64,000 bases of DNA from Datnioides undecimradiatus (lineage: Eukaryota; Chordata; Actinopteri; Lobotiformes; Datnioididae): assembly GCA_008933995.1 (NCBI GenBank), contig WARS01000033.1, positions 4,767,787-4,831,786 of the forward strand, written 5' to 3'. Below are positions 1-64,000 of the stretch, one piece after another. Below the pieces are notes generated by a model that did no database searches, was not told the DNA's origin, and saw only the letters and a program-made list of their open reading frames with translations. The first letter of the stretch is position 1. Each line of letters begins with the position of its first letter. The translations under genes were made by a program, and so were the position numbers.

Positions 1-227
1 TGTGGATATCTCCCATGTCAATCTGTGCGAGAGGAACGAACAAACACCTGGTGCGCTCCTGATACGGTTGAATCATGCAGTCACGTGATTCGCGGCCGTG
101 CGAAGACAAAGGCAACAAATTGATCACCCGCTTTGAGGCGGATAACCCCCCCCACCCCACCCCACCCCCCACCCACACTCCCACCCGCTTCCTCCATCTG
201 TATCAGAGGGCTGGAGCTTCAGATTGC
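1..227. other. Noncoding DNA with a C-rich tract at about 145-187
   Basis: No coding exon is recognised here. The C-rich stretch has runs of eight, four, four and six cytosines separated by single adenines, so the minus strand has four or more closely spaced G-runs and could form a G-quadruplex. Short open frames across it are low-complexity artefacts. Confidence 0.5.
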
Positions 228-680
228 GCAGGACAGACTGAGCGAGAGCAGCAGAGTGTGTTTCTTCAACTAAATGAGCCATTCTCATGATGACTGGACT
301 AAAACTCACTGCACTACTTTTACAGATTTTACCCCCCGGGGATAAAGATTCTCAACAACTGAGAGACAAGTAAACATATTAATGTGTGTGTGTGTGTGTG
401 TGTGTGTGTTTAGTTGTCAGATTTAGTGATCAGGATTGGTGGCGTGCAGGAGAATGTGGCTGCGTATAACGGAAGCTGCTCTGCTCCGTGTGTCTTATAA
501 CTGATTCAAGGCCGTGCACTGGTTTTGTTCCTGATTGTGGCTGCTGGTTGTATACATGGCTGTAGCTGTATGAGACTGTTGGGGATGCATTTTTATTTGT
601 GCTGGAAGATAAAATCACACCTGTGGGGGTGTCCAACGCTTTCAGTCAGTGAAATGTGATTGGGAGCTAAGTTATTCAAA
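228..680 (+). repeat. Duplicated noncoding block, copy 1
   Basis: This block is nearly identical to 2354-2753 in the same orientation. Both begin with GCAGGACAGACTGAGCGAGA and end with GGGAGCTAAGTTATTCAAA. Copy 1 carries a (TG)n expansion at 383-409 and about 25 extra bases after it that copy 2 lacks. Weaker similarity continues to about 808, including a shared GTCAAAAATAAAT. No open frame is conserved between the copies. It may be a local segmental duplication of a regulatory or untranslated sequence, or two copies of an unrecognised dispersed element. Confidence 0.9.
383..409 (+). repeat. (TG)n microsatellite
   Basis: Uninterrupted TG dinucleotides inside copy 1 of the duplicated block. 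The matching place in copy 2 is a short imperfect TG/TA stretch. Confidence 0.95.
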
Positions 681-2353
681 CTTAACTAGGAGGCTGTACG
701 CACATGAATTATACATTTCACCTACATCAGACTGCTTTGATGTCTGCATTTACATCTATACTTTATGCTGATCGCACCGGTCCTTTTAACAAAGTCAAAA
801 ATAAATTGTTTGCTACCTTGAATCGCAGGAAAAAAAAGATGCCTTTGTCGGGGAGGGGGGGGGGTTTGTACCTCCCGCCGACCGCACCGATCTGCTGTTT
901 GTGAATATCACCGCGGCTCTTTCAGATGTAACAACAAGAATATCCTGATGTCACTTCAAGGCAGAATGAGGAGCTGCGCCATTAACTGTGACAACTTACA
1001 CAGAATCGTCGTTTCTCGCTTTGATCATGAGAATAATTGGATTAAGCTAATTACATGCCCAGCAGAATATTCCACTTGTGCTGAGCAACAGTGTGTGTTT
1101 GAGTGTGTGTGTGTGTGTGTGTGTACACTGTGATTCCTGATGGAACTGATTGTCATTAGCCTCTGGCCGCTGATTTGAATTCTATTACAAGAATGCAACA
1201 ATTACGACATGGTCATATAAGCATCTTCACATAATTATCGCTTTGATTACGGTCATATTTTTGCGAACTGATATTGAGATGCAACATGAATTTTGATGAA
1301 GGCTCGTCGCCCGGAGCCACACAAGCGCATCATTATTTACTCCATCAACAAATGCAAAACAGCAAGAAAACGGGAATATTAACTACTGAGGGAACGGCTA
1401 GATTCAATTATTCTCATACTCCGAGTACACGCAGTAATTAGATTATAGTGTGCGCATAACCAAAGCCTGATAATGATAATGGGTGCAGACTGTACCCATG
1501 GTGATATTGGGGAATATATCGGTCCGCTTCCTGTTTCTGTACAGTTATTAAAGTTTGAAATATGTCATAAAGCTCCAAACTATGACACCTATTGAATTAG
1601 TCTCTGGTGCAGCAGTTTGAATAAAATGGGGCATCACTATGACAGAATGATTCTCACCTGAGAGGACGCTATAAAGAACAATAATAAAGTGTAAATAAAG
1701 CTGTGAAATGCTGTTGATGAAATGAATGAAAGTGGATTTTATGACTGTAAGATGGGAGTGTTCAGGCATGAAGAGAGCCGGGGCAGGTCAGAGTCACAGG
1801 TCTTCTTCCTCCTCACCTGCTTATTAGAAACGTCAGGGGGCTGAATTTGATTTGTTCTCGTGATTTCACGCCACGAGGCGGTTCAGTCTCTTCCTGTTAA
1901 CAAAGGAGAGGCTTCAAACCGAACCAACCACAGATCTAAATGCACCTTTTATTCAAAACGCTGCATAAATCCCTGGAAGATAATGTGTTTTTAAGACTAT
2001 ATTTCAAGGTTGCCCGAGAAACGAATGCAAATGTTGAGAGAAGCTACTATAATTTGTAAATTACGGTTATTTGCATTGTCAGCCCGCTCCTAACAGTGCA
2101 GACGCGCGCTGTTGGTCTCTCTCTTGTGTCAAGCGTGAGGTGTATCATGCAAAACTCTCAGAATGTGTGCACGCGTGGCTGCAAAACTGAGACAATTTGA
2201 CTATTTATAATAACGTGCTACTGATTTTCAGTAATATGAATGACTTAAATTAAGCCAGTGGGGGTTTTTTTAGGTTTTTTGTAACCTTGTCTAATGGAGT
2301 TGAGTATTTACTTCCTTTGGCTCGTTGTTTGGGCCAGTGTCCGGCTGATATGT

Positions 2354-2753
2354 GCAGGACAGACTGAGCGAGAGCAGCAGAGTGTGTTTCTTCAACTAAA
2401 TGAGCCATTCTCATGATGACTGGACTAAAACTCACTGCACTACTTTTACAGATTTTACCCCCCCAGGGGACGAACACAACAACTGAGAGATGAGTAAACA
2501 TATTAATGCATGTGTGTTTATGTATGTGCAGAGGCGTGCAGGAGAATGTGGCTGCGTATAACGGAAGCTGCTCTGCTCCGTGTGTCTTATAATTGATTCA
2601 AGGCCGTGCATTGGTTTTGTTCCTGATTGTGGCTGCTGCTGTTTGAGACTGTTGGGGATGTATTTTTATTTGTGCTGGAAGATAAAATCACACCTGTGGG
2701 GGTGTGCAACGCTTTCAATCAGTGAAATGTGATTGGGAGCTAAGTTATTCAAA
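2354..2753 (+). repeat. Duplicated noncoding block, copy 2
   Basis: Direct repeat of 228-680, about 2.1 kb downstream, with only scattered substitutions and small indels outside the TG tract. The sequence before each copy does not match. After each copy the match fades over about 70-130 bases. Confidence 0.9.
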
Positions 2754-3482
2754 TTCAGCAGTGTGTTATGTTATGTTGCTCACGCCGGTCTTTCTACCAA
2801 GGTAATGAAAAGTCAAAAATAAATCACGCGCTGCCTTAAATCATACAGATCCACACCTTGGCTGATTTATATACTCACTCCAGGGCAAAAACCCAAGTTT
2901 CCTGGTGACGGCTCGTGGAGAATTTCTCACAGTTAATTATGAAACTGAGTAAGTTCCAGGGCTGTTTCTTTTAATCAGGCCAATATATACACAAGAAGAT
3001 CCTAACTGCAAATGCAAACTGTGCTGCGAGGGTACGTTTTCCCTGCCGGAGCTGTGAAGTGCATCGTCGGCCCGGTGCGATCCAGTACTCATTAACACTT
3101 TGACTGGAACGTTAGACTTCGCACCGTCTGTACTTGTAACATCTTCACAGTAGAAAGCTGTAATTGCGTACACCCACATATCAAGTCCTTTAACTATTTC
3201 TCACTATCCATAACTTATTTATTATCTCTCTCTCTCTCTAAAGAAGACATTTGCTAAAATCTGTTTCTCAGCGTTTAGAGTCTGACTCGCCTTCTAATCT
3301 GCAGCATGTGCCGGCGTAAAGTCGAGCACCCAATATCACTTTTCCTCATGTGAGCTTCAGGAATATCATATTTACATGTCACTGCTGACTGCATGATGGC
3401 TGCTGATTAAAAATAGATTCATTCAGAGGCCTCCACTTGACACACGAGGACATGCCGGGAATACGAGCTGATCTTATGCAGC

Positions 3483-3523
<41 letters not shown>
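3483..3523 (+). repeat. (GT)n microsatellite
   Basis: About 20 GT units in noncoding DNA upstream of b3gat1. Open frames reading through it on both strands are dinucleotide artefacts. Confidence 0.95.
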
Positions 3524-3526
<3 letters not shown>

Positions 3527-4019
3527 GTTGGAGGGGCCTGCAGTATAAGTCTAAAAGGTCCGATGACCAACAGAGTCAGAGTGAAATCAGCAAGATGCAG
3601 CTAGAGTTGGTTTGTGAGAGGATAAATATTATAATGTCGCTCTGGTCGCCTTGTTGCCATCAGCTCTGTGTGATTCCTTGTTGCGTCTGTAACCTTGTTA
3701 TTCCTTATGGAAAAGAGTGGAAGCTGCACACTCTGACAACGCTGCCTCAGAACATGGGAAAGCTTCCAAATCTGGATCCCTCCTCCTCTGCGAGCATTTT
3801 CATGTTTGATTGACAAGTTAATTCAATCATTATTTCGACATGAGAAAATGGCGACCGGCCAACACGCTTGTACTGCTGAGTGCTACATTGGGAGCAATGT
3901 TGTGTTTTGCTGGAAGCCACGTGAGAATATAGAGCATCACTTACTCCACTCACAGGATGGAGGATTTACCTCCAACACCGAGGATCCATGTAAAACCTGT
4001 TTAAGCCGCGCTAGCAGCC

Positions 4020-4330
4020 AGGCTCGCTCAGCAACTACAGGACGGATTGGATGATGAAATTGGAAGGGGTGAAATTTGATTCGAGCATTCATGGTCCCCT
4101 GAGGATGAAGCCTATTGACTTGGGTATTGGCGGGTTTACTATGGCATGTTGTACCCGCATTCTTGCGCCACTAACGACTACACTGTAAATCCTCTGACTT
4201 TCGGTGTAGTCACCATGCTTGCCATTTAACCAAACTCATGCAAAAGCTCATTTCCGTCTAGCTCAGCTGCACTGTGTGCTTGTGCTAACGGTATAATGCT
4301 AACACGCTGACCTAAGATGGTAAACTCTGC
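4020..4330 (+). repeat. Teleost dispersed repeat fragment
   Basis: The wording ATTCATGGTCCCCTGAGGAT followed by CCTATTGACTT, a CTCTGACTTTC block and GCTAAC/GCTAACACGCTGA phrases is recognised as a decayed member of an abundant teleost interspersed repeat. The same family appears at about 15100-15330 and 15860-15960. The family assignment is from memory of its wording and the ends are not defined. Confidence 0.55.
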
Positions 4331-5689
4331 TGCTTGAAACACACCCTGAGAACCTTAAACGCATTGGGAAATAATAACATTTTATTGTTTTTAAGGCGAT
4401 GCATGATGAGAACGACTTGTAAATTGAACCAAGGCTATCGCTGCTCACTATTCATAAAACACAACAACATAATTTCTGTAGTCTTGGATGTCAGGGCCTA
4501 ACAACACCATTGTGACCTTGTTTTATACTATATGACTCTAATTTGGCAATGCAGGGACCCGTAGTTCGGATCTCTGCACATCTCACAGGTGTACTGCGGT
4601 TGTAGTTTTGAATATTGATGATCTGACTGAAGTGATTAAAAAACAGAAAAGTGAGAGCACAAGGAGAACTGTCGGCAGGTAATGTTACAGTCTTTCATGG
4701 TGGGTGTAATAATTATTGCACTTAAACGATTTTTTCATTTTGAAATGATCCCCACAAAATTTCTCCCTATGAACAAATATCTTTTTTCTCCGTGGTGTCG
4801 TTCGAGGACGAGGCAGCATAACGACTAGTTGTTTGGCGCTGATTGGCGTCAAGGTGAAGGCAGGCGTTGGGTTTCTGTCAGATACAAAGCCGCGAGTCGG
4901 CGAGGAGGTGCTGCGCTGAGAGCAATTACTCTTTTACAATGAATGTGTTTATGTGCGCGCATTATTTCAAATTGCGCCGCAGATCATGATGCAGCTAATA
5001 CTGGTGGTCATAAAAGGCACTTTATAAGCACTGTCTTCTTCTGCTCCTTAAGAACAGATGAATAAACAGCCTCTCTCTTGAGGAAAATAAGGCTTAGTCA
5101 CAGACTGAAAACCCAAACGGGTATTCATGTACTTATCCAAATAGTCTATTTAATCTGTAAGAAATATATATGACGGCTGATTTGAATTACAGTATTTGAT
5201 ACCGGGTAAAGATAATATATCATGGAACTTGCACAGGAAGAATAAAAGGGAAATTGAAGTTGGGAGGAATACAGAAGTAAACAGAGGAGTCAGAGGGACG
5301 AGCGCTGTTTGATAATTCAGCGTACTGAGGACGGTTATTGGACGACAGCACACATATCCCTATCGTGAGCTGATCAGCCATGTACGCGTGTGGATGCGAA
5401 CAGGAAAAAGACAAGATTCTGTCAGAGTGATCAGAGTATCTCTCATTTGGCATTGTTCACTTTATTTACTTTTGGGCTTTGCATCAACTCTTAAGGAAAA
5501 CACCCAGGCCTTCCTCCTTTCCTGCTAATGCAAGTCATTAACTCCATGTAGCTGGTTTGGCACTGAGCAGGCAGCGCACACTGGGTTTATTGGGGGTTTT
5601 TACTGAAAACAGCTGTCTGCAGATGCTGTAAATAGAGTCTGAACAAACCGTACCTACGTTTTCACAAACCCCACCCGTAAAGCGCACTA

Positions 5690-5840
5690 ATTAACATTAG
5701 TCTGATTCATTAGCTAATGTAGCTGTTTCCGCATGTCTCTAGCGTCTGTGCCAGGCTAAGCTAACCAACACTTATCTTCTTTAAGATGTCCAGTCCAGAC
5801 AAATAGAGTACAGACCGATCACTCAGTATCTTTAAACCTA
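5690..5840 (-). repeat. Short teleost TTAGC-rich repeat fragment
   Basis: Contains the CAGGCTAAGCTAACC block, the reverse complement of the GGTTAGCTTAGC core that marks a common teleost nonautonomous repeat. The same core is seen at 17965-18060 and 19780-20010 in the glb1l2 gene. Boundaries are vague. Confidence 0.4.
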
Positions 5841-5855
5841 TTTCTAACTGAGAAC

Positions 5856-6304
5856 TGTCAGGATCGGTTATTAGTCAAGTGTCTGTTGTTAGGGTTTTTA
5901 GTTCAGCTCTGTCTTTGTCTTGTCTTTTCCTGTTTTATTTTGAAGTCCGTGTCTTACCCGTCTTCCTGTCAAGTTTCCCGCTTGTGTGATTGGATTCCCC
6001 GCCCTGATGTGTTTCACCTGTGTCTCACTGTCTCCCTCACGTATATAAGCTGTGCTCCCCATTCCTCCTGTGCCAGATCGTCTTGTCGAGTAGTCGTGAG
6101 CGGTCCAGCATTTGTTTCTCCTCCGAGCGTTCCCTGTGTGTGACCCTGTTCCATATTCCTGGATTCTGAGTGTTTTGCGGATTTTTGTACCTCTGCCTGT
6201 CTACTCTTGGTTACCTGGTTTTGACCTTGCTTCCAATAAACGACCACTGAGCCTGCCAGACCCCTGACTCCAACTACTGTGTCCGCCTGATTCGCACCCT
6301 GATA
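5856..6304 (+). mobile_element. Solo LTR-like element with 5-bp target duplication
   Basis: A 449-bp element begins TGTCAGGAT and ends ACCCTGATA, a slightly decayed inverted pair of TG...CA type ends. It is flanked on both sides by the pentamer AGAAC (5851-5855 and 6305-6309), a target-site duplication of the length left by LTR retrotransposon integrases. Inside, TATATAA at 6042-6048 is followed about 190 bases later by AATAAA (6235-6240), as in the U3-R part of an LTR. There is no internal coding region, so this is a solo LTR left by LTR-LTR recombination. The superfamily was not determined. Open frames inside are coincidental. Confidence 0.8.
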
Positions 6305-6309
6305 AGAAC

Positions 6310-9300
6310 GTTCTCTTGTTGATCGACACATGTGCATTAATAACACTGTTAATGGTGCCAGAATTCCATTCAGTTGCTCCAGTTCCACGGTACCGTGCGT
6401 GACGACTTACTCACAAGGGCTCAGCGAAACACTTGAGTGTAACTGAGCATCATTAATCATATTAGTAATGCAGCATTCTCTGAATATCAGTACAACAGGG
6501 AGAACAGAAAAACCTCATTCTTGCTTGGAAGTGTTAACACATCGTTTCACATTGCTAAGCATGTAAACATCATAAATGAGCATCTTTTATTCATTTAGTC
6601 AAACTGGACAAATGAATGCTGACAGCTCCTTTTAAACTGGCTGATAACATCCAGTCAGTTTCATTCAGATGTGAACTCCTAGAATTGCTAGCAGGGCTGC
6701 TAGCAAAGGTGGTTTTAATGCTGTGTTGCCTGTGGTCTGTCGGCACGGCTGTACTTCTTTTTCACAGAGTGAGGGATGTCATCCCTGTCAGAGATTCACC
6801 GTACCTCAGGTTCAGAGTTACAAGTCAGAGGAAATGCTTTTCCCTCGCTCAGCTGCTTTATAGTACGTCGTGAGCGATGCGATGTGAGGGGAGCATTATA
6901 CGTATGATTGTGTTTGTGCCTGACGGGGGGGGGGAGCACACGCCCTTAGAATGCCCTCCAGCTGAACAAATAAACATGCATCTGATCCGACCAACCCAGT
7001 CTTCCTCAAGCTCGAGAGGTCATAGTCACTCCTCTGCACCTCCACGACACACACATGCCCAAGTATAGCCGTCCTCCTCAGAGCCAGTCACGCTCCTGCC
7101 TCCTCTCCATCTGCAGGGTCCTTTACACTAGCAGCATATTTTTACCCCATCCCATTATTAGACTTTTCAGGCATAGGAGTCCATTCAGAATGTACTCCTT
7201 TCATATGCCCGTCAGGAAATGAAAGCCAAATGAATAGAAATGCTCTTACTGTCTGACTAGTGGACCATGTGACTCTAGCTGTTTATGCCTAAGATAAACA
7301 ACCCCCACGTTATATGCATGGCTCTCTCAATTTTTCAAATCCTGCCTCATCCCCAAGTAAGAATTCCGTTTTGTGGAGCTGTGACATTTTTCATGTGATT
7401 TATTCTATTGTCCTGAGTCCTCCAGCCATGGGTGTCCCTCCGCCCCGTCCCCTTGCCGTCAGCTTTGACAATCCCAGCCTTTGTTTTTGCAATGAGAAGC
7501 AGCATTCTTCCAGAGGGATGACCTCCTCTGTTTCTGCAGGGGCTGGCACTGAGGACGCGACCCTACCCGAGGATTGGATAGCACCCGCCGGACGCTGTGA
7601 ACCAAATCCGCCAGTTGTCACCCCAACTCTGCTGCTCGTATGTGCGCCAAACACGCTCTCCTACCCCGGGAAGAGAACTTGATGGATCCCTCCGTTCATC
7701 ACAGCTGACACATCAAGTTCCAGCAACATTATCACCATTAGCCAGGCAAACAGGGTTGGACTCTGTGACGAAAGGGGATCATCACTCATTTCTGTGAGTA
7801 CGCATCTCTACCAATTACTTATTTGTGTTTTATTATTGAATTAACACTATGTTGCAGTTCATTCAATTAAGTCATTGCTCAGTAACATCATTGTTTAACA
7901 ATGGTCTACTGGGGGAAGGGAACATCAGTTGTATTTGGCACAACAAAATACAAAACCTGAGGAGCACCTGAAAGAAGTACGGAGGGTACTGAGGTGAAAA
8001 ACTATTTCAGAGCCTCATCCCTATAATCCCACAGCACATGAATATTAGAATTCCAGACCAGTCGTGCACCAAGGCACCATGCTCAACTTCTACACCTAGA
8101 AGCGGTTGAAAGGGACGGTGCAAACATAAGAACATCAAACCGCAGTGACAGTAATATATCAGTTTACCTTCTGCTGTCTGTCCTGTACAGATACATGCAC
8201 GGGTCACCAGTAGAATTCAAGGGGTTAATAATAGTTGACTCAGATGACAGTAATAAAGACTTGATGTGAGAAAATAAAAAAAAAAAATGTACGGTTCTTC
8301 AATATTCCTGATTGTCTCCCTCAGCAGTGAATCTGTTGTCAACCAGAAAATGAGTTTTCTATCACTGGCGGTAATGTTAGACTCACTTTATCTGTGGTGA
8401 CTGTCTACCACCTGCCTGGAGGGCTGAGGGATGTGCGTGGAACTGTTTTGCTGTAATGAGGGTTTGCCCTGGATACGTTTTTGAAGTGCCAAGGCCGAGG
8501 CTAATAGGTTGGAGGTTGAACAAGCATCTGCGGCCGTTCCGCTTTATTTGTGCGCTTTCGGCGTGACTCATTACCAGAGGTCAAGATAAAAAAAGGGAAA
8601 AGGTGTGGTCATTAGTGTTGAGGGCCAGCAGTGAAGCTATCTGGATCCCATACTGTAGGCTCATCTGTCTTCATGTTCTGCACAGTGATCTCCAAGCTTG
8701 TTACCCTTTAAATCCAGGATCTCTCATCAGCCTGCCTTCAGTTTGTATCTGCCTCATAGCCCCCAGCAGCCCCCGCTATTCGACTGTCATTTGCACAGGC
8801 AGCATTACTATGGATTTCCCTGCTGAGATGGGATTTAGAGGAAACGTCCCTGAGATGTTTGATATGAAAAAAGACCTAGTTATAGTTTTCACGGGCTGCG
8901 CCATACATTTTAAATACACAGTGCATTCGATCTTTTTAAGTGCTAAGTGAGGCACGCACCATCTTCCACTCGTCCTCCTTCCACTCCTGGCTCTTTGATC
9001 CAGTCAAGGTCTATCATTAGTGAGCTCTGGATAGGAGTCATTAGGTTTGTGATGTAGACCCGAGTCTGTTTCCAGCACCACCAGCCTTAATGCCAGGTCC
9101 ATATGAGTACCTGTGCTGATTGGTTATTGATGGCTGATCGCTCATTTCTTATGATGCCATTAAAAAAGGTACCCTTGGTGCTAAAGATAGCAGCTTCGGA
9201 GGGTTGTGCGCTTACAGATACACGGTGAAAGCATTGTCACAGTTAATGATTGAACGCCAAATAAATGTGCAGAGGTCAGTTTGTGCCATTCAAGGGAATT

Positions 9301-11766
9301 ATTCCTGTTTCTGGGTATAAAAGCTGTTGATTGGTGTTTTGACAGGCAACACTGAAATTGGCTTCATGGTTCAGCGCCTGCACGCAGTAAAATTGCTGTG
9401 TTTACGGCCGAGTTACCACAGCAGAGGAAAACAATGCTTTAAATTGCAGATGCATCCAAATAAATGGATTCGTGATGAAATATACGATACAGACAAGCGT
9501 GCAAATCTCATTGTTAATTGCGTCTTTATATCTTATCGATACGTATATCTCGTTATCTGTTCTTTATTATGCCTGCAACCTCATCAGATAAAAATCTTAG
9601 CATTGCATTTGTATGCAGGAGTTCCAGTTTATGTATGCTGACTCATCTACCCCCTGCAGAGGTCATAAACAAGTGGGCAGGCCCCCTGTGTGGTAGTAAT
9701 GTGCACGGACACAGGCGCCTGATGCACGTGGCATCATGCGTGTTGCAGATCTCTAGAATTCATCATCAGGCACTCACTTTCCAGTCTTCCAGTTTCCAGT
9801 CTCGAATGTTCTTAATTTTGTGCATCCTTCGCTAAAAAACTCAGGAAACATAGCCGGAGCTGAGTGTGACGGTGTTACCCCAGTTATTTTCGTCTCCGTT
9901 TCTCCTTGTGTCATGAAACTGCTAACAGAAGAGCTGGCCGTGGTGCAATAATCATCCATACTGCATTTAGCTTTAAGCACGCACTGCATCGGTGGTTGTT
10001 GCTATGGAGAGCAAGTGTAAGCAGCAAAGTTTCACCAACCAAAGCACAAAATAATATCCAGCACTTTGTGGAATTTGAGGTTTTGGACAGGCATGAAACC
10101 ATCCCAGCTTTTTTCTAATCATACAGCGGTGCAACTGTTGGTTTTAGTAAAGCAGTAAATCATATTATTTGATTTAGAGGTTACTTGTATCAGGTTATTT
10201 TTAGATTATTAGTCTTGTGAAACACACACTGCGCCCATTGTATGAAGAAAGAAACAAGTCATGTTTCATTGCAGTGCATCTGTCATTAAGACAGCCTAGT
10301 TTGCGGTTTAATTTCATCATTAATTACCTCAGACAACAGCCTTTTGGTTTTGTCTCTATTTGTCTGTTTGTGTGTCTGTTAGCTAGTAGAATACACGTGA
10401 AGATACTAGACTCAGACTGGTGCTGAAATTTGGGGAAAATGCATTTATTCTTCCTAACTCCTGAACTGTGACGTGTTAACGCATTCTGATTACATGGATT
10501 CCTGGGTCCAACGCTGTCTATCCATGTAGGCTGTGCACATTTTTGCATAAATTGATTTTTCTGCTTTTTTCAGTTTCAACATATCTTTTTCAACATCTAC
10601 ATCTATTAATTGCTATAACACTTGAACACACTGTGCAAGTGCAGCCAGGTGCACATATAAACTCACTCTTGTACTCTGCACTTGTATCTTAGATGCAGGT
10701 ATTGGATGTTAAAAAAACCCTCAAGGCCGTTTCAAACCATGTATAGCTTGATGCAGGTGTAGAGGAACCATGTTCACAGTAACACATTTATTGTTATTTC
10801 ATCAGAATCTGCAGATTCTGAGCGTCGTTTCTAAATTGTCCTTTTTCACCGCACGTCCAGTTCTGCTGTTGTCCCTTTTAGCAATGACACCAGGCGCCTT
10901 TTAGACGGGATGCAAAATGGCAAGGAGGTGCAGAGCAGTCATTGCTTTTCACCATGATGTGCATAGATAATACGCTTGCCTATATCAATGACATGCTGTT
11001 CAAACATGACCCTATTAAAACTATCCTGATGTGTTAATTAGCTAGCACAACCTTTGATCTCAGGCTGGGGTTGATCCTTTTTAATCAAGGACTAATTATG
11101 TCTAAAGACTTGTGATTAACCAGCAGATGATTAGTCTCATGAAGAGAGTCCTGAAGAGAAGGGAAACAAAGCACGCAGAGAGGCTGGAGCTTGGATTACT
11201 GCGATCACAGATATTTGTGCTGCACGTTAAAGGCTGCGTGGCATCTGGACTGCGGGAAAATAGATGACCGAATGGATAATCAGAGGGCTGAGCATGATCT
11301 TACCCACACATGTAGATTGTGAGATGTGTATGTCCTCTATCAGCGTTTACTTTTGCAGCCTTCATGTACACAAAAGCTTGTAATGCTCGAACAAATACCA
11401 GCTGAACCTGGTAAAAAAAACCCAGGCTGGCTGTAATTTGCCCGGAACATGACTGACCTTTGGTAATGAGTCACGCCAAATGCTGCAGATGCCTCCACGT
11501 CCTGCACATATTAAACATTTGCCCCACATATTCTGCCTGCCTATAGGGATCCAATCAAGGAATCGTTAGCATTCACACTTTGGCGATCTCCAAATAGCAT
11601 CAATCAGGGGCTAGGCATGTTGAGCAGCATGCAAGTCACATGGCCGGGGGCGCAAATTCAGCTGATTTGAGCACAGAGAACGCTGGTACACGTCTGCGTT
11701 GCAATCCTGAGATACATGACAGGCCGTCAGACAGATTCTAATCCCGTGCGTGTTTTCTCTCTGCAG
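6310..11766. other. Noncoding upstream region of b3gat1; no gene recognised
   Basis: About 5.4 kb without a recognisable coding exon. Open frames of 60-122 codons occur (for example about 7314-7682 and 8603-8950), but none resembles a known protein or shows a coherent splice pattern. Short G-runs occur near 6925 and an A-run near 8277. The segment 11030-11145 is dense in homeodomain-type TAATTA/GATTA sites with a CCTTTGATC TCF/LEF-type site and could be a conserved enhancer. Confidence 0.5.
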
Positions 11767-11885
11767 GGATAATTGACTGGACTGAAGCACAGATACACAC
11801 AGATACTCCTTCTCTCCAGGCGTCTTTATACCGAGCCTACACCCTCAGTCCTTGAAGCGACCATGTGCGTTGGCTATAAACATAG
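11767..11885 (+). other. b3gat1: Possible 5' untranslated exon of b3gat1
   Basis: A good acceptor (TCTCTCTGCAG) precedes 11767 and a strong donor (ATAG/GTAAG) follows 11885. Spliced to the acceptor before 13108, its one internal ATG would hit a stop within a few codons, so the exon would be noncoding. The next exon has its own in-frame stop upstream of the start codon. Supported only by splice consensus and position. Confidence 0.4.
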
Positions 11886-12719
11886 GTAAGATAATCATTT
11901 TTGCACCTTTGTCCAGAGTGCAGAGTTTACAATTTGCCTCCCGTCCACGCACGTACACACACCAGTGGCGGTAAGCTCACATGCAAAGTAACTGCAAGAC
12001 ATGCACCTTGCCTAAGAAGACTTTTTGAATTATGAATTTAATTTATGACATTGATGGAATTATCGCTGTGCAAAGTGATATCACACGGAATTTATCGAGA
12101 CAACATGTAAACCTGCATTAAGTGAGGGGAAGAAGAGACACCGAGTTTTCTTTGCCGCCATGATAGAGATAAGATAAAGAACATATTGTCCCTCTTGGCT
12201 GTAACAGGGCACCTTAAGGTCTAGTCGGACATACAAAAGAGCAAATCCATAACTTCTTTGTCTGCGTCAACTGTTTACAGGGCCTGACCCCTTCAGCGAC
12301 ACTGAAATCCCCTCTTCAAATCATTAGCTCAAATATTCTCTGTAGTACACCAGTGTGCTTTCAGATGAGACAAAAAGAAAGCTCGGAGCATTTTCTGACC
12401 TATTTTCTGTCGTGCAGCAGTTCCAGCAGGCTGAGGCTGCTTCTTAACACAATGTCTCCTTCCGTGTGGTTCGTGCCTCGCAGCTACAGTGCGCCGATGT
12501 TCAATAGAGAGCCACCATCAAAATGCAGTTCACATCGAGTGATGGGCCATCAGATTGGGAAACTCAGTCAACCAGCTCATCCATTCACGGCCTAAACACA
12601 GTATGCTAAATATATCTCTGTGAGCAGTGAATGGTTCCTTTAGAAATAACGGCTCTAAATGGAGTCTGGTGAGCCAAGCGTACATGTCTGTCTATCTGAC
12701 AGCACATCTGTTATTCTAA

Positions 12720-12990
12720 ATGTAATTACACAGGATTTCGTTTCTAATTCACAAAATTCTTTAAATAAAATATAAAATAAAGAAAATACCTCATTTTATT
12801 TATGAAATTTAATGTAAAATTGAAATTAAAGAAAATTAGAAATTAGACAAAATGTTAACTTATCCAAGTAAAAAACTATAGCATTAATTGGATAAGGCAG
12901 GATGTGTTATAATATCATTTAAGAGGTGAAACTCCATTTAAAATAATATAATATATAATATAATTTATATATAAAATGAAACTTACTTCT
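12720..12990. repeat. AT-rich low-complexity tract in the b3gat1 5' region
   Basis: Strongly AT-biased sequence with repeated AAATAAAATA, AATTAGAAATTAG and TATAATATATAATATAAT phrases. No gene is seen. It lies in the presumed intron between the 5' untranslated exon and the first coding exon of b3gat1. Confidence 0.7.
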
Positions 12991-13140
12991 CTATCTTGTT
13001 TTCTTCTGTGAGATTTAAAGCAGTTGTAAAAGCTGCAACACCTCATTTCACATCTCCCTGGTTCATATGATTGTGCACCGTATCATCTCATGTGTCGTAT
13101 GCCGTGCAGGTCGTGACATGACTCAGGTCTGACCCTGGAG

Positions 13141-14892
13141 ATGCCGAAGAGACGAGACATCGTCGCCATTGTGTTGATCGTGTTGCCTTGGACACTGCTC
13201 ATCACTGTTTGGCACCAGAGCACCATCACTCCTCTGCTCGCAACTCGAAAGGGTATTCGAGAATTTGCATGGATGTTTTGAGATTCATTCGTAGTTATCA
13301 AGGCAGTGCTCAGCAAAGGTGTTGCTCACAGCCGGCATCTGAGCGTTCGAACCTGAGGGAGAAATGTCACGTGTTGATACCATGCCATAAAGCACAGATT
13401 GGGTCTGTTTACTTACATCATGAAAGTAGAGCAGTTTAGTCTGCAGTGGCTCCTGTTGGATTCATGTGGCCCTCATTAATACTTTACAGCACACAGAGGC
13501 TCATTGTGATCGTTTCCCTCCTGTCTAGATGACAAACGCGATGGTCGCTCCAACTCCAGGAACACTTTTGCTTTCAAGGAGTCCTGCTCCCTTCAGAACC
13601 GGGACATCGTGGAGGTGGTTCGCACCGAGTATGTCTACAGCCGGCCCCCGCCCTGGTCTGACGTCCTGCCCACCATCCACGTTATCACTCCCACCTACAG
13701 CCGGCCGGTGCAGAAGGCAGAGCTGACGCGTCTGGCCAACACCCTGCTGCATGTGCCCAACCTGCACTGGATTCTGGTGGAGGACTCCCAGAGGAGGACC
13801 ACTCTGGTCACCCGTCTCCTCCAGGAGACAGGACTCAACTACACCCACCTCAACGTGGAGACACCAAGAAACTACAAGATACGCGGGGACACGAGGGACC
13901 CCCGAATACCTCGGGGCACCATCCAGAGGAACCTGGCTTTGCGTTGGCTCCGGGAGACCTTCAACGTAAACAGCAGCCAGTCTGCAGTGGTCTACTTTGC
14001 AGATGATGACAACACGTACAGTCTGGAGCTGTTTGAGGAGGTGAGGAGATATATTTCAAAACAAACTCAAACATAACATAGAGCTGAATGAGTCCTTAAG
14101 ATTTCAACCCCTCTCCCTTATCATCTTTTTTTTAGGTAAAACCTCTACAGTCTGACTTGTGTCTCTGTCTCTGTGTCAAATTACCAGATGCGTTCCACCA
14201 AAAAGGTCTCAGTGTGGCCCGTGGCCTTTGTGGGTGGCCTGCGATATGAGTCGCCTAAAGTCAACACCATGGGCAAGGTGTACGGCTGGAAGACTGTGTT
14301 CGACCCGCACCGTCCCTTTGCCATCGACATGGCCGGGTTTGCAGTGAATCTGCGCCTCATTCTGTTTAAACCTCAGGCTTATTTCAAGTTACGTGGGGTG
14401 AAGGGAGGCTATCAGGAGAGCAGCTTATTAAAGGAGCTGGTCACCCTCAACGACTTGGAGCCTAAAGCTGCCAACTGCACTAAGGTAAGATATGGAGGCA
14501 TGTCTGAAATGTTGCGCAACCTCCGTGAATCTTCTATAAATGCTGCGAGTGTGAGAGGACGTGTCTTAGGATGCATGGCTGCCATGATAACTTGCTCTTA
14601 ATGTCAGTAAACTGTCAGCTTGCAGCCAATTCTTTATGCTCACAGCTCATTTAAAATACGCTACAATCTGCTCCCAGACATTGTGTGGCAGGAATGATGT
14701 CGTATACAACCACAGCACAGCACTGCGGGTCAAAATGTCCGTTTTAGCATTAGATCGTATTGACTGCATGTATGATCATCTCCATCATTTTCTTTTTACC
14801 CGCAGATATTAGTATGGCACACACGGACCGAGAAGCCTGTGCTGGTAAATGAGGGCAAGAAAGGATTTACAGACTCTAATGTGGAGATATGA
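13141..14892 (+). CDS. b3gat1: Beta-1,3-glucuronyltransferase 1 (GlcAT-P, HNK-1 enzyme), 335 aa
   Basis: Four coding exons: 13141-13252, 13529-14040, 14188-14484 and 14806-14892. The spliced frame gives 335 residues against 334 in human B3GAT1 and starts MPKRRDIVAIVLIVLPWTLL. It is a Golgi type II membrane protein with a cytoplasmic basic tail, a signal anchor at about residues 7-25, a short stem and a GT43 domain. It adds glucuronic acid to terminal N-acetyllactosamine, the key step of the HNK-1 epitope on neural glycoproteins. The metal-binding DDD is at residues 196-198 (YFADDDNTYSL) and the catalytic base Glu lies in GGYQES (E285). The start is fixed by an in-frame TGA just upstream in the same exon. 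It ends FTDSNVEI. The downstream neighbour glb1l2 is tail to tail, as recalled for human 11q25. Confidence 0.97.
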
Positions 14893-16430
14893 CATACTTC
14901 ATCTGACACAGGTAATAGCAGAGATTTAGAAATGCAAATTGCTGCATTTGCACACGGTGATTATTTGGGGGTGATGGACCAAAGGGAAGCATCTTAGCTC
15001 CTCTATGCACTATGAGATATGGAGCCTGAAATAGACGTGTGACCTTTAGGAAACATGTTTAAAGGATTATCTTCTGCAGATTTTGTTAAGAAAATGTAAT
15101 CATGTTTTTTAACTATTTTTAGCCGCACTAGTGATGAGACTGGAAATGTCCATCTGTGTCGGTCCAGACCAAAATATCTCAACCACTTCCTGATGGATTA
15201 CTGTGAACTTTTGTACAGACGTACGCTATTTGTCATCCTCCGTGGGCTCTGGTAACCCCTGACCTTTCATTCAGCGTCACTATGAGGATGGTGATGAACA
15301 GTTGGATGGATTGCCATGAAACAGAGACCATAGAGAGTGAATGTAAAGATGGACGATGAAGGGAAAAAGCAAAACCAAAATGTTCAGGTGCTGCCGTCTT
15401 GTGCTGGTGATGTCGTTCCCAGCCAGGGTCTGGGAAGTATTGATACCTGCGAGAAGCTATGGTATCAAGATCTTGTTAAAACTGAACTTTTTAGAAAAAT
15501 AAACACTGGAACCAGGCCAGTGTGATACAAATGACCTCAAATGGCAGAAACCATCTTCTGGAAAAATGTATTTGATGTGTTCTTGGAGGGAAGGAGGCGG
15601 GGTTCATGACCTACACTGCAGTCAGGCACCAGGGGGCGATCAAGATGTATTGGCCTCACTTTGGGGAAGCTGTCATGTTTTATGTGTTCATGTCTCCTTA
15701 AATAACATGAATAACATTTTTTTTTCTGTTGAGCCATCGTCGAGTCAAAATGTATCCATTACTTTGTTTTGTCATCATATGCCTGCAAAACCACAGATAT
15801 CTGCATTGCAGCTAATTAACCAATGTTGTTTGCTAATATATTAAAAGTAAAAAATAATACATATCTAGCTTCAACATGTTAGCATTGTATTTTTGTGCAT
15901 GTTAGCGTGCTGGCATTAGCAGTTCACTCACATAGGCTGTAAATAGGCACTACAGTGTTGCTGTTGACTCTGAATCTTGTTCATAAATGTACTATTAGTG
16001 TGTTGTTTCCTTGTCTGTCCTCATTAACTGTAACATTGTTGTTGTTCCAGGGGAGTCATTTCTCCACGGGATACTATCTGGATTCAAACCGACTTCACAG
16101 CTCCATAAAGCTGCAGCCAGTGTCAAAACTATGATCACAGCACTGTAGCTGGACTTCACCACTGCTTAGAAACGGAGCCACACCTGTCCACCCCTGGAGA
16201 CAGCACAAGCCATGTGCACGGACAACCGACCACAGAGTATCAAAGCACAACTGCACAAAAACAAGCCGGCCTGTTTTGCTCGGAGCACTGGCTGGTGCGA
16301 GACACAGGCAGGAGTTGCCAAAAGGAGCTTGCCCACTGAGGTCTCCTCGGAAAGCGGAGACAAAGGATGTTACGCGATTTAAACTGCAGGAAGAGATGGC
16401 GCGGCAAGCAATAAAGAGCCCTCTGAGCGA
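14893..16430 (+). other. b3gat1: b3gat1 3' region with a possible 3' UTR exon
   Basis: A donor-like ACAG/GTAATA lies at 14911/14912, 19 bases after the stop. A good acceptor with a pyrimidine-rich lead (TTGTTGTTCCAG) lies before 16051, and AATAAA occurs at 16410-16415. A spliced 3' UTR is therefore possible, but transcription straight past 14911 is equally possible. The 14912-16050 interval carries dispersed-repeat fragments and no coding exon. Confidence 0.35.
15100..15330 (+). repeat. Teleost dispersed repeat fragment
   Basis: Recognised by the order GGTCCAGACCAAAATATCTC, TGATGGATTACTG, TTTTGTACAGACG, CCCCTGACCTTTC and TGGATGGATTGCCATGAAA, which recurs in many fish genomes. A further stretch with GTTAGCGTGCTGGCATTAGC at about 15860-15960 probably belongs to the same family. 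Boundaries and class were not resolved. Confidence 0.6.
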
Positions 16431-17727
16431 TGACAACACCAGCCAACCATCCAATTAGCATCAAATTGGACCCTTTTGTTCTGAAGCGAGCTGGCTGTCG
16501 GGCACAGGGCTGCACAGAGGAATAAAAGGGGTCCTTGTCTTAAGTGAGTCAGCACTGACTGACAGACTGCACTGAAGGGGATCTGAGCCCCCCTCCGCCC
16601 CCACCCTTGTACTGTACAACACTGAGCTATTTAGATAGCACCCCGAACCCAGCACTAATTAGGAGTCCTGTTACTCCCCGACACACATTCACACATGCTC
16701 AGCTGCCACTCTGCGCACACATTATGAGCACACACACACAGGCGCACACGAAAAACGCAGCAGTGATTTATTACAGCGTAACAGCAACGTCCTTTCTGAC
16801 AGTCATTTACTACAAGCTCGTGTTTATTGTTGATATGCTGTAACAATACTGAGGTACACTCGTATTTAAGAGACTATTCAGTATTCTGAGGGGCCTGTCC
16901 ACTTCACAGGCTTCTTCATAACATAATTAAGATCCCAGTGTGAACTGTAGATTTCTCAACAGATTTATTTATTGTTTCGGAGTAACTGGTATCTTTCACT
17001 TGTTAGTCGTGAGCTATGCTTGGAAGAGTCAATGGGATATGAGGCCATTACTCTAAAAATTGGATGTGCATCCCTTCAAATAGCTGTATTACACAATCTA
17101 ATTAGTCCTACCATGGATCGCTGGCTCGCAAGTGATGATTTCATACCCCATTGACTTGCAGTGGCACTGCTTTCAAATGCTAATGTTCTCAGACTGTGTG
17201 ACTGTTAAAAGTTTGGTCAGTTATCGATGTGACAGGCACGTGAAACCTTTAAGATAAGGGTCTGATGTTGCTACAGTGCTGCTTGTTTTCATTCGAATCA
17301 CTCCTGCCTCAGCTCAGATTGTCCCGTGAGCCTTTTTTCTTTTTTTTTGTTTTGCAGGTTTTGCAGAATATTGACGCAAGCAATACAAATCTAACAACAG
17401 TATCAGATTTAACTGCCACCCCCCACACAGAAATTATTACTCTTTAACTGGAAATCCATGAGTAAGAGGATGTAGTTGGTAATGCTGCTCTCTGTGTCAT
17501 GAGTCACTGTAACTAAAGGTACTGTATGTACATAGCTATAAATTGCTCCCATACAAACAAAATGCCTCTCTCTGTTTTTGATATTGGTTTGTGTGTAAGT
17601 ATATGTACATTTTACAGTGTTATGTTAGACAGGGGCCAAAATGTAAACAACATTCATATCCCTAAAATTGAAGATTCCCGCTGATGTAACAAACACAGAT
17701 CTTTGTCACAAGAGGCAGTGATGACAG
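16431..17727. other. Convergent intergenic region between b3gat1 and glb1l2-like gene
   Basis: No coding exon is seen. The reverse-strand polyadenylation hexamer for the glb1l2-like gene is not obvious close to its stop. TTTATTTATT near 16965 is one candidate, implying a 3' UTR of about 0.75 kb. Contains several ACAC runs (16680-16745). Confidence 0.45.
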
Positions 17728-20700
17728 TCACTGGATTTCTGCTGCCATGCCCAGATCAGGCGTGTCTTCAAAGTAGACCTTGTAGTCGCCCTCCTGCTCC
17801 TCAAACACAATGACCTGATTCATTTAAAAAAAGACAAAAGCGAGAGACGAAGACGAGTTAGAGCAATGAGGCTCGCTTGACTTGCTGCGTAAAGTCAGTC
17901 CTTTGGGTCAATCATGATGCGAGGGCGAAAGCTTTTAAAGTGCATTAAAAATGAAGGTGAGCCAGCTGGTTAGCTTAGCTTAGCACTAGCCTGGCTCTTT
18001 ACAAATGTAAAAAAAAAAAACATCCTCCTAACAGCCCCTCCAAAGCCCACCGATTGACATGTTACAAGGTGCGATCAAAATGTTCTCAGGCTGCTTCTAT
18101 TGTAAGCAAAAACTGTCCCTGACTTAAATTTGACCACTCTGCGCAGCAATGTACTGATCCCAGAGTACCAGCCACGCTTGGATCCCTCCCCAGAAGCCCC
18201 GCTATGTAAAGTGCCATCTGCGATGTGTGCTGGATGTCCTCAGGACCTCTTCCTCTGTGTCAAAGCAGCAACCCTTTCAGAAAACTGTTCAGACTACAGT
18301 TTGGTCTCCGGGCTGTGGCTGCTGAAGATCCTCCACGTGAAGCTGGGGTTCGACACAGATTTTGATGTTTGCTCTCTGCTGAAGTTGGAGGTCCATATTT
18401 ACAGCGCGCAAACGTGCATGGTGTCTGTCGCCAGCGATATCATAATGGACTGTAACAGCACACAGTGACTGTGCAACATAACTCTGTATACTGACTCATT
18501 TCAGCTTACGGCTGCTGATTACTGTTCCCAAGCCATGCTGTGTTAAGGAAACAGCAGGGACCATCTGAGAGCATTTTGCATCACACCTTATGCATCTCAT
18601 ATAACAGTTTTAAAGGTTGGTTATGTGTTGGAAGCAGCAAGTAACAACAACCTCAACAAACCTCAAATAACATGTTAGTGTGCATTAAAGGTGTTAGGAA
18701 TGCAGTCTGAGCTAAGCTACTGTGTGGTGCGCAGTGTACAGATATGAGACCAGTATCAATCCCCTCATCTAACTCTCTGCAAGAAAACAAAGAAGTGTAT
18801 TTTCAAAAATGTCTCGACAACAAGTGCGGGTTTGTGCACAGCTGTACCTGATTGATTCCACTGTTGAGGAAGGGACCAGGGAGGTAGAGGGTCTGCTGGG
18901 GGCCTATTGACCAATAGCGGCCCAGATTCAGCCCATTGATAAACACAACACCTTTCTCCCAGCCCTGTGCACGCAAAGGAAGTTTAATGGATTAACAAAG
19001 CATATACATATACAAAAACATACATTGTATAAACTCTATATTCACTCACAGGCAGTTTCACAAATGTGTCGCTTGGATACCCGTATGCAAACAGCCTGCC
19101 CATGAAAAATCCAGGGAAGCTGGGATTGTCAGGGAGAGTTTTCCAAGGTGCCTGATAAAGACTGAAATAAGGCATCTGCTTCAAACACACTATAACAGCA
19201 AAATGAAAGTGATATGCAATGCTTTAGATTCAATAAAGCATACCAACCTATCAATAAAGCTGGGTTTCATATCCAGGCTGTATATTGTAAAATCCCGCAA
19301 GGGGATATTGTTTAATAAAATGTCTCCCACAAGGCCTGCAAGAATACAAATCAGAATTGGCTTGTACACTACTGACTGAGTGCTTGAGTGATTTAATAGC
19401 AGGCACAGCAATGAACCACGTATTGTCTGTCAATCACCTTTGTGTTGTTTGTCAAGTTCCCTTCCCTGGTGAACTCGTCCGCAGTTTTCCACCAATAAAC
19501 TTAAGGTACGCCGTCCCTGCAGGGATCGATCGCTTTTATGTCTTTTGCAAGTTTTAAACAGCCAAACTGTCAACACTTCAGCATCCAGCGCAGCCGATAA
19601 CTATGAGTGACGTTTAATGGACATTTGCCCTCGTTGTGCAGCTTGATGCCGTACCTTACCATCAGGAACTGCCAACTCCAGGCTTTGGCGCTTGAAAAGG
19701 CCAATGTAGCTTCTGTCTACAAAAACCTAGGAGGAGAAATATCACTGTGTATATGTATGTAAATGCTCTGAATGGCATTAAAGGAACAGTTCAACATTTT
19801 GCATGATACAGTTAGTTATAAAATAGGGACATATAGTTGATAACACTTGCATATATGTCTATTAAGTGTAAACCTAAAGCAAGAGGAGACAGTTAGCTTA
19901 GCACAAGTACTGGGAAAAGGTGCAAACAGCTAGCCTGATTCTGTCTGACCCATCTACCACCACCTTTAATGCTTTATAATAATCACATCATATCTCATAT
20001 TCCAAAGCTGATGCCTCAGGCTGAGGTTGGACAAGAAATTAACTAGCGTCTAACCCCCCAAGTCCACAACGTGTCACTTTGTTTTTTTGTGCAGATGTAA
20101 AGAACAGGATAGAGCCTAATTAGCAAGCTAACGAGGCGCTGGCTAGGCACATTTTTTACATTCAGACAGAACAAAGTTCGCTCTTTCCCCCTCCGGTTCC
20201 CCATAGGCAACAGCTTCATATCTTGTGTACAGCTGCATCAATTATCTTGTTTTCGTTCCTCCTTCAAACACAACGAAGCACACATCCCAAAATGCCAAAC
20301 CCTTCCATTAAGTTTAGTTTCATTGGCCTCAAATAAACCAAGGTTGATAATGTATGGAATTAGTACATAAAATGCAACCACCTCCATGACGCACAAGCTC
20401 AGAGTAAGATCATTCCATTATTTAGGGGGAGGACTCACGAGGGCACGGTCTCGGACGTTGTCCCCAGACCTCAGCAGTCCTCCGCTGGTGATGGTCGTCT
20501 CATACAGTGTGTATCCGTAGGACTGGCCGTTCTTGTTGTTCACAGGCAGATTCTCCATGTTTACTGGCTTGAGCGACTTAAATGGCTGCAGAAGTTTGGA
20601 ATAATTAAAGTGACCCCTTTGACTAAGAAGCCTAATTACTGGCCTTTCACACATAACCAACATATAATCTTACATAAAACGTACTCCCTCAGTGAAGCTC

Positions 20701-23700
20701 AATGCATCCCATAAGGACAGGTGCTGGTACATGATGGCTGGTTCATAAGCCTCTCTGTAATGCAGGGCTGGCATGTCGGGGAAACTGCCTCCTCCTGTAC
20801 AGGTCAGAGACCGGATCTGACAAAGAGGTCACAGCATGCACTGACAGATTTAAACTTAGTGTTCGACTTACTGTTGTATCGAGAAAGTAAATCCCTGAGG
20901 AGATGGTACTTTGGAGTGTACTCTCCAGCTTCAGACAAGGGAGCATCATAATCTGAGAAACATGATCAAAAGCAAAACCTAATTAACTGCCATGTGCTGC
21001 CACCTGCTGGATGTACAGGTCAATGCAGGTGCGTAGACAGCAAGGAACATATTCTCTAGCTCTGACAAGGTATTGCCTCATCATTGGAATACATTTTTTG
21101 TAAATTTGCATCAAAGACACTGCTCGTTTGTTTGTGCCAGAGCGCACAGATACAAAGAGAAACCAACCGTAACTGGAGACCAACGCTCTGTAGGACGGAT
21201 CAGCAAGCGCTCCACTCATGAAGCCAAAGCTGGAGCCTCCGTGGAACATGTAGAGGTTGACAGACATGCCTCGCCTCAGAATTTCTCTCACGGTGGACAC
21301 CATGTCTGACAAGAAGTTCAACATTTTCACTTTAAAAAGATCAACTCCTTAAAAACATAAAGGTCCCTGCAAAAAGGAAACCACAGTACAGCTTTTCAGT
21401 CAGGCCGGGGACACCTTGTTGAATCTCCACTGACCTCTCTGTCAGGAGCTTTAACTTTCAAGTAGGTTGGGTCTGACATGCACATTTATATTTGCATTTA
21501 CATTGCTGGCAAATAGCTGCTATTCCTCATGCAAAAGAGTAAAGCGGTTGGAAAATAAATATAAATGGCCTACCATGGTGTGGTAGCATTTGTTTACAGC
21601 AGATTAGAGTGGCTTCAGAGTCAGTATTGTGACTAGACTTTGCCAACATGTGTTTTTCAAAGCTGATACCAGTATTTCTGAAGCAAATCTGTGCCAGACA
21701 TTTGCCAAAAACTGTTTCAAACATCCTCAAACCGCATTTGGAGCAATGAGAACTTCTATTATGTTTTCCGGGGGAACCCATTAATATAAAATTGTTTTTG
21801 GTTCAGAATAAATGGGAAATGTGTTTTGCCAACTGTTCAATAATAACACATATTAGGATGCACTTGTGTGAAGAAAGCAGTTTGTGAAAGTATTAACTTC
21901 CCCCAATAAATACAGTTTCTTTTCAGATTTATAGCAGGCAGCAGCATTTTTAGATTTTTTTTTTTAAATAGCTGTGAGCACATCATATTTATTGTTTATA
22001 TCTCTTTATATAAAAATTGTAATGTATGTTCATTTTCATTTATTAAAATCATGAGGAGTAAATGAAGGAAGAGAGGATGGGATGTGCCATGTGCTGCTGT
22101 AGTTATGTATTTTATGCTATGTGCAGTTACATGGTATGTGTTTAACCATTCAGCTGCCATGGAGCACGTTTCACCTAAGATTCATCTTGGGCTCAGTGGT
22201 GCAGTTATTTTAGACTCGACCCTGCAGTATGAAAACATGTCCCTTCTGCAATTACTCAGTGCCAGGATGACACAAGTGTATTAAGAATAAGAGGTAAGCA
22301 CCAATAGGAAGGTGTCTTTCTTACGCATTAAGCTACAGATAACACAGAAAACCTTCCTTACCCTCTGGGGGAAGCACGTGGTGAAGGTCGCCCCACACAT
22401 CATACCAGCCAGTCCAGTAGTCCATCACCATGGTGGGGCTGTTAGGCTGACAAACAACAAAGAAAAACACACACAGTCACACACATGCTCAGTGACGGAC
22501 AGTGAAATGATGTGGAGAGGTAAGACACACACCTGGATAGCATTCAGATCCTGGATCTCTCTCTGATTTAGCTTCTGCAGCTTCACTGATCTGATGGCTA
22601 CAAGATCACAAGGTTAGCTATTTGTATATATGAATGTGCGTGTGTGTGTGTGTGTGTCCTAATAGTATACTGTACCTCCATCCACACCCCCTGACTTTAA
22701 TGTGTTGTGGTTGTCTGATGTGAGCAAGAGCTCGCTGATCCCTCTGGACTGCAAAGCCTTTCAAAATAAAACAAAATCCAGTCTTTTAATGTGAATTTCT
22801 ATTTGTACATGTGTGTTCACAGTGTATTGTTATGGCGGCATGTTAATTCAGCAAGCATCACCTCTTTAATAAAAAGCATGTAGCCTTCATCCTTTGCAAA
22901 GGATCCATAGTCGTTCTCAACCTGCACTGCTATAATGGGCCCTCCTTTCTTGAACTGAACAACACATGTAGACATTTCATTTTCAGTAAAGAGTTACATG
23001 AACTGGAGCTAAAGCAAACTTAATTCAAGCTTTAGTGAACAACAACAACCTGCAGCGGAACCACTTTTGGTATAAGTTTGTCAAAGAAAGCGTTGACAGC
23101 CTGAGTAAAGCCCGGGTAGGTTGTCCTCAGTCTCATGCTGCCGTCGCTGAGCAGCCAGCTGCAAAGACACAGAAAACAAAATGCTTAGTTCTGACTAAAG
23201 CCACTCAGCTGCAGCAACAATGGGGGCACAGTAAGTCCGACATAGTGGACAAAGCTTCACACAAGTCTTCTGCTATAGGAAGATGTGTCTTTTCCCCCCT
23301 GATTGCACTAATTTCATTAACTAATTTATTCCGGGACATAAACCAGTCAGACAATGTTGTATAGGCTTCGGCTTTACATCCTACTTTCATACATACACAG
23401 AACCTCACCATGCAACTGTGAATACATTTTACCATAAATGGTGAATGTAAAGAATACTAGCGCTACCTTGGAAGTCCTCCTAGGTCCAGCTCAGAGGAGA
23501 TGTAGGGGCCTGGACGTAAAATTACCCACAAGCCAACTTCAGCAGCAAGATTGATGTATGCTCTGAAAGCCAGATGGAGATAATCAATAATCATTTTCTA
23601 TCTGCGCAGACACCGAGTGTAGGCCCCCGCTGAGACCCCATATCTGGTTGTTTGAGGAGTGTGAAATGTGCTTGGCAACAACAGCGGCAGGCTTAGGCGT

Positions 23701-24944
23701 CACATCCCTCCTCACTTATCACTGCTGTGCCGCTAATTGCTTGCTAAGTTGCTGTTGTTGGGGAGATGCCGCTGTTGTCAAGTGGGACCTCTCCGCCTCT
23801 AGCTTCTCCCCAGAGCTCTGGGACTTAGATGATGAGAAGAAAGGGAAGAGTATTCCCAACACGCCTTTAGAGCAGGTAATATTGTTAGAGCAGCTAGAGA
23901 GGCAGTGCAAGGTGTTTTTTTATTCTTATTATGAACATTTGTAAGTCACATATTTGCTTTAATGAGAGCATGGGCTGCACTGCATGGAGATTTATCCTGA
24001 GTGTGTTTTATCTTCGGCCTTACTCTAAATCCAGCTGTGTGTGGAAGTTGAAAACCCCTCTCTCTGGCTGGTGCAGACTCCACGGCACGTACCTGCAAGG
24101 ATCCATAATGGTCTCTGTTAGCAAACAACCAGTCACCTGTATGGAGGAACCAAACACATCCACAGAGGTTTTCCCTACGTAGTGAGTGTGTTGATGCCAC
24201 AGGCCTTCATTTTCACCAGACGGTCCCTCCAGTAGGCCCTGGGCACACGGAAATAGTGGATGGATCCCCCAAGGATGTGGAAGGGCTGACCTTCCAGGGT
24301 GAACTGGGACGAGTTGGCAGTCAGGCCCACCTTCCTGCTCAGCCTCTGCCCCCTTGCTGGCGTGCTGGAAGAGCAGTTGTGGCTTATTTGTGTCACACCC
24401 GTGTAATATAGCACATAGACTATTGTGCTTGAATAGACCACATGACATGCTTGATAGGAATTTGCAGACGTCTTGTGTTGGCAAACGCAACCACAGACAA
24501 GCAAGAGCGTATTTGAATTTAGATGCAAGACTGCAACAGATGAAATAGGCACTTCATTGATTTTATTGATTTTTACTAAACTATTTAAAGTCACTCTTTA
24601 TTCTTTTCAGCAATTTATTCCATCAGCTATAGTGATAGTTTATTTCTTTTTGGTCTGTAGGGTGTCACTTCTCTCTATCTAATATCATGGCACCAACAAT
24701 ATATCTACAGATGGTTGTCTGAAAATCTATAATCATCTGCCTACAGAGACCCGCAGCGTTGCTGTGATCATTTATCCACTTTAATACGTTACCACATTAG
24801 GTACAAGCAGCCTCAAAGTGGCTCTAACTAAAAGATATAGGACATAACTTACCTCAGGCACCTGTACATAATGAAGCCAGCAATGCACAGGCAGACAAGT
24901 GCGTATTTCCTTTTGTGCGCATTTCTTATCTTCAAGACAACCAT
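17728..24944 (-). CDS. glb1l2: Beta-galactosidase-1-like protein 2-type GH35 protein, 635 aa, catalytic Glu replaced by Asp
   Basis: Nineteen coding exons in minus-strand order: 24853-24944, 24179-24364, 24024-24092, 23467-23562, 23050-23158, 22862-22954, 22676-22757, 22533-22597, 22362-22446, 21168-21305, 20872-20952, 20685-20794, 20439-20585, 19655-19726, 19438-19516, 19248-19335, 19050-19161, 18848-18964, 17728-17814. All phases join to 1,908 nt; human GLB1L2 is 636 residues. It starts [18 protein letters not shown] with one membrane anchor (about 15-28), then the GH35 barrel ([27 protein letters not shown]) and C-terminal jelly-roll domains ([10 protein letters not shown]). The acid/base Glu of family motif VENEYG reads VENDYG (D199). 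The nucleophile of MEYWTGW reads MDYWTGW (D273). HGGTNF reads HGGSSF (317-318). The product may be catalytically weak or altered. It could be a fish-specific GLB1L paralogue rather than strict glb1l2. Confidence 0.9.
17965..18060 (+). repeat. Teleost TTAGC-type repeat fragment in a glb1l2 intron
   Basis: GCCAGCTGGTTAGCTTAGCTTAGCACTAGCCTGGCTCT, read here in pieces (GGTTAGCTTAGC, then GCCTGGCTCT), is the core of the same repeat family seen more fully at 19780-20010. A short A-run follows at about 18009. Confidence 0.5.
19780..20010 (+). repeat. Teleost nonautonomous repeat in a glb1l2 intron
   Basis: Begins AAAGGAACAGTTCAACATTT and carries GAGACAGTTAGCTTAGCACA, an AGCTAGCCTGATTCTGTCTG block and a CCACCTTTAATGCT tail in the order typical of a very common teleost repeat. 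It sits between glb1l2 exons 13 (20439-20585) and 14 (19655-19726) and does not touch a splice site. A related block may extend to about 20170. Confidence 0.6.
22639..22658 (+). repeat. (TG)n microsatellite beside glb1l2 exon 7
   Basis: On the gene's own strand this is a CA repeat starting about 18 bases after the donor of exon 7 (22676-22757). Intronic CA repeats close to donors are known binding sites for hnRNP L-type splicing regulators; any role here is inferred. Confidence 0.85.
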
Positions 24945-25205
24945 CGGTAGGACGTGAGATCCCCTCCAGTGACATAGGCAACAGTCGGGTTAAGTTCACA
25001 GCAGCATCTGAGAACGGATGAACAGATGATCCTGGTGTTAATAATGCACCGCCTCGTGGGTGTGCCCCTGTGCGGAGCCGTGAAAATCGTACACACCTCA
25101 TTACCGCGTGTGCTGGTGTGTCTATGTGACTCTACAGTTGAAAAAACCAATTGTATAGGTGAGGTCATACAGGGACTATAACAACATCATTATCATCATC
25201 ATCAT

Positions 25206-25236
<31 letters not shown>

Positions 25237-25550
25237 AATAATAATAATAATAATAATACCAATAAAAATACGCTGTGATTGAAAACGGAAAAGTTTGATT
25301 TTTCAGTTTTTAGGATGTGCTTATGGAACCAGTCCCTACAGACTAATATCATATTATTAACTGGCACTTTAGCAATTTAATAAATCCTATACTCGTGCAC
25401 AAATGCCCAATTATTATTTTAACGGGCCATTTCCGCATTTAAAACTGAAGCAGATGTCATGTTTGCGTTTTACTTCGGGACGACTACACTTCCCATGATC
25501 CTTAGAAGTCGGAGCTTGCGCAATATGTTTTGCACGGCCCTGGCTTCATA
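24945..25550. promoter_or_regulatory. Divergent promoter region, glb1l2 (-) and ei24 (+)
   Basis: The two genes start head to head within about 0.7 kb. At 25483-25501, ACTACACTTCCCATGATCC matches the long ZNF143/THAP11 recognition pattern (ACTACAnnTCCCAnnATGC type) in all but a base or two. No TATA box is evident. A compound ATC/ACA/ATA repeat occupies 25186-25258. Transcription start sites are not defined by the sequence. Confidence 0.55.
25186..25258 (+). repeat. Compound trinucleotide microsatellite (ATC)n(AAC)n(AAT)n
   Basis: Three adjoining trinucleotide runs in the divergent glb1l2/ei24 promoter region. The minus-strand frame reads as a leucine/methionine run and is not a gene. Confidence 0.95.
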
Positions 25551-25636
25551 CAGTGTCTGTCCGGTGTTGTTGTCACATTAAAGGGGCAAAAGAAAGAATT
25601 GTCGAAGTTAATCTAACCTCGAGCCTGTCGCATGAG
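25551..25636 (+). other. ei24: Probable 5' untranslated exon of ei24
   Basis: Ends at CGCATGAG/GTAAGG, a strong donor. The next exon (acceptor CCTTCTGCAG before 27010) carries the start codon at 27036. The 5' edge is a guess from promoter position. Intron 1 (25637-27009) shows no coding sequence. Confidence 0.5.
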
Positions 25637-27035
25637 GTAAGGAGGATACCGAGGCGAATCATGTGCTCTGTCTGTGACTTTACGCGACTGTTGAGGCGCT
25701 GTCTTGGCGGAAAACACAACAGTTAAATTAGTTGGTGAGCGTTAACAGTTGCAGCTAGGTAGCTAGCAACACAGATAGGCAAGCTAGCAGGGCGCTCAAC
25801 AAACCAACGAAAGCCAAATGTTCTGAGACCAGAGGCGTCATGCTGACCACTCTATACATACAGTGAGGGTCTTCACATGGGATACTGTAAGAACTTTAGG
25901 ACAGGCCAGGCAGAGGCAGCTAACACTGACAGTCACGTAACGCTATCACCTACTTTAGCTAGCCCACTGAGTCAGCTTGCTAACGTTAACTTACACAAAC
26001 AATAACACGCCGGCCGAATTTCACTTTAGCATTGTTACATCAGGTCAATATGTGACAGAGAGTCAGCCCTAATGAATATATGAATGTTAAGCTGTGCAGA
26101 TAACGTTAGCACTGACAAATAAACGGTGTAATTAATGGTGTGTGTAAAGAGGACGGACAATAGCAGCATTATTAAGCAGACATTAGCGGTAGTCATGTTT
26201 TCAGCTATGTTAGAAGGCTAATGACATCAGACTCTGTGTCAGACCTCTCCATTTTTACTGTCTGTGTCGTGCCTGAGTAGTGTGTGTCCTGATTTTTCTG
26301 CGTGTGATCTTAATTACATTCAGCATTACTGTGCCTGGAACACTCTCCAACCCTAACTTCAATAGTAGTATAAGCAGATGGCTAATGTGGTGGGTATGTG
26401 TTAAACTAAGTAGAATCATATCAGGCGATAATCACCATGAAACGGTTACCATAAATACCCCAGGCACTGAAAGCTGCACAGCTGATTGTCACTGAACTGT
26501 CTCACGTTTAGAATTGCCTTTGTCATGCATGTGATTACTGTAATTGTTCTTAAAAGTAACATAAGTAGTGTAATACTTATGGATTTGATTTGACTTTCTC
26601 ATATACACATGAAAAACTGTATTTACTAATATTAATCTTATTATCACCACTCGCTGGTTTTAGGAGCACAAATGGGATTGTTTTGTTTTAAAAGGCTTTA
26701 TTCAACAAAAAAATAGAATTAACTCTTATCACAACCTTAAATTCACTTTAAATGAAAACTTAAATTCACTTTATATAAAACCTTAAGTTCACTACAGAAT
26801 GACCCTCTAGCAAGTGCATCCCTAGCATAGCAAAGGGAGTCTTTAACTGTACATTTTAAAGGTCACTGTAAATTTCTAGAAAGACTCCCACCCACTCGCT
26901 CTCGTCCTCATTCTGTTTCCATGGTTCTGGGTCGTGGCAGGTTACTGGGTGAGCCTCTCCCTGCCATGAGAGCTGACCACCAGGTCACCACCCCCCCCTC
27001 CTTCTGCAGTTGATGGATCTGCAGCTGGTCCAGAG

Positions 27036-32727
<5,692 letters not shown>

Positions 32728-33970
32728 TGGATCCGCTTTAAGGGAGAAGGAAAGCATGATGATGAGTGGCCTCCCTCAATGTGATTCCCCTTGATGAAGA
32801 TGATGCGGTTTAGAACAAAGGCTTTCCATGTTTTTATCTACTCTCTGGCCCTTTACTCCTTCATTTGCTGCACCCACCAGACACATTTTCAGTGTGACAC
32901 AAAAACTGACTGCCCTGTGCCTCACACTCAAAACACATTATATACTCAGCTCTTGACTTGTTTTCTTTTGTGAATTCTCTTTCATTGTTTGTTTTTTTTT
33001 GTATAATGTGCCATTTGAGTGACTCCTTTAATAAATTACAGCACAAGGAATCATATAGTTTTAATATGTTTGAGAAAACTTGTGACTAAAGAAGGATTTT
33101 TTTTTAATTTGGGGCTTGTTTGCATCCAGAAGCAAAGCACAGTCTTGTTTTACCTACACTACATGTTCTGATGTTGCAAGTCACGTTCCTTCCTCACAGA
33201 TTGAATGCTCTCTTGCACACGGACATGTTTCCCTGTCATGTGTTGAGCGGTTCCAGGAATAAGGTTGTATAGTTAAAAAGGGAGGTTTTTTATCCTGTAA
33301 GAGCTTTGTTTTAAGTAGAACGTACAAATCAGTTCAAGAGCTGCTATAAAAAGGGTTGGTGACCTTCGTAATGGAAACCAAATAACAAAGTCCCTCCTGT
33401 CATGTGTTGACTAAGGTTGGCTTTGTGTCTCATCGCCCATTAAAACGTCACTTCACTGTCTGATGAGATGTAGATGTTGCACAGGACATGGTGACACCAG
33501 CAAAGGAAGTGTGGCCTAAGAGTTTCCAGTCTGTGTGAATTTAGGAGATGATGACACTGCCAAACTGCTTTATGTATGTTTTTATTTCACGCCAGCCACC
33601 GCAGTGCTAAGCTCTGTAATAAAGGAAGGAGTCACATGGTCTTTATATGTTCATAAACAGCTGATCAGCACGTTTTCCCTCAGAAAGCAGAAGCAAAAAC
33701 AGTCCATCGGCTGTTAGGTCTGTGTGCTGTAAATACAATGTTACATATGTCCTGAATGTTTAACCAGAGGCACGCCACCACGCAGCGACTCAGCCACCAA
33801 CCTTTTTCTCACAGAGAACATCAGAACGTATGGCCGTGGGGAGGGGCCACCTGAATTTGAAACTGTGTACAGTTATTGTAAGAGGAGCAAAGTGTTTGTG
33901 CAGACTGATGCTTTATCTGTGAGTGAGGTTTTGTAAAAGTAATTCGTCCAATTTCAATAAAAATGATCAG
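32728..33970 (+). other. ei24: ei24 3' UTR (two candidate poly(A) signals)
   Basis: AATAAA occurs at 33030-33035, about 300 bases after the stop, and again at 33956-33961. A short and a long 3' UTR of about 0.3 and 1.2 kb are both plausible. No further coding exon is seen. Confidence 0.5.
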
Positions 33971-34740
33971 TATTGAGTATTTTGATTACTGCTCAGGGTT
34001 TAGCTACCATGGTGAGTGCAGCGCCGGATATCTGAGACTCAGCAGTGAAAAGATGAGGATCGGGAAGGTGGAACAGTTAGAGCTAGTAGTCACAATGAAA
34101 ACCACTAAAATTAAGACATGCATTACTGTTTTAACTGCAAAGTGAAGTGGATGTGACCCTACATCCCCGTAGATGTGTGCCATCCAATGCAATAATAGAG
34201 CAGGGTTAAAGAAGCAGATGTAGGTGCGAAAACCACAATATTCAGTAAGTGCTGCATGTTAAAATGCAGTAAATATGTGGGGAAACTCATTTATGGTGAG
34301 TTTAACTATTCTCACTCAAGACACTGGCACTGTGTAGTTCCTGGAGAAACCCCTCAGCCCACAGAGAAATAGACAGTACAGTGCTTTGAAAATTTGAAAA
34401 TGTGCACATCAAGATGCAACTGAATTTTTCATTTTTATTTCCTCATCACATACTCTGATCAGCATTTGTAATGTACAATTTTAAACAGGAGACAGAATAA
34501 AAAGGGGGAAAAGACTGTATATATCCCTGTACAAACTTCAAGCAAGCATACCGTCATCCAGAATATAAATGACTGATTTTACACTATTGAGCCAACTATC
34601 AATAAGTTGTACATAGTTGGTAATATTGGCTGTTCTTTGGCTTCGGTTGCATCTCTGAAATGCTGTTGCCTTTATAGTTTTCCACCAGTAGGGGGAGACG
34701 CGTTGCTTTTCCTTACTAAGGACACGTCACTACACTACAG
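33971..34740. other. Intergenic region between ei24 and stt3a
   Basis: No gene or recognised repeat is seen. Small open frames on both strands at 33963-34192 are not conserved-looking. Confidence 0.5.
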
Positions 34741-34914
34741 CGGCAAGGCAGGGAACCAAAACTGAGTGACAACCAACGAGCCAATCCCATTTATGTGGAA
34801 GTCATCATTGACTGACGCTCCACCAATAAACGCGCGCCGTGGCTTAGTTGAGGCGGGGCTAGGTCACGGTGAAGGTTGTGTGCGAATAGTGTATGAGTAG
34901 CAGGAGCAGAGCGG
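34741..34914 (+). promoter_or_regulatory. stt3a: stt3a promoter and 5' untranslated exon
   Basis: Two CCAAT boxes (AGCCAATCCC near 34779 and CACCAATAAA near 34821) precede a GC-rich stretch. The second is followed, after ten bases, by CGTGG, an arrangement resembling an ER stress response element with the CCACG half in reverse orientation. A noncoding exon ends at AGAGCGG/GTGAGT (34914). The next acceptor, TCCCATCAG before 35720, leads to the start codon at 35753. Confidence 0.5.
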
Positions 34915-35731
34915 GTGAGTCTTGCTGAACATGAAATATTAAACCTCTTAGCAAATTTAGAAGGAGCAATTTCAATTCTAGCCTGCTATCCTGTTGCCAG
35001 TTATGAAGGAGGTACTGGTGTTTTCTTTATAAGTCAGAAAAGAGTCGCGGGGCCAAGGTGTTCATTATACATCTGCTAGTAGGTTAGCCGCGCTAGCTAC
35101 TCACACACTTTTAACTGGATGGAAGCAGCATCAACACTAGCCGGCCTGATGCTTACTAGCTACAACATGCACTCTAATGTGCAGCCGTGCTCGCATTCAT
35201 TTTAAATGTACACGTTGTGCGTGGTAATAGCTGTTTTAGAGATGTTAGCTGCCGTTCACTCCCGTGCTCTGTGATGCTGGAGAGGCTGGTTTGCTGTCAG
35301 TGCTCCTAATGCTCGCTCTGATTCAACTGCCGTGAAAGTTAGCATTGATTAGATCCGCGTTCAGCTCCAGCGGTCGTGTTTTCGCTTTGTAAAAACTTGC
35401 AAAGTCTGGAGAAGAGAGGCACAAATCCCTGCAGAAGTTTTCCACGGTGGCTGCTTCCTGGTTCCTGACGCCACATCTTAGTGCGTGGCCTTATCTGGTT
35501 GGGCTGGACATGGAAGTTGACTGTTCACAGTTGAAAGACTTGGATTTGTTTCTCTTAATATCTGGCTCAGTTGAAGTCTAATCCTGAAAGATTTTATTTA
35601 TTTTGCAGGATATTTTCTTTTCTAAAAATAAAACTTAGGTAAGGCGCACGCAGGGCTTTTCTTCACAGCCCTCCTGTTTGTACCTCTCAGCCTCACAGTG
35701 TTTGTCTTCCTCCCATCAGGTAGTACGGTGA

Positions 35732-41068
<5,337 letters not shown>

Positions 41069-41415
41069 AGCCTTCAGACAGCAGTGAAAACGACCTTTTA
41101 GCGCACAGCACTGAACACCTTCCCCTGTGGTCTGCAGATGAGTGGGAAAAGTACTTTTTATACTTTTGTTGGGGGGGGGGGGGGGGGGAAGACAATTGCA
41201 TCCAAGAGATTCTTTGTTTTTGTGGATGATTTTCATTTTTTTTTTATTTTGTTATAATGAAACGTCTCATCTGGGATCAGAGGGAGCTGGTGTCAAAACG
41301 TCCAGTATGATGTCAGGAGGTGTAATTCGCCATGAAGTGGCCAAAAGAAAGCAGTGCTCATTTAAGAGCGCTTTGGATTTTTACAATGTGGTCAATAAAA
41401 AGTGGGATTAAATGT
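41069..41415 (+). other. stt3a: stt3a 3' UTR with an 18-G tract
   Basis: AATAAA at 41394-41399 probably ends the transcript about 20 bases later. At 41171-41188 the UTR has an unbroken run of 18 guanines, followed by T-rich sequence at about 41235. Confidence 0.6.
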
Positions 41416-41814
41416 GATAAAACTGCAGTTTGTCTTTAATACCGCTCACAAAATTGAGCCAGTTGATTGTGGAACGAATGTGAAATTGATCCAGACAGCA
41501 GTTTGAATCTAGAGACCCACGGCTGGTTCAAGAGAACTTATCCATATTACATTCATAACAAACTAGATCCCAGTGGCTGTCTTCCCCCCCCTGTGTTTCT
41601 GATGTCATCACCGAGTGATTTCATGGATTGCATTCATTTGCTTCCTGAATTACTTCATTCAGCCACTGTACTCCCATAATAAGCTTGAGCTGGTTATTGG
41701 TTGTTCTTGGATCTTAACACCTAGTGTGACTACAGTTGTCATTTATACAATGTTGGCCATATGATAAAGATGAAATCTTGACTTTGTTTTATATATAGTG
41801 GCATAAATAATTAA
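41416..41814. other. Short convergent intergenic stretch between stt3a and the ckap2-like gene
   Basis: About 400 bases separating two convergent poly(A) regions. Nothing recognised. Confidence 0.5.
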
Positions 41815-42065
41815 GATAAATCATTATTTTATTGTGTTGCATTTGGCAATTGCACATCAGCTTTATATTTAAACAAATAGTATAATATAGTGTGAGAAAG
41901 TAATACATTCAGAACAGAAAAGACAGGAACTGTGTTTCCAAACAGTTAAATACATACAATTCTTTGCTTAGACACATTCGGATTAGTAAAACCATTTTTA
42001 AAAGAATAGAAGGTGTCCATTAGTTTTGCTTCAAAGCTTATTTTAAACTGCACACAGAGAGCGCC
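41815..42065 (-). other. 3' UTR of the ckap2-like gene
   Basis: On the minus strand AATAAA (TTTATT at 41828-41833) lies about 235 bases after the stop codon. Confidence 0.6.
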
Positions 42066-44452
42066 TCACAAACTGGACTGGTCAGGCAGATCCTCCAGGA
42101 GAGCTGGATTTTTTCTGTAGATGTAGGCATTTGGATCATCATCCAGCTTTACCAGCTCTGCCAGCGAGGACACGCAGGGATCATGATCAACCAGCATCGC
42201 CGGCAGGTGGGAGGATTTGCGCTGGATGCGACAGGAACGGCGCACTGGTGTCAGAAACTTCAGGTCCTTGATGTTCTTTCTCCTGGATGCACTTGTGCTG
42301 ACGTCCCTTTCGATTGTCTTCTTGACGCTAAACAAAGGATAACTGAAAGGTAAACTACTGTATTGAGGGTCAAACTGACTGTCACTAAACCATGGTCCGT
42401 TCATGAAGTTACTGACTAAAAGGATTAGGCATAAAAAAGCAAGTATTGCAGTGAAAGTTGAAGGACTTACCTTTGCAGGTATGGAGTGGTCTTCACACTG
42501 TACTTTACTACTGAAGCCTCCTCCATCTGTGGTGTGGTCTCCATCACACAATCATCACTTCCTACTTCCTCATCCGTCTGCACTTCCTGGTCACTTTCTT
42601 CATCGCTTTCTTCTACCTCATCTTTCTCTTGCTCAGCCTTTAGCTGCTGGCTAACATCCTCAGGCATGTCATCCTTCATCTCCTCTCTGTTACATTCATC
42701 CTTTGGTTTGCTGTCCTCAACTTCATCAGCGTGCACCTCAGTCACCTGTGAGAGTTCTTAGAGAAACAAAAGTGACTGGTAAATATAAGCATCTACACAT
42801 CAGGCAACATCGGCAACAGTCAGATTAAATATTAATTCTTCTTTACACCAGAGATGTCAGTGACCTGGATAGATGGTTTAAAGACTTTACCAAATGCAAA
42901 AACTCCAAACAAGATCATAGTGGACAGACAGATTAACTTACCATCGCTGCACTTCGAGGGTATCGCCATAGCTTCCAAAGCATCGCACAGGTTCACAACA
43001 ATCTGTCAAAATGAAAACAATGTTAATCACTGTGGGGGGTATTATTTCCCAAACAGCAACAGAAACCCTGCCTGTGTCCTTACATCTTCCACTCTGTCCT
43101 GTGGGTCAATAGGCAGACCTGCGTCAGAGTCTTCCAGCAGGTCCAGGGTGGTGTTCATGATGACTGAAGTTTCACTGCGTGCTACCAACTCCGCTCCCTG
43201 GGTATCTGCAGGGAGCGGGTCAGCAGAGTCTGACTGCTGCGTTTCCAGACATGGTTCAGGTTCAGGGTTGCACTGCACAGCTGGCTGAGAAGGTGGTTTG
43301 AGATCAGCTTCAGGCTTTGTGTGGGCTTTTGTTTTTGAGGGTGCTGCTGCGCTCGTAGCTGGTCTCTTGAGTGTCTTGCCCTTGGAGGCCAGCCACTCTG
43401 CCAGTTTCGCTCTGCAGGGGAACACAAACATTTTAACTTTTCTGATGCACAGCTACTCTCTGGAAAACATCAAAGGTGTATGAGTGAGCAATATTATGTT
43501 ACCTTCTTTCCTCTGCAGTCTCCATGGTAAATCTGTACAGGCTGACAGTGCTTGTGACTGGAGGCTTGATGACCTTCTTGTCTGTCGCTGGAACATTCTG
43601 AGTCCCATTTCTCTTGGTTAAAGCCACTTTAGTGTTCCTGGAGCTGGTACTGGTTAGTGTTGTAGACACAACTCTGGCTGGAGGGCAAGCAGACCGAAAT
43701 CCAGCAAGAGGACGGCTGGTGGCGGCGGGCTTCGACCCATGTGCAGGTCTGTCCGAGGATGACTTGGACCTTGTCTGTGCAGGATTCTGTGTGCCGTGCT
43801 TGGGAAGGTCAGCAACTGATTTGGGCCTGATTTTTGTCACGTTTCCAACCCTCTGGCTCTCTGTTTTGGGTGCCGATGTCTTGGGATCTGCCGCGCCCAC
43901 GTTGGTGCTCGATTTCCAAATTGATCCAATTTTAGACTGGACAATCTTGCCTTTGTACATGCCAGGAGCCGACTTTGATGGTGGCACAGGAGCTGGGGGC
44001 TTTGGAGCTGCTGCAGCTAATGTTTTGCCTTTCACAGCCTGTTCGTTGAGGAATGCCTGGCTATGTGTCTGTCGCTGTTTAACACCTGTAGCAGCAGCTC
44101 CTTTGCCACCTCTCTGCACAGCGTTTGCCGTTTTGAGAGCCTCGCCAGACGTCGACCTTGTGTCCGCCTGTTTGGCCCTGGCTTTAAGAGGACCATTCTT
44201 TGCCAGGTTTTGCTCCGTCTTGTTGTTCTTCAGATGGAAGGGAGCTGCTTTTGTTTTCTCTCTCTTGATGAGGGCCTTGCTCCCATATGCTGGTTCAGCA
44301 TTTTCCTTGTTTGCCTAATACAAACAAACAACAATATAACCAGGTTGGCTGAATGTAGGGAGTAAAACTCTAACACAGCAGGACATGTACTTCATAAGAT
44401 AATGTTAACTTACTTTCCTGTGGTTCCGCCTGGAAACTGCGACGTTGTCCAT
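42066..44452 (-). CDS. CKAP2/CKAP2L-family mitotic spindle protein, 595 aa
   Basis: Six coding exons in minus-strand order: 44414-44452, 43503-44314, 43084-43411, 42942-43002, 42471-42756 and 42066-42327, joining to 1,788 nt. The N-terminal half is a basic, Pro/Ser/Lys-rich disordered region. It is followed by the family signature RFTMETAEERRAKLAEWLAS and KGKTLKRP at about residues 275-300, an acidic Glu/Asp-rich stretch, and a C-terminal block DLKFLTPVRRSCRIQRKSS with MLVDHDPCVSSL, as in vertebrate CKAP2. These proteins bind and stabilise spindle microtubules and are expressed in G2/M. The C-terminus fits ckap2 somewhat better than ckap2l, but the paralogue was not settled. The start codon lies 8 bases into its exon. 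A noncoding exon is predicted upstream. Confidence 0.88.
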
Positions 44453-44983
44453 TGCGAAGCCTGAACCAGGTTATATCAGTGGAGATCTCTGGGGGGCGAG
44501 CAAAGTAATAAAAACATAAGCACGATTAGGAGACTCCTACTTTAACAATCTTCAAGTTAGGTCTCATTACATCTATCAGCTACTTTAACGTTATATCTTG
44601 TTGATATGGCGCTAACCGCCCATCCTCAGGCACACTGCCGAAACCTGGCGACAGTTTCGCTGCATGTAATGGCATTTTTGTGCTTTTTAATTTACCTTTG
44701 GAGAAAATAACAATAAAAGCCACAGTAACATCCACTGGTTATCTAATTTCTTGTGATATTTGCAGGTATTAAGTAGTTGGACTCGTTATATTGAACAACA
44801 GGCAAGAAAAGGTCATTAGCACCCTTTAGCAAAGTGGTCCAGCGTTACGTTACAATAAATGCGAACAAATGTGTTAGTGGGACGTTAGCTGTATGTTTAG
44901 CCGTATTATTTGATCTAATGCGCTGACTGTATCTTTCCTTATACTTAACATAAGTAAAAAATGTTAAATAAATCGTAACTTAC

Positions 44984-45210
44984 CTTGCTGTTACCCTCTG
45001 TTGCACAATACAGGGAGAAAGCCCCTGAAATGCAGCACAACTCCGGAGCAGAACAGGTCGCTTGTGTCCCTGCAGAAAAAAACATTTGATTTGACTTGGC
45101 GCCGCTGCGTTGCAATTGGTCAAAACAGTCTCGCGAGATTAAAAAAAGCAACCAATAGGCTGTTTCGAAACTGAGAGCGAGACTTGAAGGAGACTTCACT
45201 CTTTCATCCA
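44984..45210 (-). promoter_or_regulatory. Promoter and 5' untranslated exon of the ckap2-like gene
   Basis: On the minus strand a donor GCAAG/GTAAGTT defines a noncoding exon whose low end is 44984. It splices to the acceptor at 44460/44461. Upstream are two CCAAT boxes about 38 bases apart (ATTGG at 45114 and CCAAT at 45152), TCTCGCGAGA at 45129-45138 between them, and a palindromic GTTTCGAAAC at about 45163-45172 that resembles a cell-cycle CHR element. This combination is typical of G2/M genes. Confidence 0.6.
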
Positions 45211-46275
45211 ACTAGTTTTCGTTCCCTCTGTTTAAATGTTTGAACCCAAATAGGATTCCTCCACCAACCGGCCCATGTCAACAGCTACACGCCCAACACA
45301 TGACAGGCCTGACCTGTAAAAACACAGAACTGATTGCCTGAAAAGGACTTTCAATCACCCACATTAGAATACAATGATATTAAATTTGGAGTTGTAACTG
45401 GGTATAAAACGTCAATTGATGTGCAATAGCCTTATTATTATAGCAAAACAATTTTCACATACGGTGTTTGTAGTGCCAGATCACCAGTTTTAGCCTTAAA
45501 ACCTCCACTGATTTGTTAGGACATATGGGGTCATCATCACCACAGTGAACATTAAATCTTGAGTACAATATGCAAATACACTAATTTCACTGATGATAAT
45601 AATGGCTATAGTAATGACAAGAAGAAGTGAGATAGTCAAGGACCGTGTGTGTTAAAATGCACAGCTATATGGTGTGAATATATTGTATGAGTATGTTTTG
45701 AATAATGCCATGGCATGCTGTCAACCTTAGGGCTTTGAAAAGACTGCTGAGGATTATGGGAAATAAGCGAAGCGCGCGCTGTAAAGCACGTTGTAAAAAT
45801 GCATCAAGCGCCAAAACTGTTTCAATAAGCGAGGGCCTTCAAATTAAAGTCAACATTACGCTCAAACACAAAAGCAGCCAACAACGTTATTTTTCTGTGG
45901 GGCGAAGATACAGGTGTCCTAATAATAAAGTGACAAAACATACAATAAGGATCCTCTGGGGTAAAGTGGGCAGCGAATAGTATTATTGAAGATACAGGAA
46001 GATGACAAATTACATAACAACCCATCACGGACTGGCGGGCATAAATATATTTTGGTGGACTTGTGAATAATAAACATGAATATTTTGCAAACATGCATGT
46101 GTGTTATTTACAAGCTGCTTTAATTACTCAAAAACAATGCATTTTATTTTGAAAGCTCAAATCGGAAGTTGTCTTGCTGTCCTAACTGCCTTGACAGCTA
46201 ACTAGCGTTAGCAACACAGTTAGCTATCCCCCAGAGTGTTTCACCGCAACAACTGGTTTATGATACTACTTTATA
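45211..46275. other. Intergenic region between the ckap2-like gene and thap12
   Basis: Head-to-head gap. Near 45750 a reverse-strand TTTCCCATAATCC resembles a partial ZNF143/THAP11-type site. No coding exon is seen before the thap12 start. Confidence 0.45.
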
Positions 46276-49200
46276 ATGCAGAATCGCTGCGCTGTGCCGA
46301 ACTGTACCAGTAACAAACCCGACCCACAGCCACTCTTCCGGTTTCCACGTGATCCAGAAAGGTAAGTAATGCTAACGCTGATGGTACAGTGAAGAGGAAC
46401 GTCTCAGGCCACTATGAACAGTTATCTTTTTGGCTGTAGCAATAACATGACAAAACGTGCAGTCCAAACAAGGACAACGTTGGTTGACGTGTGTTTCAGC
46501 ATCATTTAAGTCGTTTATTCTGTCCCGTGTCGCATCTCCCATTAGACTCAATGTAGTACAGAAATGGCTATTTACTTCTCAACGTGGAAGCTCATTTCAG
46601 GAGTTTGACAGGTTCTCGCGCCCTTACACACCTGCCACACAATAAGACCTTTTACAGGATAACATGTTCATGCCTTAGTGACTTGCTTTGTCGGTGTATT
46701 TAATTACACCGCAAGAAGCATCAATCCCTACCTGTATTTATTGCATGATGGGAAACATGTGCATTTGCAAATCAAACTAGAGGCACTTGATCTGTAACCT
46801 GTCTGAAGTGCTGTGCTGCATTACAGTTTTTGCAGCTGTGAATTGGAGATATGATCCATCCTCACTAAAGAAACACCATCGCTCCATTGAGATTCATGTC
46901 ATCAGTCAATAATTTATAAGATTATTATAGAAATGTATGCTTTTGTTTTTGATCCATTGCTCACCATTAGATTCGTATAGTCATCAAGACACTGTGCAAC
47001 ATGTTATGGAAAGGGTGCTGGACTGATAAATCACTGAACCTCATGAAAGTTTACTTTTTCCCCCCTTTGAAATGGGTTTTAATTTTGGTTTCACCTCTTT
47101 TTTCAGGTCTAAGAAGTGGGTGGAAAAATGCCAGAGGCAAGAACTTGCAGACAAATCACCAGACCAGCTGTACAGATACTACAGAGTCTGTGGAAAACAT
47201 TTTGAATCATCCTCCATTAATAGTGTAAGTTGTGTTTTTAAGATGCTGATTGCTGAAGACGTGATTTTTTTTGACAGATCGACACCAGAGTTTGCTGTTT
47301 GCAGTGCTGTTATTTAATTTCCAGACTTAATGGCTCAATGCATTTATTATTTGCTCAATATGATATTTTGTACAAGATTTTGTGAATATGCAGGTACTGT
47401 GATCTTAACACAAACTCAACATATGTTTGATGTAGTCTTTATGTGCTGCATGATGAACTATTTTGGCTTGACTTTGTTTTCAGGATGCTCAGGGTGCAGT
47501 TTTGAAGGATGATGCCATACCAACTGTCTTTGACATGCCAAGCCAACCTCAAAATGGGCAGATGAAGCGCAGTAAAGAGCCAGTGAGTAAAATATATCTT
47601 AATTTATTGAATAGTGAAAACTAATTTCTATATATTGAATATTGTATTATATGTAATCTTATTTTTGACTATTTTTGATTTTTTTAGACCAAAGACGATA
47701 AAACAGAGACTAAGGGGAGAAAAAGTAAGTACAGATAATAAACTCATTTTTTATTACTGGACAATGAAACTAATGACTTCCACATGAACATTTATCACAA
47801 GAAGAATGACCTTTTTTTGCATCCGTTTCCCTTTTAGAAATCAAAAAGTCTCAAGCAGAAACAGCTAAGGAAGATGTCCAAGCACTCCCAGAAGAAGATG
47901 AGAACAAAGAGTATCTTAAGTCATTATTTGAAGTTCTTGTAGTGTTGGGAGAGCAGGGCATTCCTCCCACAGGGCCTGGCGATAACAAACAGGACAGCCT
48001 TGGGTTAAGCAACTTTCAGGCATTGTTAGAGTATCGTATGAATTGTGGAGATGAAGTCCTAAAGAAGACTTATGAAGAGAACAAGGAGTTCTGCTCTTCG
48101 GATCAGCTGAATCAGTTGACTGAGGTGTTTGAGAAAAGCATCCGCAGTAAGTTGGTGGAGGAAGTTAAACAAAATGGCTTTTTCTCTTTACTTACTGATG
48201 ATTTGGTGAAGATCTCCGGAGAATGGTACCTCCCTGTCTTTCTGCGTTATGTGGACAAGTCCAACCAGCAGCAGGAGAGGTTTGTTGGATTCTTGTCCTT
48301 TGAAGGTTATGGAGATGCCTTCACAGAGAAGCTCCTGTCTCAAATGACCGATGAATGGGGCTTGGATATGAAACTGTGTAGAGGTCAAGCCCACTCCTGC
48401 TCTGGGACACATTTTAGTAAAATAAAAAGATTTGTTGCCAAACTGGTGGAGAGGTACCCAATGGCAGTGCTTACACCAAGATCTAGTCGTACATTGAACG
48501 TGTCACTAGCAAATGGTATGGCTTTGTCAGGGGTTCAACTTGTCATGTCCACCCTTAGGAAGATAGAGTCCTTGTTCAGTCAGTCTCCTTCACTGCAGCT
48601 GGAGTTGGAACATGCCATTTCCATTTTCTTTCCAGACAAAGTGGAGAAAGCCAAGGAGCTCAAAGAAATCTGCCAAACCAGCTGGACGAGACGGAATGAT
48701 GCATTTGAGGTGGCATTAGAAATCCTAGAGGCATTGCTTCTCTGTGTGGACAGCGTGCATGACAACGAGGACATGAGGTGGAATGATCAAGTCACACACA
48801 ATGCCTTAGAGATTTCAAAGGCGCTGGCAGATTTTGAGTTCATCATGACATTGGTGGTGCTGAAAAACACTATGACACTGACGCGAGCATTTGGTATGAA
48901 TGTGCAAGGGCAAGCAACAGATGCCCACTTTGCTGCAACCAGTTTAAAAGCTGTACTTCACTCCCTAAAGGAAGTGTCTGACAACATCGATGTGTACCAT
49001 GAGTTCTGGAACGATGAGGCAGTTAATCTCGCGGCCGCAATGGAGGTCCCGGTTAAGATTCCTCGCTCATTCTTGAGAAAGCATCAGTTGGAATCTGGAG
49101 CCATTCAGCCAGAGAGTTACTACAAGGAGCACCTGTCTGTTCCTGTGGTGAACCATGTCATGAAAGAATTAAATGAGCTCTTCTCTGAGGACCACCTAAA

Positions 49201-49654
49201 GGCTCTGAGATGTCTGTCACTGGTCCCTGCTGTCATAGAGCAGCACAAGTCGACTGAACCGGAAGAAGAGAGTGTGCAGGTGTTTAAAAATGACATCCCG
49301 AACGCAGGAACCCTCTCCGCCGAGCTGCACTGTTGGTGGGTTAAATGGAGCAAAAAGGGCAAAGGCGAGACTTTGCCCTCCACCCTCAGTGAGACACTGC
49401 AGCTGGCCGACGTGAAGTTCTTCCCAAACATTCTTGCAGTTCTTAGACTGATCGGCATCCTGCCTACCTTGGCTCTGGAGGACAGCTGTGATGTGGCATA
49501 CAAGCGCTTCCAGATGTACATGGAGGACACACCTGAAAAATTCAAATCCAAAAGTCTTGCTCTTTTGAACATGAACTATGATGTTGGGTATGATCTTGAT
49601 GCAATAGTGGAGACCTACATGAAGACATACCCAGACAGGGAGGAAATGTCTTAG
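46276..49654 (+). CDS. thap12: THAP12-like protein: THAP zinc finger plus one hAT-transposase-derived module, 718 aa
   Basis: Exons 46276-46361, 47107-47224, 47484-47582, 47688-47724 (37 nt) and 47838-49654 join to 2,157 nt. The N-terminal THAP domain has the C2CH ligands C5, C10, C57 and H60, the invariant P24 and W33, and the AVPTIF-type box AIPTVF (79-84). A charged linker leads to one large-exon module. It has a decayed RNase H-like part (FFSLLTDDLVKI, LPVFLRYVD, CRGQAHS, then FIMTLVVLKN) and a C-terminal hAT dimerisation-type segment (FFPNILAVLRLIGILP ... SLALLNMN). Human THAP12 (PRKRIR, p52rIPK) has the same architecture at 761 residues and was described as acting on the PKR inhibitor p58IPK. 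The RGQGYD aspartate of active hAT transposases is missing, so no transposase activity is expected. Starting at a Met inside the big exon would lose the THAP domain. Confidence 0.95.
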
Positions 49655-50280
49655 TCAGACGCTATGTTGATGAGAGAAACATCCTTCCTTTGTTTAGTTT
49701 TTTACTATGTAGTTCATACTTAAGTAGCATATTTTGTGAGTTGTTTGCTTTTTTTGATCAAATGTATCATGTAAGTGAATGAGTAAGAGGTAATACTTGT
49801 GAATCGTCATTCCTTGTTAAAGTGTTTTTACTATGTCACACAATCGTTTGGGTTCAGCTATGCCTATGCGATGCTCTGTTACAAAGTGCCAAACCAGACT
49901 GTGGTGCTTTTTGATATGTTGGAATTTAGTAGGAATGAAAATGAGATTTTTGTGTTTATTTCTGACTACACCAAACAGAATCTTCCCTCCAAGTTAAATT
50001 TAGTAGAAAAGCTGGAGCAAGGTGGATATGATTGCATTGACAGTGCCTATAATATCTGTGTTAGAGATGTGTCCTGACAATCAGTAAGATTCTTTTTGCT
50101 GTGGTTTTCACTACTGCGTGCACCTGGACAGGCTAGGCCTTGAACGTTCAGGCTGACTCATCCCTCTAAGTCTTTCTCGATCAGCATCTTCCGTTTTGTT
50201 TTCCCTTTTGTTTTGCTTCAACCACATCACCTCTCCCTTCAGCACTGTCTTAGTTTCAAATAAAATCTTGTTAAAGTTAC
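49655..50280 (+). other. thap12: thap12 3' UTR
   Basis: AATAAA at 50259-50264 marks the likely end. An open frame of 92 codons at 49799-50077 lies wholly inside the UTR and has no recognisable similarity. Confidence 0.6.
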
Positions 50281-52034
50281 TTTAAAACTTGCGTGGTCTC
50301 CCTCTTTGTATCACATGTCACATGGAAATGTGGACACAAGTCGTGTGAAGCTCTGTAAATAAGGTCCACAAGTCTTAGCTACACCTCAGCTGGTATCTGT
50401 GTCTGTCCCTCTTGCACTTAAGGTGTTATGCCTGTGCCTGGAGTGTATGCTTGCTACTCACCAGCTGAGTCATCGTCCACAAGACTCAGACTTCGACTTT
50501 AAATGCTGTTGAAATCCAATATGATTGAAGACTGAACCCATCTGGTCTACTTACAGTATTATCTGCAGTGTACAATATTTAACACGTATTTCCAGCCTTG
50601 CCTCTTTTCTGCCCATCTAAGCTGAAATTGCTTCTTGTTGCTTTCCCCTTTCTTTGCCAAGTAAATTGCTCTAAGAGGGGAGAAGTTATCTGTCTGTCAT
50701 TTAGGTGATCCGCGGCCCTGAGGAAGACTATTTTAGGCCATTTTCTGTATGGTTTTCAAATGTAAGAAGGCAAGTCAAGTGTATTTACATAAATTATTGA
50801 TACATTTACATCTCCTAAAGTTACTGACATGAAAAATATATATACTGTTACAATTGATCTTCTATATAGGATATTTGTATTTAAAAAAAATCTAATTATG
50901 CATTTATTACCCACCATACTGTTGATTTCCGGTAGAGTACTTATTGTTCTTTTCTGATAAGACACATAGTATAGCAGTATAATGTCATGAATGACACACA
51001 ATGTCAAATTATAGATGAATTTGGGGCAGATCAGACATCAGGGAGATTTGAATTGTACTGGGTCTATGGAGGCTATCAGTAAGATTGACAGTGTGGAGAG
51101 GAGATAGCTAAGTATCCAAATCAAAGAGTATCAAGTCCAAACAAGAGTGGTACTGCAGTTTAGGATGTTGACAGAAGGATCGGGGCTGTGCTTCGTGTGG
51201 TTTACATGTTTATCAGATAATTCTGTTTAATGCCGTTGTGATGTCAGGTATAATATAAGTATTAAGTACTGATGACTGTTCTTAACCAAACTATGACTGC
51301 CACACATGGCACCTGCACTTTTGTAACGATAATCTTACGATGTTTATTAACTCGCCAAAACTACAATATGAGTATATAACATCAACATATTGGTTAAAAA
51401 AACAAAAACAACATTTTCAAGGAATAATTACCAACCAGTATTTGTGCAAGCATTGCACAAGCAAAGGGCACATTTTTTTCATCTTACATAATTCTTAAGG
51501 GAATGGCTCACAAATTAATATACGTAAGCACACATACATTCAAACCATAACAGTATCCAAATTGTCATGATGGCAAAGGAAATATTAGAATAAACCAGCT
51601 GACACGGCGCGTGGGACTCTCTAGGCCCGTGGAATACCGGTGCACGTGCCTGTTTTGCTCTATATGAACAAAATAGGGCATTAACTATCTTGGCAGTAAA
51701 ACTCTTTGTCCAGGGCTGGCGGTGCCACTCTGCCCTCTCCTGGGTAACATCTTGTACTACATTGTCGAGTTCCTGGTTGATGGGATAACACGCTTTCGGC
51801 GAGTCTTGGCTCACCACCTAACATCAACTTTTGAAAGCATGGAATTAGTAGGTTCTTAGTTTGTCAAAGAGCCATTAAGCGAAAGTAACGTTGAAACTTA
51901 ACTGTGTCGGTTGCAGGTTTTGCGTAAGGCATGCCTCTGTAGATTCTCCTGCAGGTTTTCTCATAGTAGGCTTGCCAGCTTGCAACCGCCAGCTAAGCTA
52001 GCTAACTAGCTAGCTAGCTACATTGCAGTCCAAA
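50281..52034. other. Intergenic region between the two THAP genes, including the upstream gene's promoter region
   Basis: No convincing gene. A minus-strand open frame at 51515-51817 has a hydrophobic C-terminus but no recognised family. Just before the second THAP gene, 51990-52020 repeats GCTAGCTAAC/TAGCTAGC and likely belongs to the promoter or 5' UTR. There is no TATA box. Confidence 0.45.
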
Positions 52035-53872
52035 ATGACTGACTGCTGCGCCGCAGCGAACTGTGATTACCAGCAAGGTGAATCTGAAAACTCCATTCCA
52101 CTTTTCAGCTTTCCTTCGGATCCGGAGCGGTAAGAGTTGCGCTTATTTTGTTAAGACGTGGGTTAAAATTGAGCCAGTTAGCATGCAAAATGAATGTGAG
52201 CGACCCACTGTTAGCACTGGCGTTAGCTTAACATCATGCTGGCTAACAGTGACACAACTCTGTCGAAAATGGCGCAGACTAACGCTACTCCTGAAAGAAA
52301 AGTCCGTGTGAAATACACTCCGTTTCCTCATTCGGGCTGGGAAACCGACACCGACGTGTGATATTGTCTCTGTTCGTTTATCTTATGTGTCCAGTCTTTC
52401 CACAAACCAAGGGAAACCATAGTTAGAAACTTTTTGTGCTGTAATTTAAATCGCCATCGGTACACGACACCTACCGTCTCCACGGTGTGGTAACGTTAGT
52501 AGGACTGACGTTAGCTTGACTGAATTAAAATACGTCTTACTGATAATGCTGTATAGCGTTATTGTGTCTTTTGTGTACCAAACTGTGCAAATTACAGTTA
52601 TTTTGTATATCAGTTCATTGTTAGCAGTCTAAATTGAAACTTTCATTTCCACGGTTTTAACAGGTGATGCCTCTGAATAAACAGCAGTCTAGCGCCTCCC
52701 ATTATCCCGCTGTTCACTTAGCTCTCCACTGCCGCTGTTTGTCAATTTGAGACCCCTAAAGTATTGTGCAATAACAGAAGTTGCCCCGAAAATCATATCA
52801 GCAGAATTAACTTAATTACTTAACTGAACGACGGATGTGGGCCAACTGGTTGTATCACTGCACGATCTATACAGATCGGAAATGTAACCTCCAAGGCAGA
52901 GGAACGAATGATAGATCACGCAGTTTCTATTTCCATATTCTATCCGGCAATGAGTTAGTGTTTGCTACGTGTGCCCCTTTTTCAGAGTGGTACGCACCTA
53001 ATGATGTGTTAAAAAGAGAGGCGTAATTATTATTTCTTAGCAGTGTGGAAGATGTATCCACACTTATTCTGTGCAGGTATCAATAGGTGACAGAAAGAGG
53101 GTGAGAAGGAGAAGAATAATGACAGAATTATAGAATTGGTCATTATCGTTCCCTTTTTTAATCATCAACCAACAGTGTGCAAGGGTTCATCAGAAATGCA
53201 GCCCATCAAAGTAGCATCATATCGATGGGTGTGCTAGATTTGCCTAGTTGTTGCATACTTGACCTCTTGTAGAAAAAAACTCACGAACCTCCTGATCTTG
53301 CATTTACCTAGTGATTAATTAATACTTCAAAAATAATAGCTACTATTATTATTATTGTTATTATTATACACACTTTCAGTTTATAATACAGAAGACTTTT
53401 TTGCTAATGGGTTAATTTTAATCATTAAGCCAGTGGATATGACCACAACAATTAAGCCTGTTTCTTCCTATATGTTTCAGCTGCAAACAATGGTTGAACA
53501 ACTGTTGTCGTCAAGATTTGGCATCAGAACCTCCTGAGCAGTTGCATACACTGTACAGACTCTGTGCAAAGCACTTTGAGCCTTCTATGATCTCTCATCA
53601 GGTAAGAGGCATATCTGTTGCCCATTATGATTCAGATCCAGTTATACAATAGTGTAGTATGCAGTAGCCTAGTGCATACATAGTTTGGCACCTTAATTCT
53701 GTTGTCATATAGCATGAACTTGTAGTAGCAGTGATAAAAGTGTGATCTACTGCTTTTTTTTCAGAGCGCCTCCAGTTGTGTCTTAAAGGAAGATGCTGTC
53801 CCAACAATATTTGACTTTACAATGCCTGTGAATAATCAATCAGCCTGCAACAGGAAACGAGCTCGAGATCCT
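52035..53872 (+). other. THAP-domain exons of the four-module gene
   Basis: Exons 1-3 encode one C2CH zinc finger (C5, C10, C60, H63) and the AVPTIF box. Despite divergence from the neighbour all zinc ligands, the FPSDPE motif and W36 are retained, so sequence-specific DNA binding is probably intact. No second THAP domain was found before modules 2, 3 or 4. Confidence 0.9.
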
Positions 53873-56800
53873 GTAAGTGTTTCATTCACTGTTTAAAATT
53901 TCCTTTACGACATCAAAGCACAGTGTCTCTAATTATCATTTCCATCTACCTAGTCGGAAGAGGAGCCAACTTCTGTGAAGAAAACAAAAGGTGTAGTAGC
54001 TGGTTAAGTTCATTCTTGAAACATCCTCTTATTTATTCCCTCTGCTTTTTAGTCAGTTTTTAAAAAATCTATTATCCCTTGTGATACATATTCACTGATT
54101 GAATCATCTCAACCTTTCAATCAGCTTTTTTTCTCTCATCCTTCAGAAAGTACAACAACAGCAGAAGTATCTGGAGAGAACAGTGCATCGCCTGAACTGC
54201 AAAAAGAAGAGGATATAGCCAGCTCCAAAGCAAAAGAGACTCTGAAAGTCTATTTCAAGGAAATACTGGCAATGACTGGTTTCAGCATCAATGGTGCAAA
54301 CATCAACACAGATGAGCCTATTGGAGGTGCAAGAGGTCAGCAGGCTCTTAATCGTGTCTGTGTGGAGAAAATTGACAAGAAAGAAATCCTTCAGTTCAGT
54401 GAAGACCTAATGCGGGAGGAGATCCAAAACAGTCTCAGACAGGCACGTTTCTTCTCCATTCTGCTTCAGGATGTCACAAATATAGAGGGTAAGGAGCAGA
54501 TCCCAGTTTTCATCAGGTCTGTCACAGTAGATGGATTCCCACAAAAGCACCTCATTGGGTTCTTACCATGTGACATGGATGCAGAGAATCTGTTTTACAT
54601 GCTTCTGTCTGAGTTGCGAAACAAGTGGGGTCTACGGATGGAACACTGTAGAGGACTGACTTATCTGGTTACAGGCAGTATGTGTCAGAGAATGAGAGAC
54701 CTTACCTGCAGGATTCTGCAGGAGTTCCCACAAGTAGTTCTGTCACCTAGTGACCCATATGCTTTTAACATATGGATTATTCGCTGCATGCCTGTGCCCT
54801 CCATCCAAAATGTTGCAGACACCGTGGAGGAGGTGGCCTCGTTACTCAGGAGAACACCAGAGCTGTGCAAAAGATTGGAAGGAAAAATCCAGATGACATA
54901 CGGGCATATAAAAGGGGAAGTGGACAGGATCAAGGCAGCTATCGGTGAGAATTGGGAATATGGCACTGATGCCTTTCAGACCATGTTAGATATTCTGGAG
55001 CCATTCCTGAACTGTATTAATGAGATGATTTCAAAAGTAGATGAAGATACTGCTGAGCAGATGGCTAAACTCAAGCCAATTTTGAAGAATTTCAATTTCA
55101 TCATCACACTTGTTGTTCTGAAGAACACCCTCTGTTGTGTGAGCATACTCAACTCGAGTCTCAGGGGAATCATTAGCATCAGCAGTACCTTGCAATACAC
55201 CATTTCCAATGCCTTAAAACTGGTTAGCAAATACCAACAGGAGCTGGCAATATTCCACAGGAAATGGTTTTCAGATGCAGTTGGCAGAGCTAAGAAGTTG
55301 GGAGTGGATGTCACCAAACCAGAGATGGACCATGGAGATGCAACTGAAACACCACTGGAAGACTTTTACAGAGAAACTCTGAGCCGGCCTATCCTGCAGT
55401 ATCTTGTTGCAGAAGTGAAAAGAGTATTCAGCACAGAGATGGTGAGGATTCTCCGGTGGCTCTCATTAGTGCCATCTTACATGGCTGACCACAATTTCAG
55501 CATTCGCAGGGATAAAGTAGCGGATGCCAACTTGAACAACCTCGCAAGGCCTGACACATTCTACGAAGAGCTTGGTTGTTGGGAAGTGAAATGGAGACAT
55601 GCAAGCAAGCGCAGGATCCTGCCAACCACAGTCTTTGCTACACTCAAGATTCCTGACATAGGGTTTTATCCAAATGTGCAGAGTTTGCTGAGGGTGTTGG
55701 GCACTGTTCCGTGTGTAAATGCAGAGGCAGATGTGTACGGCCAATACCATATGGTACTGGAGCGGTGCCATGCCTACCTGAGGGCCACACCAGAGGACCA
55801 AAGACAATGCAGCATGGCATATGTCTATGTGAACCAAGATGTGCATTTCAATGTTGAACAAATGGTGGACTCTTATGTCCAGAAGCATCCAGATATCCTG
55901 CAGTTGCTGCAAATCGTGAGTAGATTTTCATAAACAGAGTTCCACTGATATTATAGCTCCTGCTTTAGTGATAAAACCGCTCATCTCTCTGAAATAACAT
56001 TATCCTTTGTGTGTGTTTACAGGATGATGACACAAAGGAGAAGCCTCCTCAAGGTGAGATGACTTTAAAACTATTTGTTTACTTTTTCAGCATTCTGCGA
56101 TTTTGGTTAATGGCTTAGCTACTCTATCCTGTAAATCCAAAATGCACAATTAAAGTGGAAATGTTTTTGAAAAAGTACTGGAAAGCAAATGACTATTGGA
56201 CTTGAGTGGAAATAACTCTTTAATATGCACACTTGGTTATTTAACTGTACTCAAAGTTTACAATATAATTTCCATCTTTCATTTCAGTGGTATCCCATGG
56301 GAACCATGCTGAAAAAGACACTGAAGAGGAATTACAACTCATAAACCTTGAGATGGATGCTGAAAGGCTTGTGGAGATGAAGTGTGCGGAGACTGATAGA
56401 GAAGCTCTTAAATCTGCTTTACAGGCTGCGGTGACAGCTGCATACAGCAGTCAAAGCAGGCAACATAGTGACAGTGCTGCTCAGGATGGAGAGGTGGAGT
56501 ATGTGACCAAGTCTGAAATGAAAGAAGTTCTCACTGTGTGTGAGAATGCTGTCAGGGAGGGAATCCTCATGGAAGTGGGGAGTTCATTCTTTTCCTTGTT
56601 CATTGATCGTGTTGTGAAGCTGGGGGAGGAAGACTATCTTCCACTTTTCCTTAGATTTGTGGACAGTTTTGATGTCATGCGACTGGAGTTGATGGGATTC
56701 CTTGAGGTAGACCTTGATTGTGATGCCATGACGCAGCGTCTCTTGGAAATTGTAACAGACAAGTGGCATCTTGATTTGAATAACTGCAGAGGTCAAGCAT

Positions 56801-59800
56801 ACCTAGGCTCTGGTGATGTGTCCTACAAGCTGAAAGCCTTTGCCTGCAGAGTCCAGGAGAAGTATCCCCTTGCTATAAGCACCCACTGCTCTTCCTATTC
56901 TTTTAACATATGGTGGTCACAATCCATTCCAGTGCCTGCTGTTAAGAGAGCCCTGGATACATTTGAAGAGGTTGTGATGTTTTTTGGCAGCAGCGCTACT
57001 CTACAAAAACAGCTAGACCATGTAATAGCCTTTGGCCTGAGAGAGAGCTATGAAAAGGTCCAGGAGTTACAGGGAAAGTTCTGTGCCCTATGGCAAGAGA
57101 AGCATGATTCTTATGAGGTGTTTGTCCAGATGCTGGAGCCTCTGGTTGAATGTCTGGAGAAGATCAAAAACAACCCACAGAGATGGAAAGCCGTTGTATC
57201 TGAACAAGCTCGGGTACTCCTTCGCAAGGTTATGGAATTTGATTTCATCATTGCTATGGTGGTTTTGAAGAATGCATCCTCCTTTACCAGAGAGCTAAGT
57301 GCAGGTCTCCAAAAGGACCACTTCAGTGCTGCATCCCAACTTTGCCAAATTAGTGGTATTGTTGCGACTCTGAACAGAGTAAAAACAAATATGAAGGTTT
57401 TTCACCAGAATTGGTTTGATGAGGCCTGTGCAATTGCACAGAGTCTAAGAGTGCAGATTGAAGTCCCTGAAAACTCTTATTCAAGAGATGGCATGATGAA
57501 GCCAGTTGGTTTTTACAAAGATGCCTTAAGTGTGCCCCTCGTAGATAACCTTATCAATGCTGTGAAAGATCACTTTTCAGAGGACCACAAAGAAGCTCTC
57601 AACTTCCTCTCCCTTGTCCCATGCTCAGTCACAGTGAGTTATATGTTTGAGAGCCTGAAGTCAAAGTTGCCCCTCTACAGCAGTGATCTTCCTGATGCCG
57701 ACAACTTCTTCACAGAGCTGTGCTGTTGGAGAGTAACATGGAAGACCAAAGTTGCATCTGTGACTATACCAGGGTCAATATTTCACACACTGCGTCTTCC
57801 ACTCATGCAGTACTTTGGAAATATCAACACACTGCTGAGAATTATGTCAGTTCTACCAAGCACAGCACTAGAGGATTGTGGTGTTATAATGCGCCACAAG
57901 AAGTTCCAAGAGTACCTGAGAAATACAAATCCCAAAGACAGGTCCCCATGCCTGGCTATGCTGCAGGTGGGCACGGACTTCAGCAGAGACCTGGACCACA
58001 TGGTGACCCAGTGTTTGAAGGTCACTCCGCAAGCCTTGGAGGGTATCTGCCTGGTATGTGTTTATCTTCTTATTTCTAGTTTATTGTGTTTATTCCCAAT
58101 ATATTACTTGCCACAATGATAAACTTATTTTTTTTATTCACGTGTATATGTTCACAGGATAAGGAATCCAAAAGTTTCACCAGGAACTCTGAAAATAATA
58201 TGGAAGGTATTTCATTATGTTTCATTACATTTTTTCCACAATTCTTAAGAGTCCATAACTAATGTCTTTGCAGAAAGCATTGTTTTTAACAATTTGAATT
58301 TTTGTCATAACCACTTTTGTGTTGCCTGTTTCTTTTTGATATATGTAGTTGATTTTGTCAAAGAGGAAGCTGAAGAGCTGAACAGTTCACAGTCCCCTGG
58401 CAAGATTGAGAACCAAGACATGAAACCAACAGATGAGAATGGTCATGCAGGAGATAATCGTCAAAGCTTGGCGACGGTGTTCAAACTGGCTGCACTACTA
58501 GGGAAAAAGAACAGCAGTCTCTCTGAACTTTCAGAAGAGGACAGAGAACTTTTTATCCAGGAGCTCAGCATGTGCCACTGGTTTGGAAGTCAGAGCAAAT
58601 GCACATCTTCTGTAGGTGATGCTGAAATGGTGAACCTCCTCATTAATGGAATCAGAGATTCCATACTCAAGGAAATACAGGAATCACCATTCTTCTCACT
58701 GATCACAGACAAACCTGTGAAAATTGCAGACAAGACTCACCTACCTGTTTTTGTCAGATATGTTGGAGAATCTGCCCCAAAAGTAGAGCTCATGGGTTTT
58801 TTGCCATTTGATGAAAATGGTCATGTGGATACTCAAGCAAACAACCTTGCAAAGATTCTCACTGAAGACTGGGGCTTACCAATGTCTCAGTGTCGTGGAC
58901 AAGCATTCATGCACTTGGGCTCAGGTTATCAAAGCCTGAAGAAAATGTCTTTGGATTTCCTCACAAGCTATCCACTCTCTGTTGTAACACCCAGTGAGTC
59001 TTGTGGCCTTGCCCATTGGCTGGTAGGAAGTGTGCCTTGCCCCTCAGTGGCAAAAATGCTGGATATCACAGAAGATCTGCTGCTGTTCTTCGATGAATCT
59101 CCTTGTCTAGAGGGACAGCTAGCACAGGCTGTTGATGGGCTTTTGAATATGCCAAGAGAGGCCCTGGAAGAAATACCAGAAACATGTTGCTCCAGGTGGA
59201 AAAAAAGAGAGGACTTCTTTGACATACTTGCCGACACATTAGAGGGCATTCTCAGCTGCCTTGATGCTGTTAGCGCTAGTGCTGTAGGTTCCAAGTCAGT
59301 GCATGCACAAGTTCTCTCTGCTGCTCTGAGAAATATGGATTTCATTGTCACCCTTGTGATTTTGAAGAATGCTTGTGCTCCGCTTCGTAATTGTAGCACT
59401 GTCTTCCGCTGTGGAAACCCTGCTGATATTCTCTGTGAAGTGGAAAGAATCCCTTCGATCATAGAGACTCTTAACAAAATGTTAGAAAATGTGAGCACTG
59501 TTCACTCCACTTGGTTTGAGCAGGCTTACCGGTTAGCAGCCAAGGTAGCTCCTGAACAAGTGTGCTTCTCGGAGGAGATCAACAACTATGAATCTCCAGA
59601 GATATATTATAGAGAAAATCTAAGTGTTCCTCTTCTCAGAAGTCTCATTGATGAAATGAAGTACAGCTTCTCAGACAGCCATTTAAAGGCCCTGTCTGTT
59701 CTGTCACTGCTGCCCTCCTGCAATTCCATTCTGTTGGAGTCCACTGAGAAGCCTTTCAGCCTCTACCTTACAGAGCTTCCTGAGCCTGAAGCAGCAGAAC

Positions 59801-61941
59801 AGGAAATCAACACATGGGCCTCTGTCTGGAGAGAGAAATACCAGGATGTTTCTCCTCCCACGTCCATTGCAGAAACCCTACTTCACCCTGAATCAAAGAG
59901 CCACCCAACTGTTACCTTACTGCTGAGGCTAGTAGCTGTCCTGCCTAGTGTCAGTATGGAGTGTGACCTGATGAAGACCACTCTGAATTCCATGAGGGAT
60001 CTGTTAAAAAACACTGTATGCAAAGGCAGCAGAATGGATCACGTGATGCTCCTCTCTCATTGCACAACACTGCACAGACTGCCAGAGGTTATTGGGAACT
60101 GCATGGAGGTTGATCCAGAGAGCAGTCCATGTCTTTCCCAGGTAAATTTGAAATAGTTTTGAAATAGTTCTTGGTTTAATGTTGTATAAGAAAACAAAAT
60201 TGCAGCATTTTTGCCAGCCATTCTAATCAGTGCCACATGTTTTAGGTAAAGGAAACATTACAAAGACTAAAGTTGGACATTGGTGAGTGCAAACATTTCA
60301 ACTTGATAATAATATTTTGAGAAGAATAGTAGCCAGAAATTTGGCATTGGGGTGTTTTTTTATGTGCAGCTTTACTAATGTATATTTTTTTTTAAATTCA
60401 AATCAGGAGGCAATGAAGTAAAACCAGCAGCACCATCGGAATCACATGCCCCCGGTGTAACGGAGAAGCCCACTGATGGAGAGGTGAAATCGACTCATAA
60501 TGAAGGAACAGTGGAGGTCGCTCAAGAACCAAGAAAAGCAGTGTCTTTCTACGAGCCACAGCTGCGTGAACAAATCCTCAAGGAACTCTGGGACTCTCAG
60601 TTCTTCACGGTTATAACTGAACAGGCTGTGGAAATTGATGGTGAGCTATATGTGCCATTGTGCATCAGGTACTTAAACAAAGAGGACATCCAGTGCGAGG
60701 AAACATTGGCTTTCATCCCTTTTGTTGAAGACTCAGTTGTGCTTGCAGATATCATTGAGACTGCTCTGTCTGAAAAGTGGGGGCTCAACATGGAGTATTG
60801 TAGAGGACAGGCCTCCCTGAGTGTTGGTAAAGTGGGAGCTCAGATGAGGGCTGTTAGTTTAGCTATAGCTAAGAAATACCCCCAGGCTGTAAGAACTGTC
60901 AGCTCTGCTTTGTCCCTTAATGTATGGCTGGCCCGATCCTCTCCAGTTGAAGAAGCAGCAGATGGAGCAGTTCTCATAGGTAAAATATTACATTGGCTCA
61001 CGGAGGATGTAGAACGTCAGAACAAACTGGAAGACATGATCATCCACATTTTTCAGCACGATGAGGGAAGGGGAAATGAGCTGAGAGACAAACTCACCAA
61101 AAACTGGGAGAAGAGTCATGACATTCACGAGGTGATTGTAGAGATTTTAGAAGCTGTCATGCTCTGTTTAAATGAGCTGAAAGGGGAGGGAAGCACCTCG
61201 AACCAACAGCAAGCATTGCAGTTCTTCGATGCAATCAGAAACTTTGAGTTCCTTCTATCAACAGTGGTTCAGAAGAACATCTTGAGTGTAACTAAAAAGC
61301 TTAGTCAGTCTCTTCAGGGTAAGCCCTTAGATATGTTACTTGCTGTGCATAGCTTGCCTGATCTCAAAGAATCCCTCAGCAAACTGAAGAGTGATATTGA
61401 CAGCCATCACAAGGCCTGGTTTGAGGAAGCTGTTGCACTGGCTTCTAAACTCCATATAACAATGTTGCATTCAGCACTACTAGAGCCATTGAGCGAGTTA
61501 TACAAAGATTCAGTAAGCATGAGAGTTGTAGAGCACTCAATAGCAGAAATGGATGACCTCTTCACAGAGAAGGTATTGGATACCTTGAGGTGTCTGGAGA
61601 TTGTGCCTTACGCAATGTCCAAAGTAGAAACCAGCATTCTCAGCGGTCTTGTATTCCGCCTTTACAAGGACGACTTGCCAGATCAGGTCTCTATTCACTC
61701 TGAGATAAAGTTGTGGAAGGAGAAATGGTTGGATCCCCTGGGAGGCTATCTCCCAACTACTGTGCTTGATACACTCAAGACATCACAGATAAGAAGTTTT
61801 AGTAACATTGAAACTCTCCTCAGACTCCAGGTCATCTTGCCGTTCTCAAGGAGGGAGAGCAACTTCAGGCAGGGAAAAAAAAGCTTACAGGAGTTCATAC
61901 AGCAGGAAAAGCGATCCCTTACTGAGCTACATCTTCTGTAA
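52035..61941 (+). CDS. Giant THAP protein with four tandem hAT-derived THAP12 modules, 2,446 aa
   Basis: Eleven coding exons: 52035-52129, 53481-53601, 53765-53872, 53954-53990 (37 nt), 54147-55915, 56023-56053 (31 nt), 56288-58053, 58158-58206 (49 nt), 58349-60141, 60246-60282 (37 nt) and 60407-61941. All splice sites are GT-AG and the joined frame is open for 7,341 nt. The THAP domain has C5, C10, C60, H63, P27, W36 and the box AVPTIF (83-88). Four THAP12-type modules follow at residues about 121-710, 721-1309, 1326-1923 and 1936-2446, each in one large exon. Every linker mini-exon enters in phase 0 and exits in phase 1, and every large exon does the opposite, so each pair is a frame-neutral cassette. 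It is the tandem neighbour of single-module thap12, with the same THAP-exon pattern (86/118/99/37 versus 95/121/108/37 nt). Function unknown; a DNA-binding, multivalent dimerising nuclear protein is a reasonable inference. Separate transcripts ending after each module cannot be excluded. Confidence 0.85.
54147..55915 (+). other. Module 1 exon (hAT/THAP12 type)
   Basis: 589 codons. Landmarks: FFSILLQDVTNI, QIPVFIRSVT, KWGLRMEHCRGLTYL (Q of the usual CRGQ replaced by L), FIITLVVLKN, LSRPILQYLV, FYPNVQSLLRVLGTVP and a C-terminal MVDSYVQKHPD. Ends in phase 0 at CAAATC/GTGAGT. Reading into the intron would stop after five codons. Confidence 0.85.
56288..58053 (+). other. Module 2 exon (hAT/THAP12 type)
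   Basis: Entered in phase 1 after a 31-nt linker exon (DDDTKEKPPQ). Landmarks: FFSLFIDRVVKL, YLPLFLRFVD, KWHLDLNNCRGQAYL, FIIAMVVLKN, LSVPLVDNLI and QYFGNINTLLRIMSVLP. Ends in phase 0 at ATCTGCCTG/GTATGT. Intron read-through would add a short hydrophobic tail before a stop at 58117-58119. Confidence 0.85.
58349..60141 (+). other. Module 3 exon (hAT/THAP12 type)
   Basis: Follows a 49-nt linker exon (DKESKSFTRNSENNME). Landmarks: FFSLITDKPVKI, HLPVFVRYVG, DWGLPMSQCRGQAFM, FIVTLVILKN, LSVPLLRSLIDEM and HPTVTLLLRLVAVLP. 597 codons, ends in phase 0 at TCCCAG/GTAAAT. Confidence 0.85.
60407..61941 (+). other. Module 4 exon (hAT/THAP12 type), C-terminally shortened
   Basis: Follows a 37-nt linker exon (VKETLQRLKLDI). 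Landmarks: FFTVITEQAVEI, YVPLCIRYLN, KWGLNMEYCRGQASL, FLLSTVVQKN, MRVVEHSIAEM and SFSNIETLLRLQVILP. It stops at 61939-61941, about 30 residues before the usual module end. In another frame just after the stop, LPSQLADLSNVLKMSP resembles the missing tail, suggesting an old frame change near the 3' end. Confidence 0.8.
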
Positions 61942-62560
61942 GAGCTGCAGGTCTTCCGTCACAGCTAGCAGATTTGAGCAATGTGCTCAAGATGTCACCG
62001 CCACCATACTTAAGAACTAATTTGTCTCAACCCAATTTGAGGTCCCAAGTTCTGAACTCAAGATTTCTGTGTACATTATTGATCTAAATACTTTGAGATT
62101 TCCGTTTTGTTGTTATCCCACAATCCAAGCCCTATGTTATGTTTTTTTTTTTTTTTATTCTCTAGTTTGTACAGTTGTACTACCCAATGGGACCAATGTC
62201 TTGGCAAAAAAAGCAATGCTCCACTGACGGTTATCAATGCTTGTGCCTTGATGCAAAACTAATAATTCACCCCATGTATCATGATAATACAGATGTTGAA
62301 AAATGTCCCATTGGCAGTAACTGACCTCTGTATAACTGTCATGAATTTATTATAATTATTAAATCGCACCCTTATCTTTCCCGGGCACAAATAGAAATGG
62401 TTAGTTCCATAATGTCTTCTGATGATTTTCCCATGTTTCCTGTCTCTTTGCAGGAATGAATTTGCTGTAAACGTATCTTTGAAAGAATGTTTCCTCAATA
62501 GGAAAACCTTCATATATATTTGTCAAAAAAGTAATAAAATGCTCCAAAAGATGTTTGGCT
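61942..62560 (+). other. 3' UTR of the four-module THAP gene
   Basis: AATAAA at 62533-62538 is a good poly(A) signal about 590 bases after the stop, followed by a T-rich tract at 62578-62594. A strong donor-like CT/GTAAGAG at 61936-61942 overlaps the stop codon and could allow an alternative last exon. Confidence 0.5.
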
Positions 62561-64000
62561 TCTTTGTTTCTCTCTCTCTTTTTTTTTTTTTTTTACCCAA
62601 AGCTAAACGTGCAGTAGGTTTCAGCATGTTGCCTAGGCTGTAGTCACTCCAAGAGGTGAACACAAGATGGCGCAGTGAGTCTGTTCTTGGAGTTGAACGG
62701 GACGAAAGTATTCAGTAGAAGGTTGCATTCAAAACAGAGATATACCTGTAGTTTTAGCACCAAAAGTTTTTTTTCCCTAAGTGTTGAATCATGGCACATT
62801 CATGGATTTATGTACAATAAGTGTATATGGACTGAAGGAAGTCCAGGTTATTTACATCTTTTGCTAGCTTATAGGTACTAGCTAGTTATACACAATACAA
62901 TTTTCTGTATTCCTTGTATTATTTCATTATATGAAAAAAAACAACCACAAAGGGGTTGTACTTGTATTTACTTAAGCTAATGGAAGTACATTCTCTCTCT
63001 ATATATATGGTATGATCTAGTTATTTCAAATATGCTGTCCTCTAAAGGTGAATGTATTCACAGTACAGGCTGGAGCGTTAATGATTGCTAACTGAGAACG
63101 AGCAGCTCACCCGCTAGTTTAGGTCATCATGTATAAAAATGTCTTGCATGATTCACCAACTGATGTGGGTTTAAAGTGAGGTTACTAAGGTCATATAACC
63201 ACTAGGGCACTTTATCTCCAAATACTTGGTAAATATTAATTTTATAATTATTTTTGTCCTCATAGTGTAAGGCCTCTGCTATGCTGAATATGTGAGGTAG
63301 ACAGGGTTGACTAGGATTTGCCAGTAATGCAAATCATGGCTTTCAGGCTCCATTGTTGCAACCCTGGTTTGGTTAATAAGTAACTTCTTAGAACAAGTAT
63401 ATTCTATGGGTTTGTTGTTGGAAAGTGTCTGCCTTTCTTGTCAATTATTTGCTATGAATTCCAATCTGGTCTATAAGTCTTTAAAAGAGGAATTTAACTC
63501 AGCTACCATGGGATATGACAATTAGACAGCAAGGTACTCTAGCTGTTTAGCTTTACTGAAGCCCTAAATTATTAGTTTGCATATGGATGTGTGTGTATTT
63601 GATCATGTGAGTGCTGAATAATTTGTTAATGTTGATGGACCACATAATAGAAAATAAGTTGATAGAGAACAGATACCCACAACTAAAGGAAAGGTAATGA
63701 GGGACAATAATATTATGCATCACTGCTCGATCCATTCACAGAACCTTTTATCTAATTATCTAATGATTCACTAATAAGAGACCCCAGTCTGTTCTCCACT
63801 GATCCATCATTAGCTTTAATAAAGTCCTTTGTTAGGAATGATTATAGAAGTAATTATAAACATTGTTTATCAAATTGTTTCTGATTTGTTCTCTCTCAGT
63901 TCTTAGAAATCTGTTTGCCAATGGCAGTATCAATCCAAATGCTATACTAAATGTGATTGTTTAAAATAACTGATAATAACTGTGGGTGCTTGGTCTATTA
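62561..64000. other. Downstream intergenic DNA
   Basis: AT-rich sequence with T-runs, no recognised gene, no clear repeat family, and only short open frames on both strands. Confidence 0.5.

Follow-up and report, generated by a model that had tools for sequence, protein, structure and literature searches.

A paralogue of THAP12 with one THAP finger and four predicted hAT-like modules in Datnioides undecimradiatus

In this study, we analysed a 64,000-nucleotide stretch of the Datnioides undecimradiatus genome (hereafter the window) and confirm that the four-module THAP gene which an earlier note had placed at 52035-61941 is real. Its layout, intron phases and module order show it to be a tandem neighbor and paralogue of THAP12, with four copies of the unit formed by exons 4 and 5 and their phases preserved. 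The sequence supports one THAP finger followed by four THAP12/hAT modules in a single predicted protein. As to its function, we favor, at a probability of roughly 40%, a paralogue with one finger and four modules that lack the second catalytic Asp; anchored on DNA without cutting it, the protein would serve as a scaffold at promoters, gathering or limiting THAP12-type partners there. In databases, this is already a conserved, uncharacterised teleost protein (si:dkey-250d21.1). To our knowledge, domesticated transposases carry one transposase body per protein; here, in the listed teleosts, the host has multiplied that body fourfold behind one finger and has kept all copies, each with its own conserved residues.

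Gene layout and the adjoining THAP12 gene

Splicing computed from the window joins 11 forward-strand exons into a single frame of 7,341 nt, encoding 2,446 amino acids, with GT-AG borders at all ten introns. Recomputation thus reproduced exactly the coordinates and protein length given previously, as well as a continuous frame through the linker exons. By the splice model and Pfam THAP, the finger is spread over three exons: exon 1 (52035-52129) holds the start codon and its first portion, exon 2 (53481-53601) its middle including the C..H zinc ligands, and exon 3 (53765-53872) its end (AVPTIF) and a basic stretch. The remaining four short and four long exons form a repeated two-exon unit (31-49 nt plus 1.5-1.8 kb), the long members lying within four open frames of 520-635 codons (54053-55933, 56269-58119, 58249-60156 and 60379-61941). 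Unit 1 consists of exon 4 (53954-53990; 37 nt, the length of exon 4 in both THAP12 genes) and exon 5 (54147-55915, module 1), unit 2 of exon 6 (56023-56053; 31 nt) and exon 7 (56288-58053, module 2), unit 3 of exon 8 (58158-58206; 49 nt) and exon 9 (58349-60141, module 3), and unit 4 of exon 10 (60246-60282; 37 nt) and exon 11 (60407-61941, module 4 and the stop codon). Exons 6, 8 and 10 were placed by the splice model, and the long exons were assigned by module HMM and alignment, together with fold models for modules 1 and 4. Introns are in phase 0 ahead of each short exon and in phase 1 ahead of each long one, such that exons 6-11 copy exons 4-5 over six introns, a repetition expected about once in 729 times were phases random. 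The earlier view of one module per large exon needs two corrections: the repeated unit is two exons, and module 4 lacks the C-terminal tail and ends in a shortened C-terminus. Between the stop codon and 63500, a word search found two polyadenylation-signal words, at 62358 and 62533 (region 62358-62538).

Directly upstream, at 46276-49654, lies a single-module THAP12 gene that is absent from the earlier note. Its gene model has the identical layout, with exons at 46276-46361, 47107-47224, 47484-47582, 47688-47724 (the 37-nt exon 4) and 47838-49654, the last holding the stop codon and a single hAT-like module also found with a THAP12 query; all five are on the forward strand. This adjoining gene may explain the origin of the long one. 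THAP12 (PRKRIR, THAP0, p52rIPK; thap12a/thap12b in fish) shares with the long gene an N-terminal THAP finger, a homologous hAT/DUF4371 module and the first five exons with their phases (0/1), short exon 4 included. It has, however, one module and about 706-766 amino acids, and modules 1 and 2 of the long protein are just 26-33% identical to the THAP12 module. Because it has four modules and not one, we file the long gene as a THAP12 paralogue rather than as THAP12.

A whole-gene duplication would have come first, after which successive tandem duplications would have raised the exon 4+5 unit to four copies. In our tree, the THAP12 sequences form a clade and so does each module, with root and branching order not fixed. 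The best tree groups modules 2 and 3 (support 91/84); forcing modules 3 and 4 together gave a p-AU of 0.0435, and the other four pairings gave 0.11-0.31. The modules group with the neighboring THAP12 copy together with the counterpart of that copy in Umbra (65/77). Their grouping with bowfin THAP12 is not rejected (p-AU 0.455), and long branches are involved.

Module divergence, active sites and the THAP finger

The module HMM matches the predicted protein four times in order at 595-754 bits, scores that are flattered by a training set made up of the window's own four modules and 19 THAP12 sequences; the modules of the Morone saxatilis homologue, which is outside that set, score 565-732. DUF4371 is detected in module 2 of the window below the Pfam cut-off (E 1.2e-5, 25.8 bits against 32.1) and above it in orthologues from Morone and Conger, and a search of NCBIfam gave no match. 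Pairwise identity among the four modules is 24-29%, in line with the earlier estimate by eye of well under half.

We located the catalytic positions by comparison with L023, a hAT relative in the same genome, the comparison leaving out L025 and L027 (minus strand) and the third-Glu positions of the THAP12 rows. Modules 1 to 4 of the window read Gln/Leu/Glu, Asp/Leu/Glu, Asp/Met/Glu and Glu/Leu/Glu, respectively. Across the homologue alignment, no module keeps the second Asp, its position being taken by Leu, Met, Val or Ile (with one gap). The first is Gln in 117 of 118 sequences in module 1 and Glu in 110 of 118 (Asp in five) in module 4, and it is retained in modules 2 and 3, while the third residue, Glu, is retained in all four. 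The DDE triad is thus incomplete in every module, which supports the view that all four active sites are broken. Since the Glu is kept throughout and the first Asp in modules 2 and 3, the label "nuclease-dead" in the earlier note depends on the loss of the second Asp.

For the predicted structures of modules 1 and 4, Hermes is the best solved-structure match across most of the module, and the predicted fold is RNase H-like with an all-helical insertion, as in Hermes; this likeness draws on re-ranking with VIA-align 2 and on two separate models. For module 1, Foldseek of the model against the PDB alone returned no match at E ≤ 0.001, and the sequence had no usable match in the PDB. In contrast to Hermes and other hAT transposases, which have a BED finger, the long protein has a THAP finger and four modules in cis, the second Asp being replaced everywhere and the first in two modules.

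Pfam THAP covers residues 5-88 of the predicted protein (E 8e-19). The window's finger is 47-52% identical to five THAP12 fingers, and the long-gene fingers of the window, Conger, Chanos, Paramormyrops and Salmo are 47-65% identical to THAP12 fingers when the fast-evolving neighboring copy is excluded, against which they reach 43-50%; this comparison included two of the five other THAP rows (L002, L003 and L007 being left out) and a THAP12 row, C463, in which an alternative splice acceptor adds one residue. Both the pattern of zinc ligands and the AVPTIF-type motif are preserved in the window's finger, as in all three orthologues checked. Among homologues, the module cores are better conserved than the finger. 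The finger has stayed nearer to THAP12 than the modules have.

Possible functions of the four-module protein

We infer that the finger, nearer to THAP12 than the modules are, still reads THAP12-type sites. The modules, descended from an enzyme whose relative Hermes forms a tetramer of dimers, would serve as binding surfaces only. They would pair with each other in the same chain or with THAP12, and a single bound finger may then display up to four different module surfaces. In the weakest step of our proposal, the protein could, by analogy with human THAP12, target among others the promoters of genes for mitochondrial complex I assembly; a preprint describes promoter binding and control of such genes by human THAP12, and THAP12 has recently been linked to mitochondrial complex I disease. 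The long gene, as yet unstudied, may work with or against THAP12, and zebrafish mutants would be easy to obtain.

A more specific version of the scaffold, possible in our view although doubtful, is that four non-equivalent dead hAT modules in one chain form a tethered ring-like assembly, with one THAP finger on DNA and THAP12 subunits docking, giving an asymmetric complex that would be teleost-only among vertebrates. It raises the testable question of whether hAT oligomerisation has been fixed within a single chain to yield an asymmetric regulator. ZBED, CGGBP and other hAT-derived regulators likewise reuse hAT parts for DNA-binding regulation; in the accessible parts of that literature, we did not find a repeated transposase module described.

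The THAP12-like finger and the adjoining position would also suit a dominant antagonist, which occupies the same promoter sites through its one finger and sequesters THAP12 subunits in unproductive assemblies, and the lost similarity of the modules would fit a loss of activating contacts. We think this rather unlikely, as the direction of regulation is conjecture and an antagonist would not need four different constrained modules. Equally hard to favor is a role of the modules outside DNA regulation, with the protein a platform on which other partners meet in the cytoplasm or on chromatin, and with the finger a relic or a protein contact. A comparable role in DNAJC3/PKR stress signalling has been proposed for human THAP12. 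It would agree with the lower conservation of the finger and with a preprint's discussion, which has THAP12 both nuclear and cytoplasmic and cites a proposed interaction with DNAJC3. Against it, however, stand the intact zinc ligands and AVPTIF-type motif, the identity of the finger to THAP12 fingers in five species, and a preprint heading that has the complex I role of human THAP12 independent of PKR.

More improbable still is a defence function, in which a broken transposase array binds related hAT elements at their ends, or binds their transposases, and so blocks them. The hAT-like predicted fold would allow it, and the genome contains one or more broken hAT relatives of the DUF4371 type, among them L023, with both catalytic Asp motifs. 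Yet DUF4371 places are few (at least five, of which at least three lie outside THAP12 genes), and the deep constraint in the listed teleosts is at odds with a defence gene, which one would expect to turn over fast. A THAP12 query of the genome found four modules at the long-gene locus only, its counts being lower bounds.

Conservation among teleosts and integrity of the gene

Among the matches listed, teleost homologues are 61-92% identical to the window protein, and by the module HMM 117 of 120 long models have four modules, which answers the earlier proposal to search fish proteomes for repeated hAT modules. All four modules are better conserved than the linkers between them, which diverge freely, and each module core has 57-167 fully invariant positions over 118 sequences. 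These patterns support long-term constraint on all four modules, as the earlier note had supposed in arguing for purifying selection.

It is accordingly very improbable that the long protein is an artefact of annotation or assembly, or several genes, with products stopping after module 1 or starting separately at each large exon. The long transcript in D. undecimradiatus is, admittedly, predicted from DNA alone; ten of the matches listed are models with the finger and module 1 only, at least seven of them reading on past the exon 5 donor, and many unnamed predictions among those matches are single-exon fragments of module 1. Nevertheless, Cyprinodon and Periophthalmus are each represented by a short model as well as one with four modules, and from exon 5 to the stop codon there is a lone polyadenylation word, which lies in the intron ahead of exon 7. 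A split into separate genes was rejected given inter-module introns that span just 104-234 nt, match in phase and have consensus splice sites, the four modules joined in nearly all long models listed, and the constraint on every module. Given the ten short models, a short isoform alongside the long one is possible. That the long gene is a decaying duplicate, open by chance, would suit the shortened module 4 and the diverging linkers, but it is scarcely conceivable and was rejected in view of the persistence of the modules and their invariant core positions.

Many of the full-length orthologues listed, beyond which the search had 49 further matches, carry the zebrafish name si:dkey-250d21.1 (UniProt F1QRG5); the zebrafish sequence is absent among the matches listed, and the link is NCBI's naming. 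In the literature found, this name occurs once in a table and once among responders; one zebrafish eye proteomics study lists a protein so named. A query with modules 3-4 of Conger, meant to let any orthologues from gar, bowfin or sturgeon rank high, named, in our own reading of the species, only teleosts among the 120 of 166 matches listed. THAP12 of the bowfin is present in the same database.

Gene structure and probable derivation from THAP12 exons

The long gene is a conserved, unstudied variant of the THAP12-type domesticated hAT protein, with a function that we infer. The four long open frames described in the earlier note are present in the window, and they belong to a near-certain gene model with a predicted transcript: 11 exons on the + strand (52035-61941), joined across introns that are all GT-AG (splice sites read by eye and checked by script), with a coding sequence of 7,341 nt that specifies 2,446 aa. 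A THAP finger occupies residues 5-88 (E 8e-19), and behind it lie four units of 602, 599, 614 and 523 aa with pairwise identities of 24-29%. Within the window, DUF4371 reaches a useful score in module 2 only (25.8 bits, below the curated Pfam cut-off of 32.1), and it exceeds the cut-off in two orthologues of the long protein. Domain matches were obtained for five of eight window frames scanned; those to Glyco_transf_43 (13510-14601), Glyco_hydro_35 (24175-24597, - strand), STT3 (37641-37982) and CKAP2_C (42066-42551, - strand) are ordinary flanking genes.

Immediately upstream on the same strand lies a THAP12 gene with one module (46276-49654; 718 aa), its exons measuring 86, 118, 99, 37 and 1,817 nt. 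The long gene begins with exons of 95, 121, 108, 37 and 1,769 nt, followed by pairs of 31 and 1,766, 49 and 1,793, and 37 and 1,535 nt. Every repeat unit pairs a short exon (length 1 mod 3, entry phase 0) with a long one (entry phase 1), a pattern kept at all six introns before exons 6-11 (chance approximately 1 in 729). What has been repeated is thus the THAP12 pair of exons 4 and 5. The coding region of human PRKRIR/THAP12 contains four introns (PMC3257199).

Searching the whole genome with bowfin THAP12 returned at least 15 matches: a further THAP12 on another contig, C463 (62% identity; its exon 4 likewise measures 37 nt), the upstream neighbour (57%) and the four modules (32-35%), the rest being finger exons of the same genes plus four weak hits in other places. 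Umbra pygmaea has a THAP12-like and a long protein with consecutive locus tags (UPYG_G00121410, UPYG_G00121420) on equally long contigs, which is what a conserved tandem pair would show. The neighbour copy in the window is fast-evolving (end branch 0.55 versus 0.03-0.45 in the other ten THAP12 rows), as if partly freed from its role.

Distribution among fishes and short gene models

A full-length search with the long protein, limited to sequences between 0.55 and 1.75 times as long as the query and so placing short models outside the four-module count, identified 169 proteins at E <= 0.001. Among the best 120 of these, all named organisms are, by our reading, teleosts; identity reaches 91% over full length in percomorphs and is 61-65% in eels, bonefish, a mormyrid and herrings. 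These listed homologues are labelled uncharacterised, many being named si:dkey-250d21.1 after zebrafish, and the zebrafish sequence itself is absent among the 120. The earlier note had proposed looking in fish proteomes for a THAP protein with repeated hAT modules, and the module HMM counted four modules per protein in 117 of these 120 and three in the others, namely one goby model that lacks module 4 and a pair of equally long pipefish X2 isoforms. One of the latter (P0119, Syngnathus acus, a species that also has a four-module model) is without module 2. Its N-terminal stretch of that module runs straight into the next linker exon, as though a choice of splice sites had taken out the module body; P0120 is the other. 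A second search with eel modules 3-4 gave only teleosts among the named records listed, with 46 more matches beyond these, hence our wording that the gene is teleost-wide as far as seen.

Could the long protein nevertheless be an artefact, or several genes, with transcripts ending after module 1? A 710-aa query gave 75 matches. Ten of these are models of 686-784 aa that carry the finger and module 1 alone (P0121-P0126, P0129, P0166, P0168, P0171), and on their account we moved the odds of this explanation slightly upward, to a level at which it is still highly improbable. At least seven of the ten end by read-through of the exon 5 donor, stopping in the intron; the same read-through in the window (55916 onward) meets a stop after five codons. 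Cyprinodon variegatus and Periophthalmus magnuspinnatus have both single-module and four-module models. The ten may be either gene-model shortfalls or a short, THAP12-sized isoform.

Module divergence, constraint and active sites

In a tree of 43 module rows, taken from eight of 118 long proteins and 11 THAP12 sequences, THAP12 and each module number form single, fully supported clades; the root and the branching order of the modules are not fixed by this tree. With each module number a clade of its own, on a stem of 1.3-1.8 changes per column, the four modules were distinct before the sampled teleosts diverged. When the window protein is aligned with the 117 four-module proteins (118 rows in all), the most frequent residue of a column has an average share of 0.906, 0.905, 0.856 and 0.838 in the four module cores (1 to 4), 0.778 in the finger, and 0.756, 0.771, 0.713 and 0.542 in the linkers. 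Between the window and Conger, modules 1-4 are 77, 81, 63 and 58% identical and linkers 22-55%. The same residue is kept across all four modules (>= 0.97) in 25 columns, and a further 13 are equally conserved inside each module and differ between modules; the modules are thus not interchangeable copies. Linker 3, between modules 3 and 4, is hypervariable, with a median gap between HMM matches of 19 residues; it is long and repeat-rich in 11 of the 117 proteins (salmonids, Umbra; up to ~340-390 aa in Oncorhynchus keta) and spans ~950-1,280 aa in the characin models P0199 and P0200.

Catalytic positions were placed by matching to L023 (G000:C464:4879075-4879437), a DUF4371-type hAT relative in the same genome with broken frames and both catalytic motifs kept, VDETTD and CFDGAAVM, which we take to mark the two catalytic Asp. 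At the first, module 1 has Gln (117/118), modules 2 and 3 have Asp (118/118 and 117/118), and module 4 has Glu in 110, Asp in 5 and other residues in 3. The second is Leu, Leu, Met and Leu (113, 118, 115 and 116 of 118), with no Asp in any row of any module, and it is likewise missing in all eight THAP12 proteins checked. At the third position, Glu persists in 117, 118, 118 and 118 rows. In the module 1 model, positions 107 and 173 come directly after strands 102-106 and 167-172 and, by our placement, would sit where an RNase H nuclease has its first two. Given that the second Asp is missing in every module, DNA cutting appears unlikely.

The finger and a possible mode of action

Against four THAP12 fingers (Amia, Megalops, Paramormyrops and the C463 gene), long-protein fingers are 57-65% identical in Conger, Chanos and Paramormyrops, 52-56% in Salmo and 47-52% in the window; values are 43-50% against the fast neighbour copy and 23-35% against two other usable THAP domains of the genome. 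Judged by sequence, the finger has stayed THAP12-like.

According to a 2026 preprint, human THAP12 is a nuclear, promoter-binding activator of the complex I assembly genes NDUFAF3, NDUFAF4 and BOLA3, and activation requires its DNA-binding domain (PMC13404843). In the long protein this economy is reversed, with four bodies per one finger. The finger would still read THAP12-type sites, and the modules would act as protein-binding surfaces, pairing with each other or with THAP12, which could be supported or blocked as a result. A counterpoint is that, among orthologues, conservation is lower in the finger than in the module cores.

Searches of open-licence literature, PMC10027918 and PMC3257199 included, brought up no account of a THAP finger followed by a repeated hAT module. 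Eye proteomics of zebrafish dye-mutant larvae lists F1QRG5 (si:dkey-250d21.1) as raised 1.58-fold under trichostatin A, at 5 dpf (PMC5595969), and a flame-retardant study has the si:dkey-250d21.1 transcript among its unannotated responders (PMC8063052). Elsewhere in the Datnioides genome, three THAP domains lie within ~9 kb on one strand (G000:C476:3731502-3740682), a possible THAP gene cluster.
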